Assembly (NCBI GenBank): GCA_902777325.1
Contig: CACYTH010000005.1
Coordinates: 1 to 64,000, forward strand
Reading direction: 5' to 3'
Source: an uncultured Coriobacteriaceae bacterium
GTDB taxonomy: Bacteria; Actinomycetota; Coriobacteriia; Coriobacteriales; Atopobiaceae
Length of the DNA stretch: 64,000 nucleotides
Shown: positions 1 through 64,000 of the stretch, one piece after another
Position numbering within the stretch: the stretch's first letter is position 1
How the letters are laid out: the number at the start of each line of letters is the position of its first letter
Notes under the pieces: model-generated
Databases searched by the model: none
Told to the model about the DNA's origin: nothing
The model's input: the letters and a program-made list of their open reading frames with translations, nothing else
Program-made: the position numbers and the translations under genes

Positions 1-880
1 GGTAGTCCGTCGGCCTGAAGTAGTAGGTCTTGCCGCCGGTGATGACCCAGCCCGTGAAGGCGGCGCCGGTGGGGATGTAGTTGGAGTTCTGGGCGAAGAG
101 GGACCTCGTGTTGTCTTTGGTCCATGTGAGCCAGCCGGTATGCATGACGCCGGCGCCGCTGAAGTAGTAGTAGTGTTCTTTGTTGTCTGTACCTATGAGC
201 TCCTTGCCATACACAGTGGCTCGACAGGTGGTCGGGTCAAAGTGGTACGTCTTCTTATCGATCACTTGCCAGCCCGTGAGGGCTGCGCCAGTCGAAGGGT
301 CGAAGTAATACAGATATCCGTCGATGTTCTGAAGACCATGCACGTGCTCGCCGGCCTCGTCTCGGTAGTATGTCTTTCCGTCGACCACCTCCCAGCCGGG
401 CTGCTGGACCTCGGGCTCCTCGTTGTCGCCGGGCTCGTTCTCCGGCTCGATCTCTGAGGCTTCTTCGGTTGACGGAATTGCCAAGGGCTCAAGGGAGCCG
501 CTGGTCTGCAGGTTGGCGCTCGCGGCAGACGACAGGTCCTCGCCAGGTGCTTCAGGGGTCTCGACGTTGTCGGCCAAGGCCTCTTCTTGCGCAGCCCCAG
601 TGTTGCCGTCACTTGCGAGGCCTGAGGTGACAGTGCCAGCCTCTGGCTCGTCCGAGCAGGGGATGTTCTCATCCACAGTCTGATTACTGTCAGGCTCTTC
701 CTCCAGTAGTGCGTCAGAGGAGTCAGCTACCTGCTCGATAGAAAGGGACGCCTCCTGACCGTCAGGCAACGCCGCATTGAAGTCACCTGCCTCGTTCGCA
801 ATGGCGGCCGCCGGGAGCGCAGCCCCCAAGGCGAGAGAGAAAAACAGGGTGATGGCGGCATCGCGAATTCCTCTGATCAT
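1..880 (-). CDS. Secreted wall-binding repeat protein (5' part; 3' end lies outside the window)
   Basis: Reading on the minus strand from an ATG at 880, an open frame runs to position 1 without a stop (293 codons seen). GAGGAG at 889-894 is the ribosome-binding site, eight bases upstream. The product starts with a signal peptide (MIRGIRDAAI then a hydrophobic stretch ending in AAAIANEAG). A long acidic, low-complexity region of about 130 residues follows. After about residue 160 come aromatic repeats (WEVVDGKTYYRDEAG, LYYFDPSTG, YYYFSGAGVMHTGWLTW, KTYYFRP) of the cell-wall/choline/glucan-binding type. It is a paralogue of the gene at 14908, with the same MIRG start and the same GxMxTGWLTW repeat. 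Any catalytic domain would lie beyond the window edge, so the function is open; wall or glucan attachment is inferred from the repeats. Confidence 0.85.
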   Translation of the reverse strand, partial: MIRGIRDAAITLFFSLALGAALPAAAIANEAGDFNAALPDGQEASLSIEQVADSSDALLEEEPDSNQTVDENIPCSDEPEAGTVTSGLASDGNTGAAQEEALADNVETPEAPGEDLSSAASANLQTSGSLEPLAIPSTEEASEIEPENEPGDNEEPEVQQPGWEVVDGKTYYRDEAGEHVHGLQNIDGYLYYFDPSTGAALTGWQVIDKKTYHFDPTTCRATVYGKELIGTDNKEHYYYFSGAGVMHTGWLTWTKDNTRSLFAQNSNYIPTGAAFTGWVITGGKTYYFRPTDY

Positions 881-1033
881 GTGATTCACTCCTCGGATCG
901 AATGCTTCGCACAAACTGTAATACTAGCAGGTGAAGGCTCATGCCATAGCCCGTGTGCCGAGCTTTGGAAGGGTGGGCTATCAATACCTTGCGGCCTTCT
1001 GTGGATGTCACGTTGTGCGTAAACGGTGGGGAC

Positions 1034-1062
1034 TTGACGCAAAAACGCCAGTTGGTATCATT
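1034..1062 (+). promoter_or_regulatory. Promoter of the rimP-nusA-infB operon
   Basis: TTGACG at 1034-1039 and TATCAT at 1056-1061 are 16 bases apart, close to the sigma-A consensus. Transcription would start near 1068, about 88 bases before rimP and only about 20 bases before a strong hairpin. Assigned by sequence match only. Confidence 0.65.
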
Positions 1063-1086
1063 AATCTGTCTTATTTGTTGCTGAGA

Positions 1087-1121
1087 GGAAGTGGGGCAGA
1101 ACGTTTGCCCCGCTTCCTTTT
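1087..1121 (+). terminator. Promoter-proximal intrinsic terminator / attenuator in the rimP leader
   Basis: A 12-bp stem (1087-1098 with 1106-1117, one G-U pair), a 7-base loop and a TTTT run form a classical intrinsic terminator. It lies after the predicted promoter and before rimP, so the operon can only be expressed by read-through. In Bacillus subtilis the rimP-nusA operon leader carries a NusA-dependent terminator used for autoregulation; the same logic is inferred here. Confidence 0.7.
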
Positions 1122-1155
1122 GTATGTGGAGAGTTTTGCACGGGGAGGAGGTCCC

Positions 1156-1632
1156 ATGGCACAGACTGAGCTCGAGCTCCAGATCGTGGAGGCGCTCGAG
1201 GCAAAGGCGCCCGCCCATGGCATCGACATCGTCGACGTCGAGGTCGTGGGGGCAAAGCGTGCGCCCATCGTGCGTGTGCGCATCGACCATGCAGACGAGG
1301 AGCTGCCCACCATCTCGCTCGACGAGGTGAGTGCGCAGAGCGACTGGGTGAACGAGGTCATCGACGAGCTCGACCCCATTCCAGACTCCTTCATGCTCGA
1401 GATCTCCTCGCCCGGGCTTGCCCGCCCGCTGCGCAAGGCGCACGACTTCGAGCGCTTTGCAGGCGAGACCATCCAGCTGACCACCAAGGCCAAGGAGGGT
1501 CGCCGCAAGTACACCGGCGAGCTTCTCGGCCTTGTGGACGGCGAGGTGCGCATCTCATGCGACGGCGAGAGCTTCTCCATTGCTTTTGACGAGGTCAAGA
1601 GCGCAAAGATCAAACCAGACTACGACGCCTAG
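1156..1632 (+). CDS. rimP: Ribosome maturation factor RimP
   Basis: RimP binds the 30S subunit during assembly of the S12 region. The product has 158 residues, the usual size. It has the N-terminal alpha/beta domain, the conserved ISSPGLARPLR segment at about residue 78, and a C-terminal SH3-like barrel. The start at 1156 is set by GGAGGAG at 1144-1150; an open frame extends upstream to 931 but crosses the promoter and terminator hairpin, so the longer form is rejected. It is the first gene of the operon, 27 bases before nusA, which is the standard rimP-nusA-infB order. Confidence 0.95.
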   Translation: MAQTELELQIVEALEAKAPAHGIDIVDVEVVGAKRAPIVRVRIDHADEELPTISLDEVSAQSDWVNEVIDELDPIPDSFMLEISSPGLARPLRKAHDFERFAGETIQLTTKAKEGRRKYTGELLGLVDGEVRISCDGESFSIAFDEVKSAKIKPDYDA

Positions 1633-1659
1633 CGGCGGGTGACCAGAAAGGATACGACC

Positions 1660-2925
1660 ATGGCCCACGAGATGATGGAAGCCCTGATGGCTCTCTGCGA
1701 GGAGAGGCACATCGACCAGCTCTACCTCATCGAGCGTCTCGAGCAGTCGCTCGCCAAGAGCTACGAGGAGGTCCTGCACCTCAACACCAAGGCAGGGGAG
1801 AAGGCGCGCGTCACCATCGACCGCATGAGCGGCAAGGTCTACGTGTACAAGCTCGTGCCGGTGGAGGACTCCTGGGACGAGGAGAGCGAGCAGTACACCG
1901 ACTACGACGAGTTCGACGTCACGCCCAAGGACACCAGCCGCATTGCGGCCCAGCACGCCAAGGCAGAGATCAAGGCGATCGTCAACAACTCCGCCCGCCA
2001 GCAGATCTACGAAGAGTTCTCGCAGCGCATCGGCGACATCATCACCGGCACCGTGCTGCAGAGCGCCCCTGAGTTCACCATCGTCAAGATCCGCGAGGGC
2101 GTCGAGGCAGAGCTGCCCTACTACAACCTGCAGCGCCATCCCGAGGAGCGCAACGAGCGCCCCAACAACGAGCGCTACTCGCACAACCAGCGCATCAAGG
2201 CCATCATCGTGGACGTGCGCAACCCCAACGACCAGCAGGCTCCCGTGCGCGACGGCCGTCGCCGCCCGTCCATCATCATCAGCCGCACCCACCCCGACCT
2301 CATCAAGCGCCTCTTCGAGCTCGAGGTCCCCGAGGTCTACGACGGCGTGGTCGAGGTCCGCTCGGTCGCGCGCGAGCCGGGCGTGCGCTCCAAGGTGGCC
2401 GTCAAGTCCTACGACGAGCGCCTCGACCCGGTTGGCGCCTGCGTCGGCCCCAAGGGCAGCCGCGTGCGCACCGTGGTCTCCGAGCTGCGTGGCGAGCGCG
2501 TCGACGTCGTGCTCTGGGACGACGACCCCGCCCGCTGCGTCGCCAATGCCCTCTCTCCGGCAAAGGTGACCCGCGTGATCGTGGACGCCGAGAACAACTA
2601 CGCCACGGTGATCGTGCCTGACGACCAGCTCTCCCTCGCCATCGGCAAGGAGGGCCAGAACGCCCGTCTGGCCGCGCGTCTCACGGGCATGCACATCGAC
2701 ATCAAGAACGAGTCGCTGGCAGCCGACATCATGCGCTCCATCCCGCGCGAGGTCGAGAAGGTCGAGCCCGAGGAGGAGGGCGGCCACCGCTGCGAGTACG
2801 TCGGCCCCACCGGCATCCAGTGCCGCAACATGGCTCGTCCCGGCTCGCACTACTGCGGCATTCACGAGAAGCTTGCCGAGTACGGCGAGTTCAGCGTGTC
2901 CGACGACCCCGATTCCCTGATCTAG
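1660..2925 (+). CDS. nusA: Transcription termination/antitermination factor NusA with a zinc-finger-like tail
   Basis: NusA binds RNA polymerase and nascent RNA and modulates pausing, termination and antitermination. The 421-residue product has the N-terminal polymerase-binding domain, an S1 domain (about 125-200) and two KH domains (GPKGSR near 263, GKEGQN near 328). The start at 1660 follows AGAAAGGA by 8 bases; an in-frame GTG at 1639 has no such site. The unusual part is the last 45 residues: C378, C388, C399 and H402 form a C-x9-C-x10-C-x2-H pattern like a small treble-clef or CCCH finger, which ordinary NusA proteins lack. No acidic repeat C-terminal domains of the proteobacterial type are present. 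The ylxR gene usually found between nusA and infB is absent. Confidence 0.95.
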
Positions 2926-2972
2926 CGGCCTCGTGTCGCCCCTAGCCACCCACAACGCGAAAGGTAGGTCAC

Positions 2973-5672
2973 ATGGCTAAGACCCGCGTTCACGAGCTCG
3001 CCACAGAGTACGGCATGACCAGCAAGGAGATGCTCGGTCATCTGAAGGACATGAAGATCCCCGCCAAGTCCGCCTCGTCGACCCTCGACGCCGCGTACGT
3101 CTCCATCATTCGCAAGAAGCTCGAGCCCATCCTCAAGGAGCGTGCCGAGAAGATCGAGGCCGCCAAGCGCGCCGAGGCCGAGGCCAAGGCCGAGGCCGCG
3201 CGCATCGCCGCCGAGAAGGAGGAGCAGGAGCGCCTCGAGGCCGAACGCCGCCGCGAGGCCGAGCGCGTCGAGGCGGAGCGCCGCCGCGCCGAGGAGGAGG
3301 CTCGCCGCAAGGCCGAGGAGGAGGCCCGTCGCAAGGCGGAGGAGGAGCGTGCCGCAGAGGAGGCCCGCCGCCGCGAGGAGGAGGAGCGCAACCGCATCCG
3401 TGACAACGCCCCCAAAACCACGACCAACTTCACCAGCCTGCTTGACCAGATCGCACAGCAGGAGCAGGTGCTGAAGGCCCAGAAGGAGGAGGCCGCCAAG
3501 GCCCGCGAGGAGGCCCGTGCGGCAAAGCAGCGCGACACCCACCAGGGCCAGCAGCGCGAGGGTGCCCAGCAGCGTGGCCGCCGTGCCAACACGCCTGCCG
3601 CAACCCCGGCTCCCGCAGCCGCCCAGCCCGCCGCGCAGCAGGCGGCGCCCGCTCCCGAGCCCGAGCGCAACGACGGTCGTCGCCGCGGCCGCAAGGGCCG
3701 CAAGGGCGAGCAGTCCGAGGACCGCTACAGCCGCATGGCCCGCGAGGCGGAGGAGTACAACCGCGAGCACGTCCTCGCCGAGGCGCGCCAGGCCGTCCGC
3801 GAGGCCAACGAGGAGTCCACGGGACGCCGTCGCAAGCGCAAGGAGCGCCGCCAGAGGCAGGCCGAGGAGGCCGCTGAGCAGCAGCGCATCGAGCAGGCCA
3901 TCGCCAACGACCAGGACCTCTCGCAGCTCGACACCGTCAAGGTGCCGCAGGGCTCCACGGTCGCGGACCTCGCCGAGCTGCTCGGCGTTGCCACCAACGA
4001 CATCATCAAGCGCATGTTCCTGCTGGGTGAGGCCCTTACGGTCACCCAGAGCATGTCCGACGACCAGATCGAGATGGTCGCCATGGACCTGGGCCGCGAG
4101 GTCAAGGTCATGACCAAGGAGGAGGAGAACTCCTTCACCTTCTACGACGATCCCGACTCGCTCAAGAGCCGTCCTCCCGTGGTCACCGTCATGGGTCACG
4201 TCGACCACGGCAAGACCTCGCTGCTCGACGCCATCCGTCACACCGGCGTTGCCGCGGGCGAGGCCGGCGGCATCACGCAGGCCATCGGCGCCTCGCAGGT
4301 CGTCATCAACGACCGCGTCATCACCTTCATCGACACCCCGGGTCACGAGACCTTCACGGCCATGCGTGCCCGTGGCGCCAAGGTCACTGACATCGTCATC
4401 CTGATCGTCGCTGCCGACGACGGCGTCATGCCCCAGACCGTCGAGTCGATCAACCACGCCAAGGCTGCCGGCGTGCCCATCATCGTGGCCGTCAACAAGA
4501 TCGACAAGCCCGGTGCCGACCCGACGCGCGTGCGACAGGAGCTCACCGAGTACGGCATCATCCCCGAGGAGTGGGGCGGCGAGAACATGTTCGTCGACAT
4601 CTCCGCACGCCAGAAGATCGGCATCGACGACCTTCTCGAGTCCGTCCTGCTCGAGGCCGACGTGCTCGAGCTCAAGGCCAACCCCGACACCTTCGCCTCT
4701 GGCAACGTGCTCGAGGCCAAGCTCGACCGTGGTCGCGGCTCGGTCGCGACGGTGCTCGTCACGCGCGGCACGCTCCGCGTGGGCGACGCGCTGGTCGCCG
4801 GCATGAGCTATGGCAAGGTGCGCGCCATGATCGACCCCAAGGGCAACCCCGTCAAGGAGGCCACGCCCAGCTATCCGGTCGAGATCCTCGGCCTGCAGAG
4901 CGTGCCCATGGCTGGCGACGAGTTCCGCGTCTTCCAGGACGACCGCGACGCCCGCAACCTCGCCGACGAGCGCGCCCTCAAGGCCCGCATCGAGGAACAG
5001 AACAAGGTCAAGCACATCACGCTCGAGAACCTCTTCTCCACCATGGAGGACGCGGAGGTCAAGGAGCTCAACCTCATCATCAAGGCGGACGTCATGGGCT
5101 CCATCGAGGCCCTGAAGGACTCCCTGAGCAAGATGGACCAGTCCGAGGTGCGCATCAACGTGATCCACTCCGCCGTCGGTGCCATCTCCGAGACCGACGT
5201 GGTGCTCGCCGACGCCTCCAACGCCATCATCATCGGCTTCGGCGTTCGCCCGGACGCCAAGGCCCGCAGCGCCGCCGAGCGCACCGGCGTCGAGATCCGC
5301 TCCTACGACGTCATCTACAAGGCGCTCGAGGACCTCGACGCGGCCCGCATCGGCATGCTCAAGCCCACCGAGGTGGAGGTCTCCACGGGCAACGCCGTGG
5401 TGCTCGACACCTTCAAGGTGCCCAAGGTCGGCATTGCCGCAGGCGTCCGCGTGGAGGAGGGCGAGATCGCCGCCAGCGACTCCGTGCGCCTCGTGCGCGA
5501 CGGCATCGTGGTCTTCAACGGCAAGATCGCCTCGCTGCGCCACTACAAGGACGACGTCAAGAGCCTGCGTGCAGGTTCCGAGGGCGGCATCGGCCTCGAG
5601 AACTTCCAGGACATCAAGCCCGGCGACATCATCGAGTCCTACCGCATCGATGAGGTCGCACGCACGGAGTAG
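2973..5672 (+). CDS. infB: Translation initiation factor IF-2
   Basis: IF-2 is the GTPase that brings initiator fMet-tRNA to the 30S subunit and promotes subunit joining. The product has 899 residues. The order is an IF2_N domain (residues 3-50, beginning [16 protein letters not shown]), a long Glu/Arg/Ala-rich helical linker (about 55-150), a Gln/Pro/Ala-rich and basic stretch, a second IF2_N domain (about 310-370), the G domain with GHVDHGKT at about 408 and NKID at about 508, then domains II-IV. The start has AAGGTAGG just upstream. It lies 47 bases after nusA and 8 before rbfA, in the conserved operon. Confidence 0.97.
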
Positions 5673-5680
5673 GTGAGGCC

Positions 5681-6076
5681 GTGAAGCGCAACCAAAACTC
5701 CCGTCGCATGGGCCAGCAGGCCCAGGAGAAGCTCGGGTACATCCTTCTGTTCGAGGTGTCCGACCCCGATCTCGAGCTCGTGACGCTCACGGGCTGCGAG
5801 GTCTCGGTGGACAAGAGCGTCGTCGTGGCCTACATCAGCTGCGACTCCGCCCGCTACGAGGCCGTCGAGGCGGCGCTGGCGCGCGCCAAGGGACGCATCC
5901 GCTCGCTTTTGGGGCGTGCCCTTGGGTGGCGCGTCACGCCCGAGCTGGTCTTCCGCATTGACACGACGGCAGACGAGGCCGAGCGCATCTCGCGTGCGCT
6001 GCAGAACGTGCCCGAGACCCTTGCTGTCGAGAAGGACGAGGACGGCTACCCGATCGAAGCCGCTCCCGAGGAGTAG
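5681..6076 (+). CDS. rbfA: Ribosome-binding factor A
   Basis: RbfA is a KH-like 30S assembly factor that acts on 16S rRNA 5'-end and decoding-region maturation. The product has 131 residues and begins at a GTG codon right after infB. The conserved segments NSRRMGQQAQEKLGYIL, VSDPDLELVTLTGCEVS and PELVFRIDTT are all visible. It has an acidic C-terminal tail (EDGYPIEAAPEE). It sits between infB and a DHH phosphoesterase, the usual order. Confidence 0.95.
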   Translation: MKRNQNSRRMGQQAQEKLGYILLFEVSDPDLELVTLTGCEVSVDKSVVVAYISCDSARYEAVEAALARAKGRIRSLLGRALGWRVTPELVFRIDTTADEAERISRALQNVPETLAVEKDEDGYPIEAAPEE

Positions 6077-6084
6077 GGGAGTAC

Positions 6085-7116
6085 ATGAAGACGAGTACAG
6101 GTGCCGAGCAGGAGGACCTGTTCGACGCGATAGCCTACCTGATCGGTGAGGCGCAGACCATTGCCATCTGCGCCCACACCAATCCCGACGGCGATGCGCT
6201 GGGCTCTCAGCTTGCCCTCAAGCTGCTCATCGAGCAGAGATGGCCGCGCAAGGAGGTCGTGTGCCTCCTTGCGGACGACGATCCCTGCCCGCGCATCTAC
6301 ACCTTCCTGGCGGGGGCCGACGAGCTTGTCGCGGCCTCTGCCTACGAGGGTGATCCTGACCTCTTTATCAACGTGGACCTCTCGCAGGCAAACCGACTCA
6401 ATCACGGCGAGCAGGTGATGAGGCGTGCCAAGACGGTGGCCATCATCGACCATCATCCCTGCGAGAAGCCCTACGGCGACGCCGCCCTCATCAGGCCCGA
6501 CGCCGCTGCCGCAGGCGTGATCGTCGCCGAGTTCGCCGAGCACCTTGGCCTTGAGATCACCCCTGACGTCGCACAGTGCCTCTTCTGCGCGATCGCCACC
6601 GACACCGGTCGCTTCCAGTACCAGAACGCCGATGCCGAGGCGTTCCAGGTGGCGAGCAAGCTCGTCTCGTGCGGCGCCAACCCGAGCGAGGTCTCGCTCA
6701 ACGTCTACCAGAGCTTCCGTCTGCAGTTCCTGCACCTCAAGTCCCTGGTCATGGGCCGTGTCACCACCTTCGAGCACGGTCGCATCGCCTACAGCTATGC
6801 CACGGTCGCCGACATCGAGCGCACGGGCGCGAGTCTGGACGAGTCCGATGGCCTCGTGGACGTGGTACGTTCCGTCGCAGGGTCCGAGATCGCGCTCTTC
6901 CTCAAGGAGGTGCCGGGCGGCAAGGTGCGCGGCAACCTGCGCTCAAAGGGCGACCATGACATCTCGGGCGTCGCTCGCGCCCTAGGCGGGGGAGGCCACA
7001 GGGCTGCCTCGGGATTCACGATCGAGGGCGGCGTGGACGACGCGCTCTGTGCCGCATTGCCGCTGCTCAAGGCCCTGTACAACGAGGACGCTGAGCAGGG
7101 GCATGATGCCCTGTGA
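6085..7116 (+). CDS. nrnA: DHH-family nanoRNase / pAp phosphatase (NrnA-like)
   Basis: This is a DHH/DHHA1 phosphoesterase of the NrnA type. Family members degrade very short RNA oligonucleotides, often pApA from c-di-AMP, and dephosphorylate pAp. The product has 343 residues. It has the metal-binding motif NPDGDALGS (33-41), the DHH signature at 122-124, ATDTGRFQY near 170 and the DHHA1 glycine motif GGGGHRAASG near 302. It starts 8 bases after rbfA and its stop overlaps truB by four bases. Its place between rbfA and truB is the same in many Gram-positive bacteria. The exact substrate (nanoRNA, pAp or linear dinucleotides) cannot be read from the sequence. Confidence 0.88.
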   Translation: MKTSTGAEQEDLFDAIAYLIGEAQTIAICAHTNPDGDALGSQLALKLLIEQRWPRKEVVCLLADDDPCPRIYTFLAGADELVAASAYEGDPDLFINVDLSQANRLNHGEQVMRRAKTVAIIDHHPCEKPYGDAALIRPDAAAAGVIVAEFAEHLGLEITPDVAQCLFCAIATDTGRFQYQNADAEAFQVASKLVSCGANPSEVSLNVYQSFRLQFLHLKSLVMGRVTTFEHGRIAYSYATVADIERTGASLDESDGLVDVVRSVAGSEIALFLKEVPGGKVRGNLRSKGDHDISGVARALGGGGHRAASGFTIEGGVDDALCAALPLLKALYNEDAEQGHDAL

Positions 7117-8066
7117 AGCGCGGGACCAGCGGCATCAGCTGCCTTCTCGCAATAGATAAGCCCCTCGGGCTCTCGAGCCACGACGTGGTCAACCGCGTCC
7201 GCCGCGCCTTGGGCGAGCGGCGCGTCGGCCATGCGGGCACCCTCGACCCGGCCGCCTCGGGCGTGCTTGTCGTGGGTGTCGGCCAGGCCACGCGGCTTCT
7301 GGGCATGCTCACCCTCGATGACAAGCGCTACGAGGCGCGCATTCGTTTTGGCGCCGAGACCTCGACCGACGACGCGGAGGGCGAGGTGACGCGTGAGGCG
7401 GAGGTGCCGTCACGGCTCGCTGAGTCCGCGGTGGCGGCAGCCGTCGTCGCCTCGCTTGTGGGGCCATGCGACCAGGTTCCCCCGGCGTTCTCGGCCATCT
7501 CGGTTGACGGCAGGCGAGCCTACGACCGTGCGCGCTCGGGCGAGCAGGTCGAGCTTCCCGTGCGCCACGTGACCATTCACGAGGCCAGTCTCGTGGACGT
7601 GGACACCTCTGACGGGCTGGTGTGGACCTGCTCCCTGCACGTGTCCAAGGGTACCTATGTGCGCAGCATCGCGCGCGACCTCGGCCGCAGCATGGGCACT
7701 GCCGCGCACCTCTGCGGCCTGCGCCGCACATCGTCCGGGCCGGTGGGCGAGCAGGTCTGCCTGTCGCTCGAGGAGCTCGAGCAGATGACGGCGCTCGAGG
7801 ATGTGCTATCCCGCGCCCTCGATCCGACGGATGCCCTCCGCCTGCCGTTGCGCGCCCTTTCCGAGGCCGATCTCGAGGACGTGCGCTGCGGACGCCAGGT
7901 CCGCGTGGGGCAGGCCAAGCAAGGCGGCGGCCTTGACAGTCTCGATCAGAGCGCACGCGTCTGCATGGTGCGCGAGGGGCGTCTCTATGGCGTATGGGAG
8001 GTGCGTGGTCGCAGGCTGGCAAGCGTGGCCACCTTCCCTGACGGCATCATGGGAGTGCGCTCATGA
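7113..8066 (+). CDS. truB: tRNA pseudouridine-55 synthase TruB
   Basis: TruB makes pseudouridine 55 in the T-loop of tRNAs. The product has 317 residues and starts at a GTG that overlaps the previous stop codon (GTGA). It has LLAIDKPLGLSSHDVVNRVRR at the N-terminus and the catalytic motif GHAGTLDPAASG with Asp45. KGTYVRSIARDLG of the RNA-binding fold follows, and the C-terminal region is PUA-like. It is translationally coupled to both neighbours and is followed by ribF with a second ATGA overlap. Confidence 0.95.
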   Translation: MKRGTSGISCLLAIDKPLGLSSHDVVNRVRRALGERRVGHAGTLDPAASGVLVVGVGQATRLLGMLTLDDKRYEARIRFGAETSTDDAEGEVTREAEVPSRLAESAVAAAVVASLVGPCDQVPPAFSAISVDGRRAYDRARSGEQVELPVRHVTIHEASLVDVDTSDGLVWTCSLHVSKGTYVRSIARDLGRSMGTAAHLCGLRRTSSGPVGEQVCLSLEELEQMTALEDVLSRALDPTDALRLPLRALSEADLEDVRCGRQVRVGQAKQGGGLDSLDQSARVCMVREGRLYGVWEVRGRRLASVATFPDGIMGVRS

Positions 8067-9091
8067 CGCCTGCAAGCGGATATCCCCTAAGCCCTCTCGA
8101 CCTGCGCTCTCTCGTGCGTGAGGCGGAGCTCGCGTGCGACGCGCTCGCAGGCCGTGGTCAAACGCAGGTGCGTCACGGCGACGGTGTGGTCGTTGCGATC
8201 GGCGCCTTCGACGGCGTCCACCTTGGCCATCGTGACCTCATAGCGACCTGTGTGGAAGACGCCCGCGCCCGTGACGCGTCGGCGGTGGTAGTGACCTTCG
8301 ATCCTGATCCCTCCGAGCTCCTTGCAAACATGGGGCACGAGGCACGCCTGCTTGACGTGCCCGACCGCGTCAGGCTCTGCCGGTCGCTCGACGTCGACGA
8401 CGTCCTGGTGCTGCCCTTTGACCACGAGCTGGCGGCACTCTCCCCACGCGCGTTTCTTGCGATGCTGGAGGAGCGTCTTGGGCCCCTGCGCGCCGTGCAC
8501 GTGGGGGAGAACTTCCGCTTTGGCGCCCATGGCGCAGGCGACGTGCGCACGCTCGAGGCTCTCGGACGCGACATGGGCTTCGATGCGGTGCCGCGTCCAC
8601 TCTACAGGCGGGACGGCGAGGTCGTCTCGTCGACACGCATCCGCGCCTTGCTCGCGGAGGGAAGGGTTGCCGAGGCCGCGGCACTGCTCGGCCGTTGCCA
8701 CTACGTGCGCGGCACGGTGGCGCATGGCAGGGGAGAGGGCACCTCGTTCGGCTTTCCCACGGCAAACGTGGAGTGCGACTCGCTGGTCTGCATGCCGTCC
8801 GAAGGCGTCTACGCCTGCATCGTGACCGATGGGGTCCACGCCTGGCCGGCCGCCGCAAACGTGGGCAAGCCGCCCACCTTCACGGGCGATCGCGACAGCT
8901 TCTTTCTCGAGGCAAACCTGATCGGGTTCGAGGGAGACCTCTACGGCAGCGAGCTCTCCGTGCTGTTTGTGGAGTGGCTGCGTGCCTCTCGCCCGTTCTC
9001 CTCGCTCGCTGAGCTTGAGCGGGTGGTGCTCGGCAACATAGACTGGGTACGTTGCAACATAGGTGCGGCTGGCGTGGAGGTGAGCTCGTGA
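8063..9091 (+). CDS. ribF: Bifunctional riboflavin kinase / FAD synthetase
   Basis: RibF phosphorylates riboflavin to FMN and adenylylates FMN to FAD. The product has 342 residues. The N-terminal nucleotidyltransferase domain has AIGAFDGVHLGH (45-56) and STRIRALLAEG. The C-terminal kinase domain has GRGEGTSFGFPTANV (about 222-236) and ends with WLRASRPFSSLAELE. The N-terminus is about 35 residues longer than the family core, but the ATGA overlap with truB supports this start. dnaG overlaps its end by four bases. Confidence 0.95.
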   Translation: MTPASGYPLSPLDLRSLVREAELACDALAGRGQTQVRHGDGVVVAIGAFDGVHLGHRDLIATCVEDARARDASAVVVTFDPDPSELLANMGHEARLLDVPDRVRLCRSLDVDDVLVLPFDHELAALSPRAFLAMLEERLGPLRAVHVGENFRFGAHGAGDVRTLEALGRDMGFDAVPRPLYRRDGEVVSSTRIRALLAEGRVAEAAALLGRCHYVRGTVAHGRGEGTSFGFPTANVECDSLVCMPSEGVYACIVTDGVHAWPAAANVGKPPTFTGDRDSFFLEANLIGFEGDLYGSELSVLFVEWLRASRPFSSLAELERVVLGNIDWVRCNIGAAGVEVSS

Positions 9092-10905
9092 TCACTGATG
9101 AGGACAAGGAGCGGGTTCGCCAGGCGACTGACGTGCTCGCCCTCGTGGGCGAGACGGTCGAGCTGCGCCAGCGGGGCAACAGCTTTTGGGGCTGCTGCCC
9201 CTTCCATCAGGAGAAGAGCCCCTCGTTTCACGTCGATCCCCAGACGGGCCTGTGGAAGTGCTTCGGCTGCGGTGAGTCGGGCGACGTCTTTGCCTACGTG
9301 ATGAGGCGCGAGTCGCTCGACTTCCCCGACTCCATCCGCTACCTGGCTGACCGTGCCGGCATCGAGCTCTCGGAGGAGCAGGGCGCACGTCGCGGTCCGC
9401 GCCGCAACCGGCTCGTTGAGGCTCTCACGATGGCGGAGGAGTACTACAACACCATGCTCCTGCGCGGTCGCGGGCAGGGTCCCGACGCCGCCAGGCGCTA
9501 CCTGGGCGGACGCGGCTTTGGCTCTGCCGTCTGCCGCAGCTGGAAGCTCGGATATGCCCCCGGCAACGGCAAGCTCGTCTCGTACCTGCGCTCGAAGGGG
9601 TTCACCCCCGCCGAGCTCGTGGCTGCCGACCTTGCCCTGGAGAGCGGGGGACGCCTGCGCGACCGGTTCTACGAGCGCGTGATGTTTCCCATCCATGACC
9701 GCCAGGGGCGCACCATCGCCTTCGGCGGGCGCGTTATGGGCGACGCCAAGCCCAAGTACCTCAACACCAAGGAGACTCCGGTCTTCCACAAGTCCAAGCA
9801 TCTCTTTGCCTTCGACCGTGCCAAGGACTCCATGACCGCAACCGGCGAGGCGATCGTCTGCGAAGGCTACACAGACGTCATCGCGATGCACGAGGCAGGC
9901 CTCACCAATGCGGTCGCGGCACTGGGAACCTCCTTCTCGGTGGACCACGTGCGCGCGATCTCCGGCTTCGCAAAGAGCCGCATCATCTGCCTGTTTGACG
10001 GGGACGCCGCGGGCCAGAAGGCTGCGGAGCGTGCCGTGCAGTTCATGGACAAGACGCAGCTTGAGATGGTGTGCGTCGTGCTGCCCGACAACCAGGACCC
10101 TGCGGAGTACCTTGCCGACCACGGTGTCGACGAGCTTCGCGCGCGCCTGTCCGAGGCCCGCCCGCTCATGGACTTCGTCTTCGAGCGCCGCCTTGCCGCC
10201 TACGACCTGTCGGTGCCGGGCCAGCGCGTGGCCGCTCTGGACAGTCTCGCGGAGGTGCTGGCACCCCTCAAGGATTCCGTGCTCCTCGATGGCTATGCCG
10301 CCCAGGTCGCGCAGATGCTTGGAACCACCACGGAGGAAGCGCGCCGGCGCATCCGCGAGCGTCCCGCACGCCGTCAGCCAATGCAGGACGAGCCTGCCGT
10401 GCCCACGGGGCAGCCCGTCTACCAGGACGACCTGTCCATGCTCTCATCAAGCGAGCGTTTTCAGGTCACGGCCGAGCGCGAGCTTCTGGCGCTCATGGCG
10501 ACCGCCCCCGATGCCGTGCGCCCATACGGCGACCGCATCGCCACCTTTACCTGGTCCGACTCGCGCAACGAGGCGATGGCCTGGGCAATGCTCGCCACGC
10601 CGGTGGGCACGTCACCGCGCGACGTCGTCGCGGCTGCGCAGAGCGTGGTCGCCGAGGCGCCCCGCATCCTTGCCGGCGGGCGCATCGCGATGCTCGAGGA
10701 CATGGATGTGCAGAACAAGGTCGAGTTTCTCCTCGATACCGTAGAGCTGGCCTCGTGCAAGCGCGAGGTACAACAGATCAGGGGTCGTCTGCGCACGCAG
10801 GGCTCATCCCCGGTTGGCGAGGAGACGCAGAGCCTCTTCAGGCGCGCCACCGAGCTGCAAAGAAGGATTGGTGAATTGACGAAACGTCTGCCTTCAGTTG
10901 TTTAA
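9088..10905 (+). CDS. dnaG: DNA primase DnaG
   Basis: DnaG makes RNA primers at the replication fork. The product has 605 residues from a GTG at 9088 that overlaps the ribF stop (GTGA), with GGAGG at 9076-9080; an in-frame ATG at 9052 lies inside ribF and is less likely. The CHC2 zinc finger uses C37, H40, C58 and C61. The Toprim core has EGYTDVIAMHEAG and the acidic FDGDAAGQKA motif. The C-terminal part is the helicase-binding domain. The dnaG-rpoD pairing seen here is the old macromolecular-synthesis arrangement. Confidence 0.95.
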   Translation: MITDEDKERVRQATDVLALVGETVELRQRGNSFWGCCPFHQEKSPSFHVDPQTGLWKCFGCGESGDVFAYVMRRESLDFPDSIRYLADRAGIELSEEQGARRGPRRNRLVEALTMAEEYYNTMLLRGRGQGPDAARRYLGGRGFGSAVCRSWKLGYAPGNGKLVSYLRSKGFTPAELVAADLALESGGRLRDRFYERVMFPIHDRQGRTIAFGGRVMGDAKPKYLNTKETPVFHKSKHLFAFDRAKDSMTATGEAIVCEGYTDVIAMHEAGLTNAVAALGTSFSVDHVRAISGFAKSRIICLFDGDAAGQKAAERAVQFMDKTQLEMVCVVLPDNQDPAEYLADHGVDELRARLSEARPLMDFVFERRLAAYDLSVPGQRVAALDSLAEVLAPLKDSVLLDGYAAQVAQMLGTTTEEARRRIRERPARRQPMQDEPAVPTGQPVYQDDLSMLSSSERFQVTAERELLALMATAPDAVRPYGDRIATFTWSDSRNEAMAWAMLATPVGTSPRDVVAAAQSVVAEAPRILAGGRIAMLEDMDVQNKVEFLLDTVELASCKREVQQIRGRLRTQGSSPVGEETQSLFRRATELQRRIGELTKRLPSVV

Positions 10906-10956
10906 AACGAGACAAAAGCGGGTATCATCCAAAAGTCTTATGTAGAAAGGATGCCT

Positions 10957-12315
<1,359 letters not shown>

Positions 12316-12319
12316 CGAG

Positions 12320-12350
12320 GAGCGCCGGGGTGCCGGCGCTCTTCTCTTGT
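12320..12350 (+). terminator. Terminator after rpoD
   Basis: A 9-bp GC-rich perfect stem (12320-12328 with 12333-12341) with a GGTG loop is followed by TTCTCTTGT. It closes the rimP-rpoD operon five bases after the stop codon. Confidence 0.7.
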
Positions 12351-12417
12351 GCTCGGGGCATTGTCGCGGTAATGGCACTACAATCTCCAAGCGCGCGAAA
12401 AAAGTTCCAATTGTGAC

Positions 12418-12446
12418 TTGCGTAAGCGAATGGATTCCCCTATAGT
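12418..12446 (+). promoter_or_regulatory. Promoter of tRNA-Asn
   Basis: TTGCGT at 12418-12423 and TATAGT at 12441-12446 are separated by exactly 17 bases. The tRNA begins 23 bases after the -10 box. Confidence 0.6.
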
Positions 12447-12468
12447 TATTTCTCGCGCAACGCCTAAT

Positions 12469-12543
12469 TCCCCGGTGGCGCAGTGGTAGCGCAGCGGACT
12501 GTTAATCCGTATGTCGTAGGTTCGAATCCTACCCGGGGAGCCA
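12469..12543 (+). tRNA. tRNA-Asn (anticodon GTT)
   Basis: The acceptor stem TCCCCGG (12469-12475) pairs with CCGGGGA (12533-12539). The D arm (GCGC...GCGC), the anticodon stem GCGGA/TCCGT with loop CTGTTAA and the T arm TAGG-TTCGAAT-CCTA are complete. The anticodon GTT is at 12501-12503, which reads AAC/AAU. The discriminator is G and the 3' CCA (12541-12543) is encoded. Confidence 0.96.
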
Positions 12544-12551
12544 GACCTTCC

Positions 12552-12577
12552 AACCCACCTTCCGGTGGGTTTTTTTA
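12552..12577 (+). terminator. Terminator of tRNA-Asn
   Basis: An 8-bp stem AACCCACC/GGTGGGTT with a TTCC loop runs into seven further T residues. This is a strong intrinsic terminator directly after the tRNA. Confidence 0.9.
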
Positions 12578-12633
12578 TTATTGCGAGTACCAAGGTCCAG
12601 TATTTGGGAATCGTGGACGAGCGACTGGTTTGG

Positions 12634-12663
12634 TTGACTTGTGCATCCGCTGTGGTCTATGGT
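12634..12663 (+). promoter_or_regulatory. Possible promoter of the glycosyltransferase operon
   Basis: TTGACT at 12634-12639 and TATGGT at 12658-12663 have an 18-base spacer, and lie 39 bases before the TTG start of the glycosyltransferase. Sequence match only. Confidence 0.45.
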
Positions 12664-12701
12664 CACTTTCGTATGTCTCAAGTGGCAGATAGGGGATAGG
12701 C

Positions 12702-13658
12702 TTGGTTAGCTTTATCGTGCCTTGCTATAACGAGCAGGACAACGTCTTTGCTTTCTACGAGGCGTTTGAGCAAGCCTTTGGCGCAGGCGATGCCATCGAC
12801 TGGCATCTCGTGATGGTGGATGACGGTAGCCGAGATGCCACCTACGAGCGGCTGAGCGAGCTTGCCAAGCGCGACGAGCGGGTGACGGTCATCAGCTTCT
12901 CGCGCAACTTTGGCAAGGAGGCGGCCATATACGCTGGTCTCCAGGAGGCTTTGGGCTCTGATTACGTGGGGATCATCGATGCCGACCTTCAGCAGCCTCC
13001 GGCAACTGCCCTGGAGATGTACGGCATCTTGGTCGAAAACCCGCAGTATGACTGCGTCGCGGCCTATCAGGAGACCCGCCATGAGGGTGCGCTGATGGAG
13101 TTCATGAAGCGCTCCTTCTACGAGGTGTTCGCTCGTGCCGCGCGCTCCAACACGGTGGTGGCCAATGCGAGCGACTTCCGTATCTTCAATCGGAAGATGG
13201 CCAATGCCATCGTCAATCTGCCCGAGTACCACCGGTTCTCAAAGGGAATCTTCTCGTGGGTCGGGTTCAAGACCTACGCCTATCCGTACGAGCCGAGCGA
13301 GCGTAACGCGGGCACCACCAAGTGGAACTTCAAGTCTCTCATGGGCTATGCGATCGACGGCATTCTGGCGTTCTCCACGCGTCCGCTGCATCTCATCACG
13401 GGCCTTGGCATCTGCTGCTCTGCTGCGGCTCTCCTGTATGCGCTCGTGCTGATCATAAAGACGCTCATCGTTGGCATCGACGTGCCGGGCTATGCGTCCA
13501 TCACGGCGCTCATCCTGCTGTTTGGCAGCGTGCAGCTGCTTGCAATCGGCGTGATTGGCGAGTACCTTGCCCGCTTGTACGAGCAAGGCAAGCAGCGTCC
13601 GATATACATCGTGCGTCGCAGGCTCAACCAGATGAAGGGGGAGCGCGATGATGCGTGA
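12702..13658 (+). CDS. Membrane glycosyltransferase, family 2 (GtrB/polyprenyl-phosphate type)
   Basis: The 318-residue product is a GT2 enzyme of the dolichol/undecaprenyl-phosphate sugar transferase group, which loads a sugar onto a lipid carrier on the cytoplasmic side. It has FIVPCYNEQDNV at the N-terminus, the nucleotide-binding VMVDDGSRDATYERL, and GIIDADLQQPP as the DxD-type motif. Two transmembrane segments lie at the C-terminus (about 235-260 and 265-290), as in GtrB. The start is a TTG at 12702 preceded by AGGGGATAGG. The next gene overlaps it and encodes a GtrA flippase, which fits a GtrB-GtrA pair. The transferred sugar is unknown. Confidence 0.88.
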   Translation: MVSFIVPCYNEQDNVFAFYEAFEQAFGAGDAIDWHLVMVDDGSRDATYERLSELAKRDERVTVISFSRNFGKEAAIYAGLQEALGSDYVGIIDADLQQPPATALEMYGILVENPQYDCVAAYQETRHEGALMEFMKRSFYEVFARAARSNTVVANASDFRIFNRKMANAIVNLPEYHRFSKGIFSWVGFKTYAYPYEPSERNAGTTKWNFKSLMGYAIDGILAFSTRPLHLITGLGICCSAAALLYALVLIIKTLIVGIDVPGYASITALILLFGSVQLLAIGVIGEYLARLYEQGKQRPIYIVRRRLNQMKGERDDA

Positions 13659-14040
13659 GAACGACCTTGCGGAGACTGGCAAGCAGGGCATTGCCTACGT
13701 CTTGGTCGGGGGAGGCACCGCCCTTCTCGAGCTTGGCCTCTTCCAGCTGCTCTTTGAGCTCGTCAAGCTCCCTCTGGCAGTCTCAAACGTGTCTGCCACC
13801 ATCGCCGCGACCGCCGTCAACTTCCTTCTCAATCGCAACGTCACCTTCAAGAGCACGTCCAATCCCGTGCGGAGCCTCGTGCTCTACATCGTGCTCTTTG
13901 GCGCCAACATGGCCATCTCGACATTCGCAATCGGTGTTCTCGTTGGGCTGGGGCTGCCGTCTGCCGTTGCCAAGCTCATCATGCAGGCATGTGTGGTGGT
14001 TTGGAACTTCGTGCTCTACCGAAAGGTCATATTCGTATAG
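13648..14040 (+). CDS. GtrA-family membrane protein (lipid-linked sugar flippase)
   Basis: The 130-residue product has four predicted transmembrane helices and the GtrA-family pattern (YVLVGGGTALLELGLFQLLF, then NFLLNRNVTFKS after the second helix). GtrA proteins are thought to move polyprenyl-linked sugars across the membrane for decoration of surface glycans. The gene overlaps the end of the glycosyltransferase gene by 11 bases. The ATG at 13648 follows AAGGGGGAG closely; the ATG at 13651 is an equally possible start. Together with the preceding gene it forms a minimal glycan-decoration module. Confidence 0.88.
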   Translation: MMRENDLAETGKQGIAYVLVGGGTALLELGLFQLLFELVKLPLAVSNVSATIAATAVNFLLNRNVTFKSTSNPVRSLVLYIVLFGANMAISTFAIGVLVGLGLPSAVAKLIMQACVVVWNFVLYRKVIFV

Positions 14041-14144
14041 GCCTATTTGCGCAGAGCCTTCAATCCGCTAAAGTTCGTTCAGTGAGTAACATGTTCGCCG
14101 TCCAGGCGCCATGCCGACAGAACTCGACATATGGAGGTAAACCC

Positions 14145-14633
14145 GTGGGCTATAAGAACGATGCCATCGATACCGAGGAGAAGCAGACCTACGGAGAGGT
14201 CTCCTCAGACGGGTCGTACAAGGGGCTCCGCCGGGTCCTGACGTATGGCACCTTCGACCTGCTGCACTTTGGCCACGTGCGCCTTCTGCGCCGTGCCGCC
14301 CAGCTCGGCGACTACCTGGTGGTGGCGCTCTCGACGGACGAGTTCAACGCAGGCAAGGGCAAGAAGTCGTTCTACGACTACGAGACGCGCAAGGAGATGC
14401 TCGAGGCCATTCGCTATGTAGACCTCGTCATTCCAGAGGATTCTTGGGAGCAGAAGGTCGATGACGTGAAGCAATATGGCATCGACGTCGTGGTTATGGG
14501 CGGAGACTGGGCAGGAAGCGACAGGTTCGAGTACCTCAAGGACTACTGCGAGGTCGTATACCTCGACCGCACTCCCGGCATCTCCACCACACAAGTCAAG
14601 CAGCACCTGGCTACGGGCGAGAACGCACATTAG
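14145..14633 (+). CDS. Glycerol-3-phosphate cytidylyltransferase-like protein (TagD/TarD)
   Basis: This is a cytidylyltransferase-like enzyme that would make CDP-glycerol or a related CDP-activated alcohol for wall or surface polymer synthesis. The 162-residue product has TYGTFDLLHFGHVRLLRRA, which contains the HxGH signature, then LSTDEFN and PGISTTQVK. The start is a GTG at 14145 with TGGAGGT seven bases upstream. This gives an unusual extension of about 29 residues before the conserved VLTYGTFD, where most TagD proteins start almost at once. It follows the GtrB-GtrA pair, so a role in the same surface polymer is inferred. Confidence 0.85.
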   Translation: MGYKNDAIDTEEKQTYGEVSSDGSYKGLRRVLTYGTFDLLHFGHVRLLRRAAQLGDYLVVALSTDEFNAGKGKKSFYDYETRKEMLEAIRYVDLVIPEDSWEQKVDDVKQYGIDVVVMGGDWAGSDRFEYLKDYCEVVYLDRTPGISTTQVKQHLATGENAH

Positions 14634-14859
14634 CGTTGTTGCTGCGGAATGATTGCGCGGCGTATTCTTCATATATTGAGGCAATCATGTCGCCTGAAAC
14701 CAGGTGCAAATACTGATTAATAACCCTTAGAGATTGCCTGATTCGCAATAGTTTCAATAGTTATATTGTTGGCGTGCCTGTTACCGACAAGGTCTAAGCA
14801 GCTTGTTTTGCACTGTGTTGTTACCTTTTGGTACTACTACGGTCTAGGGCAAAAAGGCA

Positions 14860-14868
14860 TGCTACTAT
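14860..14868 (+). promoter_or_regulatory. Extended -10 promoter of the secreted hydrolase gene
   Basis: TGCTACTAT at 14860-14868 is an extended -10 element (TGn plus TACTAT) without a good -35 box. The same TGCTAnnnT form occurs before rpsO, rpsT, mihF and spoVS in this window. The intergenic region 14634-14907 is more AT-rich than its surroundings and contains an 8-bp inverted repeat (14679-14686 with 14732-14739); I see no gene in it. Confidence 0.45.
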
Positions 14869-14907
14869 CCAAACGGCTCTTTATAAATGCAAGGAGGAAA
14901 GAGGCGT

Positions 14908-16419
14908 ATGGCCAGTATGATTAGAGGAGTCAGGACTTCAATAGCACTCGCTCTCGCGGTGGCGATCCTGACGCCGGCATCTGCCTTAGCGGATGAGGCG
15001 AGCAATACTGCATCCAATGACACGAATGACGACGTTATCGAGACGGTCGTCACTCAACAGAAGGATGACGAGGTCGCCTTAGGCGAGCAGGGCGACGATC
15101 AGGAGCCAATGCTCGATAGCGATACTGCCGATGCGGAAAATGCTGACAATCCCGTCGTTGACCCTACGCAAGACTGCGAACTGGGTGATGAAGACGACCT
15201 TGACGCAGGTGCAGAAGAACCCCATGACGGCATTACGGTGAGTGACGACTCAATGCCTCAGACGCAGGCAGCTGAGTCGACAGAGCCGGTAGAAGATGAG
15301 CCGACGGAGACGGCGGAGGAAGAGGAGGCGGACGTTCCGACTGGTCATTTTGAGAAGCCAGGCGATGGTTACACGTACTATCGTGATGAGACGGGAAAGC
15401 TGGCAAAATGGTCTAGGACCATCGATGGCAAGCTCTACTACTTCGACGGGGCGGGCCGCATGTTCACCGGCTGGCTCACCTGGAACGACGACAAGACCCG
15501 CAGCTACTTCGACCCGACGAAGGGAGGCGCGGCCGCTACGGGCTTCAAGAAGGACGGCGGCGCCACTTACTACCTGAGCCCCAAGAGCTACCGCACGGTC
15601 AGGTGGTTCCAGACCATCAACGGCAATGAGTATTACTTCAGCGGGGCCTGCAAGATGGCCACTGGCATTGTCACCTGGGCGAAGGATGGGTCTGCGGCCC
15701 TCTTCGGCTCTAACGGCGCAAAGGTCACGAGCGGTTGGGCCACGATGGGCGACAATAGGTACTATGCACGAAACGGATCCCTTGTCCGTTATAGGCAGAA
15801 GATTGATAACGAGGAGTACTATTTCTACAGCTCGTACGCAATGCATAAGGGCTGGATTAAATGGCCCAAGACCGGCACCTGGTCTTACTATGATACTAAG
15901 ACTGGCATAAAGGATGAAAGTCTCGAGAACAAGTGGCTCCTTGTCATGCAGGACCATATCGCCCAGGTTGCCGAACACTTCGCATCTCATGACGCCCATG
16001 GCTACAGCCAGCCCAATCGCGGTGCGGGTGGATCAGAAGCCATCGAATTGAAGGACGGGACCCAAGTGACGATCTCGAAGGCCGATGTGGACTGCTCGGA
16101 GATGGTCCGTCAGTGTGTGAACGCGGTTCTTGGTTACAACGTCATCAAGTACATGGACACCAGGTGCGAGGACAGCCTGCTCAGGGCCAAGGGTTTCGTG
16201 AGAATGGCATTCAATGCAAATTCCGTGCAACGCGGTGATGTCCTCTGGCGCTATGGACACACTGCCGTTGCCTTGGGGGACAACAAGCAAGCTGAAGCGT
16301 TCTGTGACGAGAACCACGATATCTATGGCCCCATACGGGGTGACAACAATGGAGCGGAAGTAGCCGTAAACCCGCTCAGAACCACTGGCTATTGGACCTA
16401 CATCTATCGTTTCGTGTAA
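14908..16419 (+). CDS. Secreted NlpC/P60-like peptidoglycan hydrolase with wall-binding repeats
   Basis: The 503-residue product has a signal peptide (MASMIRGVRTSIALALAVAI, likely cleaved after A28), an acidic low-complexity region to about residue 145, and aromatic cell-wall/glucan-binding repeats at about 150-335 (LYYFDGAGRMFTGWLTW, YYLSPKSYRTVRWFQTINGN, EYYFYSSYAMHKGWIKW). The C-terminal domain resembles the phage-lysin Amidase_5/NlpC-P60 group, with DCSEM containing Cys396 and GDVLWRYGHTAVAL containing His451 as likely catalytic residues. It probably cuts peptidoglycan peptides or acts as a surface adhesin-hydrolase. AAGGAGGAAAG at 14891-14901 supports the ATG at 14908. It is a paralogue of the gene at 1-880. 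Confidence 0.85.
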   Translation: MASMIRGVRTSIALALAVAILTPASALADEASNTASNDTNDDVIETVVTQQKDDEVALGEQGDDQEPMLDSDTADAENADNPVVDPTQDCELGDEDDLDAGAEEPHDGITVSDDSMPQTQAAESTEPVEDEPTETAEEEEADVPTGHFEKPGDGYTYYRDETGKLAKWSRTIDGKLYYFDGAGRMFTGWLTWNDDKTRSYFDPTKGGAAATGFKKDGGATYYLSPKSYRTVRWFQTINGNEYYFSGACKMATGIVTWAKDGSAALFGSNGAKVTSGWATMGDNRYYARNGSLVRYRQKIDNEEYYFYSSYAMHKGWIKWPKTGTWSYYDTKTGIKDESLENKWLLVMQDHIAQVAEHFASHDAHGYSQPNRGAGGSEAIELKDGTQVTISKADVDCSEMVRQCVNAVLGYNVIKYMDTRCEDSLLRAKGFVRMAFNANSVQRGDVLWRYGHTAVALGDNKQAEAFCDENHDIYGPIRGDNNGAEVAVNPLRTTGYWTYIYRFV

Positions 16420-16424
16420 AGCGT

Positions 16425-16460
16425 GCACACGAGCGTCGCCCAAAGGCGGCGCTCGTGTGC
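16425..16460 (+). terminator. Strong inverted repeat after the hydrolase gene, probable terminator
   Basis: A 16-bp stem (16425-16440 with 16445-16460, one G-U pair) and a CAAA loop lie five bases after the stop codon. The following bases, CTTGTGTGC, are only weakly T-rich, so termination efficiency is uncertain. Confidence 0.55.
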
Positions 16461-16473
16461 CTTGTGTGCAGCC

Positions 16474-16502
16474 TTGAAAATGCATGATGTGGCGGCTATA
16501 TT
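16474..16502 (+). promoter_or_regulatory. Promoter of the pyr operon
   Basis: TTGAAA at 16474-16479 and TATATT at 16497-16502 have an ideal 17-base spacer. Transcription would start near 16509, giving a leader of about 130 bases that begins exactly at a PyrR-type stem-loop. Confidence 0.75.
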
Positions 16503-16509
16503 GGTTACG

Positions 16510-16620
16510 ACCTTTAAGCGCGGTACGGGATGCCGACAAGGTGACGCACTACATAAGCACTCGTTTTTCTGAGTCTCCTTCCGGATGCCCATGCCGCGCA
16601 AGCGGGTAGGCATCTTTTTT
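16510..16620 (+). promoter_or_regulatory. PyrR-responsive transcription attenuator of the pyr operon
   Basis: Three elements are visible. (a) A stem-loop 16510-16542: outer stem ACCTT/AAGGT, upper stem GGTA/TGCC, and a CGGGA loop matching the NGNGA loop of known PyrR-binding RNAs. (b) An antiterminator in which 16518-16529 pairs with 16588-16599 (12 positions, one mismatch and one G-U). (c) A terminator, GATGCC (16584-16589) with GGCATC (16609-16614) plus an inner CCGC/GCGG stem, then TTTTTT at 16615-16620. The antiterminator uses the 5' half of the terminator, so the two exclude each other. When uridine nucleotides are high, PyrR would hold (a) closed and allow termination. Confidence 0.75.
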
Positions 16621-16638
16621 CTTTACGGAAGGAGTTCC

Positions 16639-17205
16639 ATGGATCAGGCCAATCTTAAGGCGGTCATCATGGACGAGCAGGCGATGGACCGTGCCATCAC
16701 CCGCATCGCTCACGAGATCATCGAGCACAACGAAGGCGCATCCAGCATCGCGCTGGTCGGCGTCCTTCGTCGCGGCGTGCCCCTGGCCGAGCGCCTCGCC
16801 GACAAGATCGAGGCAATCGAGGGCGTGCGTCCCCAGATCGGCAAGCTCGACATCAGCTTCTATCGCGATGACTTCTCAAGCCACATCGCACCGGTCCTCC
16901 ATGCCACCGAGATCATGTTCCCCATCGACGGCGTTGACGTTGTGCTGGTTGACGACGTGCTATACACCGGCAGGACCATCCGCGCCGCGCTTGACGCGCT
17001 GATGGATTACGGTCGCGCCAAGAGCGTCCAGCTTGCCGTCATGGTCGACCGCGGCCATCGCGAGCTCCCCATCCGCGCCGACTACGTGGGCAAGAACGTC
17101 CCCTCGTCGCACGACGAGGACGTGCGCGTGAGCATCACCCCGCTCGACGAGAAGAACTCCGTCGAGATCTGGGGTATCGACAAGTCCCATGGAGGTGCTA
17201 ACTAA
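16639..17205 (+). CDS. pyrR: Pyr operon attenuation protein / uracil phosphoribosyltransferase PyrR
   Basis: PyrR senses UMP/UTP and binds the pyr mRNA leader; it also has weak uracil phosphoribosyltransferase activity. The 188-residue product has the PRPP-binding loop VVLVDDVLYTGRT at about residues 101-113 and the conserved start (KAVIMDEQAMDRAITRIAHEI). GGAAGGAG at 16627-16634 lies just before the ATG. It is the first gene of the pyr operon and follows a leader with a matching attenuator, so autogenous control of the whole operon is likely. pyrB begins two bases after its stop. Confidence 0.96.
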   Translation: MDQANLKAVIMDEQAMDRAITRIAHEIIEHNEGASSIALVGVLRRGVPLAERLADKIEAIEGVRPQIGKLDISFYRDDFSSHIAPVLHATEIMFPIDGVDVVLVDDVLYTGRTIRAALDALMDYGRAKSVQLAVMVDRGHRELPIRADYVGKNVPSSHDEDVRVSITPLDEKNSVEIWGIDKSHGGAN

Positions 17206-17207
17206 TC

Positions 17208-18131
17208 ATGCTTTCCGTCAAACATCTCATTGACACCACGAGCCTGACCGCCGACGACATCACCCAGATTCTCGACACGGCCAAGTCCTTTGACCCCATC
17301 GTCAACGGCCGCAACATCAAGAAGGTGCCCGCCCTGCGTGGCCGCACCATCGTGAACCTCTTCCTCGAGCCGTCCACGCGTACGCTCAAGAGCTTCGAGC
17401 TGGCCGAGAAGCGCCTCTCCGCCGACTCCATCTCCATGGGCGGCGCGACCTCCTCGGTCGTCAAGGGCGAGAGCCTGGCCGACACCATCCAGACCATCGA
17501 CGCCATGAAGGTCGACATGTTCGTCGTCCGCGCGCGTCTTGCCGGCACCCCGCAGGTGATCACCCAGAACACCGACGCAATCGTGATCAACGGCGGCGAC
17601 GGCAAGCACCAGCATCCCACCCAGGCGATGCTCGACCTCTACACCATCCGCGAGCACTTCGGCCATCTGGACGGCCTGAAGGTCGCCATCGTCGGCGACC
17701 TCGCCCACAGCCGCGTGTGTGGCTCCCTCGCCCCCGCCCTCAAGACCATGGGCGCCGACGTGACCCTCGTGGCGCCTCCCACCTTCCAGGTGGGCGACCC
17801 CTCGTGGTTCGGTTGCAACCAGACCAATCACCTCGACGATGTCATCGAGGACATGGACGTGATCTACATGCTGCGCGTCCAGCTCGAGCGCATGGAGGGT
17901 GCCGCCATCCCGTCCCGCCGCGAGTACAACCGTCTCTACGGCCTGTCGCTCGAGCGCGAGGCCCGCATGAAGGACAATGCGATCATCTGCCACCCGGGCC
18001 CGATGAACCGCGGCATGGAGATTGACGCCGAGGTTGCCGACTGCGCTCGCTCGAGGATTCTGAACCAGGTCAACGCGGGCGTGCTCACCCGCATGGCCGA
18101 GATGTACCTGCTCATGGGAGGAGAAGAGTAA
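17208..18131 (+). CDS. pyrB: Aspartate carbamoyltransferase catalytic subunit
   Basis: PyrB condenses carbamoyl phosphate with aspartate, the first committed step of pyrimidine synthesis. The 307-residue product has the carbamoyl-phosphate motif STRT (56-59) within FLEPSTRTLKSFELAEK, the GGDGKHQHPTQ segment and the aspartate-side HPGPMNRG motif near 263. No pyrI regulatory subunit gene is present, so it is probably an unregulated catalytic form, as in Gram-positive bacteria. It overlaps pyrC by one base (TAATG). Confidence 0.96.
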   Translation: MLSVKHLIDTTSLTADDITQILDTAKSFDPIVNGRNIKKVPALRGRTIVNLFLEPSTRTLKSFELAEKRLSADSISMGGATSSVVKGESLADTIQTIDAMKVDMFVVRARLAGTPQVITQNTDAIVINGGDGKHQHPTQAMLDLYTIREHFGHLDGLKVAIVGDLAHSRVCGSLAPALKTMGADVTLVAPPTFQVGDPSWFGCNQTNHLDDVIEDMDVIYMLRVQLERMEGAAIPSRREYNRLYGLSLEREARMKDNAIICHPGPMNRGMEIDAEVADCARSRILNQVNAGVLTRMAEMYLLMGGEE

Positions 18132-19432
18132 TGGCTTATCTGATCAAGGGTGCCCATGTAGTAGACCCCCAGGTGGGTTTGGACGGCATTCGTGACGTGC
18201 TCGTCGAGGACAAGCAGATCGTCGAGGTCGCCGAGGCGATCGAGGCCGCCGAGGGCGTCGAGGTCATCGATGGTGCCGGCAAGTACCTCGTGCCCGGCCT
18301 CGTGGACATGCACGTTCACTTCCGTGATCCCGGCTTCGAGTACAAGGAGACCATCGCAAGCGGCTCGCGTGCCGCTGCGCACGGCGGCTTCACCGACGTC
18401 GCGACCATGCCCAACACCGACCCGGTGACCGACACCGGCGCCGAGATCCGCTATCAGATCGATGCCGCCCGTCGAGCCGGCCTGGTGCACGTGCGTCCCA
18501 TGGGCGCGCTCACCCGCGGCGAGAAGGGCGAGTCCCTCGCCGAGATCGGCGACATGGTCGTAGAGGGCGCCTCCGCCTTCTCCGATGACGGCCACGGTGT
18601 CCAGAGTGCCGGCATGATGAAGACCTGCATGGCCTACGTGAGCCAGTTCGACCGCGTCGTGTGCGCGCACTGCGAGGTCGAGAGCCTGACCAAGAACGGC
18701 GTCATCAACTCTGGTCGCGCCGCCACGCGCCTTGGCATGTTCGGCTGGCCCGCACTTGGCGAGGAGCTCGAGATCTGGCGTGACATCGAGCTCTGCCGCT
18801 CGACGGGCTGCGCGCTGCACATCTGCCACATCTCCACGGCCAAGGGCCTCGAGATGGTCAAGGCCGCAAAGGCCGAGGGCCTGCCCGTCACCTGCGAGGT
18901 GACCCCGCATCACCTCTTCCTCAACGACGAGGACATCGACGACACCTACAACACCTACAACACCAACCTCAAGATGAACCCGCCCCTGCGCAAGAAGTCC
19001 GACATGGAAGCGCTGGTCGATGGCATCATCGACGGGTCGATCGACTGCGTCGTCACCGACCACGCCCCGCATGCCAAGCATGAGAAGGACTGCGAGTGGG
19101 AGATCGCCTTCTTTGGCACCATCGGCCTCGAGACCTCGCTGCCGCTCATGATCACCAACCTCGTGGACACCGGCAAGATGAGCTGGGACCGCCTGGTCGA
19201 GGTCATGGCCGTCAACCCGCGCCGCCTGCTCCGTTGCAACCCCGTCAAGATTGAGGCCGGCTCGCAGGCCGACCTCACCCTCATCGATCCCAAACGCGAG
19301 ATCGACGTGACCGAGGACTACTTCGAGAGCAAGTCCAAGAACTCTGCCTTCTTGGGCCAGCATCTCACCGGCGTCGCCACCGACGTCCTGATGGCTGGCA
19401 AGCGCACGCTCATCGACGGCGTCGTGGCGTAG
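18131..19432 (+). CDS. pyrC: Dihydroorotase (PyrC, type I)
   Basis: PyrC closes carbamoyl aspartate to dihydroorotate. The 433-residue product belongs to the amidohydrolase superfamily. It has the metal-binding DMHVHFRDPG with His61 and His63, further histidines in HCEVES and HICHIS, and the catalytic Asp near 310 in TDHAPH. The length and motifs fit the large type I enzymes of Gram-positive bacteria. It is followed by 172 bases before pyrK, the only wide gap in the operon; the gap holds a 14-bp inverted repeat. Confidence 0.96.
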   Translation: MAYLIKGAHVVDPQVGLDGIRDVLVEDKQIVEVAEAIEAAEGVEVIDGAGKYLVPGLVDMHVHFRDPGFEYKETIASGSRAAAHGGFTDVATMPNTDPVTDTGAEIRYQIDAARRAGLVHVRPMGALTRGEKGESLAEIGDMVVEGASAFSDDGHGVQSAGMMKTCMAYVSQFDRVVCAHCEVESLTKNGVINSGRAATRLGMFGWPALGEELEIWRDIELCRSTGCALHICHISTAKGLEMVKAAKAEGLPVTCEVTPHHLFLNDEDIDDTYNTYNTNLKMNPPLRKKSDMEALVDGIIDGSIDCVVTDHAPHAKHEKDCEWEIAFFGTIGLETSLPLMITNLVDTGKMSWDRLVEVMAVNPRRLLRCNPVKIEAGSQADLTLIDPKREIDVTEDYFESKSKNSAFLGQHLTGVATDVLMAGKRTLIDGVVA

Positions 19433-19454
19433 GGCAAACTCACTAGTCTGCCAG

Positions 19455-19486
19455 ACGGGCCTTCCTCCGCGAGGGGGAGGGCCCGT
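19455..19486 (+). other. Inverted repeat in the pyrC-pyrK gap
   Basis: Positions 19455-19468 pair with 19473-19486 (14 bp, two G-U pairs). There is no T-run after the stem, so it is not a convincing intrinsic terminator; it may stabilise or separate transcript segments. Nothing else was recognised in 19433-19604. Confidence 0.5.
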
Positions 19487-19604
19487 TCCATGAGAAGCCG
19501 GCATCCCAAGTTGTCGTATCTCGATGGGTGCGCGTCCAAGGGTTGGGCTGCCGCCGCCCATTCGATTACCATGAGTGTCATCAAGCGAGGAGAAAAGGAG
19601 CCGC

Positions 19605-20420
19605 ATGGAAGCATCAAACACCAGGCTTTGGCCCTTTGAGGTGGTGAGCAACGAGCCGATCGCCCATGACATCTGGCGTCTCGTCATCGCGTCTGACATG
19701 GCGTCCGAGATCGAGCCCGGCCAGTTCATGAATCTGCAGGTGCCCGGTGATGGGTCACACATCCTGCGCATACCCCTCTCGTTCGCCTCCTCCCATGGCC
19801 CGAGTGGCACCGTGGAGCTGATCTATGCCGTGGTGGGCGAGGGCACCAGGCGCCTCACCATGATGGAGGCGGGGGAGACCTCGACCCTGGTCGGCCCCTC
19901 CGGACATGGCTGGCGCCTCCCCACAGCTTCCGGAAGGTCGCTTCTGGTAGCCGGTGGCGTGGGCCTGCCGCCCGTCATGGCAGCCGCTCGGATGCTTGCC
20001 GAGCAGGGGCTGGGCTTTGACGCGATCGTGGGGGCCCAGACTGCCGACCGTCACCCGGAGGCGCAGATCGACCTCCTCCGCGGCCTGCCGTCAAACGACC
20101 TATGCGACTGCGCGCGTCGCGTGCTCGTCACGACCGATGACGGCACGCTCGGCATAAGGGGCTTCACGACCGACGCCATGGCCAAGCTCCTCGAGGAGCG
20201 CAGCTACGCCCAGGTCTACACCTGCGGGCCCAACGTCATGATGGCGGGTGTCGCCAGGCTCGCGCGCGAGCACGGCATCGACTGCCAGGTCTCCATGGAG
20301 CGCATGATGGGTTGCGGCTTTGGCGCCTGCGCCTGCTGTAACGTCGGCATGTCCCAGGGCGGCTACGCGCTCTGCTGCCAGGACGGACCGGTCTTCGATG
20401 CCGAGGAGGTGGCGTGGTGA
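19605..20420 (+). CDS. pyrK: Dihydroorotate dehydrogenase electron transfer subunit PyrK
   Basis: PyrK carries FAD and a [2Fe-2S] cluster and passes electrons from dihydroorotate oxidation by PyrD to NAD. The 271-residue product has a ferredoxin-reductase-like FAD domain (residues 10-100, with LRIPLSFAS), an NAD domain (VAGGVGLPPVMAAARML, VYTCGPNVMMAGV) and the cluster cysteines C237, C242, C245 and C257 in CGFGACACCN...ALCCQDGPVF. AAAAGGAG at 19593-19600 supports the ATG at 19605. It overlaps pyrD, and the pair forms the class 1B enzyme. Confidence 0.95.
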   Translation: MEASNTRLWPFEVVSNEPIAHDIWRLVIASDMASEIEPGQFMNLQVPGDGSHILRIPLSFASSHGPSGTVELIYAVVGEGTRRLTMMEAGETSTLVGPSGHGWRLPTASGRSLLVAGGVGLPPVMAAARMLAEQGLGFDAIVGAQTADRHPEAQIDLLRGLPSNDLCDCARRVLVTTDDGTLGIRGFTTDAMAKLLEERSYAQVYTCGPNVMMAGVARLAREHGIDCQVSMERMMGCGFGACACCNVGMSQGGYALCCQDGPVFDAEEVAW

Positions 20421-21343
20421 GTGTGAACATGGCCGTCAACCTGGGCGGCATTGCCATGAGGAACCCCCTCAACACGGCTTCGGGCACCTACGGCAACGGC
20501 TGGCAGTTCGAGGGCTTCTATGACGTTGGCACGACCATGGGCGCCATCACCTGCAAGGGCGTTGCGGCCGAGCCCTGGGACGGCAATCCCGCCCCTCGCC
20601 TTGCCGAGCTCTCGGGCTCTGCCATCATGAACTCCGTCGGTCTGCAGAACCCTGGCGTCGCCTCCTTCGTCGAGCAGTACGGCGGCTACCTGCAGGGGCT
20701 GCGCGACAAGGGCTGCCAGGTCATCTGCCAGGTCGCCGGCCACTCCATCGACAAGTACGTGCGGGCGACCGAGCTCTACGAGGAGCTGGCTCCCTTTGCC
20801 TCGGGCTTCGAGATCAACATCTCCTGCCCCAACATTGCGGCGGGCGGTGCGGCCATGGGTGCCACGCCTGCGGCCGCCGCTGAGGTCATGCGTGCCGTCA
20901 GGCCCCTCACGAAGCGTCCCGTCATCGTCAAGATGGCGCCGCACGACGTGGCCGAGATCGGCCGAGCGCTCGAGGACGCGGGCGCGGACGCCCTTTCGCT
21001 CATCAACACGATCCCGGGCATGAGCATCGACGTGCGCACGCGCAAGAGCCGCCTCTCGCGCCCCACGGCCGGCGTGTCTGGTCCCGCCATCCATGCCATT
21101 GCCGTGCGCATGGTCTGGGAGTGCGCAAAGGCCGTGTCCATCCCGCTTTGCGGCATCGGTGGCGTGAGCTCCGCCGAGGACGCCGCAGAGATGATCCTTG
21201 CCGGGGCGACGGCCGTCTCCCTGGGCACGGTCAACATGTACGACCCCGCCTGCGCGCCGCGCATCCTGGCCGACCTCGAGCAGTGGGTCGAGTCGCAGGG
21301 GGTTTCCGATATCAACGACCTGATTGGAGCATTCGAATGCTAA
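20417..21343 (+). CDS. pyrD: Dihydroorotate dehydrogenase (class 1B) catalytic subunit
   Basis: PyrD oxidises dihydroorotate to orotate with FMN. The 308-residue product has MAVNLGGIAMRNPLNTASGTYG at the N-terminus, the substrate/FMN segments MNSVGLQNPG and INISCPNI, and the phosphate-binding GIGGVSSAEDAAEMILAGATAV. The active-site cysteine of class 1B enzymes is expected in the NISCPN segment. The GTG at 20417 overlaps the pyrK stop (GTGA) and follows GAGGAGG at 20403-20409 by seven bases; the GTG at 20414 is an alternative. It overlaps pyrF by seven bases. Confidence 0.95.
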   Translation: MSVNMAVNLGGIAMRNPLNTASGTYGNGWQFEGFYDVGTTMGAITCKGVAAEPWDGNPAPRLAELSGSAIMNSVGLQNPGVASFVEQYGGYLQGLRDKGCQVICQVAGHSIDKYVRATELYEELAPFASGFEINISCPNIAAGGAAMGATPAAAAEVMRAVRPLTKRPVIVKMAPHDVAEIGRALEDAGADALSLINTIPGMSIDVRTRKSRLSRPTAGVSGPAIHAIAVRMVWECAKAVSIPLCGIGGVSSAEDAAEMILAGATAVSLGTVNMYDPACAPRILADLEQWVESQGVSDINDLIGAFEC

Positions 21344-22059
21344 ACGAGCAGCAGGCGCGCGACGCCATCATCGTCGCCATGGACTGTGACCGCGAGACCG
21401 CCCTCGACCTTGCCGACAAGCTGTCCGGCAAGGCGGTGTGGGTCAAGGTGGGCATGACGCTCTTCTATCGCTATGGGCCCGCCATCGTCGATGACATGCG
21501 TGCCCGTGGGCTGCGCGTCTTCCTCGACCTCAAGCTGCACGACATCCCGTTCCAGATCAGGGGCGCCGCCTTCTCCGCGTCGCTCACTGGTGCCGACATC
21601 CTCTCCATCCACGGCCTTGGCGGTGCCCAGATGATCGCCGAGGGCCGCGCCGGTGCCGAGGAGGCCGCTGCGGAGCGCGGGGGAGAGCGCACCAAGCTGG
21701 TCGCCATCTCCGTCCTGACGAGCATGGACGCCGAGGCACTTGCCTCGATCGGCGTCGAGTCTCCCATCGCCGAGGAGGTAGCGCGCCTCGCCTCGCTGGC
21801 CGTCGGCGCGGGCTCCGACGGCATCGTCTGCTCCCCGCAGGAGGCAGCCGAGATGCGTGCGCTGCTCGGTCCGGATGCGCTCATCGTGTGCCCCGGCGTG
21901 CGCCCTGCAGGCTCTGCGGTGGGTGACCAGAAGCGCGTAGCAACCCCTGCGGCAACCATCGCAGCGGGAGCCTCGAAGCTCGTTGTGGGCCGCCCGATCA
22001 CCCATGCGGATGACCCTGCAGCTGCGTTCGAGGCAATCGTCGCAGAGCTCATGGCGTAG
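21337..22059 (+). CDS. pyrF: Orotidine 5'-phosphate decarboxylase
   Basis: PyrF converts OMP to UMP. The 240-residue product has IIVAMDCDRETALDLADKL at the N-terminus, the catalytic FLDLKLHDIP with Asp64, Lys66 and Asp69, and the phosphate-binding VVGRPITHADDP near the C-terminus. It is the last gene of the operon. pyrE (orotate phosphoribosyltransferase) and carAB are not in this window, so the pathway must be completed elsewhere. Confidence 0.96.
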   Translation: MLNEQQARDAIIVAMDCDRETALDLADKLSGKAVWVKVGMTLFYRYGPAIVDDMRARGLRVFLDLKLHDIPFQIRGAAFSASLTGADILSIHGLGGAQMIAEGRAGAEEAAAERGGERTKLVAISVLTSMDAEALASIGVESPIAEEVARLASLAVGAGSDGIVCSPQEAAEMRALLGPDALIVCPGVRPAGSAVGDQKRVATPAATIAAGASKLVVGRPITHADDPAAAFEAIVAELMA

Positions 22060-22077
22060 CCCTTTTGCCAGCTAAAA

Positions 22078-22150
22078 GCCCTATTCAAGCAAAATGGGGT
22101 CTTTTGGTCACACTTAATGCAGAAATATGTGCGACTTACTTGAAGAGGGC
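22078..22150 (+). other. Branched inverted-repeat element downstream of pyrF
   Basis: Positions 22078-22089 pair with 22139-22150 (12 bp, one mismatch). Inside, CAAAA/TTTTG (22090-22094 with 22103-22107) forms a second stem, and CACA/TGTG (22110-22113 with 22128-22131) a possible third. The whole can be drawn as a three-way junction. It lies before the mihF promoter, so it would be transcribed as part of the pyr 3' region. It has no T-run and matches no RNA family that I recognise. Confidence 0.5.
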
Positions 22151-22200
22151 TTGATAAACATGGGTCTGAGCGTCAATATAGTTTCTCGGCAGTTTTGACC

Positions 22201-22209
22201 TGCTAGTAT
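22201..22209 (+). promoter_or_regulatory. Extended -10 promoter of mihF-gmk-rpoZ
   Basis: TGCTAGTAT at 22201-22209 is an extended -10 box, 54 bases before the mihF start. A TTGATA at 22151 is too far upstream to serve as its -35. Confidence 0.45.
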
Positions 22210-22262
22210 GACAATGTCAGCAATTGATGTGCATTCGTACACATTCGATGTTTGGAGGAATC

Positions 22263-22571
22263 ATGCCACTACCCCAGCTCACCGATGAGCAGCGCAAGGC
22301 TGCCCTTGAGAAGGCCGCTGCCGCTCGTCATGCCCGTGCGGAGCTGCGCGATAAGATCAAGAAGGGCGAGATGACCCTCGAGGAGGTCCTCGACTCCGAC
22401 GATCCCATCGCTTCTCGCATGAAGGTCTCCGCCCTCATCGAGTCGCTGCCTGGCTACGGCAAGGCCAAGGCCGCCAAGATCATGAACGAGCTGGGCATCT
22501 CCCCGTCGCGTCGCGTCAAGGGCCTTGGCGCCCGTCAGCGCGAGCAGCTGCTCGAGACCCTCGCAAAGTAG
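22263..22571 (+). CDS. mihF: Integration host factor, actinobacterial type (mIHF)
   Basis: mIHF is a small nucleoid-associated protein of actinobacteria that binds and bends DNA. The 102-residue product has a basic N-terminal helix (EQRKAALEKAAAARHARAELRDKI), then KGEMTLEEVL and the helix-two-turn-helix segment MKVSALIESLPGYGKAKAAKIMNELGI typical of the family. TTGGAGGAA at 22251-22259 supports the ATG at 22263. It overlaps gmk by one base. The mihF-gmk-rpoZ order is the same as in mycobacteria and streptomycetes, a clear actinobacterial marker. Confidence 0.93.
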   Translation: MPLPQLTDEQRKAALEKAAAARHARAELRDKIKKGEMTLEEVLDSDDPIASRMKVSALIESLPGYGKAKAAKIMNELGISPSRRVKGLGARQREQLLETLAK

Positions 22572-23164
22572 TGGAGCGCAGAGCCAGACTCTTTGTAGTT
22601 TCGGGACCGTCAGGTGTCGGGAAGGGGACGCTCGTCTCGCGTGTGCGAGACAGGATTCCCAACCTGGGCCTGACGGTTTCTGCAACTACGAGAGACCCGC
22701 GACCCGGAGAGGTCCCAGACGTCTCCTACCACTTCATCACGGAGGACGAGTTCGAGCGTCTTGAGGCCGAGGGCGCCTTCCTCGAGTGGGACGGCCACTT
22801 TGGGAGCCATTACGGCACCTTGTGGAGCGAGGTGAACCCTCATCTCGAGCAGGGCAATTCCGTCATTCTCGAGATTGACGTCAAGGGCGCATTCAACGTG
22901 CGCAAGGCGCTGCCGGAGGCCGTGCTGATCTTTGTCGCCCCGCCCTCGATCGAGGAGCTGGAGGCGCGTCTGCGCGGACGTGGTGCCGAGAACGAGGCCC
23001 AGATCGCACAGCGGCTCGAGCGCGTCGAGATGGAGATGGGGTACGCCCCCCAGTACGACGAGATTCTTGTCAACGATGACCTAGATCAGGCGACCCGTGC
23101 CCTCGAGGAGCTGATCAGGCGATACGAAACCGATGGAGGTACCGACCAAGATGGCAATCACTAA
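22571..23164 (+). CDS. gmk: Guanylate kinase
   Basis: Gmk phosphorylates GMP to GDP. The 197-residue product has the P-loop SGPSGVGKGT (11-20), the GMP-binding SATTRDPRPGEVPDVSYHFI and the lid segment with RLRGRGAENEAQIAQRL. The GTG start overlaps the mihF stop (TAGTG). rpoZ starts inside its last 14 bases, so the three genes are translationally coupled. Confidence 0.96.
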   Translation: MERRARLFVVSGPSGVGKGTLVSRVRDRIPNLGLTVSATTRDPRPGEVPDVSYHFITEDEFERLEAEGAFLEWDGHFGSHYGTLWSEVNPHLEQGNSVILEIDVKGAFNVRKALPEAVLIFVAPPSIEELEARLRGRGAENEAQIAQRLERVEMEMGYAPQYDEILVNDDLDQATRALEELIRRYETDGGTDQDGNH

Positions 23165-23444
23165 GCCCGAGATCGATAGCCTGCTCGAGAAGACCGAGCA
23201 CAACCCCTTCCTGCTGTGCTCCATTGCGTCCAAGCGCGCATGCGACATCAACAACATGGTCCGCGGCCAGCACCTTCGCGTGGCTGCCGTGCAGGAGTTC
23301 GACGACATCACGCCGGTCATCTCCGGCGAGGACCCCGTCTCCATCGCCATGGAGGAGATCGAGTCCGGCACGCTGAGCTTCGTGCAGGATGCCTTTGACG
23401 AGGATATCAAGGGCTCCAACAAGCAAGTCCAGCAGAACCTCTAA
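23151..23444 (+). CDS. rpoZ: RNA polymerase omega subunit
   Basis: Omega helps to assemble and stabilise RNA polymerase by clamping the beta' subunit. The 97-residue product has the conserved PEIDSLLEK, LCSIASKRACDINNMV and IAMEEIESGTLSF segments. The ATG at 23151 follows GATGGAGGT by ten bases; an upstream in-frame start at 23133 lies deeper in gmk and lacks its own site. It overlaps the end of gmk by 14 bases. Confidence 0.94.
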   Translation: MAITKPEIDSLLEKTEHNPFLLCSIASKRACDINNMVRGQHLRVAAVQEFDDITPVISGEDPVSIAMEEIESGTLSFVQDAFDEDIKGSNKQVQQNL

Positions 23445-23447
23445 CCC

Positions 23448-24683
23448 ATGACTAAGCGCGTCTGCCTGGTTCACTACCACGAGATCGGCCTCAAGGGCAA
23501 GAATCGTGCGACCTTCGAGAACCAGCTGGTTAACAATCTGCACAGGGCACTGCGCGGGCATGGCGTGGAGAGCATCAAGCGCGTGAGCGGCCACATTCTA
23601 GTGTCGTTTGCCTCCGGACAGGCGACTATGGACCAAGCCCGCGTGATCGCGCAGGTTCCTGGCGTCGCCCGCGTGTCGCTTGCATACCTTTGCGGGCTCG
23701 ACGAGACCGAGTACTGCGCCGCCGCCGTGCAGGCGCTGGGCGAGGCGGGGCCCTTCGAGACCTTCAAGGTGCATGCCCGCCGTTCCTCCACAAGCTACGA
23801 GCTGCACACGCTCGACATTCACCGTCTGGTGGGAGGCGTGCTCTGTGAGGCGTTCCCCACCAAGAAGGTGCAGATGCACGACCCCGACGTCATCGTCTAC
23901 GTCCTGGTGGTGCAGGGGAGCGTATACGTGTACGCGTCCTCCATGGTCGGTGTGGGTGGCCTTCCAGTGGGTACCGCCGGCAAGGTGGTGACCCTGCTCT
24001 CCAGTGGCTTTGACTCTCCGGTCGCCACATGGATGGTCGGCCGCCGTGGCGCCGTCTGCGTTCCGGTCCACTTCTCCGGTCGTCCCATGACCGCGGACAC
24101 CAGCGAATGGCTGTGCCGCGACATCGTGGACGCCCTTGCGCCGGCCGGCCTCATTGGTCGCCTCTATGTGGTGCCCTTTGGCGAGCGTCAGCGCGAGATC
24201 TCTCTTGCCGTGCCTCAAAGCCTGCGCATCATCACCTATCGCCGCGTCATGCTGGCGGTGGCTGAGCGCATCGCTCAGATCGAGGGAGCAAAGGCTCTGG
24301 TTACGGGCGAGTCCCTCGGTCAGGTGGCCTCTCAGACGCTCGACAACATCGCCGCGGTCAACGAGATGGTGTCCATGCCGGTGCTGCGCCCGCTCATCGG
24401 CTCCGACAAAATGGAGATCATGCGTCGTGCCGAGCAGATCGGAACGCATGAGATCAGCTCGCAGTCTGCCGAGGATTGCTGCACGCTGTTCATGCCGCGT
24501 CGTCCCGAGACGCATGCGCGCATCGACGCCGTTCACGAGGCGTGGGACTCCTTTGACCATGACGCGATGATTGAGCAGCTCGTCGATGCCGTCGAGTACC
24601 AGGACTTCGACCACTGCCCAAGCTACAGGCCGCCAAAGAGCATGCGCGCGTGGCACAGAGAGCTTGCACCAGCTCACGAGTAG
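23448..24683 (+). CDS. thiI: tRNA 4-thiouridine synthetase ThiI
   Basis: ThiI adenylates uridine 8 of tRNA for sulfur insertion and can serve thiamine thiazole synthesis. The 411-residue product has an N-terminal ferredoxin-like and THUMP region (1-170), a PP-loop LLSSGFDSPVA at about 183-193, TGESLGQVASQT and CCTLFMPRRPETHA. It lacks the C-terminal rhodanese domain of the E. coli enzyme, like other Gram-positive ThiI proteins, so sulfur must come from a separate desulfurase. It starts three bases after rpoZ. Confidence 0.93.
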   Translation: MTKRVCLVHYHEIGLKGKNRATFENQLVNNLHRALRGHGVESIKRVSGHILVSFASGQATMDQARVIAQVPGVARVSLAYLCGLDETEYCAAAVQALGEAGPFETFKVHARRSSTSYELHTLDIHRLVGGVLCEAFPTKKVQMHDPDVIVYVLVVQGSVYVYASSMVGVGGLPVGTAGKVVTLLSSGFDSPVATWMVGRRGAVCVPVHFSGRPMTADTSEWLCRDIVDALAPAGLIGRLYVVPFGERQREISLAVPQSLRIITYRRVMLAVAERIAQIEGAKALVTGESLGQVASQTLDNIAAVNEMVSMPVLRPLIGSDKMEIMRRAEQIGTHEISSQSAEDCCTLFMPRRPETHARIDAVHEAWDSFDHDAMIEQLVDAVEYQDFDHCPSYRPPKSMRAWHRELAPAHE

Positions 24684-24794
24684 GTACGTATAAACGCTGG
24701 TAGATGCCCTTATTAGCCAAGAGACCTACCAGAGCGCGAGTGTCGAGCTACCTTGCGCCAACGCAAGTTCAGACTCACGGACAAGTACAAGCCG

Positions 24795-24825
24795 ATCACC
24801 CCCATGATGGTATGGGGGTGATTTC
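24795..24825 (+). terminator. Perfect 11-bp hairpin that terminates thiI and covers the comEA ribosome-binding site
   Basis: ATCACCCCCAT (24795-24805) pairs perfectly with ATGGGGGTGAT (24812-24822) and is followed by TTCTT. The comEA start codon is at 24828, and its only plausible Shine-Dalgarno sequence, GGGGGTGA, lies in the 3' arm. The element may therefore act as a terminator, as a translational block, or both. A second inverted repeat (24697-24703 with 24726-24732) lies upstream. Confidence 0.65.
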
Positions 24826-24827
24826 TT

Positions 24828-25568
24828 ATGGCTCAACGAAGAGTGCAGACGCCGCTTTCGCGAAGGATCCTGCGGAGGATGGGCTTTGTGGGAGGCAGGG
24901 CTCAAGTGGTGGCCCTGCTTGCGCTTGCGTGTGCGGCGGGAGGTGCAGGAGCCCTCTGGCAAGGTCGTGACCTGCACGAGCTCGTGATAGAGCGTAGCGC
25001 CGCGGCGGATGAGCCGGCGGATGCGGAGGGGGAGGATGTCGAGCCTCCTTCGGAGGATGCGACCCAGAGCGAGGGCGAGGTAGTCGAACGCGAGGCCGAG
25101 GCGCACTTCGTGGTGCATGTCGATGGGGCGGTGGGGGAGCCTGGGGTGGTGGAGCTTACGGGCACTGACCTGCGCGTGTACGATGCCGTGGGCCTGGCGG
25201 GCGGTCTTTTGGACGATGCCGATACCTCTCAGGTGAACCTGGCGGAGCCCCTCTCCGATGGTGCGAAGATACACATTCCGCGCGAGGGGGAGCAGGCCGA
25301 GCAGCCTGAGGGCTCGCAGCAGCCCTTGGCGGGGCAAGCGCAGACTTCCGGTGCGACGGGGTCGGGACAGGCGACGCTGCTGGTCAACATCAACACGGCC
25401 ACGTCCGAGGAGCTGCAGACCCTGAGTGGCGTGGGCGAGGCCACTGCACAGGCGATCATCGAGGAGCGCCAGCGGGGCGGCCCCTTTGCGGCGCCGGAGG
25501 ACCTCATGCGCGTCCCCGGAATAGGCGAGAAGAAGTTTGCCAAGGTGAAGGACTCGATCTGTGTCTGA
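24828..25568 (+). CDS. comEA: Competence DNA receptor ComEA
   Basis: ComEA is a membrane-anchored double-stranded DNA receptor used in transformation. The 246-residue product has a basic N-terminus and one transmembrane segment (about 25-44), an acidic linker rich in Glu/Asp, an SLBB domain (about 93-152, VVHVDGAVGEPGVVEL) and a C-terminal helix-hairpin-helix DNA-binding domain (about 186-245, VNINTATSEELQTLSGVGEA, PEDLMRVPGIGEKKFAKVK). The length is normal for Gram-positive ComEA. It overlaps comEC by eight bases. Its ribosome-binding site lies in a hairpin. Confidence 0.94.
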   Translation: MAQRRVQTPLSRRILRRMGFVGGRAQVVALLALACAAGGAGALWQGRDLHELVIERSAAADEPADAEGEDVEPPSEDATQSEGEVVEREAEAHFVVHVDGAVGEPGVVELTGTDLRVYDAVGLAGGLLDDADTSQVNLAEPLSDGAKIHIPREGEQAEQPEGSQQPLAGQAQTSGATGSGQATLLVNINTATSEELQTLSGVGEATAQAIIEERQRGGPFAAPEDLMRVPGIGEKKFAKVKDSICV

Positions 25569-27957
25569 GCAAGGGCGCGCCCTTCCGCCGCGTCCAGCCT
25601 TGCCGCTCTCCCTATGGGCGTTCTCGGGGGTCTGGCTCGCGGACACGGCGGTCATGTCGTGGGGTGTCGCGCTCCCTGGGAATACGTGCACGCTCTTGTC
25701 CATGGCGAGCCTTGTTGTCTCCGTGGCGTGCGGCGTCGCGGCAGCCATCCTGTCCCGACGAAATGAGTCAGGGATACGAGACAGACTTCTTGCAGTGACG
25801 CTTGCATGCTGTCTGGCATGCGCCGGGGCGTTTGGGGCATGCGCGCGCCAGCACGCCGCAGTCGCAAGGATGAGGTCGAGTGCCGTCTCGCAGTGGGAGA
25901 TTCGGGTGGCGTCCGATGCGCGCGAAAGCAACCACGGATACCGCTGCCAGGCTCGTGTGAGCGGTGAGGGGCTTGTTCCCGTCAGGGTGTGGCTCAGCTC
26001 TGAGAGCCGCCTGCGACGCGGGCAGGTCGTCTCCTGCGTCGGGCGCTTCTCGCCGCTCCCCGATGACGACTATGGTCGTTCCAGCTGGGCGCAGGGCGTC
26101 TGCGGCAGCGTGCTTGTCGTCCGCGTGCTGGACTCGCGGGATGCCCGGGGTGTCGGGGGCCTGGTGCTGGCTGAGCGCCGCACCGTGCTGACGAGGATCG
26201 ACCCGTCGGCAGGCGACGGCAGGGCGCTCGTTGCCGGATGCGTCTGCGCGAATAGGGAGGCGCTCGATGACGTGGGCCTATCGGACGATTTCGCCACATG
26301 CGGAATCGCGCACCTCATTGCCGTCTCGGGGTTGCACCTGAGCGTGATTGCGTCAGTTGTGTCTCAGGTGCTCGGCATGCTCGAGCTGCGGCCCCACACG
26401 CGCATGGTGGTTCTTGCAGCCGTGACAGGATGCTTCGTGCTCTTCTGTGGTGCGCCGGTATCTGCCTTGCGCGCATGGGCGATGTCGCTCGTGGCCTTTG
26501 GGGCTCAGGCTTCGGGCAGACGCACCCATGCCCTCTCCTCGGCATGCGCGGTTGCGCTCGCCATGGCGCTCTCAGACCCCACTCTCGCAGGGCAGATGGC
26601 CTTCGTGCTGTCGGTGAGCTCGGTCGTCGGCCTGTGCCTGCTCAGCGCTCATGCGAGCTATGCGCTCGGCACCATTGCACCCTTTCCGCGTCTTCCCCGT
26701 CGGGTGGGCTCGTCCACGCGAAGGCGCCTCCAGAAGGCATATGACGCCTCCCGCGACACCATCGCTGCAACCCTGGTCTGCCAGCTGGTGACCCTTCCCG
26801 CCGTCGCCAGTGCCTTCGGGCGCCTGTCGCTTGTGGCGCCACTCGCGAATCTGCTGGTGGGGCCTCAGTTGGGCGTTCTCATGACGCTGGGCGCCCTCGC
26901 ATGTCTGGCAGTTCCGGTGTCTCCGTTGTGCGAGCTGCTCCTTGGGGTGTGCGACGTGCTCGCCCTGCCTCTCTGCGCATGCGTGCGCTTTCTCGCGCAC
27001 CTTCCGTTCGCATCAGTGACAACCGCCGGCGTGGACGTACCCATAGGGTGTGTCGTCCCGCTGGTTCTTGCTGCCTGGCTTGCGTGGTGGCCGCGCGTGG
27101 AGCGTGGAAAGGCCCTCAGGGCATGTATGTCGCTCCTCGTGTATCTGGCTTTGCTGCTGGTACGCTGGCGCTATCTCATGCCTGCGCGCATCGTGGTGCT
27201 CGACATAGGCCAGGGCGACGCCATACTGGTGCAGGACGGCGCGTCGGCAGTGCTGGTGGACACTGGCCCTGACGCGGCGGTGGCTCGTGCGCTTGCCCGA
27301 AACCACGTGCTCCATCTGGATGCGGTCGTCCTCACGCATCTGCATGACGACCACTACGGGGGGCTGGACGACCTGGCGGGAAGAGTCGCGTGCGAACGCG
27401 TGGTTGTGGCAAGGGGTGTGGCGGTGGCGATGCCGCCAGAGCTTGATGGTGCCTGCCGCAGTCTGACGGGCCGGGGTCCGATGGAGATCGGCTATGGCGA
27501 CGTCATCAGGGCCGGTGCCTTTGAGCTCCGCATGGTCTGGCCGCGCGAGGAGGTCGATGGGGACGAGAACAGCGAGTCCGTCGAGTTTGCCGTCACCTAT
27601 GCGCGGGACCGGACGTCTCTCTCCGCGCTGCTTACGAGCGATGCGGAGCAGGACGAGCTGGCCCAGATCCTTGCCGCCGGTGATGTCTCGGACATTGACC
27701 TGCTCAAGGTGGGTCACCATGGCTCGAAGGTCTCGCTCGCCTACGAGCAGGCACGCGAGCTCGCCCCGGAGCTTTCGGTTGCCAGCGCGGGGGAGGGCAA
27801 TGGCTACGGTCACCCGGATCCCGAATGCGTGGAGGTGCTTGAGCGTGCCGGATCGACATTCCTGTGCACCAAGGACGTGGGTGATGTCGACGTGAGACCA
27901 GGCGCCTCCGGCCTTCGTGTCATTGTCCGCTCCGGCACGTCGGACGACCTGTCATAA
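25561..27957 (+). CDS. comEC: DNA internalization channel ComEC/Rec2
   Basis: ComEC is the polytopic membrane channel through which single-stranded DNA enters the cytoplasm. The 798-residue product has an N-terminal hydrophobic pair, an OB-like soluble region (about 110-210), the competence membrane domain (about 230-545, starting HLIAVSGLHLSVIASV) and a C-terminal metallo-beta-lactamase domain. That domain keeps LDIGQGDAILVQ, HLHDDHYGG (about 591-599) and GHHGS, so the putative nuclease site looks intact. It starts at a GTG overlapping comEA. With comEA it suggests natural competence, although no pilus genes lie in this window. Confidence 0.94.
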   Translation: MSEQGRALPPRPALPLSLWAFSGVWLADTAVMSWGVALPGNTCTLLSMASLVVSVACGVAAAILSRRNESGIRDRLLAVTLACCLACAGAFGACARQHAAVARMRSSAVSQWEIRVASDARESNHGYRCQARVSGEGLVPVRVWLSSESRLRRGQVVSCVGRFSPLPDDDYGRSSWAQGVCGSVLVVRVLDSRDARGVGGLVLAERRTVLTRIDPSAGDGRALVAGCVCANREALDDVGLSDDFATCGIAHLIAVSGLHLSVIASVVSQVLGMLELRPHTRMVVLAAVTGCFVLFCGAPVSALRAWAMSLVAFGAQASGRRTHALSSACAVALAMALSDPTLAGQMAFVLSVSSVVGLCLLSAHASYALGTIAPFPRLPRRVGSSTRRRLQKAYDASRDTIAATLVCQLVTLPAVASAFGRLSLVAPLANLLVGPQLGVLMTLGALACLAVPVSPLCELLLGVCDVLALPLCACVRFLAHLPFASVTTAGVDVPIGCVVPLVLAAWLAWWPRVERGKALRACMSLLVYLALLLVRWRYLMPARIVVLDIGQGDAILVQDGASAVLVDTGPDAAVARALARNHVLHLDAVVLTHLHDDHYGGLDDLAGRVACERVVVARGVAVAMPPELDGACRSLTGRGPMEIGYGDVIRAGAFELRMVWPREEVDGDENSESVEFAVTYARDRTSLSALLTSDAEQDELAQILAAGDVSDIDLLKVGHHGSKVSLAYEQARELAPELSVASAGEGNGYGHPDPECVEVLERAGSTFLCTKDVGDVDVRPGASGLRVIVRSGTSDDLS

Positions 27958-27980
27958 TGGTCGGTGCAAAGGAGGCCGGT

Positions 27981-28955
27981 ATGGCGCAGGACGTGCGTGG
28001 CGGGTTGCTTCCCGCCTATCTCATAGTTGGGTCTGACGAGCTCAAGGCAAAGGAGTCCGTCTCTCGTCTCAAGCGCAGGCTCGAGCCTGGCTTCGAGGCC
28101 TTCAATCTGGATGAGCGCCCTGCGAGCTCAGACCTTGAGGCGCAGGACCTGCTGTCGTCGCTCAACACCCTGCCCTTTGGATCGGGCTTCAGGCTGGTTC
28201 TTGTGACAGGTGCCGACCATCTTCCCAAACCGGTCTCGGAGGCGCTGGTAGCCTATCTCACGGACCCCAACCCCGGCTGCCTGCTCTGCCTGGTGGCGGA
28301 GAAGCTCGCAAAGACCACGAGGCTCTATAAGGCGGTCGCAGCCTTGGGCAAGAGTTCGGTCATCGACTGCTCGCCCGCAAAGCGCTGGGACCTGCCCAAG
28401 CGCGTGGTGCGCATGGCCCAGACCCGGGGCATGCGCATCGATGGTGCTGCGGCTGACGAGCTTGTCGCACGCGTGGGGGAGTCGACCACCATGCTCGACC
28501 GTCAGATCGGCACGCTGAGCGAGCTTTGCCGTGGCGCAGGCATAATCACGCGCGCCGATGTCGAGCGCTACGTCACGCGCATCGCCGAGGTCAAGCCCTG
28601 GGACTTTCTCGATGCCGTGTGCGCGCGCGACGCACGGCGCGCCCTCGAGCTCTACAACCTGATGCAGAACCCCTCTGAGGTCGCCCTGGTCTCCATGCTC
28701 GTGGGGCGGCTGCGCGAGCTGGTCTGCACGCAGTCCTTGGTGGCGCGGAGACAGGCGGGCGATGTGGCATCGACGCTCGGAAAGCAGGCGTGGCAGATCA
28801 AGAACCACCGGCGCTGGGCGGCAGGCTTTGGGCGCGGAGAGCTGGCGGGCGCCCTTGATGCCTGCGCACGATGCGACTACGCCCTCAAGACCGGCTCGGA
28901 CGCGCGGACGGAGTTCACCCGTCTGGTCCTCAAGGTCTGCGGGTCGGTCTCGTAA
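27981..28955 (+). CDS. holA: DNA polymerase III delta subunit
   Basis: HolA is the delta subunit that opens the sliding clamp in the clamp-loader complex. The 324-residue product has PAYLIVGSDELKAKESVSRLK at the N-terminus, TLPFGSGFRLVLVTGAD and the lid segment KPWDFLDAVCARDARRALELY, as in the family. I chose the ATG at 27981 because GGAGG (27971-27975) precedes it; an ATG at 27957 overlapping the comEC stop would add eight residues. The comEA-comEC-holA order is common in Gram-positive bacteria. The rpsT gene that often follows is found 5 kb further on. Confidence 0.9.
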   Translation: MAQDVRGGLLPAYLIVGSDELKAKESVSRLKRRLEPGFEAFNLDERPASSDLEAQDLLSSLNTLPFGSGFRLVLVTGADHLPKPVSEALVAYLTDPNPGCLLCLVAEKLAKTTRLYKAVAALGKSSVIDCSPAKRWDLPKRVVRMAQTRGMRIDGAAADELVARVGESTTMLDRQIGTLSELCRGAGIITRADVERYVTRIAEVKPWDFLDAVCARDARRALELYNLMQNPSEVALVSMLVGRLRELVCTQSLVARRQAGDVASTLGKQAWQIKNHRRWAAGFGRGELAGALDACARCDYALKTGSDARTEFTRLVLKVCGSVS

Positions 28956-28997
28956 GGCCGCCTGCCACTTGCAAGGCGCCTGTGGCCCGGTGCCCCC

Positions 28998-29705
28998 TCA
29001 GATGCGCACCATGCGATACCCGACGCCGACATGCGTCTGGATGTAGCGTGGCCGCGAGGGATTCTTCTCGATCTTCTTGCGCAGCGTGCCCATGAACACG
29101 CGGAGTGACGCCAGGTCCCCGTCCTGCGAGGTGCCCCAGACCTCCTTCAGGATGTACTGATGGGTGAGCACGCGATCGGTGTTCTGGGCCAAAAGGCACA
29201 GGAGCTTGTATTCCATGGGCGTCAGGTGAAGCTGCCTGCCGTCGAGTCCGACCGTGCCGGCGGCAAAGTCGATGACGAGGCCGCCGTTGGTGAAGACGGC
29301 CTGCTGGGGAGCCGCGTCATCCGCCATGTAGCCCAGATGGCGCTCGGTCGTGCGCAGACGGGCGAGAAGCTCCCCGACGGAGAAGGGTTTCGTCAGGTAG
29401 TCGTCGGCACCGGCGTCCAGCGCGTCGATCTTGTCGGAATCGTCGGAACGTGCCGATATGACGATGATGGGCATGTTGGACCACGTGCGGATGCGGCGGA
29501 TCACGTCCACCCCGTCCACGTCGGGGAGCCCGAGGTCGAGCAGGACGATGTCAGGGGCGGTGGTTGCCGCCGATGCGATGGCCGCATTCCCCGTCTCGGC
29601 CGTCGCGTACTGGTAGCCGCGCGACTCGAGTGCCGTCGAGATGAGGTTGCGGACCGCCGGGTCGTCCTCGACGACCAGTATGGAGTGGCTGTCGTGCTCA
29701 GGCAT
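28998..29705 (-). CDS. kdpE: KdpE-like OmpR-family response regulator
   Basis: The 235-residue product has a receiver domain with the phosphoacceptor Asp57 in VLLDLGLPDVDG, the conserved Lys in TKPFSVGEL, and a C-terminal winged helix (LTPMEYKLLCLLAQN, YILKEVWG, RVFMGTLRKKIEKNPSRPRYIQT, VGVGYRM) that is very close to KdpE. Translation starts at 29705, eight bases inside the end of the kinase gene; the open frame extending upstream to 29858 is only antisense-free read-through of the kinase region. The target is probably the divergent kup gene, since no kdpFABC operon is present here and phased OmpR-type boxes lie in between. Confidence 0.88.
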   Translation of the reverse strand: MPEHDSHSILVVEDDPAVRNLISTALESRGYQYATAETGNAAIASAATTAPDIVLLDLGLPDVDGVDVIRRIRTWSNMPIIVISARSDDSDKIDALDAGADDYLTKPFSVGELLARLRTTERHLGYMADDAAPQQAVFTNGGLVIDFAAGTVGLDGRQLHLTPMEYKLLCLLAQNTDRVLTHQYILKEVWGTSQDGDLASLRVFMGTLRKKIEKNPSRPRYIQTHVGVGYRMVRI

Positions 29706-30828
29706 ATGCGATGACCTCCTCGGCAGGAAGGGTAAACACAAAGCGCGACCCGTGCGGGTCGACATCCTCCACGCGGATGGTGCCCCCATGGGCCTCGACC
29801 ACCGACCGGCATAACGCAAGGCCGATGCCCGTGCCACGAGCTGAGTCTGCACCGCCACCCGTGTAGAAGAGCTCGAAGATGCGGCTCTTGTCCTCGTCCG
29901 CGATGCCAGGCCCGTCGTCTGCGACGGATATGGCCACCATGGGACCCTCGCGCATCGAGGATATGGTGATGGTCGAGTCGGGCTGGGTGTGCGCGATGGC
30001 GTTGTCCACGAGGTTGACGATCACCTGCACGATGACCTGCGGGTCCATCTTGGCAAGCAGCAGCTCGCGCGATGGCTCGACCGTGATCTGGTGACCCTCG
30101 GCGTTGCGGCTCGCGTGCCGTATGGCCTCCTCGATCACGTCGTCCACAAGCTCTATGCCCGTGTCGAGGGAGACGTTGCCGTCCTCGATGCGCGTCACGG
30201 CCAGCAGGTTCTCCACCATCGTGCGCAGCCAGGTCGCGTCGTCGCGAATGTCCGTCACCAGCTGGCGGCGGGAGTCCTCCTCCAGATGCGTCTCCTCGTC
30301 GAGCAGCATCTCCGCGTCGCCGATGATGGAGGTGAGGGGCGTGCGCAGGTCGTGGCTGACCGAGCGCAGCATGTTGGCGCGCAGCTGCTCGCGCTGGGCG
30401 ACGAGCGAGGCCTCGGTGGACTGCCGCTCGATTCTCCGAAGCCTTGACACGAGATAGTTGGCGAGAAGGGCGAACACGATCATGGCACCGATGGTGCCCA
30501 CGTAGCCTGGCCCGTCGATCGCGAGGGAGAAGCGCGGCGCGATGAGGAAGAAGTTGTAGCTCAGGATGGAGATGAGCGACGCGAAGACGCTGTAGCCCAG
30601 GCCATTGGTGAGGATGGTGGTGACCAGCACTCCCAGGACGAAGACGATGACCATGGTCGCATCGGGAAGCCCGAGCCCGTCCAGGGCAATCGCCAGCAGG
30701 GTGGCAAGCGCTTGGCACAGGAGCACGAGTCCGGTGTTGAGCACCACGCTCATGCCCGTGCGCCCCTCGACCAGCGACTGGATCCCAGCTAGCGTTTCGA
30801 CGAGACTCTCCCGCGAAGAACCAGGCAA
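29698..30828 (-). CDS. kdpD: Short KdpD-like sensor histidine kinase
   Basis: The product has four transmembrane segments of the KdpD (DUF4118) type followed by a HisKA domain with SVSHDLRTPLTSIIGDAEM and an HATPase domain with VNLVDNAIAH, VADDGPGI and GTGIGLALCRSVVEAHGG. It has about 376 residues and lacks the large cytoplasmic KdpD/UspA sensor part of the roughly 900-residue full-length protein. I placed the start at a TTG (30826-30828) because GGAGG lies five bases upstream. A GTG at 30897 has no ribosome-binding site and would overlap the small gene before it; an ATG at 30753 is another candidate. It overlaps the regulator gene by eight bases. Confidence 0.85.
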   Translation of the reverse strand: MPGSSRESLVETLAGIQSLVEGRTGMSVVLNTGLVLLCQALATLLAIALDGLGLPDATMVIVFVLGVLVTTILTNGLGYSVFASLISILSYNFFLIAPRFSLAIDGPGYVGTIGAMIVFALLANYLVSRLRRIERQSTEASLVAQREQLRANMLRSVSHDLRTPLTSIIGDAEMLLDEETHLEEDSRRQLVTDIRDDATWLRTMVENLLAVTRIEDGNVSLDTGIELVDDVIEEAIRHASRNAEGHQITVEPSRELLLAKMDPQVIVQVIVNLVDNAIAHTQPDSTITISSMREGPMVAISVADDGPGIADEDKSRIFELFYTGGGADSARGTGIGLALCRSVVEAHGGTIRVEDVDPHGSRFVFTLPAEEVIAYA

Positions 30829-30874
30829 CTCATCCTCCACCAACCCCACGGCACGCGACGCGGGGGATAGCCAA

Positions 30875-31045
30875 CTAGATGAGGGAGAGTATGGCACAAA
30901 CGAGGCCTGCGAGCACGAGGCTTGCTGCTACGGATGTGACCCTGGCGATGCGGGGTGTCACTAAGAAGAGGTCGGTCTCGTCGGCGGGGAGAAACTCTGC
31001 CGTCCTGGTCAAGAGCGTGCGATCTTCGGCTCCCCAGTCTGCCAT
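30875..31045 (-). CDS. Small membrane protein (56 residues) upstream of the KdpD-like kinase
   Basis: Reading on the minus strand from an ATG at 31045, a 57-codon frame ends with TAG at 30875. AAGGAGGT (31053-31060 on the complement) lies seven bases before the start and is a near-perfect ribosome-binding site. The product begins MADWGAEDRTLLTRTAEFLP, has a charged half of about 35 residues, and ends in one hydrophobic helix (SVAASLVLAGLVCAILSLI). I do not recognise it. It is first in a three-gene minus-strand operon with the kinase and the regulator, 46 bases before the likely kinase start. A single-helix modulator of the kinase or of Kup is a reasonable inference but is not shown. Confidence 0.72.
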   Translation of the reverse strand: MADWGAEDRTLLTRTAEFLPADETDLFLVTPRIARVTSVAASLVLAGLVCAILSLI

Positions 31046-31141
31046 GGCTCGTACCTCCTTGTTTGCCGTGCATCTTTACCTGTCGTTTTGTGCAAGTGAA
31101 GCGCTTTGGGTCTAAAGACGAGATAAGGGTTTGGCGTCTGG

Positions 31142-31236
31142 CATAAAGCTCGGATTAACGCTGCAGCTTGCGGGGTGGTTGGAGGCCTCTCCCTGGCCTA
31201 AAGGCAACATAAAGGTGGCATAAAGCAAGCATAAAG
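31142..31236 (+). promoter_or_regulatory. Phased direct repeats, probable KdpE-like operator between the kinase operon and kup
   Basis: CATAAAG occurs at 31208-31214, 31219-31225 and 31230-31236, and CCTAAAG at 31197-31203: four 7-bp units spaced exactly 11 bp apart. A further CATAAAG at 31142-31148 lies 55 bp (five periods) upstream. Seven-base repeats with four-base spacers are the layout of PhoB/OmpR-family operators. On the complement the units read TTTATG-N5-TTTATG, like the TTTATA-N5-TTTACA arrangement of the E. coli kdp operator. The four-unit block sits just upstream of the likely kup promoter; the single unit lies nearer the minus-strand operon. Confidence 0.75.
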
Positions 31237-31245
31237 ACGCGACCG

Positions 31246-31330
31246 CTGACGGGTGCAGACCCAAGTCTGTCATCCTGCGTGATAGATTGCCCCATCTGAG
31301 CGGGCACCGCCGTGCCACAAGGCTCAGATG
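31246..31330 (+). promoter_or_regulatory. Possible kup promoter and structured leader
   Basis: CTGACG (31246-31251) and TGTCAT (31268-31273) could be a weak, activator-dependent promoter directly after the phased repeats. The leader then forms a two-part hairpin: CATCTGAGC (31293-31301) with GCTCAGATG (31322-31330), and inside it GGCAC (31303-31307) with GTGCC (31312-31316). It ends eight bases before the kup ribosome-binding site. No known riboswitch was recognised. Confidence 0.45.
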
Positions 31331-31347
31331 TATCTGATTGGAGTGCT

Positions 31348-33549
31348 ATGGAGAAATCTACGAAGGAGCATGCTCAGTCGCACAAGGCTGGGATTCCGCT
31401 TTCCGCCGGCATGATTCTGGTTACCCTGGGCGTCGTCTATGGCGACATCGGCACCTCGCCGATGTACACCCTCAAGGCCATCATGAGTGGCAACGGCGGT
31501 CTTCCCACCATGAGCCAAGACGTGGTGGTGGGGGCGCTCTCGCTCATCATATGGACGATGACGTTGATCACCACCGTCAAGTACGTGCTCGTCGCCATGA
31601 AGGCGGACAACCACAACGAGGGTGGCATCTTTGCGCTCTACAGTCTGGTCAAGCATTGCGGCAGGATACTCATCGTGCCCGCCATGGTGGGAGGTGCCGC
31701 GCTTCTAGCCGATGGCATCCTCACCCCGGCCGTCACGGTCACCTCTGCCATCGAGGGCCTGCGAACCATCGATGCGGTCCACAACGTGATAGGTGACAAC
31801 CAGTCCATCGTCGTGGTCATCACCATCGCCATCCTGTGCGGGCTGTTCATCGTGCAGCGTGCGGGAACCTCCGCCATCGGCAAGGGATTTGGTCCCATCA
31901 TGACGCTCTGGTTCAGCTTCCTGGCCGTCTCGGGCCTGGTCAACATCATGGGCAACATAGGCGTCCTGCGCGCGATCAACCCCGTCCACGGCATCATGTT
32001 CCTGTTTGACTCAAGGCTCAACAATGCCGGCATCATGGTCTTGGGCAACGTGTTTCTCTGCACGACGGGTGCCGAGGCCCTGTACTCGGACATGGGCCAC
32101 GTGGGCAAGGCGAACATCTACGTGAGCTGGCCCTTCGTCAAGGCCGCCCTCATCATCAACTACCTGGGGCAGGGCGCGTGGATCGTGAGCCATCAGTCGG
32201 ATGCGGCGCTGGCTGCCATCCCTGACCTCAACCCCTTCTTCCAGATGCTTCCCGAGCGCGTGCGCATCTTTGCCGTGGTGCTCTCCACCTTTGCCGCCAT
32301 CATCGCGTCCCAGGCGCTCATCACCGGCTCCTTCTCGATCATCTCCGAGGCCATTCGCCTCGACCTGATGCCGCACATGAAGATCAACTACCCCTCCGAG
32401 AACAAGGGCCAGCTCTACATTCCGCTGGTCAACAGCATCCTCTGGGCGGGTTGCATCTTTGTCGTGCTGCTCTTTAGGACCTCCGAGCACATGGAGGCCG
32501 CCTATGGCCTGGCCATCACGGTCACCATGCTCATGACCACCATCCTGCTGTTCACGTACCTCTCCCAGATCCGCAGGATGCCTGCCGTGGCCGTGGTGTT
32601 CGCACTTGCGTTTGGCGCCATCGAGATGATGTTCTTCGTCTCGAGTCTGACCAAGTTCTTCCATGGCGGCTACGTGACGGTGCTTCTGGCCCTGTCGATC
32701 TTTATGGTCATGTACGTGTGGCGCCGTGGCACGGCCATCGAGCGCACGCAGAGCGTCTACCTCTCCATCCGCGAGTACATCAACCAGCTCGGCGAGCTGC
32801 GCTCCGATGCCGAGCTGCCCTATGTCGCAGACAACCTGGTCTTTCTGACCAACGACCGCTCGCTCGAGCGGCTCGACCGCGACATCCTCTACTCCATCCT
32901 CAACAAGCGCCCCAAGCGTGCGCGTGCCTACTGGTTCCTCAACGTGCAGGTGACCGACGAGCCCTACACCCACGAGTTCTCCGTCAACGACTTTGGCACC
33001 AACTTCGTCTTCAAGGTGCAGCTGCGCCTGGGGTTCCGCGTCAACCAGCGCGTCAACGAGTACCTGTACCAGATCGTGGAGACGATGGTTGCCCAGGGCA
33101 GGCTTGCCCCGCAGCATCGCCGCTACTCCATCTACCGCACCTCGGGTGACGTGGGCGACTTCAGGTTCTGCATGATCCGCAAGGTGCCCTCGGCCTCGAG
33201 CGACATCTCCGAGATCGACCGCACCGTACTAGGCATCAAGTACGCCATCAGGCGCATCTGCGGCTCCCCGATGGAGTGGTATGGGCTCGAAAACTCCTCG
33301 GTCATCATCGAGTACGTGCCGCTGTTTGCCCGTGCCAAGCGTCAGCACAAGCTTGCCTACGTGGAGATACCGGCCAAGATTGCCAAGAGGAACGAGCGCT
33401 ACCACAACTCCGTCGCAGACGACGACATCTTCTCGGCGACCATGCGCGACGCCCACCAGTACGAGGAGGAGATGGTGGCCGCAGCCGTGATCGGAGGGCA
33501 CACGGCCAGCTTCCGCCCCGTTACCATGGACGAGGAGGAGGGGGAGTAG
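31348..33549 (+). CDS. kup: Low-affinity potassium uptake protein Kup
   Basis: Kup is a proton-coupled potassium importer of the inner membrane. The 733-residue product has about 12 transmembrane segments over residues 25-475. It begins with the conserved GVVYGDIGTSPMYTLKAIM and contains GGIFALYSLVK, LLADGILTPAVTVTSAIEGL and GDMGHVGK-like DMGHVGKANI, and carries a long C-terminal cytoplasmic domain (about 480-733). The ATG at 31348 follows TTGGAG; the GTG at 31312 lies inside the leader hairpin and is rejected. It is divergent from the KdpDE-like operon, so potassium-responsive control is inferred. Confidence 0.93.
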   Translation: MEKSTKEHAQSHKAGIPLSAGMILVTLGVVYGDIGTSPMYTLKAIMSGNGGLPTMSQDVVVGALSLIIWTMTLITTVKYVLVAMKADNHNEGGIFALYSLVKHCGRILIVPAMVGGAALLADGILTPAVTVTSAIEGLRTIDAVHNVIGDNQSIVVVITIAILCGLFIVQRAGTSAIGKGFGPIMTLWFSFLAVSGLVNIMGNIGVLRAINPVHGIMFLFDSRLNNAGIMVLGNVFLCTTGAEALYSDMGHVGKANIYVSWPFVKAALIINYLGQGAWIVSHQSDAALAAIPDLNPFFQMLPERVRIFAVVLSTFAAIIASQALITGSFSIISEAIRLDLMPHMKINYPSENKGQLYIPLVNSILWAGCIFVVLLFRTSEHMEAAYGLAITVTMLMTTILLFTYLSQIRRMPAVAVVFALAFGAIEMMFFVSSLTKFFHGGYVTVLLALSIFMVMYVWRRGTAIERTQSVYLSIREYINQLGELRSDAELPYVADNLVFLTNDRSLERLDRDILYSILNKRPKRARAYWFLNVQVTDEPYTHEFSVNDFGTNFVFKVQLRLGFRVNQRVNEYLYQIVETMVAQGRLAPQHRRYSIYRTSGDVGDFRFCMIRKVPSASSDISEIDRTVLGIKYAIRRICGSPMEWYGLENSSVIIEYVPLFARAKRQHKLAYVEIPAKIAKRNERYHNSVADDDIFSATMRDAHQYEEEMVAAAVIGGHTASFRPVTMDEEEGE

Positions 33550-33606
33550 CGCAGGCGCTCCCATACGCGCCCGCAAGCTGACGATGCGGGCTTGGAAGGA
33601 AGATTG

Positions 33607-33656
33607 CGCCCCTGGTGCACGAGGATTTGGGTCCAAGTGCATCAGGGGCGGATTTT
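33607..33656 (+). terminator. Probable kup terminator
   Basis: A 14-bp stem (33607-33620 with 33637-33650, one G-U pair) with a 16-base loop is followed by GATTTTCTT. The stem lies 57 bases after the kup stop. Confidence 0.65.
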
Positions 33657-33820
33657 CTTGCTTCGGCATCTTGCCAAGCGCACCACGCTGGGCTTTTTAT
33701 TGCTTGCGCCACGTGGCGTTGCACCACGTTCTCGTTTTCCTTCCGGCTATGGCACGCCGGTGCACCAGGTTGGAATGATCCTTCCGGTGAGACGCCCAAC
33801 TGGCGATGCGGCCACCCGTG

Positions 33821-33860
33821 AAAAGAGAGGCGGGGCCCGAGCAGCACCTCGGACCCCGCC
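33821..33860 (-). terminator. Terminator of rpsT
   Basis: A 12-13-bp GC-rich stem (33829-33841 with 33848-33860, one mismatch) is followed on the minus strand by TCTCTTTTC. It lies 26 bases after the rpsT stop. Confidence 0.8.
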
Positions 33861-33885
33861 TTCTTCACTCGATGTGAATCAGAAG

Positions 33886-34149
33886 CTACTTGATGGTGTT
33901 GACGAGCTTCTGGACGCCGCTCTTGCGCTTGGCGGCCTGGTTCTTGTGGATGATGCCCTTGGAAGCGGCCTTGTCGAGCTTGCGGTTGGCAGCGTTGGCA
34001 GCGGCCTGGGCGGCCTCGGCGTCGCCAGCCTCCACGGCTGCACGGACCTTCTTGATGTAGGTCTTGAGCTCGGAGCGGACTGCCTTGTTGCGCTTGCGTG
34101 CCTTCTCGGCGGTGATGATGCGCTTCTTCTGAGACTTGATGTTTGCCAC
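33886..34149 (-). CDS. rpsT: 30S ribosomal protein S20
   Basis: S20 is a primary 16S rRNA-binding protein of the small subunit. The 87-residue product is Lys/Ala-rich with the conserved [23 protein letters not shown] start, [22 protein letters not shown], and [20 protein letters not shown] at the end. It starts at a GTG with AAAGGGAAAG upstream. It is a single-gene unit divergent from lepA. Confidence 0.96.
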
Positions 34150-34218
34150 GGTAACTTTCCCTTTCGATCTTTATCGAGTGAGGCCTCTGCGTTGAGACAC
34201 GGTGAGGTCAACCTCGAA

Positions 34219-34227
34219 ACTATAGCA
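34219..34227 (-). promoter_or_regulatory. Extended -10 promoter of rpsT
   Basis: On the minus strand the sequence reads TGCTATAGT, an extended -10 element, about 70 bases before the rpsT start. No strong -35 box is seen. Confidence 0.55.
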
Positions 34228-34259
34228 CGCCGAGGCCGTTATGCGCTATCATTTCTCGC

Positions 34260-36067
<1,808 letters not shown>

Positions 36068-36071
<4 letters not shown>

Positions 36072-37138
36072 CGTTTGCCCAAGGCGCAGATCCTGCCTCC
36101 ATCCTGCGCGAATGCTCGGACGAGACCGGCCTTGCCCCCGCGGTGAGGCCGTTTCCTCGCGAGGGCAGCCTCGCGGAGCGCCTGGCAGCATGCCCCTTCA
36201 TCATGGCGCCCATGGCTGGCGTGTCCGATGCGGCGTACCGCATGATGGCCCGTGCGGGAGGCGCCGCGCTTGCCTACAGCGAGATGGTGTCGGTGGCGGG
36301 TCTGCACTATGGCGGGGCAAAGACCTGGGAGCTGGTGCTGCCCCATGAGCCAGAGCCTGACATCGCCGTCCAGCTGTTTGGCTCCGATCCCGAGCAGTTC
36401 CGCGAGGCGGCCGCTGCGGTCAGCGAGCGCCTGGGCGAGCGTCTTGTGCTCATCGACGTGAACATGGCCTGCCCGGTGCCCAAGGTCACCAAAAAGGGCG
36501 AGGGCTCCGCGCTGCTGGATGACCCAAGGCGCGCGGCGGCCATCGTGCGGGCGTGCGTTGCCGAGGTGGGCGTGCCGGTCACCGTAAAGATCAGGAGCGC
36601 CCGCAGGACTGGCGAGCCCGAGGTCGCGCCGGAGTTCGCCCGCGCCATGGAGCAGGCCGGCGCCTCTGCGGTGGCCGTGCACGGCAGGACGGCAAGCCAG
36701 ATGTATCGCGGCGAGGCTGACTGGGGCGTGGTGAGCCGCGTGCGCGAGGCGGTCTCGATCGCGGTCATAGGCTCGGGAGACGTGCGTACCGCCCAAGATG
36801 CGGTGCGCATGCTGCGCGAGACGGGCGCGACAGGCGTGATGATCGCACGAGGCACCTATGGCAATCCCTGGGTCTTTAACAACGCGATGCGCATCTGCTG
36901 CGGCGAGGGCCCTGTTGAGCCCACCGTGTCGCAGCGGCTCTCGGCATTTGCCTGTCACGTGCGGCTGCTGGAGGCCACCCAGGCGCACATGGCAAAGGCG
37001 CGCAGCCTCTCCGGCTGGTACCTCCGCGGGGTTCCGAACGCCGCACAGTGGCGCGAGCGCGCGATGCACTGCAAGTCTGTCGAGGAGTACCTCCAGCTGG
37101 GTCAGGCGCTCAACGACCTCTATGGTGACAGGCGATAG
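36068..37138 (+). CDS. dus: tRNA-dihydrouridine synthase
   Basis: Dus reduces uridines in the tRNA D-loop with FMN and NADPH. The 356-residue product has [15 protein letters not shown] at residue 44, [21 protein letters not shown] with the catalytic Cys135, [21 protein letters not shown] and [11 protein letters not shown]. About 40 extra residues lie before the conserved barrel start; the ATGA overlap with lepA supports this start. It fits the DusB-like group of Gram-positive bacteria. Confidence 0.94.
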
Positions 37139-37140
37139 GC

Positions 37141-38394
37141 GTGGCCTCCTTCAGTGCGGACGAGAAGCTCTGGCTTGAGCGTCTCCACCAGCCGTCTGCC
37201 CAGGCGCTCTACCTGCACCTGCCCTTCTGCGCGCGCAAGTGCGCCTACTGCGACTTCAGCTCGTGGGCCACAAAGCCAGAAGACCCCCTGATGGGGGACT
37301 ACGTCGACGCCCTGCGGAGGCACTTGTTCGAGGCAGAGGCCGTGGGGCTTCTGTCTTGCTGCGAGACCATCTACGTGGGTGGAGGCACGCCGAGCTTTGT
37401 CGGGACTCCCCTCGCGCAGCTCGTATGTCATGCACGTGCCATGGCCCCGCACGCGACCGAGGTCTCCTGCGAGGCAAATCCAGACTCTCTCACCAACGAC
37501 CTGCTTGGGCGGCTGCGTGATGCCGGTTGCACGCGTCTCTCGGTGGGGGTCCAGAGCCTGTCCGATGCGGAGCTTACGGAGCTTGGCAGGATTCACTCTG
37601 CCGCCCAGGCACGCGCGCGGCTGAGTGCCGCGGTCAAGGCGGGCTTCGATGTGTCTGCCGACCTCATGTGCGCCATTCCGCTTCAGACCGACGAGAGCTG
37701 GCGGGCGTCGCTTGAGGGCGTCATCGGCTGCGGGGTTGGCCATGTGAGCGTCTACCCTCTGCAGATCGAGGATGGAACACCGCTGGGGGAGCGATACGGC
37801 GCAAGCGAGCCAGCCTTCAACGATCCTGAGGTGCAGGCGCACAGGATGGAGCTCGCACGCGATCTTCTCGCGTCAGCCGGCTTTGGGCGCTACGAGGTGG
37901 CAAGCTACGCGCGCGAGGGCAAGGACTGCAGGCACAACCAGGCGTATTGGACCGCTCGGCCGTATCTGGGCCTGGGAACCGGTGCCAGCTCGATGCTCAC
38001 ACGCGAGGGCTACGAGAGTCTGCGCAAGGTTTGTCCCCAGCTCCCAGAGCCTGACGTTGGAGCGCGGCGCGTGCGTCTGACCTGCATTGACAGGCGTCAC
38101 GAGCTGGCCGCTGCCCGCTCGATGGCAGATCTCCACTTTGACCTCGAGTTTCTCAGTGAGGCTCAGGCTGCCGCCGAAGACCTCATGCTGGGCATGCGGC
38201 TCGTGTACGGCGTGGAGCCGGGGCTGGTTGATCACGCGCGTAGGGTGCTCGCCGAGTCGGAGGTCGACGAGACGCTCGCATGGTGCGAGGCACAGGGCCT
38301 CGTTGCCCGCAAAGGCCTCCGTTGGGTGCCAACGGACAGGGGATGGCTGCTCGGCAACATACTCTATGGCCGCATGTGGGACCTCGCGGACTAG
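37141..38394 (+). CDS. hemW: Radical SAM heme chaperone HemW
   Basis: HemW is a radical SAM protein related to coproporphyrinogen dehydrogenase HemN and is thought to carry heme to target proteins. The 417-residue product has ALYLHLPFCARKCAYCDFSSW with the cluster cysteines C30, C34 and C37, YVGGGTPSF, EANPDSLT, RLSVGVQS and the C-terminal HemN domain. It lacks the extra cysteine (CxxxCxxCxC) that marks true HemN, since Asp38-Phe39 follow C37. It starts at a GTG two bases after dus. The lepA-dus/hemW order is common in Gram-positive bacteria. Confidence 0.93.
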   Translation: MASFSADEKLWLERLHQPSAQALYLHLPFCARKCAYCDFSSWATKPEDPLMGDYVDALRRHLFEAEAVGLLSCCETIYVGGGTPSFVGTPLAQLVCHARAMAPHATEVSCEANPDSLTNDLLGRLRDAGCTRLSVGVQSLSDAELTELGRIHSAAQARARLSAAVKAGFDVSADLMCAIPLQTDESWRASLEGVIGCGVGHVSVYPLQIEDGTPLGERYGASEPAFNDPEVQAHRMELARDLLASAGFGRYEVASYAREGKDCRHNQAYWTARPYLGLGTGASSMLTREGYESLRKVCPQLPEPDVGARRVRLTCIDRRHELAAARSMADLHFDLEFLSEAQAAAEDLMLGMRLVYGVEPGLVDHARRVLAESEVDETLAWCEAQGLVARKGLRWVPTDRGWLLGNILYGRMWDLAD

Positions 38395-38516
38395 CCAAGC
38401 TCCGTTCACAATAGTTGTAGATTCATGTTGCGCCGAATCGAATCTGGCTGCGATGGGTACAATTTTGCCCGTATGTCTGTCGGGGCTCGGGCCCCTTGGC
38501 ACGAAAGCAGTCATCC

Positions 38517-39602
38517 ATGGCCGCAATGAACGAAAAAGACTATTACGCCATCCTGGGCGTCGAGAAGGATGCGACGAGCGAGCAGATTCGCAAGGCCTTC
38601 CAGCAGAAGGCGCGCAAGCTGCATCCTGACGTCAACAAGGAGCCGGACGCCGAGGAGCGCTTCAAGGAGGTCTCCGAGGCCTATGCCGTGCTCTCGGATG
38701 ACGACAAGCGCCGGCGCTACGACGCCATGCGCTCCGGCTCTCCCTTCGGCGGAGCCGCTGGCGGTTATGCCAGCCCCGCAGGTACGGCGGGCTACGGCTC
38801 CTACGACTCGGATCCCTTCGACTGGGGCTTCCCCTTTGGCGGGGCCTACACGAGCCGTCGCACCTCCACCACGCGCTCGCGCGCGTACAACCCCAAGGTC
38901 GGCGCGGACATCGTCTACGATGTCACGCTCGACGACGAGACGGCTGCCAAGGGCACGCGCCGCGGGATCTCGTACCAGCGCTACGCAACCTGCGACGTGT
39001 GCCACGGGCATGGCTCGGTGGAGCACACCCATGCGGTCACCTGCCCGACCTGTGGCGGGACCGGCCGCATGACGGTCGACCTCAGCAGCCTCTTCGGGTT
39101 TGGCGTGATGGAGGTCACCTGCCCCGAGTGCGAGGGGGCGGGAAGGGTCGTCGAGGATCCTTGCGACAGCTGTGGCGGGTCGGGTCGCGTGCTCACGGCG
39201 AGCGAGGTCGTCGTCGACATACCCGCTGACGTTCACGACGGCGACACGGTTCGCGTAGCCGGCATGGGAAACGCCGGCACTAACGGACAGGAGTCCGGAG
39301 ACTTCGTCTGCAGGGTCTCCCGGCCATCGGAGCGCCTGACGAGCGGCCAGAGCTGGGGATGCTGGCTCGTCGGATTCTCGTCCCCCTTCGTCGCGCTCGC
39401 CATCCTCTCGGGCAACATACTCAACGTCTCATTCATGATCTTGGGCCTGTTCGTCGTCGGTCTGGTCATGGTGTTCAAGGACGGCATCAAGACCGCCCGC
39501 GGCTGGCGCAACAACGCCATGAGGGCCTTCTTGAGCGGATTCAACAGCTGTCTGCCCTTCCTGGGCATGATGCTGATGCTGAGCATGTGCATGAGACGAT
39601 AG
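38517..39602 (+). CDS. Membrane-anchored DnaJ-like co-chaperone
   Basis: The 361-residue product has a J domain (residues 5-68 with HPD in LHPDVNKEPDAEERFKEV), a Gly/Ser/Tyr-rich linker and a full DnaJ zinc centre (CDVCHGHG at 159, CPTCGGTG at about 177, CPECEGAG at about 202, CDSCGGSG at about 217). The first part of the client-binding domain follows (VVVDIPADVHDGDTVRVAGMG). At about residue 275 homology to DnaJ stops and two or three hydrophobic segments begin (about 281-320 and 337-358). A normal DnaJ has a second soluble beta-domain there. The ATG at 38517 has no strong ribosome-binding site; the ATG at 38526 is an alternative. A TACAAT box lies at 38458. Confidence 0.85.
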   Translation: MAAMNEKDYYAILGVEKDATSEQIRKAFQQKARKLHPDVNKEPDAEERFKEVSEAYAVLSDDDKRRRYDAMRSGSPFGGAAGGYASPAGTAGYGSYDSDPFDWGFPFGGAYTSRRTSTTRSRAYNPKVGADIVYDVTLDDETAAKGTRRGISYQRYATCDVCHGHGSVEHTHAVTCPTCGGTGRMTVDLSSLFGFGVMEVTCPECEGAGRVVEDPCDSCGGSGRVLTASEVVVDIPADVHDGDTVRVAGMGNAGTNGQESGDFVCRVSRPSERLTSGQSWGCWLVGFSSPFVALAILSGNILNVSFMILGLFVVGLVMVFKDGIKTARGWRNNAMRAFLSGFNSCLPFLGMMLMLSMCMRR

Positions 39603-39648
39603 GCATGCAAGACGCTACGAGCTTTAGAACGTGTCTAGTGGGAGATGT

Positions 39649-40743
39649 GTGATCTTGGAACCAAAGCGGGACTACTACGAGGTGCTTGGCGTCGACAGGG
39701 ACGCGGATGCGAGGACCATCAAGCGGGCCTTTCTCAAGAAGGCGCGCAAGCTTCATCCAGACGTCAACAAGGAGGCAGGCGCCGAGGAGCAGTTCAAGGA
39801 GGTCAACGAGGCATATTCGGTGCTCTCCGATGAGCGGAGGCGCGCCAACTACGACCGCTACGGCGACGCCGAGGGCCCCGGTGGATTTGGTGGCGACTAC
39901 GTCGACATGTCCGACATCTTTGGTGGCGGCTTCAGCGACATCTTCGACTCCTTCTTCGGCGGTGGCCGCGCCTCCGGTGGCGCGCAGCAACGTACGCGTG
40001 GCCGTGACATGGGCATCTCCCTGCGCATCACGCTCGAGGAGGCGGCCGCTGGCTGCAAGAAGACAATCTCCTACGACCGCCTGGCCCCTTGCGACGACTG
40101 CAACGGCTCCGGCGTGGCCGAAGGTGGCCACGAGACCACCTGCTCGCGCTGCAACGGCACCGGCAGGGTGGTCGAGGTCCAGCGGACCATCTTTGGCCAG
40201 ATGCAATCGCAAAGCACCTGCCCCGTGTGCGGCGGTGTGGGCAAGGTCGTGGACAAGCCCTGCGAGACCTGCGGAGGTCAGGGTCGCGCACCAGAGCGCG
40301 AGACCGTCGAGCTCGAGATTCCTGCCGGCATCCATTCCGGTCAGACCGTTCGCGTCGAGGGCAAGGGCGAGGCGGGCATCCGCGGCGACCGCAGTGGCGA
40401 CCTCGTCGCCCGTGTGGACATCGCCGCGCACGAGCGCTACGAGCGTCAGGGAGACGACCTCTTCTGCCAGATAGAGGTTGATGCCTTCGAGGCCATGCTG
40501 GGCACGACCGTCACCATCGACGGCATCATGGATGGCGAGACGGTGGACATCGTGGTGCCGGCCGGCTGCCAGTACGGCCAGCAGGTACGTGCGGAGGGCA
40601 AGGGCATGCCGCGTATGGGCAGCACGGCTCGCGGCAGCGTGATCGCGCTGGTAGACGTGCGCGTGCCTGACGACCTCTCCGACGCGGAGCGCGCCGCCAT
40701 CGGCAAGCTCATGCGCGAGCGCGAGGTGCGCAAGCGTGGCTGA
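39649..40743 (+). CDS. dnaJ: Chaperone protein DnaJ
   Basis: DnaJ is the Hsp40 partner of DnaK: it binds unfolded proteins and stimulates ATP hydrolysis. The 364-residue product is a normal full-length DnaJ with a J domain (HPD in LHPDVNKEAGAEEQFKEV), a Gly/Phe region with FGGDYVDMSDIFGG, four zinc motifs (CDDCNGSG, CSRCNGTG, CPVCGGVG, CETCGGQG) and both C-terminal beta-domains. GGGAG at 39640-39644 points to the GTG at 39649 or the TTG at 39655 as start. It lies downstream of the membrane-anchored paralogue and overlaps mtaB by eight bases. No dnaK, grpE or hrcA is nearby. Confidence 0.94.
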   Translation: MILEPKRDYYEVLGVDRDADARTIKRAFLKKARKLHPDVNKEAGAEEQFKEVNEAYSVLSDERRRANYDRYGDAEGPGGFGGDYVDMSDIFGGGFSDIFDSFFGGGRASGGAQQRTRGRDMGISLRITLEEAAAGCKKTISYDRLAPCDDCNGSGVAEGGHETTCSRCNGTGRVVEVQRTIFGQMQSQSTCPVCGGVGKVVDKPCETCGGQGRAPERETVELEIPAGIHSGQTVRVEGKGEAGIRGDRSGDLVARVDIAAHERYERQGDDLFCQIEVDAFEAMLGTTVTIDGIMDGETVDIVVPAGCQYGQQVRAEGKGMPRMGSTARGSVIALVDVRVPDDLSDAERAAIGKLMREREVRKRG

Positions 40744-42028
40744 GGCCATGGCACGGCCACCGCGCGTGGCGCTCTCCAATCTCGGCTGCCGCGTCAACCG
40801 CGTGGAGCTTGACATGATGGCGCTCGCCTTTCAGGAGGCGGGCTGCGAGCTGACGGATATGCGCGAGGCCGACGCGGTGGTGATCAACACCTGCGCCGTC
40901 ACGGGCGAGGCCGAGGCCAAGACCCGCAAGTCCGTGCGCCATGCCGCCCATCTGCCCCAACGTCCCCTGGTCATGGCCACGGGGTGTGTCGCCAGCCTCT
41001 TTGCTGGCGAGCTTCTCGAGCTTGCGGAAAACGTGGTGGTCGAGGCTGACAAGCGCAAGGTTCCCGAGCGTGTCCTCGCCCAACTGGGGTGGGACGCCCC
41101 CTATGAGGCCATGGGCGCCAGACAGGTGCCTGCGCACGCCACGCCGACCGGCAGGACGCGTCCCGGCATCAAGATCCAAGATGGGTGTGACAACCACTGC
41201 ACCTTCTGCATCGTTTGGAAGGCGCGCGGGCGTTCGCGTTCCGTGGGGGTGGAGGGAGTCCTCGCGGAGGTGCGCGCGGCGCTTGCGCGTGGTGCCCGCG
41301 AGGTCGTGCTCACGGGCATCAACCTCGGCAACTATCGCAGCGAGACGGACGGGCACCCGATCGCGCTGCCAGGGCTCATCGAGCTTATCCTCGAGAAGAC
41401 CGACGTGGGCCGCATCCGCCTGGGCTCCATCGAGCCGCCCGACGTCACGCCAGAGCTCGTCGACGTCATGGCGCGCTCCCATGGTCGCGTGGCCCCCTTC
41501 CTTCATGTCTGCCTGCAGTCTGGCTGCGACAAGACTCTGCGCGAGATGGGCCGCGTCTACGACACCGCGCAGTACGCAAAGGTCGTTGCGGATGCCCGTG
41601 CGGCTCTTCCCGAGCTTTCCTTGGGCTGCGATCTCATCGTGGGATTCCCGGGGGAGAGCGAGCAGGACTTCGCGCAGTCGCTTGCCTTCTGCGAGCAGAT
41701 GGCCTTCTCGCGCATGCACGTGTTCCGCTACTCCCGCCGTCCGGGCACCCCGGCCGCGGCGCGCACCGACCAGGTGCCTGCCGAGACAAGCGCCGCGCGC
41801 AGCGAGCAGATGCTTCGTCTGGCCTCCCGGATGCGCGCCGGGCAGGCGCGCGCCCGCGTGGGCTCCGACGAGCTGGTGGTGGTGCAGCGCAAGGGTATGG
41901 GGGTGAGCGGAGGGCTCTTTGACGTGCTCGTGGATGACGACCTTGCCATCGACGAGCTGGTGCGTGTCCGCGTCCGTGCCGCCCAGGCGGATGGAACCCT
42001 CGACGCGCGCACATCGACTATCATCTGA
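40736..42028 (+). CDS. mtaB: tRNA threonylcarbamoyladenosine methylthiotransferase MtaB
   Basis: MtaB is a radical SAM methylthiotransferase that converts t6A37 to ms2t6A37 in tRNAs decoding ANN codons. The 430-residue product has the N-terminal cluster cysteines in SNLGCRVNRVE, INTCAVTGEAE and ATGCVAS. The radical SAM motif CDNHCTFC uses C151, C155 and C158. LGCDLIVGFPGE and a C-terminal TRAM-like region follow. The start is a GTG inside the end of dnaJ; the ATG at 40748 is an alternative. It is the first of three methylthiotransferases in the window (with rimO and miaB). Confidence 0.93.
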   Translation: MAEAMARPPRVALSNLGCRVNRVELDMMALAFQEAGCELTDMREADAVVINTCAVTGEAEAKTRKSVRHAAHLPQRPLVMATGCVASLFAGELLELAENVVVEADKRKVPERVLAQLGWDAPYEAMGARQVPAHATPTGRTRPGIKIQDGCDNHCTFCIVWKARGRSRSVGVEGVLAEVRAALARGAREVVLTGINLGNYRSETDGHPIALPGLIELILEKTDVGRIRLGSIEPPDVTPELVDVMARSHGRVAPFLHVCLQSGCDKTLREMGRVYDTAQYAKVVADARAALPELSLGCDLIVGFPGESEQDFAQSLAFCEQMAFSRMHVFRYSRRPGTPAAARTDQVPAETSAARSEQMLRLASRMRAGQARARVGSDELVVVQRKGMGVSGGLFDVLVDDDLAIDELVRVRVRAAQADGTLDARTSTII

Positions 42029-42071
42029 GTAATGCAACTTTGACACGGCACGGGCGCTTGCTTGGAGGCAC

Positions 42072-43028
42072 ATGAATCCCACCCACGTCAGAATGACGAT
42101 TCCCGACAGCGTTGACCCCACGGCACTCATGGGTCCCACGGACTCACTTCTCCGCAAGATCGAGGGAGCCTTCGATGCGATGGTCACCGTGCGTGGCTCG
42201 CAGATCAGCCTCATCGGGCCGGCAGATGTGGTCAACCAGCTGACGACGGTCTTCTCGCGCCTCATCTCCATGGTGGAGGCGGGACAGACGCCGGGCGAGT
42301 CCGACGTCGACCTGATAATAGGGCAGGTCACGCATGGCGCGCGGGAGCTGCCCGACCTGAACGACGACATCCTGCTCACCTACCGCGGCAAGGCGCTGCA
42401 GCCCAAGACCGCGGGTCAGAAGCGCTACATCGACTCCATCAGGCGCAACACCATCACCTTTGGCATCGGTCCTGCCGGCACTGGCAAGACCTATCTTGCC
42501 ATGGCGATGGCCGTCGCCGCGCTCAAGCGGCGGGAGGTTGCGCGCATCGTGCTGGTGCGGCCGGTCGTCGAGGCGGGGGAGTCGCTGGGATACCTGCCGG
42601 GTACGCTGCAGGAGAAACTCGACCCATACATCCGCCCGCTCTACGACGCGCTCTTTGACATGACCGACATGGAGCGCGGCAACGCGCTCATCGAGCAGGG
42701 CATCATCGAGATCGCGCCGCTTGCCTTCATGCGCGGCCGCACGATGAACAACGCCTTCGTCATTCTCGACGAGGCGCAGAACACCACGCCCGACCAGATG
42801 AAGATGTTCCTCACTCGTCTGGGCTTCTCGTCAAAGTTCGTAATCACCGGCGATGTCACGCAGCGCGACCTCCTCGGCGTCAACGGGCTCGACGTGGCCC
42901 GTCGCGTGCTCGAGGGGCTGGACGACATCGCCTTCGTCGACCTCGACCGCAACGACATCGTGCGCCACTCGCTCGTGGCGCGCATCGTGGACGCCTACGA
43001 GGCGGACGAGGCAAAGGAGGCGCGCTGA
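42072..43028 (+). CDS. phoH: PhoH-family ATPase
   Basis: PhoH proteins are cytoplasmic ATPases/helicase-like proteins linked to RNA metabolism; the usual partner YbeY is encoded next. The 318-residue product has an N-terminal KH-like region and the ATPase core with GPAGTGKTYLAMAMAV (134-149), VRPVVEAGESLGYLPG, the Walker B FVILDEAQNTTPDQMKMFLTR and VITGDVTQRDL. The ATG at 42072 has TTGGAGG shortly upstream. phoH-ybeY-dgkA-era is a conserved Gram-positive cluster. Confidence 0.94.
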   Translation: MNPTHVRMTIPDSVDPTALMGPTDSLLRKIEGAFDAMVTVRGSQISLIGPADVVNQLTTVFSRLISMVEAGQTPGESDVDLIIGQVTHGARELPDLNDDILLTYRGKALQPKTAGQKRYIDSIRRNTITFGIGPAGTGKTYLAMAMAVAALKRREVARIVLVRPVVEAGESLGYLPGTLQEKLDPYIRPLYDALFDMTDMERGNALIEQGIIEIAPLAFMRGRTMNNAFVILDEAQNTTPDQMKMFLTRLGFSSKFVITGDVTQRDLLGVNGLDVARRVLEGLDDIAFVDLDRNDIVRHSLVARIVDAYEADEAKEAR

Positions 43029-43029
43029 G

Positions 43030-43539
43030 ATGCTGCTGACGATTGACCTGACCTGCGAGGATGGCGCCCAGGCACCCATAGGCGAGGACGAGATCCAGTC
43101 CATCTGCGAGATGGTGCTTGCCGAGGAGGGCGTTACGCGCCCCTGCTACCTATCGCTCTCCATCGTCGGCGACGAGGCGATACGCTCCTACAACGACGAG
43201 TGGCGGGGCATCGATGCCGTGACCGACGTCATATCGCTCGAGTGCGAGCGCCCGGATGACCCCGACCTTGCAGACGGCGAGCCCTGCGAGCTGGGCGACA
43301 TCGTGCTGGCGCCCTCCTACATCGAGGCGCAGTCCGGACGCTACGCCACCACCTTTGCCGACGAGTTCAGGCTCCTGCTCATACATGGCCTGCTTCACCT
43401 GCTTGGTTACGACCACCTTGAGGACGACGAGGCCGAGGTCATGGAGGCGCGCGAGGACGAGCTGGTGCGCCTGGCACACACCGACGCCCCCATAAGCCAC
43501 GTGGTGCTGACGCGTCACAGGGAGGACGAGGACTCATGA
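43030..43539 (+). CDS. ybeY: Endoribonuclease YbeY
   Basis: YbeY is a metal-dependent RNase involved in 16S rRNA 3'-end maturation and ribosome quality control. The 169-residue product has the zinc motif HGLLHLLGYDH with H119, H123 and H129, and the preceding conserved YNDEWRGIDAVTDVISL. AAAGGAGG lies before the ATG at 43030, one base after the phoH stop. Its end overlaps dgkA by four bases (ATGA). Confidence 0.94.
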   Translation: MLLTIDLTCEDGAQAPIGEDEIQSICEMVLAEEGVTRPCYLSLSIVGDEAIRSYNDEWRGIDAVTDVISLECERPDDPDLADGEPCELGDIVLAPSYIEAQSGRYATTFADEFRLLLIHGLLHLLGYDHLEDDEAEVMEAREDELVRLAHTDAPISHVVLTRHREDEDS

Positions 43540-43919
43540 TTCCCGGCACGAACAGCAACCATCCCTCCCTCAAGCGGAGCTTCCTGTTTGCCCTGCAGGG
43601 CATGCGCATCGCCTTCGCGACTGAGCGCAACATCCGCATCATGCTGGGCGGGATGGTCTTTGCCATCGTGATGGGATTGCTTCTGCGCATAGACGCCATC
43701 GGCTGGGCCGTGGTTGCCATCTGCTGCGGGATGGTGCTCTCGACCGAGCTTGTAAACACGGCAATCGAGACGATCGTGGACCTTGTGTCGCCGGAGTTCC
43801 ACCCGCTGGCGGGTCGTGCCAAGGACGTGGCCGCCGCCGCTTCGTGGGTCATCAGCCTCACGGCCGCAGTCGCGGGCCTGATCGTGTATGTGCGGGCGCT
43901 TGTCGCCATGTTTGGATAG
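43536..43919 (+). CDS. dgkA: Diacylglycerol/undecaprenol kinase
   Basis: The 127-residue membrane protein belongs to the DagK family; in Gram-positive bacteria these phosphorylate undecaprenol or diacylglycerol for lipid-carrier recycling. It has three hydrophobic helices, the conserved SFLFALQGMRIAFATERNIRI start, and the active-site helix STELVNTAIETIVDLVSPE followed by AGRAKDVAAAA. It lies between ybeY and era as in many Firmicutes and Coriobacteriia. Confidence 0.93.
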   Translation: MIPGTNSNHPSLKRSFLFALQGMRIAFATERNIRIMLGGMVFAIVMGLLLRIDAIGWAVVAICCGMVLSTELVNTAIETIVDLVSPEFHPLAGRAKDVAAAASWVISLTAAVAGLIVYVRALVAMFG

Positions 43920-43937
43920 AGGACGGAAGGCAGGCAC

Positions 43938-44894
43938 ATGTCTGGCACCAATCTGCAAAACGAGACCGACGCATTGGTCGAGGATACTAACGACACTCCG
44001 TTTACCAGTGGCTTTGTGGCCTTGGTGGGACGCCCGAGCGTGGGCAAGTCAACCCTGCTCAACGCATGCATGGGCGAGAAGGTGGCCATCACCAGTCCCG
44101 TGGCCCAGACGACGCGTCGTCGCCTGCGTGCGGTGGTGAACACCGAGCACTCCCAGCTCGTTATCGTGGACACCCCGGGCCTCCACAAGCCAAAGGACGC
44201 CCTGGGCAAGGAGCTCAATCGCGTGGCCTTGGGCGAGCTTGCCGACGTCGATGCGGTCGCCTTCCTGATCGATGCCACCAAGCCCGTCGGCAGGGGAGAC
44301 CAGTGGGTGGCCAACCACGTTCAGGCGAGCGAGGCCGACTACAAGCTGCTGGTGGTCACCAAGGCCGACATCGCCACGCCCGAGCAGGTGGCATCCCAGC
44401 TCGAGGCCGCCCGCCAGCTGGCGGACTTCGACGGGGAGCTTGTGATCTCTGCAACCGAGGGCTTCAACGTCGACGCCTTCATCTCCCTGGTGTCAGAGCA
44501 TCTCCCCGAGGGCCCCAAGTGGTTCCCTGACGACATGGACATCGACGCCACGGCAGAGGAGCTCGTGGCCGAGTTCGTGCGCGAGAAGGTCCTGCTCAAC
44601 ATGCGTCAGGAGATTCCGCATTCCGTGGGCGTCTTCTGCGACGACATCCAGTGGAGCAAGCACAACCACGCCTCGATCGTCGCCACCATCCTCGTCGAGC
44701 GCGAGAGCCAGAAGGGCATGGTCATCGGCAAGGGCGGTCGCATGATCAAGCGTATCGGCAGCGAGGCACGTCCAGACATCGAGCGTCTGCTTGGCGCCAA
44801 GACGGTCTATCTCGATCTCCAGGTGCGCGTGCAGCCCCAGTGGCGCCGCGATGCCAACGAGATCAGGCGCCTGGGCTACCAGGCCGAGGACTAG
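43938..44894 (+). CDS. era: GTPase Era
   Basis: Era is a GTP-binding protein that helps to mature the 3' end of 16S rRNA. The 318-residue product has the G1 motif GRPSVGKST near residue 31, DTPGLHKP, TKAD and a C-terminal KH domain with GKGGRMIKRIG and YLDLQVRVQPQWRRD. An acidic extension of about 25 residues precedes the G domain. ybeY and era, which act on the same rRNA end, are separated only by dgkA. Confidence 0.95.
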   Translation: MSGTNLQNETDALVEDTNDTPFTSGFVALVGRPSVGKSTLLNACMGEKVAITSPVAQTTRRRLRAVVNTEHSQLVIVDTPGLHKPKDALGKELNRVALGELADVDAVAFLIDATKPVGRGDQWVANHVQASEADYKLLVVTKADIATPEQVASQLEAARQLADFDGELVISATEGFNVDAFISLVSEHLPEGPKWFPDDMDIDATAEELVAEFVREKVLLNMRQEIPHSVGVFCDDIQWSKHNHASIVATILVERESQKGMVIGKGGRMIKRIGSEARPDIERLLGAKTVYLDLQVRVQPQWRRDANEIRRLGYQAED

Positions 44895-44900
44895 CTTCCC

Positions 44901-45653
44901 ATGGCGGGCGGAAGGCGCACGTCGCGCCACCGCGCCATCGTCCTGGACCGCACGAAGCTGGCGGAACAGGACCTCATCCTCACCCTGCTCTCCGAGGACG
45001 GAAGCCAGATGAGGGTGGTCGCAAAGGGGGCGCGCAAGCCTGGCGGCAGGCTCGCCTCCCGCTCCGAGCTCTTTTCGGAGGTGGACCTTCTCGTTGCGCG
45101 TGGGCGTTCGCTCGGCATCATGACCGAGGCGACGCTCATAGACGCGCACGGAGGGCTTCGCGGGAGCCTCGAGCGTGTCTCTGCGGCATCGGCTGTGGCG
45201 GAGATCGCGCGTCTCACCTGCTTTGAGGATATGACCGACGCTTTTCTGCATCCCATCTGCTCGCGCGCGCTGCGTGCATGCGAGCAGGCCGAGGACCAGG
45301 CGCATCTCGACCTCGTCGTGGCAGCGTATGCCTTCAAGGTGCTCTCGCATTCGGGTTGGCGTCCCGAGCTCAGCTCGTGCGTTGCCTGCGGGGACGAGGC
45401 GCTGGCGTTCTTCTCGACGATGGCGGGAGGGCTCCTGTGCGCCAGCTGCGCCAAGGACGTCGAGGGTGCCGTCGAGCTCAGCTCAACCGAGATAGCGTGG
45501 ATGCGCGCCCTCATCTCCCAGACCTTTGACGACCTGCTCGCGTCGCCCATCGATGCCGACGTGGCAGCACTCATGCTCTCGCTTGGGCATTCGTGGGGTG
45601 CCGTGCACCTCGACGCGCGCCTGCGGGCCTTCGAGTTCCTTCTCAGCGTTTAG
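44901..45653 (+). CDS. recO: DNA repair protein RecO
   Basis: RecO loads RecA onto gapped DNA together with RecR and anneals single strands. The 250-residue product has the N-terminal OB fold (RAIVLDRTKLAEQDLILTLLSEDG, VVAKGARKPGGRLASRSE) and a zinc-binding segment CVACG...CASCAKD at about 167-195. It begins six bases after era, and era-recO is a common pair. It ends the lepA-recO gene group. Confidence 0.93.
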   Translation: MAGGRRTSRHRAIVLDRTKLAEQDLILTLLSEDGSQMRVVAKGARKPGGRLASRSELFSEVDLLVARGRSLGIMTEATLIDAHGGLRGSLERVSAASAVAEIARLTCFEDMTDAFLHPICSRALRACEQAEDQAHLDLVVAAYAFKVLSHSGWRPELSSCVACGDEALAFFSTMAGGLLCASCAKDVEGAVELSSTEIAWMRALISQTFDDLLASPIDADVAALMLSLGHSWGAVHLDARLRAFEFLLSV

Positions 45654-45710
45654 GCTGACGTTCGCGACCGTGCTAAACCGCAGATAGACTCGGTCGGACA
45701 CGTGTAAGCT

Positions 45711-45739
45711 TTGTGTGCACGGTCCCGACGTGCTATTCT
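45711..45739 (+). promoter_or_regulatory. Promoter of rpsO-pnp
   Basis: TTGTGT at 45711-45716 and TATTCT at 45734-45739 have a 17-base spacer, with TGC directly before the -10 box (extended -10). The predicted leader of about 80 bases (45746-45828) contains GC-rich segments that could fold around TCGCC/GGCGA (45769-45773 with 45799-45803), possibly an S15 binding site. Confidence 0.65.
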
Positions 45740-45828
45740 TTCTCGGTCAGTACCCCGTACTTGGAGGCTCGCCTTGCCTAGACGGCCATCTCAGTTCGGG
45801 GCGAATCCATGTAGAAAGGTGTTTTAGC

Positions 45829-46104
45829 ATGATTACCAAGGAGCGCAAGGCCGAGCTTGTCAAGCTTTACGGCAAGAACGAGAACGACAGCGGTTCCGCC
45901 GCCGTCCAGGTCGCCATCCTGACCGACCGCATTCGCGAGCTCACCGAGCACATGAAGACCCACAAGAAGGACTTCCACACCCGCCGCGGCCTGCTGATGC
46001 TGGTCGGCAAGCGTCGTCGCCTTCTTTCCTACATCAAGAAGGGTGACATCGAGGCTTACCGTACCCTGATCAAGAGCCTGGGCATCCGCGACAACATCCA
46101 GTAG
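45829..46104 (+). CDS. rpsO: 30S ribosomal protein S15
   Basis: S15 is a primary binding protein of the central domain of 16S rRNA. The 91-residue product has [28 protein letters not shown] and [19 protein letters not shown], the family signature. The ATG at 45829 follows AGAAAGGTG. It precedes pnp, the usual rpsO-pnp arrangement in which S15 and PNPase both regulate the mRNA in other bacteria. Confidence 0.96.
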
Positions 46105-46116
46105 ATAGGCACTAAG

Positions 46117-46176
46117 GGGGAGCGCCTTTGGGGCGCTCCCCTCATATTGACGGCCCGCCTGCAAAGGGGCAGGCGG
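46117..46176 (+). promoter_or_regulatory. Two hairpins in the rpsO-pnp intergenic region
   Basis: The first stem pairs 46117-46126 with 46132-46141 (10 bp, perfect) and is followed by TCATATTG, a poor T-tract. The second pairs 46155-46162 with 46169-46176 (8 bp). In E. coli, processing of a hairpin in the pnp leader and PNPase binding give autoregulation; a similar role is inferred. The first may also act as a partial terminator after rpsO. Confidence 0.55.
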
Positions 46177-46198
46177 AGATGAGAGGAAAAGAAAACTT

Positions 46199-48418
46199 AT
46201 GGCAAAGGTTACTCACGAGTTCGACCTCTACGGCAAGCACTATGTCCTCGAGACGGGCGAGCTCGCGAAGCAGGCCACGGGCGCATGCCTGGTCAAGCAG
46301 GGCGACACCACGGCCCTGTTGACGGTGGTCGTGTCCAAGGAGCGCAAGGACTACGACTTCTTCCCCCTGACGGTCGACTTCATCGAGAAGATGTACGCCG
46401 TGGGCCGCATCCCCGGCGGCTATCTCAAGCGCGAGTCGCGTCCCTCCGAGAAGGGCACCCTCACCGCGCGCATGATCGACCGTCCCCTTCGTCCCTCCTT
46501 CCCCGAGGGATTCCGCAACGAGGTGCAGGTCGTCGCAACCTCTCTCGTTGCCGACCAGGTCAATCCCATTGACGCCATCTGCACGATGGCCGCCTCCGCC
46601 GCACTCACCGTCGGCGGCGTGCCCTTCGAGGGCCCGCTTGCCTGCGTGCGCATCGGTCGCGACCGCAACACCCACGAGCTGCTCGTGAACCCCACCTACG
46701 AGGAGCGCGACAACTCCGACCTCGACCTCGAGCTCGCCGGCTCCTCCACCTTCATCAGCATGCTGGAGGCTGGCGCCGAGGAGATCTCCGAGGAGGAGAT
46801 GCTCGAGGCCATGCTCTTCGGCCAGGAGGCCATTGCCGCCTTCTGCGAGCAGCAGGAGATCTTCTTCGAGAAGGTCCGCGAGGCCAACGGCGAGTTCCCC
46901 AAGCGCGAGTACGTGCTCGACGAGTCCGTGCCCGAGGTGCATGACCGCGTCTTCGCCCACATGGACGACATGTCCGCCGCGCTGCGCGACGCCGACAAGG
47001 CCTCCCGCATCGGCAAGGTGGAGGACCTCAAGCTCGCCATCCGCGCAGAGTTCACCGAGGAGGAGCAGGCCCAGTGGAGCCGCGAGCTCAATGTTGAGCT
47101 CAAGGCCCTCGAGAAGCACGCCATGCGCCTCATGGTGGTCAACACCGGCGAGCGCGTCGACGGCCGCACCGCCACCGAGGTCCGTCCCCTGATGGTCAAG
47201 CCCGACTACCTGCCCCTGGTGCACGGCTCCGGCCTGTTCCAGCGCGGCCAGACCCAGGTGCTCTCCATCGCCACCCTGGGCATGCTCAACGAGTGGCAGC
47301 GCCTCGATACCATCGAGCCGGTTGACGGCAAGCGCTACATCCACCACTACAACTTCCCGCCGTACTGCACCGGCGAGACCGGCCGCATGGGTGCCCCCAA
47401 GCGCCGCGAGCTGGGTCATGGCGCCCTGGCCGAGCGCGCCCTTCTGCCGGTGATTCCCTCCGAGGAGGAGTTCCCCTACACCATCCGCGTGGTCTCCGAG
47501 GTCATGGAGTCCAACGGCTCCTCCTCGATGGCTTCCACCTGCGGCTCCACGCTCGCACTCATGGATGCTGGCGTGCCCCTCAAGCGCCCCGTCTCCGGTG
47601 TGGCCATGGGCCTCATCCAGGAGGAGGGCAAGACCGTCGTTCTGACCGACATCCAGGGCCTCGAGGACTTCCTCGGCGACATGGACTTCAAGGTCTGCGG
47701 CACCACCAAGGGCATCACCGCCATGCAGCTCGACAACAAGGCAACCGGCCTCACGCCCGAGATCTTCCGTCAGGCGTTCGCCCAGAGCCACGAGGGCCGC
47801 ATGCACATCCTCGACGCGATGATCGACGCCATCCCGGCTCCGCGCGAGTCCACCAAGGACACCGCGCCCCAGATCATCAGCCTCACCATCCCGACCGACA
47901 AGATCCGTGACGTCATCGGCAGCGGCGGCAAGGTCATCCGTGGCATCCAGGACGACACCGGCGCCACCATCGACATCCAGGAAGACGGCACCGTCTTCAT
48001 CGCCGGCGTCGGCGGTGCGGGCGAGGAGGCTGCGGAGCGCATCCGCGCCATCGTCAAGGTCCCCGAGGTGGGCGAGATCTACACCGGTCGCGTGGTCGGC
48101 ATCCAGGCATTTGGCGCCTTCGTCGAGCTGCTGCCCGGCAAGGACGGCCTGCTGCACATCTCCCGCGTCGCCCAGGGTCGCGTCGACAAGGTGGAGGACG
48201 TGCTCTCCATCGGCGACGAGGTCAAGGTGCAGGTGCTCGAGGTCGACGAGAAGGGGAAGATCAGCCTCGACCGTCTCGACAAGCCCGAGGCGCCCGCAGG
48301 CGCTCCGCGCACCCGCGACAACGGCGCCAAGCGCGAGCGTGGCAACAACACGCGCACCCGCAAGCCGGGCGATGGCCCGCGCGGCAATCGCCAGCCGCGT
48401 CGTCACCACGAGGGCTAG
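46199..48418 (+). CDS. pnp: Polyribonucleotide nucleotidyltransferase (PNPase)
   Basis: PNPase degrades RNA 3' to 5' with phosphate and is a core decay enzyme. The 739-residue product has two RNase PH domains (residues 10-230 and 315-545), with [12 protein letters not shown] and, in the second, FQRGQTQVL and [15 protein letters not shown] domain ([21 protein letters not shown]) and an S1 domain ([31 protein letters not shown]) follow. The tail is basic and rich in Arg/Asn/Gly. RNase J is encoded immediately downstream. Confidence 0.97.
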
Positions 48419-48444
48419 GGTCCGGTTTTTAGGATAGATTGAGG

Positions 48445-48482
48445 GCGAGGGGATGCCAATCGGCGTCCCCTCGCTTGTTTTT
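48445..48482 (+). terminator. Terminator of pnp
   Basis: A 13-bp stem (48445-48457 with 48462-48474, one G-U pair), an AATC loop and TTGTTTTT form a strong intrinsic terminator 26 bases after the pnp stop. The rest of the gap to 48668 holds a TACAAT box (48584-48589) that may start RNase J transcription. Confidence 0.88.
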
Positions 48483-48668
48483 GCAGGTGAGCGCACTTGC
48501 CCGTGCATGCTCGCACACCTTGGCGGGATGGCGCAATTTAACGCTCTTGAGCGCTTGCCTATGCAAGTTGAGTCCTATTTGGGTACAATGAAGTATTGGA
48601 AAAGAAGACCGCGTGCACCGCGGCAGACATACGTAACTGAAACGTACGACGGAAGGAACCTTACCCAT

Positions 48669-50333
48669 ATGGCTAAGACCACGACGCCCTTGCGGATCAT
48701 TCCGCTCGGGGGCCTTGACGGCATCGGCAAGAACATGACCGCGTTCGAGTACGGAAACGACATGGTCCTGATCGATGCCGGCCTGATGTTCCCCGATGAC
48801 GAGCAGCCAGGCATCGACCTGGTGCTGCCCGACTACACCTACGTGCTCGAGAATGAGGACAAGCTCCGTGGCATCATCATCACCCACGGCCACGAGGACC
48901 ATACCGGCGCACTGCCGTACCTCCTCATGGACCTCACGCACAAGGTGGCCATCTACTCGAGCAAGCTCACGCTGGGCTTCATCGAGGGAAAGCTTGCCGA
49001 GCACAAGCTGATCACCCCCAAGTTCAAGGAGGTCTCTGACGGCACGCACCTCACGCTGGGTGCCTTCAACATCGACTTCTTCGCGATGACCCACTCCATT
49101 CCGGCGGCCCTCGGCGTCTACATGCGCAGTCCCGCAGGCTCGGTCATGCATACCGGCGACTTCAAGCTCGACCAGACCCCCATCGACGGGGTCACGCCGA
49201 ACTACCAGGCCATCAACAAGTTTGCCGGCATGGGGGTGGACCTGCTGCTGTCCGACTCCACCAACGCCACGTCGCCCGGCTTCACGCCGTCCGAGGCGGC
49301 CGTTGGCCCGCAGCTGCGCCACATCATCAAGAACGCTCCTGGTCGCGTGATCGTGGCATCGTTCTCGAGCCACATCCATCGCCTGCAGCAGGTCTGCGAC
49401 GCGAGCGTCGCCGTCGGTCGCAAGGTCATCGTCACCGGCAGGTCCATGGTCACCAACACCAAGGTGGCCCGTGAGCTCGGCTACCTCCACATCGACCAGA
49501 ACAACATCCTCGATGCCTTCGACAAGAACGACATCCCTGACGACAAGATCACTGTACTCTGCACGGGTAGCCAGGGCGAGCCCCTCTCGGCGCTCTCTCG
49601 CATGGCAAACGGCGCCCACAAGTCGCTCACCATCACCTCGAGCGACACGGTGATCATCTCCGCCACGCCCGTTCCCGGCAACGAGAAGAGCGTGGGAGGC
49701 GTCATCAACGCGCTCTCAAAGATCGGCTGCACCATCTACGACAAGTCCAACACGCTGGTGCACGTCTCTGGCCACGGGTCCCAGGAGGAGCTCAAGCTGA
49801 TGCTCGCCATGGCCAAGCCGCGTAACTTCATGCCCGTGCACGGCGAGGCGGTCCACCTGCGCGCCCATGCCAACCTTGCTCGCCAGATGGGCATCCCCAA
49901 CGAGCGCATCTTCATCGCCGACAACGGCGACACGCTCGAGATGAAAAACGGCGTGGTCACGTGGGGCGAGCCGGTCGACTCCGGCGTCGTCTACGTGGAC
50001 GGCCTGGCCATCACGGACGCCGACCCCTACGTCTTCCGCGACCGCAAGAAGCTGGCGAGCGACGGCATCGTGACCTGCGTGGTCACGGTCTCCCGCCGAC
50101 GCTCCAAGGTGGGCGAGATCGAGATCGCCAGCAGGGGAGTGTCCTTTGCCACCAACGACGAGTTCAACCTGAGCGGCCAGGAGGCCGTGCGCACGGCTCT
50201 GGAGAAGCTCCAGGAGTCCGGTGCACCCAGCGTCGAGCAATTGCGCAAGGGCGCGCGCAACGCCCTCTCCAGCTACCTTTGGAGCACCACGCGCACCAGG
50301 CCCATGGTCATACCCTTTGTCATGGAGGTCTAG
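48669..50333 (+). CDS. rnj: Ribonuclease J
   Basis: RNase J is a metallo-beta-lactamase/beta-CASP nuclease with endonuclease and 5'-3' exonuclease activity. The 554-residue product has IIPLGGLDGIGKNMTAFEY at the N-terminus, the metal motif THGHEDHTGALPYL near residue 72, HTGDFKLD, and the beta-CASP motifs with SFSSHIHRLQQ, CTGSQGEP and HVSGHGSQEELKLMLAMAKPRNFMPVHGE. GGAAGGA lies about ten bases before the ATG at 48669; the longer open frame to 48453 crosses the pnp terminator and is rejected. Only one RNase J gene is seen here. Confidence 0.95.
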   Translation: MAKTTTPLRIIPLGGLDGIGKNMTAFEYGNDMVLIDAGLMFPDDEQPGIDLVLPDYTYVLENEDKLRGIIITHGHEDHTGALPYLLMDLTHKVAIYSSKLTLGFIEGKLAEHKLITPKFKEVSDGTHLTLGAFNIDFFAMTHSIPAALGVYMRSPAGSVMHTGDFKLDQTPIDGVTPNYQAINKFAGMGVDLLLSDSTNATSPGFTPSEAAVGPQLRHIIKNAPGRVIVASFSSHIHRLQQVCDASVAVGRKVIVTGRSMVTNTKVARELGYLHIDQNNILDAFDKNDIPDDKITVLCTGSQGEPLSALSRMANGAHKSLTITSSDTVIISATPVPGNEKSVGGVINALSKIGCTIYDKSNTLVHVSGHGSQEELKLMLAMAKPRNFMPVHGEAVHLRAHANLARQMGIPNERIFIADNGDTLEMKNGVVTWGEPVDSGVVYVDGLAITDADPYVFRDRKKLASDGIVTCVVTVSRRRSKVGEIEIASRGVSFATNDEFNLSGQEAVRTALEKLQESGAPSVEQLRKGARNALSSYLWSTTRTRPMVIPFVMEV

Positions 50334-50336
50334 CGC

Positions 50337-53003
50337 ATGGCAAAGCGCAAGACGACATCCAAGCGACGCAACACGCGCGCCCAGAAGGCGCCGGCTCAGC
50401 CTCTGAGGCTCACCGGCACGGCCAACGACATCGTCGGCCTCTTTCTGGTCGTGTTGGCGGTTGCCATGATGGTTGCCCTGCTCCTGCCGAGCACGGCACC
50501 CGTCACGCGCGTCTGCGGCGAGATCCTCGTGATGTGCTTCGGCTCGGGGGCGCTCCTCTTTCCCGCGGCGTTGCTCGCCTTTGCCCTCACCTTCTTCATG
50601 GGTGACAGGGAGTCCGTCTCGGGAAAGGTCGCCTTTGGCCTGACGCTGGTCATCCTCGCGGTGCTGAGCATCGTCTCCATCACCTGCCCGGGCGCCGAGA
50701 GCGCAAGCGACATCGTGCTTCAGCATGACGTGCTTCGCGAGCGCGGCGGATACGTGGGCGGCGGCATCGCATGGTCCCTGCTGCAGACGGTGGGGCGCGA
50801 GGTCGGACTCGTGGTGCTCGTAGGCATCGTGATCGCGGGCATTGTCATCTGCGGCTTCTCCATCTCCGACACGGTCACGAGAGTGCGCGCAGGTATGGGG
50901 GAGGCGGCCGTCTCCCTACAGGAGGCCAACGAGCGCCGCAGGGCCCGTCGCGAGGAGCGGCGTGCCCAGCGCGAGGCGATGGCTGCCTACGACGACTACG
51001 ATGCCTATGACGACTACGCGGATGACGGCTACGAGGAGCCGAAGACCACCTACCTGGGGTCACGTACCTCTACGGTGCTCACCCGTGGCCAGGTGGCGTC
51101 TGCCGTCGGTGCGGGCGACGAGCCCTACGAGGAGCCGACAACCGTACGTCGCTCGCCCGGGGCAGGCATCTCGGAGGCAGTGACCACGCTGCTCTCCCGC
51201 AAGAGGCCTGCCGAGGACGTCACGCGCGTGCTCGTCGAGCCCGTACCCGCTCCCGAGCAGGGTGAGCTCACCTGGGACATAGCAGACGGCGGCGCCCAGG
51301 ACAACGCGCCCGCGCAGGAGTCCAAGGACGGCGTGCCCGACTTTCTCGCAAAGGGTGGTCGCACCGCCACCAAGAAGCGCAAGCCCACGCGCCGCACCAC
51401 GGCAAAGCGTGCGCCCAAGAAGGCGGAGGCAGTGGGCCACGAGGCGCCCGAGGTGCATGAGGCGCCGAAGGTGGCAGACGCAAACGTGCATCTGAGCGCC
51501 CGGACCGTCGCCACGCGCCCCGGCGACGATGACGAGACCTACAACCTCCCCCCGCTGTCCATGCTCTCGTCCAACCCGCAGAGCGCGCAGAGCGCCAGCT
51601 CAAAGAGCGAGATCGATCAGACCATGGCCAAGCTGCAGGGTACGCTGCGTGAGTTTGGCCTGAGCAGCCGCGTGGTGGATTACGTGTCCGGCCCGCTGGT
51701 AACCACCTTCCGCATCGAGATGGGGGAGGGCGAGCGCGTCAGCAAGATCCGCAGCCTCGAGGACGACATCGCCCTCACGCTGGCCGCCGAGAAGGTGCGC
51801 ATCTTTGCGCCCATCGCTGGCACCTCGTACGTGGGCATCGAGATTCCCAACAAGACGCGCCAGAACGTGCATCTGGGCGACGTGCTGCCCTACGCCAAGG
51901 GCGGCCCGCTGGAGGTTGCCATCGGACGCGACTCGGCGGGCAAGCCCGTCATCGCCGACATCTCGAAGATGCCGCACATGCTGGTTGCGGGTACCACGGG
52001 CTCGGGCAAGTCCGTCATGATCAACTCCATGATCATGAGCCTGCTCATGCGTTCGACGCCCAAGCAGGTGCGCCTGATCATGGTCGACCCTAAGCGCGTC
52101 GAGTTCAAGGGCTACAACGGCATCCCTCACCTGTACGTGCCGGTCGTCACGGAGCCCCGACAAGCTGCGAGCGCCCTGCAGTGGGCCGTCTCGGAGATGG
52201 AGAGGCGCCTGAAGGTGTTCGAGAAGGCCGGAGCGCGCAACATCACCGTGTACAACAAGATGTGCACGGACGGCAAGCTCTCCGAGATGGAGCATCCGCC
52301 TGAGCCGATGCCGTATCTCGTCATCGTCATCGACGAGCTGTCGGACCTCATGATGGTCGCCGGAAAGGACGTCGAGGCATCCATCGTGCGCATCGCGCAG
52401 CTGGCGCGTGCGGCGGGCATCCACCTGGTCATCGCAACGCAGCGACCCTCGGCAAACGTCGTGACCGGCCTGATCAAGTCCAACATCGACAGTCGCGTTG
52501 CCCTCAAGGTCTCCTCAGGCATCGACAGCCGCGTCATTCTGGACGAGACCGGCGCCGACAGGCTCCTGGGCAACGGCGACATGCTCTTCAAGGACCGTGG
52601 CCTCGCGCCCAAGCGCGTGCTTGGCTGCTACACCTCTGACCCCGAGATCGAGGCGGTGGTCGACTTCATCCGCGAACAGGGCGAGCCCGACTACCACGAG
52701 GAGATTCTCTCTGCGGTGGTTCCCGGCCAACCTGGAGGCGGCGGAGGCGGCAGCGTGGGCGACGAGGACGACCCGCTAATCTGGGAAGCCGCCCAAATAG
52801 TCGTGGAATCTCAGCTAGGTTCTACATCTGGCCTGCAGCGCAGGCTCAAGGTTGGGTACGCTAGGGCTGGAAGGATAATGGACATGCTCGAGTCAAAGGG
52901 CGTGGTTGGCCCCGCGTCAGGCTCAAAGCCCCGTGAGGTCCTCCTCGACGAGGACGGTCTCGAGGACCTGCGCGTACAAGAAGAGAAGTACCGGGAGGTG
53001 TAG
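50337..53003 (+). CDS. ftsK: DNA translocase FtsK/SpoIIIE
   Basis: FtsK pumps chromosomal DNA through the closing septum. The 888-residue product has four N-terminal transmembrane helices (about 25-185), a long low-complexity linker (185-430), the alpha/beta motor with GTTGSGKSVMINSMIMSLLM near 551, VDPKRVEF, VIVIDELSDLMMVAGKDVE and ATQRPSANVVTGLIKSN, and a C-terminal gamma winged helix (about 815-885, SGLQRRLKVGYARAGRIMDMLE). Codon use changes sharply within 52777-52876, at the start of the gamma domain. It begins three bases after RNase J and is followed by the rodZ-like gene. Confidence 0.95.
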   Translation: MAKRKTTSKRRNTRAQKAPAQPLRLTGTANDIVGLFLVVLAVAMMVALLLPSTAPVTRVCGEILVMCFGSGALLFPAALLAFALTFFMGDRESVSGKVAFGLTLVILAVLSIVSITCPGAESASDIVLQHDVLRERGGYVGGGIAWSLLQTVGREVGLVVLVGIVIAGIVICGFSISDTVTRVRAGMGEAAVSLQEANERRRARREERRAQREAMAAYDDYDAYDDYADDGYEEPKTTYLGSRTSTVLTRGQVASAVGAGDEPYEEPTTVRRSPGAGISEAVTTLLSRKRPAEDVTRVLVEPVPAPEQGELTWDIADGGAQDNAPAQESKDGVPDFLAKGGRTATKKRKPTRRTTAKRAPKKAEAVGHEAPEVHEAPKVADANVHLSARTVATRPGDDDETYNLPPLSMLSSNPQSAQSASSKSEIDQTMAKLQGTLREFGLSSRVVDYVSGPLVTTFRIEMGEGERVSKIRSLEDDIALTLAAEKVRIFAPIAGTSYVGIEIPNKTRQNVHLGDVLPYAKGGPLEVAIGRDSAGKPVIADISKMPHMLVAGTTGSGKSVMINSMIMSLLMRSTPKQVRLIMVDPKRVEFKGYNGIPHLYVPVVTEPRQAASALQWAVSEMERRLKVFEKAGARNITVYNKMCTDGKLSEMEHPPEPMPYLVIVIDELSDLMMVAGKDVEASIVRIAQLARAAGIHLVIATQRPSANVVTGLIKSNIDSRVALKVSSGIDSRVILDETGADRLLGNGDMLFKDRGLAPKRVLGCYTSDPEIEAVVDFIREQGEPDYHEEILSAVVPGQPGGGGGGSVGDEDDPLIWEAAQIVVESQLGSTSGLQRRLKVGYARAGRIMDMLESKGVVGPASGSKPREVLLDEDGLEDLRVQEEKYREV

Positions 53004-53005
53004 AG

Positions 53006-54781
53006 ATGGATAGGCCGCTGTTTAGCGAGATGCTCGTTGACAGGCGCCGACAGCTAGGCCTGTCCATCAAGCAGGCCTCTAACGTGCTGAGGCTCAAGGA
53101 GGAGGTGCTGATCGCCTTCGAGGAGGGCGACTTCGACAGCATCCCCAAGAGTGGCTACGCGCAAGGCATGCTCTCCTCGTATGCCCGCTACCTGGGCCTC
53201 AATGCGAAGACGGTCGTAAACCAGTTCTCGCAGGACCTCTTCGAGCACGAGCGTGGTGCCGGGTCCCACGAGGCGAGGCGGCGCAGCCGCCAGACGCGCT
53301 CGAGCGACGAGGGCCCGCTGTACGAGACCCCGCAGGCTGCGGCCTACGGCCGTTCCCAGCAGGGGCGCACCTACGTCGAGTCGCACGGGTTCCTGCCCAC
53401 CTCGGGTGGCTTTGCCGGCGACATGAGCGACTTTGCCACCACCTCGCGTCCTCGTCCTCGCTACGCGTCTCGCTCGGAGAACGACGACGAGCCAACCTAC
53501 AGCACTACGTCATCATATTCCGCCTACCCGCAAGGCAGGCCCTACACGTCGCGCGTTCCGGTGTCGACCACCCTGAGCCCCTTGGGGCAGTCGCAACGCC
53601 AGCGGCCGGCAGCGTCGGCATGGGGCGGTGCTTCGGGCGGCTATGGCTCGCGCGACCAGTACGGTTCGGCGCGTCCCTCTCGCCAGACGTCCGGCACGTA
53701 CTCTGCGCGCGACGAGGTGACCACCCGTCGCGTGATGCCGTCGCAGTACCGCGATGACATGCGCCTCGACAACGACGGCAGCAGCTATCAGTCTGCGTCC
53801 TCCATGGCGGGGCGCAGGTCCTCCCGCAACATTGCCAGCACAGAGCGCCCCAACGTCAGACGTCGGAGCTCTTCTCAGGCGCGGGCGCAGATGCGTGGCC
53901 GCGAGCGCAACCAGTCAAACAGCGGCGGCATAGTCGGCATGCTGGGGTCCTTCTTCCAGGAGCGCTCGCATATCGCAATCCTCATCCTGCTCGTGCTGTT
54001 CATCGTGCTCATGGCAACGCTGTTCCTCTCCGTCAGGTCTTGCGTCAATGCGCAGTCCAGCACTGGCCGCACGGTGAGCGTCACCACTACCGAGGACGAG
54101 AAGAGTGACGGCACCGAAGAAAAGGCCGAATCCGATACGGACATGACCAAGGAGGAGGAGCAGAAGGCCCGCGAGGAGGCCGCCGCCGCAAAGGCAGCGG
54201 AGACCGAGTCGTCTGCCGAGGAGCGCACCATCGAGGTCAATGTCGCCGACGGCGAGGTCACGTGGCTCGAGATCGAGTATGACGGCTACAGCGACGTGGC
54301 TGAGACGGTCACGGGCCCGTGGAACCGCACCTACACGGTCCGAAAGTCCATCTCCATCAACGTCAACAGCACGTCTGCGGTCACTGTCACCGAGGATGGC
54401 AAGAAGCTCGAGTTCGAGTCCAAGGCCTCGGGCATCGGAACCATCACCATCCAGGTGTCCAAGAAGGGCGACGCTGCAGATGATGCCTCGACCACCGAGG
54501 GCGACCAGACGCAGACTCAGGGCCAGGCGCAAGGCCAGAATCAGACGCAGGCCCAAGACGGGCAGGGCACGTCCGGGCAGTCCACTGACGCCACGATGGG
54601 CAACCAGGGCCAGCAGATGACCGACCAGTACTCTCAGCAGCAGATGTCTGGCGAGAGTGCGCAGCAGCAGATCTCCAATGGGTCTACGGTCATCATGGAC
54701 GGTTACACGCTGGACGAGGATGGCTACTACTACGGTGCCGATGGCTATTACGACGCCAACGGAACCTTCTACTCGTACTAA
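53006..54781 (+). CDS. RodZ-like helix-turn-helix membrane protein
   Basis: The 591-residue product has an N-terminal HTH domain of the RodZ type (residues 5-75, LVDRRRQLGLSIKQASNVLRL, KSGYAQGMLSSYARYLGL) and a long Ser/Tyr/Arg-rich linker. One transmembrane helix (about 322-344) and an extracellular beta-domain of the DUF4115 type (about 408-488) follow. RodZ links MreB to the wall-synthesis complex and is encoded after ftsK in many bacteria. An unusual tail follows: about 60 residues rich in Gln/Ser/Gly/Thr, then a Tyr/Gly/Asp-rich end (YTLDEDGYYYGADGYYDANG). It is much longer than a typical RodZ of 250-350 residues. Confidence 0.85.
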   Translation: MDRPLFSEMLVDRRRQLGLSIKQASNVLRLKEEVLIAFEEGDFDSIPKSGYAQGMLSSYARYLGLNAKTVVNQFSQDLFEHERGAGSHEARRRSRQTRSSDEGPLYETPQAAAYGRSQQGRTYVESHGFLPTSGGFAGDMSDFATTSRPRPRYASRSENDDEPTYSTTSSYSAYPQGRPYTSRVPVSTTLSPLGQSQRQRPAASAWGGASGGYGSRDQYGSARPSRQTSGTYSARDEVTTRRVMPSQYRDDMRLDNDGSSYQSASSMAGRRSSRNIASTERPNVRRRSSSQARAQMRGRERNQSNSGGIVGMLGSFFQERSHIAILILLVLFIVLMATLFLSVRSCVNAQSSTGRTVSVTTTEDEKSDGTEEKAESDTDMTKEEEQKAREEAAAAKAAETESSAEERTIEVNVADGEVTWLEIEYDGYSDVAETVTGPWNRTYTVRKSISINVNSTSAVTVTEDGKKLEFESKASGIGTITIQVSKKGDAADDASTTEGDQTQTQGQAQGQNQTQAQDGQGTSGQSTDATMGNQGQQMTDQYSQQQMSGESAQQQISNGSTVIMDGYTLDEDGYYYGADGYYDANGTFYSY

Positions 54782-54821
54782 TTCGCAATGCGCTTTCACA
54801 GAGGCGCGGATAGGGGGAGCT

Positions 54822-55319
54822 ATGGCCAAGGAGTCAAGCTTCGATGTGGTCTCGACGGTAGACATTCAGGAGGTGGACAACGCCTTCCAGCAGACGAGCC
54901 GCGAGCTTACACAGCGCTATGACCTGCGCCAGTCCGGTGCGACCATCAGCTTCTCGAAGAAGGACCAGACCTTTACCGTGTCGGCGCCCTCCGAGTTCGT
55001 TGCCAGCCAGGTGATTGACGTTCTGGGGACCAAGCTGGTCCGCCGACAGATAGACCTTGCGGCCATTCGTTGGGACAAGCCGCAGGCTGCCGCCGGCTCT
55101 TCCGTGCGCCAGGTGGGCCATGTGGTGCAGGGCATCGACCAGGACACCGCAAAGCGCATCGCAAAGGACATCCGCGACCTAAAGCTCAAGTGCAAGCCCG
55201 TGGTCGAGGGTGACAAGCTCCGCGTCTCCTCCGCATCCAAGGATGTGCTCCAGCAGGTGATTGCCAAGCTCAGGGAGGCAGACTATGGACAGCCGCTCCA
55301 GTTTGTCAACTACCGATAA
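54822..55319 (+). CDS. YajQ-family nucleotide-binding protein
   Basis: The 165-residue product belongs to the YajQ/UPF0234 family; members bind nucleotides, and some bind cyclic di-GMP. It has the conserved SSFDVVSTVDIQEVDNAFQQ, FTVSAPSEFVASQVIDVL, GIDQDTAKRIAKDIRDLKLKCK and KDVLQQVIAKLREADYGQPLQFVNYR segments, with the normal length. AGGGGGAG precedes the ATG at 54822. rimO begins 35 bases before its stop, so the two are overlapping. Confidence 0.92.
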   Translation: MAKESSFDVVSTVDIQEVDNAFQQTSRELTQRYDLRQSGATISFSKKDQTFTVSAPSEFVASQVIDVLGTKLVRRQIDLAAIRWDKPQAAAGSSVRQVGHVVQGIDQDTAKRIAKDIRDLKLKCKPVVEGDKLRVSSASKDVLQQVIAKLREADYGQPLQFVNYR

Positions 55320-56634
55320 ACCCTCGTGCCTGTTCGTGACGCTCGGTTGCGCCAAAAACGAGGTCGACACGGACAGGATGCGCGCGCTCTTGCTCGACGA
55401 GGGCTTCGTTGAGGCCGACGAGGTCGATTCTGCTGACGCAATCATCATCAACACCTGCTCGTTTCTAGCCTCTGCGACATCGGAGTCCATCGAGTGCACC
55501 CTTGAGCTTGCCGACCAGGTGGCTGCCGGCGTCAGGAGCAAGCCCATCATCATGTGCGGATGCGTACCCTCGCGCTACGGAGACGAGCTGGTTGACGAGC
55601 TTCCCGAGGTCGCGGCGTTCGTGCGGGCCGACGAGGAGGACGGCATCGTCTCGGTCGTCCGCGACGTGCTGGGTATCGAGGGCGATCAGGTCAGCTTGGG
55701 TGATGGCCGCGTGCTCAGGACCGTCGAGGGCACAAGTGCCTATGTCAAGATCTCCGATGGCTGCGACCGCTTCTGCACCTTCTGCGCGATACCCTACATC
55801 CGTGGTCGGTACTTCTCGCGTCATACAAGCGAGATCCTGGACGAGGTTCGCGGACTGATGGAGGGGGGAGTCCGCGAGATCGTGCTAATCGGACAGGATA
55901 CCGGCATCTGGGGATGCGACCTTGGTTCTGACGACTCGCTGGCTTCTCTCTTGCGCGATGTCGCAGACGTCGTACGTCCGTATGGCGGTTGGGTCCGCGT
56001 GCTCTACCTGCAGCCCGAGGGAATGACCGACGAGCTGATCGCGACCATACGCGACGTCGACGAGGTCTTGCCCTATATCGACATTCCCATCCAGCACTGC
56101 AACGAGCGCATCCTGCACGACATGAACAGGAGCGGCTCCGCCGCGGAGCTGCGCGTGCTCTTCGACCGTCTCCGCCGCGAGATTCCTGGCATGGTGCTAC
56201 GCACGACCGGCATGGCGGGCTTTCCCGGCGAGACCGACGACGAGGCGGAGGAACTCGTCGACTTCATTGCCGAGCAGGAGTTTGACTACACCTCGGTCTT
56301 TGCGTACTCGCCCGAGGAGGGAACCATGGCGGCCGAGATGGACGGTCAGGTAGACGAGGCGGTCAAGCTCGAGCGCACGCAGCGCCTCATCGACCTGACC
56401 GAGGCCCTCGGCTTCGCGGCAACGGCTCGCCATGTGGGCGAGCGCGTGAAGGTCATCATCGACGGCGTGGAGGAAGGCGAGGACGGTCCAGAGCTCATCG
56501 GTCACGCTTGGTTCCAGGCGCCAGACAGCGATGGCGCCATTCATATCGCCGAAGGAGAGGCCGCCGTGGGCGACATCGTCACGTGCGACCTTGTAGACTC
56601 GTTTTGTTACGAGCTTATCGGAGTCATGGTCTAG
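55285..56634 (+). CDS. rimO: Ribosomal protein S12 methylthiotransferase RimO
   Basis: RimO is a radical SAM enzyme that methylthiolates an aspartate of ribosomal protein S12. The 449-residue product has the N-terminal cluster cysteines in FVTLGCAKNEVDTDRM, INTCSFLASAT and MCGCVPSRYGDEL. The radical SAM motif CDRFCTFC uses C160, C164 and C167, followed by the RimO-type AIPYIRGRYFSR, and a C-terminal TRAM domain (VGERVKVIIDGVEEG). GGGAGG at 55273-55278 sets the ATG at 55285. It overlaps yajQ by 35 bases and is followed by pgsA. Confidence 0.94.
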   Translation: MDSRSSLSTTDKPSCLFVTLGCAKNEVDTDRMRALLLDEGFVEADEVDSADAIIINTCSFLASATSESIECTLELADQVAAGVRSKPIIMCGCVPSRYGDELVDELPEVAAFVRADEEDGIVSVVRDVLGIEGDQVSLGDGRVLRTVEGTSAYVKISDGCDRFCTFCAIPYIRGRYFSRHTSEILDEVRGLMEGGVREIVLIGQDTGIWGCDLGSDDSLASLLRDVADVVRPYGGWVRVLYLQPEGMTDELIATIRDVDEVLPYIDIPIQHCNERILHDMNRSGSAAELRVLFDRLRREIPGMVLRTTGMAGFPGETDDEAEELVDFIAEQEFDYTSVFAYSPEEGTMAAEMDGQVDEAVKLERTQRLIDLTEALGFAATARHVGERVKVIIDGVEEGEDGPELIGHAWFQAPDSDGAIHIAEGEAAVGDIVTCDLVDSFCYELIGVMV

Positions 56635-56646
56635 GAGGGGCTTCGA

Positions 56647-57249
56647 ATGAAAAAGCATACGAACAGCATCTGGACGCCCGCCAACGTCGTGACGTTGGTC
56701 CGCGTAGTGCTCATGCCGGTCTGGCTGCTGGTTGCCGAGGCCGCCCGCGTCGACGAGGTGCTCTACGAGGGCAGCGCCGTGGCTTGGGTGTCGTTCTTCC
56801 TGTATGCGGCCATCGCGCTCACCGACAAGCTCGACGGCTACCTTGCCCGCAGCCGTGGCGAGGTGACCAACTTCGGCAAGTTCCTCGACCCCATTGCCGA
56901 CAAGCTCTGCGTTACCTGCGCGATGCTCTATCTGCTGGAGCTCGGTCTGGTGCCGAGCGGGTACGTGCTGCTCATTCTGGCACGTGAGTTTCTGGTGTCT
57001 GGTCTGCGCATGGTTCTTGCTTCCGAGGGGACCGTCGTTGCGGCAAGCAACCTCGGAAAGTGGAAGACCGCGGTCACGATGCTCTCTATTGGTGGCTACC
57101 TGCTTGCGGTCACGCTTTCCGCCAGTGCGTTTGCCACTACCATCATGACGGTTTCCGACGCGCTCATGGTTGCGGCTGTCATCCTGACGGCATGGTCTGG
57201 CATCGACTACCTCATCAAGGCCTGGCCTACCGTGGCCGGCACGAGGTAG
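56647..57249 (+). CDS. pgsA: CDP-diacylglycerol-glycerol-3-phosphate 3-phosphatidyltransferase
   Basis: PgsA makes phosphatidylglycerol phosphate from CDP-diacylglycerol. The 200-residue membrane protein has the CDP-alcohol phosphotransferase motif (D-x2-DG-x2-AR-x8-G-x3-D-x3-D) in TDKLDGYLARSRGEVTNFGK then FLDPIADK, preceded by WTPANVVTLVRVVLMPVWLL. Five or six hydrophobic helices are visible. rimO-pgsA-cinA-recA is a conserved Gram-positive gene order. Confidence 0.93.
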   Translation: MKKHTNSIWTPANVVTLVRVVLMPVWLLVAEAARVDEVLYEGSAVAWVSFFLYAAIALTDKLDGYLARSRGEVTNFGKFLDPIADKLCVTCAMLYLLELGLVPSGYVLLILAREFLVSGLRMVLASEGTVVAASNLGKWKTAVTMLSIGGYLLAVTLSASAFATTIMTVSDALMVAAVILTAWSGIDYLIKAWPTVAGTR

Positions 57250-57252
57250 GCC

Positions 57253-57762
57253 ATGGATGTCACAGATAGCCTGATCTATGCGGCTGCGCTCGACCTCGTC
57301 AACGAGGCGAGCGCAGCGCATCTGACGTGCGGTTGCGCCGAGTCATGCACAGGTGGCTTGGTGAGTGGTGCCATCACGGCGGTTCCGGGATCATCGGCAG
57401 TCCTGCGGGGTGGTGTGGTGAGTTACGCCATTGCCATCAAGGAGGAGGTCCTGGGCGTGAGCAAAGACGTCTTGGACGACCCCGCGCTCGGTGCCGTGTC
57501 CGAGCCTTGTGCGCTCCAGATGTGCGAGGGCGCCTGTCGCGTGCTGGGTTGCGACGTGTCAGTATCCGTGACCGGAATTGCAGGCCCCGGTGGCGAGGAG
57601 CCGGGCAAACCGGTTGGCACCGTCTGGTTTGGTCTCTGCGCGGGCGGGGAGAGTCGTGCTGAGCGTTGCGTGTTCTCTGGTGACAGGGACTCCGTCAGGA
57701 GGGCGGCGGTGCTGCATGCCCTCGGGCTCCTGCGTGAAGGTGTTGCGCGACTCAGCCGATAG
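57253..57762 (+). CDS. pncC: Nicotinamide-nucleotide amidohydrolase (stand-alone CinA C-terminal domain)
   Basis: The 169-residue product is the CinA C-terminal domain alone; such proteins (PncC) deamidate nicotinamide mononucleotide to nicotinate mononucleotide in NAD recycling. It has CAESCTGGLVSGAITAVPGSSAVLRGGVVSYA, and VSVTGIAGPGGEEPGKPVGTVWFGL. The N-terminal molybdopterin-like domain of full CinA is missing and there is no room for it before pgsA. It lies three bases after pgsA and just before recA. Confidence 0.93.
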   Translation: MDVTDSLIYAAALDLVNEASAAHLTCGCAESCTGGLVSGAITAVPGSSAVLRGGVVSYAIAIKEEVLGVSKDVLDDPALGAVSEPCALQMCEGACRVLGCDVSVSVTGIAGPGGEEPGKPVGTVWFGLCAGGESRAERCVFSGDRDSVRRAAVLHALGLLREGVARLSR

Positions 57763-57918
57763 TTTTGGGCCCATTTTGCTGTCGCCTTAAGGTAGGCCTC
57801 AGACGTCTGCGCAGCTAAATGCCCATGTTGCGAATGCGCGTCCTAGCTACGTGCGAGCATGTGGCAACCGGCGACCTATCTTGCGCCAACCTCTGTTCGC
57901 TATTGTCGTAGATGCCGT

Positions 57919-57947
57919 TTGACATACGAACGGTTGTTCTGTATGCT
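57919..57947 (+). promoter_or_regulatory. recA promoter with an embedded LexA (SOS) box
   Basis: TTGACA (57919-57924) and TATGCT (57942-57947) have a 17-base spacer. Inside the spacer lies CGAACGGTTGTTCT (57927-57940), which fits the Gram-positive/actinobacterial LexA box CGAAC-N4-GTTYB-like pattern. LexA bound here would block polymerase. The start of transcription is about 20 bases before recA. Confidence 0.85.
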
Positions 57948-57975
57948 GTCGTCAAACACGTCGTCTGGGGGTACC

Positions 57976-59085
<1,110 letters not shown>

Positions 59086-59087
59086 CC

Positions 59088-59792
59088 GTGGCGCAGACAT
59101 CAGAGGCTCAGACGCTTGCCTGGGAGGTTAATCTCCCAGGCAAGCGTACTTCGAGCTCATTTGGCCCAAAGCCACGCGCGCAGGTGGTCATTCATGCCAC
59201 TGACGGCTCGCAGGAGAAGATCGGCGTTCCCGCGGCGGTCGGACGCATGCTCGCCTCAAAGAAGAAGGCCGACGAGATACATCCTGCCTCTCGGGCGGAG
59301 CTCCTATACGTTGTGGGGGAGACCTCCATTGCCTGCGCCAAGGCTCGTATCGAGCGTCTTATAGACCGTCGAGAGTACAGCTCGTCTGAGGTGCGCAAGA
59401 AGCTCCGCATGGATGGATACTCGGCAAGGGTGGTCGACGATTGCATCGCCAGGGCCTGTCACGTGGGACTCATAAGCGACAAACGCTATGCCGACTCGTT
59501 CATCCATTCGAAGATATATGCCGGCTGGGGGATGCAGCGCATCGAGCGAGAGCTCAAGGTGCGGGGCATCGACGTGAGGGACGTCCCGGGATGGCCCTAC
59601 GAGTATCTCGATCCTGAGGACGAGCTGAGCCGCGCCAAGGAGCTGGCCCAAACGCGGCGGGTGAGTGGGCCGCGAGCATACGAGAAGCTCGTGCGCTACC
59701 TCTGCACGCGCGGGTTCACCACGTCAGTTGCAAGCAGGGCGGCTCGTCATGTGCTCGAGGAGCGTGACAGCCAAGACCTTGTTGACTTTTAG
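59088..59792 (+). CDS. recX: RecA regulator RecX
   Basis: RecX binds RecA filaments and limits their activity. The 234-residue product has the three-helix RecX repeats: RIERLIDRREYSSSEVRKKLRMDGYSARVVDDCIARACHVGLISDKRYADSFI, then WGMQRIERELKVRGI and the third repeat ending VASRAARHVLEE. The first 75 residues are an extension of the core. The start taken is a GTG two bases after recA. The first 60 bases contain a 15-bp perfect hairpin (59112-59147) encoding LAWEVNLPGKR, so the true start could be downstream, though no later codon has a clear ribosome-binding site. Confidence 0.88.
   Translation: MAQTSEAQTLAWEVNLPGKRTSSSFGPKPRAQVVIHATDGSQEKIGVPAAVGRMLASKKKADEIHPASRAELLYVVGETSIACAKARIERLIDRREYSSSEVRKKLRMDGYSARVVDDCIARACHVGLISDKRYADSFIHSKIYAGWGMQRIERELKVRGIDVRDVPGWPYEYLDPEDELSRAKELAQTRRVSGPRAYEKLVRYLCTRGFTTSVASRAARHVLEERDSQDLVDF
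59112..59147 (+). other. 15-bp perfect hairpin in the 5' coding region of recX
   Basis: Positions 59112-59126 pair perfectly with 59133-59147 around a GTTAAT loop. It is 27 bases after the recA stop. The following bases are not T-rich, so it does not look like a full intrinsic terminator. In E. coli a terminator between recA and recX keeps RecX low; this hairpin could serve the same end by slowing transcription or translation. Confidence 0.75.
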
Positions 59793-59833
59793 TGTGGAGT
59801 CACGTTTGCCCACATACGGCAGGTTTCAAACAT

Positions 59834-59865
59834 TTGACAGTTTCGTAAATCGAACATACGATTTA
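59834..59865 (+). promoter_or_regulatory. Promoter with an overlapping 20-bp palindrome upstream of rny
   Basis: TTGACA (59834-59839) and TACGAT (59857-59862) have a 17-base spacer. Overlapping the spacer and -10 box is the perfect inverted repeat TAAATCG-AACATA-CGATTTA (59846-59865). It contains TCGAAC, the left half of the actinobacterial LexA box, but the right half does not match, so the repressor is unknown. Confidence 0.6.
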
Positions 59866-59886
59866 TATGCCGTTTGAGTCATTTCT

Positions 59887-59920
59887 CGTCTGCTGGCTCG
59901 CCAGCTGACGTTTTCTTTTT
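59887..59920 (+). terminator. Intrinsic terminator between recX and rny
   Basis: CGTC-t-GCTGG (59887-59896) pairs with CCAGC-t-GACG (59901-59910) around CTCG, and is followed by TTTTCTTTTT. It lies only about 20-50 bases after the start of transcription predicted for the promoter at 59834, and 123 bases before rny. A short CGGTA/TACCG hairpin (59984-59997) follows in the rest of the gap. Confidence 0.85.
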
Positions 59921-60043
59921 ACAGCACGCAGCCGACAGGGCCTCTTATTGGGGCTATAGAGACATACCTCGGATGGCGGGCGTCGGTACCTGTACCGGCT
60001 TCCTTAACCCAACTTGTGAAAAACGCTCATTCGAGGAGACGGA

Positions 60044-61603
60044 ATGGACACCCTATCGATCGTCATAGGCATTGTGTGCCTAGCGATAGGCGCTTTAGCA
60101 GCCTATCTGTATCTAAACAGCAAGAACAACGCCCGCGTGATCGAGGCCGACCGTCATGTCGCCGAGGCCGAGGCCCGTGCGCAGCGCATCACCTCCGATG
60201 CCGAGCGTGACGCCGAGAGCGCTCGCAAGACGGCGCTCGTGGAGGCACGCGAGGAGATCCTGCAGCTTCGCAAGGAGCAGGAGGCTGAGGACAAGAAGCG
60301 CAAGGGCGAGCTCCAGAGCATGGAGAACCGCATCCTCCAGCGCGAGGAGTCCCTTGACAGGCGCAACGACTCCCTGGATCGCAAGGAGCATCAGCTCTCC
60401 AGCCTCCAGGGCCAGCTCGACCGTCGCAAGAACGAGGTCGACGCACTGTACGGCCAGCAGATGAGCGAGCTCGAGCGCATCTCAGCCCTCACCAAGGAGG
60501 ATGCGCACCGAGAGCTTCTCGACCACGTGCGTGCCGATGTCGTGCGTGAGGAGGCGCAGATCCTGCGTGACTCCGAGCAGCGCGTGCGCGCGCAGGCCGA
60601 CAAGACCGCTCGCGAGATCGTCTCCACGGCAATCCAGCGCTGCGCCGCCGACCAGGCCGGCGAGATCACGGTGACGAGCGTCCACATCCCCTCGGACGAC
60701 CTCAAGGGCCGCATCATCGGACGCGAGGGTCGCAACATACGTACCTTCGAGCAGGTCTCCGGCGTCTCCCTCGTCATCGACGACACTCCCGAGACCGTCG
60801 TGCTCTCGAGCTTCGACCCCGTCCGCCGCGAGACTGCGCGCGTTGCCCTCGAGAACCTCATCGCCGATGGTCGCATCCATCCCGCGCGCATCGAGGAGAT
60901 GTACAAGAAGGCCGAGCGTCTCGTCAACGAGCGCGTTCAGGAGGCTGGCGAGCAGGCAGCCTACGACGCAGGCATCCACGACCTGCACCCCGAGCTCGTA
61001 AAGACCCTTGGTGCCCTGCGCTACCGCACCTCGTTTGGCCAGAACGTGCTGCAGCACTCCGTCCAGGTCTCCGCACTCTGCGGCATCATGGCCTCTGAGC
61101 TTGGTCTTGATGCCAAGCCCGCCAAGCGTGCTGGTCTTCTGCACGACCTCGGCAAGGCCATCGACCACGAGGTCGAGGGCCCGCACGCCATCCTTGGCGC
61201 CGACCTCTGCCGTCGTTACGGCGAGCGTCCCGAGATCGTCCATGCCGTAGAGGCACACCACGCCGACGTCGAGCCCAACACGGTTCTCGACGTGCTCGTC
61301 CAGGCGGCCGACGCCATTTCCGCGGCACGCCCCGGTGCCCGTCGCGAGTCTGCCGAGAACTACATCAAGCGCCTCGAGAAGCTCGAGGAGATCTCGAACG
61401 CGCACGAGGGTGTCGAGCGCACCTATGCCATGCAGGCTGGTCGCGAGCTGCACGTCATGGTGCAGCCCGAGAAGATCTCCGATGCCCAGGCGGTCGTGCT
61501 TGCCCATGACATCGCAACGCAGATCGAGGACGAGATGGAGTATCCCGGCCAGGTGCGTGTCGTGGTCATCCGCGAGTCCCGCGCCGTCGACATCGCCAAG
61601 TAG
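60044..61603 (+). CDS. rny: Ribonuclease Y
   Basis: RNase Y is a membrane-tethered endoribonuclease that starts decay of many mRNAs. The 519-residue product has an N-terminal transmembrane helix (5-23), a long coiled coil (about 30-190), a KH domain (GRIIGREGRNIRTFEQVSGV near 225) and an HD domain (AGLLHDLGKAIDHE with His-Asp near 366-368). GAGGAGACGG precedes the ATG. recA-(recX)-rny-spoVS is a gene order shared with Firmicutes, but here an ATPase gene is inserted before spoVS. Confidence 0.96.
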   Translation: MDTLSIVIGIVCLAIGALAAYLYLNSKNNARVIEADRHVAEAEARAQRITSDAERDAESARKTALVEAREEILQLRKEQEAEDKKRKGELQSMENRILQREESLDRRNDSLDRKEHQLSSLQGQLDRRKNEVDALYGQQMSELERISALTKEDAHRELLDHVRADVVREEAQILRDSEQRVRAQADKTAREIVSTAIQRCAADQAGEITVTSVHIPSDDLKGRIIGREGRNIRTFEQVSGVSLVIDDTPETVVLSSFDPVRRETARVALENLIADGRIHPARIEEMYKKAERLVNERVQEAGEQAAYDAGIHDLHPELVKTLGALRYRTSFGQNVLQHSVQVSALCGIMASELGLDAKPAKRAGLLHDLGKAIDHEVEGPHAILGADLCRRYGERPEIVHAVEAHHADVEPNTVLDVLVQAADAISAARPGARRESAENYIKRLEKLEEISNAHEGVERTYAMQAGRELHVMVQPEKISDAQAVVLAHDIATQIEDEMEYPGQVRVVVIRESRAVDIAK

Positions 61604-61611
61604 GATCTTCG

Positions 61612-62697
61612 ATGCCCGAGCTCAATAGTTCCAGCCTAGCGTCCTTCGTCTCCCAGATGGGAGGCGACAGGGCGCTTCGCGTTGAGGAGAACTTGGGCTC
61701 GGGCTTCGTACGCCTGAGGGTTGCCGAGGCCGAGCGCCGCCAGGCCGCCCACGACATTCGCTGCAGCGAGGACGTCATCATCGAGATGCTGCGCAATGCC
61801 CGCGATGCGGGCGCTCGACGCATCTATGTGGCCACTGCGCGCGAGGGAGACACGCGCACTATAACCATGCTCGACGATGGCTCGGGCATTCCTCGCGAGC
61901 TTTGGGAGGCCATCTTTGACGCACGCGTCACCTCCAAGCTCGAGAGCGTCCACATGGACCGTTGGGGCGTGCATGGGCGTGGCATGGCGCTCTACTCAAT
62001 CCGCGAGAACGTGACGTCCGCTCGCGTCGCCGACAGCGTCGTGGGCGGAGGCTCGTCGATCTGCGTCACGACGGACACCACGAGCCTCTCGGAGCGCGCG
62101 GACCAATCGAGCTGGCCCACCGTCGGACGTGACGACGAGGGTCATCTGGTCGTCGAGCGGGGCCCGCACAACATGATTCGCACCTGCTGCGAGTTTGGAC
62201 TCGAGGAGCGCGGGTCGTGCGAGGTCTTTATTGGGTCGCCTGCAGAGATTGTCGCGACCGCCCGCACGCGCGTGAAGACCAGCCTGCACGGTGCCGACCT
62301 GATCTTTTTAGATGACCTCTCGACGGTGGCCCCGCTCGAGCGCTTCCGGCTCGCCTCGGATGCTCGCGAGCTCGCGGACGTGGCGCATGGGCTGGGGCTC
62401 GACATTTCAGAGCGGACCGCCCATCGCATCATGGCAGGACAGATTCGCCCCCTGAGGAGCGTCGTCGCCCGGCTTACCCACAAGGGGGCGGCCTCGCACC
62501 AAAGAGAGGTCAACCTTTCTGCGGACCAGCGAGGGCTCCGCATATCGAAGGACGATTCGGAGGAGTTCCTCCGCATGATGGAGCGTGACTTTTCGTATTT
62601 GGCGGAGCGCTATTACCTCAGCCTGTCCGGACCCGTCAAGATGCGTGTGCGTGGGAATCGATTATCCATTCTTTTTGAATATGAAGGCGAAGACTGA
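61612..62697 (+). CDS. GHKL-fold ATPase of unknown function
   Basis: The 361-residue product has a Bergerat (GHKL) ATP-binding fold as in Hsp90, MutL and gyrase B. The N box is IIEMLRNARDAGARRIYV with Glu58 and Asn62, the G1 box is LDDGSGIP with Asp88, and the G2 box is GVHGRGMALYSI (119-130). The rest (about 150-361) does not look like MutL, Hsp90 or a histidine kinase; it includes SERTAHRIMAGQIRPLRSVVARL, perhaps an HTH, and a Tyr-rich end (FSYLAERYYLSLSGPVKMRV). It lies eight bases after rny, in the same operon, and 104 bases before spoVS. I do not know its function; a link to RNase Y or SpoVS is inferred from position only. Confidence 0.85.
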   Translation: MPELNSSSLASFVSQMGGDRALRVEENLGSGFVRLRVAEAERRQAAHDIRCSEDVIIEMLRNARDAGARRIYVATAREGDTRTITMLDDGSGIPRELWEAIFDARVTSKLESVHMDRWGVHGRGMALYSIRENVTSARVADSVVGGGSSICVTTDTTSLSERADQSSWPTVGRDDEGHLVVERGPHNMIRTCCEFGLEERGSCEVFIGSPAEIVATARTRVKTSLHGADLIFLDDLSTVAPLERFRLASDARELADVAHGLGLDISERTAHRIMAGQIRPLRSVVARLTHKGAASHQREVNLSADQRGLRISKDDSEEFLRMMERDFSYLAERYYLSLSGPVKMRVRGNRLSILFEYEGED

Positions 62698-62738
62698 CAA
62701 AAGCAGCCCTTTCATTGTTCTTGCTAATTGAGTAAACT

Positions 62739-62747
62739 TGCTATGTT
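62739..62747 (+). promoter_or_regulatory. Extended -10 promoter of spoVS
   Basis: TGCTATGTT at 62739-62747 is an extended -10 box in an AT-rich gap, 54 bases before the spoVS start, so spoVS can be expressed apart from rny. Confidence 0.5.
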
Positions 62748-62801
62748 TATGAAAAAAACGAACGACGCAGATTTGCAGCATAACCGCGCTGGAGACAAAG
62801 C

Positions 62802-63125
62802 ATGGAGTACCTAAAAGTTTCAAGTAAGTCATCACCTGCCTCTGTTGCCGGGGCAATCGCCGGCATGGTAAAGGATGGCGTACCCGTAAATATACAATCC
62901 GTGGGTGCCGGCGCGGTGAACCAGGCCATCAAGGCCGTTGCCATCGCTCGCGGCTTTCTCATTCCCACTGGGGTGGACATCTCCTGCGCTCCGACGTTTG
63001 CTGATATCAACATCAATGGCGAGAGCCGTACGGCCATTCGCATTGCCGTGTACGTGCACCGTCTCGTTCCGCAGTCTGCCGCACGCGACACCGATTCCGA
63101 TGCCGTCCAGGAGCTGATGTACTAA
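62802..63125 (+). CDS. spoVS: Stage V sporulation protein S-like protein (SpoVS, Alba-like)
   Basis: SpoVS is a small Alba-like protein, thought to bind nucleic acid, that affects sporulation in Bacillus and is also found in non-sporulating bacteria. The 107-residue product matches over its whole length: MEYLKVSSKSSPASVAGAIA, VNIQSVGAGAVNQAIKAVAIARGFL, GVDISCAPTFADININGESRTAIRIAVYV. The C-terminal 20 residues are an extra hydrophilic tail. TGGAGAC lies before the ATG. miaB begins directly after the stop codon. Confidence 0.93.
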   Translation: MEYLKVSSKSSPASVAGAIAGMVKDGVPVNIQSVGAGAVNQAIKAVAIARGFLIPTGVDISCAPTFADININGESRTAIRIAVYVHRLVPQSAARDTDSDAVQELMY

Positions 63126-64000
63126 ATGCCCAGAAACCCTCTGCTTGCCGGACGCACCTACTGCATCAAGACGTTCGGCTGCCAGATGAACTTGCACGAC
63201 TCAGAGCGTGTGAGTGGTCTGCTTGACGACTGCGGCCTCAACGAGGTCGAGAGCATCGACGAGGCTGACGTCGTCGTGTTTATGACCTGCTGCGTGCGCG
63301 AGAACGCCGACACGCGCCTCTACGGCCAGGCCTCTGCCGTCGTGAGCGCGGCGCCCGCACCGCACGGAAAGCGCGTGCTCGCCGTTGGCGGCTGCATCGC
63401 CCAGCGTGACGGCGAGACGCTGAGAGCCCATATTCCCTCGGTTGACGTCGTGTTTGGAACAAGTGCCCTCGCGTCGCTTCCAAGCCTTCTAGAGCAGGCT
63501 CTGAGCGGCCAGAAGGGTGTTGCCGTCGACACCATCGAGGAGGGGAGGGGCTTCTCCACGGAGCTTCCCAGCCATCGTGCGCAGGAGTTCCACGCATGGG
63601 TGCCCATCATGACGGGCTGCAACAACTTCTGCACCTACTGCATCGTTCCCTACGTGCGCGGCCGCGAGAAGAGCCGCATCTTCGAGCGCGTTGTCACCGA
63701 GTGCGAGCAGCTCGTCGCCGATGGCGTCCGCGAGATTTGCCTGCTTGGCCAGAACGTCAACTCCTACGGGCGTGACCTCTATGGCGAGCCACGCTTTGAC
63801 GAGCTCCTGCGCGCCGTGGGGAGGACGGGCATCGAGCGACTGCGCTTTACCTCGTCAAACCCCAAGGACCTCTCTGACAGGACGATTGCCGCAATGGCCG
63901 AGACGCCTGCCGTCATGCCGCACTTGCACCTTGCGGTGCAGAGCGGGTCAACGCGCGTGCTCAAGGCCATGCACCGCAGCTACACTCGCGACGAGTACCT
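63126..64000 (+). CDS. miaB: tRNA-2-methylthio-N6-dimethylallyladenosine synthase MiaB (5' part; 3' end outside the window)
   Basis: MiaB is the radical SAM methylthiotransferase that converts i6A37 to ms2i6A37 in tRNAs reading UNN codons. The 291 residues seen include the N-terminal cluster cysteines (IKTFGCQMNLHDSERV, FMTCCVRENADTRLYG, VGGCIAQRDGE), the radical SAM motif CNNFCTYC (C165, C169, C172) followed by IVPYVRGREKSR, and LLGQNVNSYGRDL. The frame is open to the window edge. It abuts spoVS with no gap (TAA then ATG), so the two are coupled. Confidence 0.94.
   Translation, partial: MPRNPLLAGRTYCIKTFGCQMNLHDSERVSGLLDDCGLNEVESIDEADVVVFMTCCVRENADTRLYGQASAVVSAAPAPHGKRVLAVGGCIAQRDGETLRAHIPSVDVVFGTSALASLPSLLEQALSGQKGVAVDTIEEGRGFSTELPSHRAQEFHAWVPIMTGCNNFCTYCIVPYVRGREKSRIFERVVTECEQLVADGVREICLLGQNVNSYGRDLYGEPRFDELLRAVGRTGIERLRFTSSNPKDLSDRTIAAMAETPAVMPHLHLAVQSGSTRVLKAMHRSYTRDEY

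Follow-up and report, generated by a model that had tools for sequence, protein, structure and literature searches.

A KdpE-like regulator and an array of KdpE-type half-sites upstream of kup in an uncultured Coriobacteriaceae bacterium

The stretch of DNA analysed here, referred to as the window, comprises 64,000 nucleotides from an uncultured Coriobacteriaceae bacterium and harbors a kup gene divergent from an operon that encodes a small membrane protein, a sensor kinase and a response regulator. The intergenic DNA carries short repeats in 11-bp phase (Table 1). The locus raises the question of which protein reads these repeats and which of the two flanking transcription units is controlled through them.

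Table 1. Features of the kup locus, with positions counted from the first nucleotide of the window
Feature	Coordinates	Strand	Basis or proposed role
KdpE-like response regulator, OmpR/PhoB family	28998..29705	-	NCBIfam, PDB, tree
Sensor kinase, DUF4118 + HisKA + HATPase; start codon uncertain	29698..30897	-	Domain search
56-aa ORF, one membrane span, first gene of kinase/regulator operon	30875..31045	-	Translation
Pair A, TCTAAAG-N4-GATAAGG (units at 31111 and 31122)	31111..31128	+	Proposed operator of divergent kinase/regulator operon
Pair B, CATAAAG-N4-GATTAAC	31142..31159	+	Proposed operator of divergent kinase/regulator operon
Array C, CCTAAAG, CATAAAG, CATAAAG, CATAAAG, exact 11-bp phase	31197..31236	+	Proposed kup operator
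Probable extended -10 of kup, TGATAGATT; hexamer TAGATT at 31283	31280..31288	+	Conservation
kup, K+ transporter	31348..33549	+	Pfam K_trans and K_trans_C

The regulator had been called KdpE-like in the initial annotation, and both comparisons placed it nearest to KdpE. The top NCBIfam model was KdpE (230 bits, below the curated cut-off of 325, with MtrA models matching too), and the top PDB match was E. coli KdpE with 215 bits, the next regulator scoring 148 bits. The DNA-contact residues R193, R200 and T215 (as named in PMC3264566) were found to be kept in the alignment. No KdpA was found in the 2.74-Mb genome, so that the control of kdpFABC which characterizes KdpE does not apply here, and no kdpA was found in the other searched genomes of the genus. 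The kinase has no domains beyond the three listed in Table 1 and thus lacks the KdpD (PF02702) and Usp domains that mark a KdpD sensor kinase, unlike E. coli KdpD and unlike the kinases of the kdp-linked relatives L112 and L113, which carry both. A search of the contigs of named relatives returned distant kinases only. The 56-aa membrane ORF, a possible sensor partner of the kinase, has counterparts in several relatives of the same genus and gave zero matches in a Pfam search. In L089, L091 and L092 the kinase is likewise preceded by an ORF with a similar D..LFLS-plus-membrane-span pattern.

Sequence reading placed the half-sites of array C at 31197 (CCTAAAG) and at 31208, 31219 and 31230 (CATAAAG). 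These four units and a further one at 31142, 55 bp away, had been picked out earlier; all five are in place and their arrangement lies far above chance. The pattern CMTAAAG-N4-CMTAAAG with at most 2 mismatches had 3 matches within the window, every one inside array C, and 100 dinucleotide shuffles of the window gave a mean of 0.07 matches and never reached 3. A scan of the 2.74-Mb genome, proposed in the initial annotation and carried out by pattern matching only, found four matches to CNTAAAG-N4-CNTAAAG with at most 1 mismatch, three of which were the array; the reversed-pattern control gave 5. Pair B lies 55 bp before array C and 31 bp from pair A. Pair A and the second half of pair B (GATTAAC at 31153), both additions to the earlier annotation, are recognizable in same-genus relatives. 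Every site at the locus reads CTTTATG on the strand of the kinase operon.

The complement of array C, TTTATG-N5-TTTATG-N5-TTTATG-N5-TTTAGG, presents the TTTAT/CA-type half-sites, direct-repeat arrangement and 11-bp period of a KdpE operator. The closeness of TTTATG-N5-TTTATG to the E. coli operator, pointed out in the initial annotation, is confirmed by the published sequence: in E. coli, KdpE recognizes TTTATA-N5-TTTACA, which lies at -72..-50 relative to the transcription start (PMC3264566) and has the same geometry. The likeness to E. coli KdpD/KdpE thus covers the TTTATA/TTTACA half-site, the period, the upstream position and a regulator with the three contact residues; the window differs in its target, kup instead of kdpFABC, and in having four tandem half-sites instead of two. 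The minimal KdpE site of M. smegmatis, CCGTAAAGAAACCATCAAGGCC, was described as unlike any other reported KdpE site (PMC5401905). It contains CGTAAAG-N4-CATCAAG, which is the same motif with the same 11-bp spacing, and on the complementary strand it agrees with the half-sites of E. coli. The two sites, mycobacterial and E. coli, may thus be a single motif shown on opposite strands. M. smegmatis KdpE differs from the present case in controlling kdpFABC, and binding to the kdpDE promoter was not seen there (PMC5401905). The literature searched, which includes few subscription journals, yielded no report of a Kup transporter under KdpE control. The sole direct test found of KdpE on a kup promoter comes from S. 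fredii, which resembles the present genome in having both KdpE and a kup gene (PMC9239096). In a gel shift, S. fredii KdpE failed to bind that promoter (PMC9239096), which counts against control of kup by the regulator described here.

Of the other loci in the genus, six that have both kinase and regulator were found to keep the array, the first unit being imperfect in some, and a seventh (G123), with a regulator and no kinase found, retains three good units. Kup loci with an adjoining kinase and regulator in a second genus (g31), in G004, and in the g1 genomes L061 and L062 have one pair each; the pair is missing in g31 species without an adjoining regulator, of which L080 and L084 show a decayed version. 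With a weight matrix for pairs trained on the same-genus arrays, all 19 kup genes adjoining a regulator (18 with a kinase, one without) scored at least 23.8, and 0 of 45 control kup genes reached 18 (Fisher p = 1e-16, relatives being treated as independent despite their shared ancestry). Within g31 alone, a pair was present at 8/8 genes with a regulator versus 0/6 without (p = 3e-4). The relatives sampled are not independent and several assemblies are incomplete. Wherever a relative has the regulator next to kup, one good pair or more is retained, and loss of the repeats at a retained locus, named in the initial annotation as evidence that would speak against operators, was not seen.

Outside the kup-linked loci, the same motif was found before other transporter genes. 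Some 30 further loci in the family have a related kinase and regulator followed by a P-type cation ATPase gene, with TrkA next in those examined; in such loci (e.g., L086-L092) the kinase and regulator are orthologous and the same 11-bp repeats occur, the target being the ATPase instead of Kup. In the gap between regulator and ATPase the mean best pair score was 16.7 at 11-bp spacing versus 4.8 in shuffles, 11 bp gave the top score among spacings of 7-25, and the orientation was almost always one way. At a few of these loci, L092 (4535-4556), L089 (2361-2389)/L142 and L138, the units of the operator before the ATPase are spaced by 10 bp and not 11 bp. Three family relatives with kdpABC carry the motif upstream of kdpA, two of them as two pairs 31 bp apart, and in several sampled members of another family it precedes kdpA or the ATPase gene. 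Sampled members of family f2, among them the kdp-linked loci L170, L171 and L173, gave no pair above threshold; hence, the code is not shared by the whole order. The regulator tree groups all kup-linked regulators into a single clade (99/92), whose weakly supported sisters (92/69) are three ATPase-linked regulators. The initial proposal that a KdpE-like regulator had been rewired to control Kup and not a Kdp pump is supported as far as sequence goes, with a refinement: KdpA is missing from the genome, but the case is not simply one of a switch from Kdp to Kup, because related regulators adjoin a P-type ATPase gene with the same operator.

On this sequence evidence, the best explanation, to which we assign a probability of about 0.78, is that the KdpE operator code has been kept and the target transporter exchanged (Kdp, P-type ATPase or Kup), with likely autoregulation. 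In this reading, the KdpE-like regulator from the adjacent operon would recognize the repeats as tandem half-sites. Array C would serve as the upstream kup operator: dimers of the phosphorylated regulator may line up on its four half-sites, which are in phase, and assist RNA polymerase at the TGATAGATT promoter of kup, probably under K+ shortage. Through pairs A and B the regulator would act on its own operon, which also comprises the small ORF and the kinase gene. The code would be common to the regulator family, with sites before kdpABC, the P-type ATPase or, in one clade, kup. The locus could thus represent a natural case of a regulator whose DNA code is kept as the machine under its control is exchanged, with dozens of family loci available for comparison, and Kup is predicted to be under K+-dependent control at the level of transcription.

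The position of array C relative to the promoter bears on the direction of control. A consensus sigma-70 promoter scan near kup found nothing, and hence the -10 element was assigned from conservation only; the extended -10 (TGNTAG[AG]TT) is kept in 8/8 aligned same-genus kup promoters. A riboswitch near kup was ruled out, as nothing came near the gathering score in Rfam. Across eight same-genus loci the array units lie at -86/-75/-64/-53 from the kup -10 with at most 2 bp of variation. The sequence between array and -10 is unconserved, and the distance to the kup start codon ranges from 55 to 69. Such constant spacing over unconserved DNA argues for protein sites in helical register with the promoter. 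Some 47 bp separate the end of array C from the -10 downstream of it; with transcription assumed to start about 12 bp beyond the first base of the -10, the array spans approximately -98 to -59, an activator position. The regulator might instead bind array C and repress kup, since the direction of regulation is not readable from sequence, and kup expression in S. fredii drops at low K+ (PMC9239096), though at a promoter that KdpE does not bind. We regard repression as unlikely, given that the span of array C calculated with the assumed start overlaps the E. coli activating site at -72..-50.

A slightly less probable alternative is that the regulator binds the repeats solely to control its own kinase/regulator operon, kup being a mere neighbor. 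The shared CTTTATG reading on the kinase-operon strand is the orientation that the sites have relative to the ATPase and kdpA targets; conversely, array C is oriented relative to kup opposite to the sites before the ATPase and kdpA genes, which counts against kup as its target. Against control of the kinase operon only, the distance of array C to the kup -10 is fixed, whereas that to pair B varies in the genus (54, 55 or 65 bp), and the M. smegmatis site as printed has the kup-like orientation, its strand being unstated in the text of the paper (PMC5401905). Moreover, in G123, where no kinase was found, array C persists at kup and pairs A and B are gone. In the G123 regulator (L058:3460-4179, - strand), the phospho-acceptor aspartate (LLDLGLPD to LLGLELPD) and a conserved lysine are lost; a kinase may lie elsewhere, because this genome is only 83% complete. 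Control of kup in addition to autoregulation is thus preferred. The earlier suggestion that the regulator probably also controls itself gained support from two loci of the sister clade, L089 and L092, in which a double pair 31 bp apart recurs upstream of the kinase gene in the orientation of pairs A and B.

It is very improbable that the repeats are used by another OmpR/PhoB-family regulator, such as a PhoP/PhoB or MtrA homolog. Direct repeats of 11 bp occur family-wide and the window regulator matches MtrA models too, but the motif tracks the KdpE-like lineage over three transporter contexts, is missing at kup genes without the regulator, and has half-sites that fit KdpE and not the PhoB TGTCA. 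Chance or non-regulatory repeats, favored only by the shortness of the AT-rich unit, are contradicted by the shuffles and the conservation, and their probability is negligible.

The KdpE-like regulator may also act at a second kup gene in the genome of the window (G000:C3:200840-203020, L066). In its leader, CTTTAT-type units at 0, 11, 22 (degenerate) and 33 follow a TGATAGATT element similar to the kup one, the first unit starting 15 bp downstream of it. Similar leader arrays were found in L067-L069, L071, L074, L076 and L078; as a group the second-kup arrays scored above controls (p = 1e-5, with shared ancestry ignored), some being individually modest. A site downstream of the -10 is expected to block transcription, and an exchange of one Kup for the other is hence proposed. 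Tentatively, and with less than even odds, the regulator would activate kup via the upstream array and repress the second kup, the signal being sensed by the kinase without KdpD and Usp domains, perhaps together with the 56-aa protein.

In L164 and L165, which belong to a genus of another family, kup, kinase and regulator are consecutive genes sharing one strand, and kup is preceded by a weak pair, TCTAAAG-N4-TATAAAT. The kup link in this genus is perhaps of separate origin.

Follow-up and report, generated by a model that had tools for sequence, protein, structure and literature searches.

The question raised by this locus is what a DnaJ that ends in membrane helices would do beside a normal one. 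The window analyzed here, a 64,000-nucleotide stretch of an Atopobiaceae genome, carries at 38517..39602 (+) a gene for a 361-residue, class-A-derived J-domain protein predicted to be membrane-integral, recognized from its open reading frame, Pfam, alignment, a profile search, an AlphaFold model and dN/dS. We use the label J-TM for this form of DnaJ, in which a tail of membrane helices replaces CTD2. The patterns detected are most consistent with a J-protein that is integral to the membrane, made constitutively and serves to concentrate DnaK there, i.e. a local, membrane-side DnaK loading site, to which we give a probability of roughly 0.6.

The protein begins with MAAMNEKDYY at an ATG that is conserved among aligned relatives, and not at an upstream TTG that would give 368 residues. 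A J domain with HPD, by which the protein belongs among J-domain proteins (residues 8–69, 38538..38723, +; Pfam PF00226, E 2e-25), is followed by a G/F-rich linker with the recurrent motif DPFxWGFPFGG (residues about 76–125, 38742..38891, +; from the alignment, with low pLDDT over 77–126) and by the first beta-domain, CTD1 (residues 126–270, 38892..39326, +), with an inserted zinc domain holding four CxxCxGxG motifs (159–223, DnaJ_CXXCXGXG, PF00684), as assigned from Pfam, the AlphaFold model and PDB matches to DnaJ, Ydj1 and DNAJA2. An earlier note on the same DNA had taken the J domain and all four zinc motifs to be intact, which Pfam confirms and which is conserved across families. It had also held that only the start of the first beta-domain is kept and that the sequence changes after about residue 275; the domain is indeed kept, but in full, since the BLASTP alignment with the downstream DnaJ (46% identity over 262 columns, residues 6–267) reaches residue 267 before it ends, and the switch to a hydrophobic tail is real but lies at about residue 270. 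DnaJ_C (PF01556) is matched over profile positions 1–76 of 152 only, and TIGR02349 gives 248 bits against a cut-off of 377, in a match that stops at residue 268 (profile position 255 of 354). Among the features of class A, the zinc domain with its four motifs inside CTD1 is present, CTD2 is absent by Pfam, by BLASTP and in all reading frames, and the C-terminal dimerization domain is absent by the end point of TIGR02349 and by the model, which has three helices in its place. That model, built with 25 sequences, contains the J domain, CTD1 and helices at 276–298, 306–321 and 328–360 with a disordered linker, and as a whole matches structures of DnaJ, DNAJA2 and Ydj1 in the PDB.

Residues 271–361 (39327..39599, +) form, by alignment, hydropathy, charge and AlphaFold, a predicted three-helix membrane domain where CTD2 and the dimerization domain would be. 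This replacement of CTD2 had been proposed earlier and is conserved across families, and where two or three hydrophobic segments had been counted up to the end, hydropathy (peaks at 281–299, 301–319 and 337–355) and AlphaFold both find three. Modelled alone, the tail is a three-helix bundle with a mean pLDDT of 90.5, although TM3 is only moderately hydrophobic (about 1.6), which counts against the reading preferred here. Tails have on average 2.4 K+R before TM1, 0.1 in the TM1–TM2 loop and 3.4 in the TM2–TM3 loop, a positive-inside bias by which the N-terminal domains should be cytoplasmic (N-in). With helices of span length by hydropathy, this charge bias and the model, J-TM would be an integral membrane protein of the predicted topology. 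Among J-TMs the J domain has the highest mean pairwise identity (83%), followed by CTD1b (71%) and the zinc domain (68%), with the tail at 35%. All 29 aligned proteins (L019, with masked letters, excluded) have G281, G286, P290, W330 and G341, and 26 of the 29 tails carry a Cys (C358) where TM3 ends; C358 appears invariant in some sets of rows because of row choice, these sets excluding L013, L028 and L032, which have longer tails, and one of them also L025. In L013, L028 and L032, which belong to the window's own genus, the tail is also more hydrophobic, with perhaps four helices, and is without the conserved Cys, a variation that likewise counts against the preferred reading.

The same form is widespread in relatives. 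A profile of CTD1b plus tail, searched against 296 Coriobacteriia genomes, found J-TM in 133 of them, all with best E values no worse than 1.4e-20; the genome ranked after these scored 2.0e-11, through the CTD1 of an ordinary DnaJ. In the survey, families, genomes and loci bear the handles f, G and L; f1 is Atopobiaceae, the window's family, and f10 and f2 are probably Coriobacteriaceae and Eggerthellaceae. The 133 genomes comprise 80 of 80 Atopobiaceae, 52 of 52 of f10 and one of f3 (G038). The fusion that the earlier note had suggested looking for in other Coriobacteriia is thus common there, and its worry that the form might be missing from relatives is answered by 33 of 60 relatives with a single 91-residue tail query and by all 80 Atopobiaceae genomes with the profile. 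Among 18 genomes of f3–f9 J-TM was seen only in f3 (G038 and G046), with G054 of f3, at 89% completeness, lacking it, and among 296 sampled Actinomycetota it was seen in 14, all f1 or f10. Of 157 relatives, 80 were kept. A 57-row tree has a branch, supported at 98/89, that sets all 27 J-TMs apart, and the form is, on this tree, one clade of single origin; the J-TM/DnaJ2 gene tree is unrooted, with the long branch of DnaJ1 as its sole outside row, and does not decide local duplication from DnaJ2. J-TM is a conserved, vertically inherited gene, and its universality in two families suggests that it serves a core function. A phage origin was rejected, with the 20 listed of 56 phage records matching only the J, zinc and CTD1 part and none of the 56 covering 80% of the query, as was a plasmid origin, there being no plasmid match for the tail.

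The form is not an accident of the sequence. CTD2 of the downstream DnaJ was sought in all frames of 39270–39640, with a best E of 6.2 over 4 residues against 2e-79 for the positive control; the frameshift near 39340–39360 that had been feared would have restored CTD2 in another frame, and no frame does. By the method of Nei and Gojobori, dN/dS against the nearest relative is about 0.28 in the tail and 0.06 in the rest of J-TM; two other pairs of tails give about 0.23 and 0.09, dS being below 0.7 in all three close pairs, and three more distant tail pairs give about 0.34 to 0.62 at a dS of 0.84 or more. On these estimates the tail is under purifying selection. Of 94 J-TM ORFs, 84 carried both marker motifs and were scored, the other ten being set aside as cut, split or of variant motif. 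HPD is present in 84/84 and four zinc motifs in 83/84; hydrophobic peaks beyond CTD1 number two or more in 84/84 (three or four in 71), while the neighboring DnaJ2 ORFs (n=95) have no such peak in 71 and one in 24. The J-TM of Atopobium minutum (L078) is split into two ORFs. In G046 (f3; L156 4855–8631) J-TM occurs as a tandem pair of ORFs that are identical in their later parts, the second of which opens with the beginning of the J domain of the DnaJ after it, and this arrangement would be either a product of unequal crossing-over or an assembly fault.

In the window, J-TM lies between a hemW-like radical SAM gene (37141..38394, +; Pfam Radical_SAM and HemN_C, synteny) and its tandem partner DnaJ2, a canonical class A DnaJ with a probable TTG start (39655..40743, +; TIGR02349 above cut-off, synteny), which is followed by an mtaB-like gene (40736..42028, +; Pfam UPF0004 and Radical_SAM, synteny). 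The survey took in 95 loci, the window's together with 80 named and 14 fetched ones; J-TM is present in 92, and the pair is flanked by hemW upstream and mtaB/phoH downstream. A normal DnaJ directly downstream had been noted in the window, with the suggestion to look for the same dnaJ–dnaJ pair in relatives; it occurs in 85 of the 92. HrcA intervenes in six, and in L060 the DnaJ is lost in a sequence gap. In the first set of 30 loci DnaJ was downstream in 28, the exceptions being L012 (HrcA intervenes) and L026. The distance from hemW to J-TM ranges from 36 bases to 4.1 kb, with gaps of 3.8–4.1 kb in some genomes, e.g. L095 and L086, and J-TM and DnaJ are close together in most loci. In G289, the smallest complete-looking genome of Atopobiaceae at 1.0 Mb, DnaJ2 ends after the zinc domain (L127 7032–7853), with no CTD2 seen in other frames, and J-TM is whole, which speaks for the preferred reading. 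A putative extended −10 promoter element, GGGTACAAT, whose function is read from the consensus, stands 63 bases before the J-TM start (38455..38463, +). The promoter scan took in 88 of the 92 upstream regions and saw such an element in 51, against 1.1% of shuffled regions; that none was seen in the other 37 counts against the preferred reading. The J-TM/DnaJ2 pair thus seems to open its own vegetative transcription unit, often with a housekeeping-like promoter, which points to constitutive expression, and CIRCE or HAIR operators before J-TM occurred only at the shuffled level. Nothing in the neighborhood supports secretion as such, the first of the roles that had been proposed.

The window's genome has one DnaK-type Hsp70, in a dnaK-grpE-dnaJ-hspR cluster on contig C9 (hspR assigned by eye), besides one short partial match to PF00012. 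On the window's own contig, C5, there is no PF00012 match and no HscC-type partner nearby. DnaK is therefore the sole candidate partner there, and a second Hsp70 as a private partner was rejected for this genome. The argument does not extend to every family, since G190 (f10) has a pair of further Hsp70-like ORFs of 568 and 747 residues far from dnaK (C1:1067658–1070869). The dnaK of the window's genome (L114 6531–8301, C9) lacks 12 highly conserved residues without a change of frame and about 23 others together with a frameshift near 8096, the rest matching the DnaK of G020 at ~92%; this damage is probably an assembly fault.

Recruitment of DnaK to the membrane, as the earlier note read the gene, is supported by this anatomy, with HPD in all scored ORFs, one Hsp70 and a predicted N-in topology, and J-TM probably recruits DnaK to the inner face of the cell membrane. 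In class A J-proteins, CTD1 and the zinc domain hold clients (PMC13254874, PMC12799103). J-TM keeps these parts together with the J domain, which fires DnaK, and drops CTD2 and the dimer domain, so that local DnaK loading is the simplest reading. An ancient class A DnaJ paralogue would have been turned into an integral membrane protein, with the J domain, linker, zinc domain and CTD1 on the cytoplasmic side, and three helices in the membrane, joined by a neutral hairpin on the outer side and by a positively charged loop with a Trp on the inner. The clients would be membrane or exported proteins, whose unfolded cytoplasmic stretches would be captured at the membrane face by CTD1 and the zinc domain; the HPD loop would trigger ATP hydrolysis by DnaK, which would close on the client at the membrane, and GrpE would then free the client. 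Without CTD2 and the dimerization domain J-TM should be a monomer, or oligomerized through its membrane helices, which would favor local capture over the two-handed holding of DnaJ2, alongside which it would be made constitutively from its own promoter.

The alternative that survives best, possible but doubtful, is a dedicated partner: a single membrane machine (SecYEG/YidC, FtsH or a cell-wall complex) would be the docking site of the three-helix domain, and DnaK would be brought there only. Sec63 plays a role of this kind at the translocon, and neither Sec63 nor Pam18 is known to have CTD1 or a zinc domain. Pam18, which brings Hsp70 to the translocon, is a model for such a reading (PMC12953747). 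There are three helices and not one, they form a well-folded bundle in the model, and their invariant W330, G341, G281, G286 and P290, with Cys in 26/29 tails, exceed the needs of a plain anchor and so hint at a specific partner. However, no gene for a membrane machine is linked, the neighbors being hemW, dnaJ, mtaB and phoH; the tail diverges fast, at 35% mean identity; and CTD1 and the zinc domain, not known from Sec63 and Pam18, are under strong constraint in J-TM. The tail itself has no recognizable relative to name a partner in searches of Pfam, the PDB, Foldseek and plasmids, which also counts against the preferred reading. Pfam on 28 members matched DnaJ_C in 28/28 and otherwise gave scattered weak matches (best 0.0013, in 1/28), a holin match reached E 0.008 to 0.012 in 1/28, PDB sequences gave nothing better than 0.23, structure searches gave at best a Foldseek E of 6.7 and a VIA Z of 3.9, and plasmids gave no match. 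With weak, scattered matches only, no named fold or family was assigned to the tail. Local loading of DnaK at the membrane remains the preferred reading.

A pattern absent from the earlier note concerns hrcA, which either lies next to J-TM or has J-TM in its position. HrcA is missing from the window's genome. HrcA is found in 153 of 296 Coriobacteriia genomes, i.e. in 5 of 133 with J-TM versus 148 of 163 without it. The genomes with both are G028, G035, G147, G238 and G324, with the named locus L074 as a sixth case, and the gene order where both occur is hemW-JTM-hrcA-dnaJ (the contig of G035 ends inside J-TM), compared with hemW-hrcA-dnaJ in two HrcA-only outgroups and hemW-dnaJ in one f6 genome. 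CIRCE sites, counted in 23 genomes with up to 3 mismatches, number 2 to 7 in each HrcA-only outgroup (5/5 genomes) and exactly one, adjoining groES, in each genome with J-TM and HrcA (5/5); of J-TM-only genomes 11/13 are without a site and the other two carry a single 3-mismatch site each, which the reversed control pattern reaches as well. At the J-TM operon CIRCE was not seen, not even in genomes that retain HrcA, in contrast to the two outgroup hrcA operons, each of which has one. In a tree of eight joined proteins, drawn from its midpoint with SH-aLRT as its support, the HrcA-bearing J-TM rows L074, L115, L117, L118 and L119 group with the HrcA-less L127, and f10 and core Atopobiaceae lie outside, which argues for several HrcA losses after J-TM arose. 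When the tree is rooted on its outgroup rows, HrcA appears to have been lost at least three times inside the J-TM clade. Genomes of f6 and f7 have neither gene, so that HrcA can be lost without J-TM. J-TM and the loss of HrcA are linked in history, though not necessarily as cause and effect. The hemW-JTM-hrcA-dnaJ intermediates allow the loss of a textbook heat-shock repressor circuit to be followed step by step.

It is conceivable, though improbable, that J-TM is a regulatory substitute for HrcA, sensing membrane damage, drawing DnaK toward the membrane and thereby freeing heat-shock genes under HspR or other control, so that HrcA and CIRCE would become superfluous. The insertion exactly between hemW and hrcA, the skewed occurrence of HrcA (5/133 against 148/163), its losses in f10, core Atopobiaceae, G289 and f3, the disappearance of CIRCE along with it and the presence of an hspR-like gene would all fit, but J-TM and HrcA occur together in six loci, f6 and f7 have lost HrcA without J-TM, one gain and a few losses make a small number of events, and at groES or dnaK of the window's genome there is no canonical HAIR or CIRCE, HAIR being judged by closeness to its consensus. 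A broader version would have J-TM found a membrane-integral branch of class A, its arrival upstream of hrcA cutting the dnaJ operon from CIRCE, control moving to titration of DnaK on the membrane side, and HrcA then being lost several times; this sequence of events we consider just as improbable.

Compared with local DnaK loading, it is very improbable that J-TM is a generic tether of DnaK, with selection mainly on the J domain and linker and without binding clients itself: at 83% no part is more conserved than the J domain, but the zinc domain (68%) and CTD1b (71%) are nearly as conserved, and four zinc motifs are kept in 83/84. The chance that J-TM is a frameshift, a misassembly or a decaying pseudogene is negligible, even in an assembly with at least one damaged gene (dnaK), given that 133/296 genomes have the same form, that CTD2 is encoded in no frame and that selection on the tail is purifying.

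Like bacterial class A DnaJ (TIGR02349), J-TM has an N-terminal J domain with HPD, a G/F linker, CTD1 and four zinc motifs, but it lacks CTD2, the dimerization domain and the C-terminal extension and has three predicted membrane helices instead. DjlA of E. coli is likewise a membrane-bound J-protein, but it differs in having an N-terminal membrane segment and a C-terminal J domain, and it is not known to have a zinc domain. DjlA works with DnaK (PMC8215388). E. coli DjlB and DjlC, tail-anchored class C J-proteins of the plasma membrane that serve HscC, resemble J-TM in combining a J domain with a C-terminal membrane anchor, but theirs is a single anchor and they share only the J domain with DnaJ (PMC8215388). 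J-TM has three helices and, by Pfam, shares with DnaJ the zinc domain and CTD1 as well, and the window's genome offers DnaK only. Xdj1 is a class A J-protein of yeast. Acting on hydrophobic precursors at the TOM complex, where it binds Tom22 through its substrate domain, Xdj1 is a DnaJ-like J-protein at work at a membrane, but it is cytosolic and mitochondria-associated, and the passages on it in PMC12953747 name no three-helix membrane domain. Actinobacterial DnaJ2 and DnaJ2B go back to a duplication of dnaJ at the stem of Actinobacteria, followed by domain loss in some lineages; the zinc domain is what DnaJ2B lost, whereas J-TM keeps it and loses CTD2 (PMC12799103, in which the word "membrane" occurs 0 times). 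In searches of the open-licence PMC literature we found no account of a DnaJ that has the zinc domain but whose CTD2 has given way to a membrane domain. J-TM would be a general DnaJ turned membrane protein while retaining its zinc and client-binding module, a combination not foreseen by the class A/B/C scheme. It is found throughout two families of bacteria that are common in gut and rumen.
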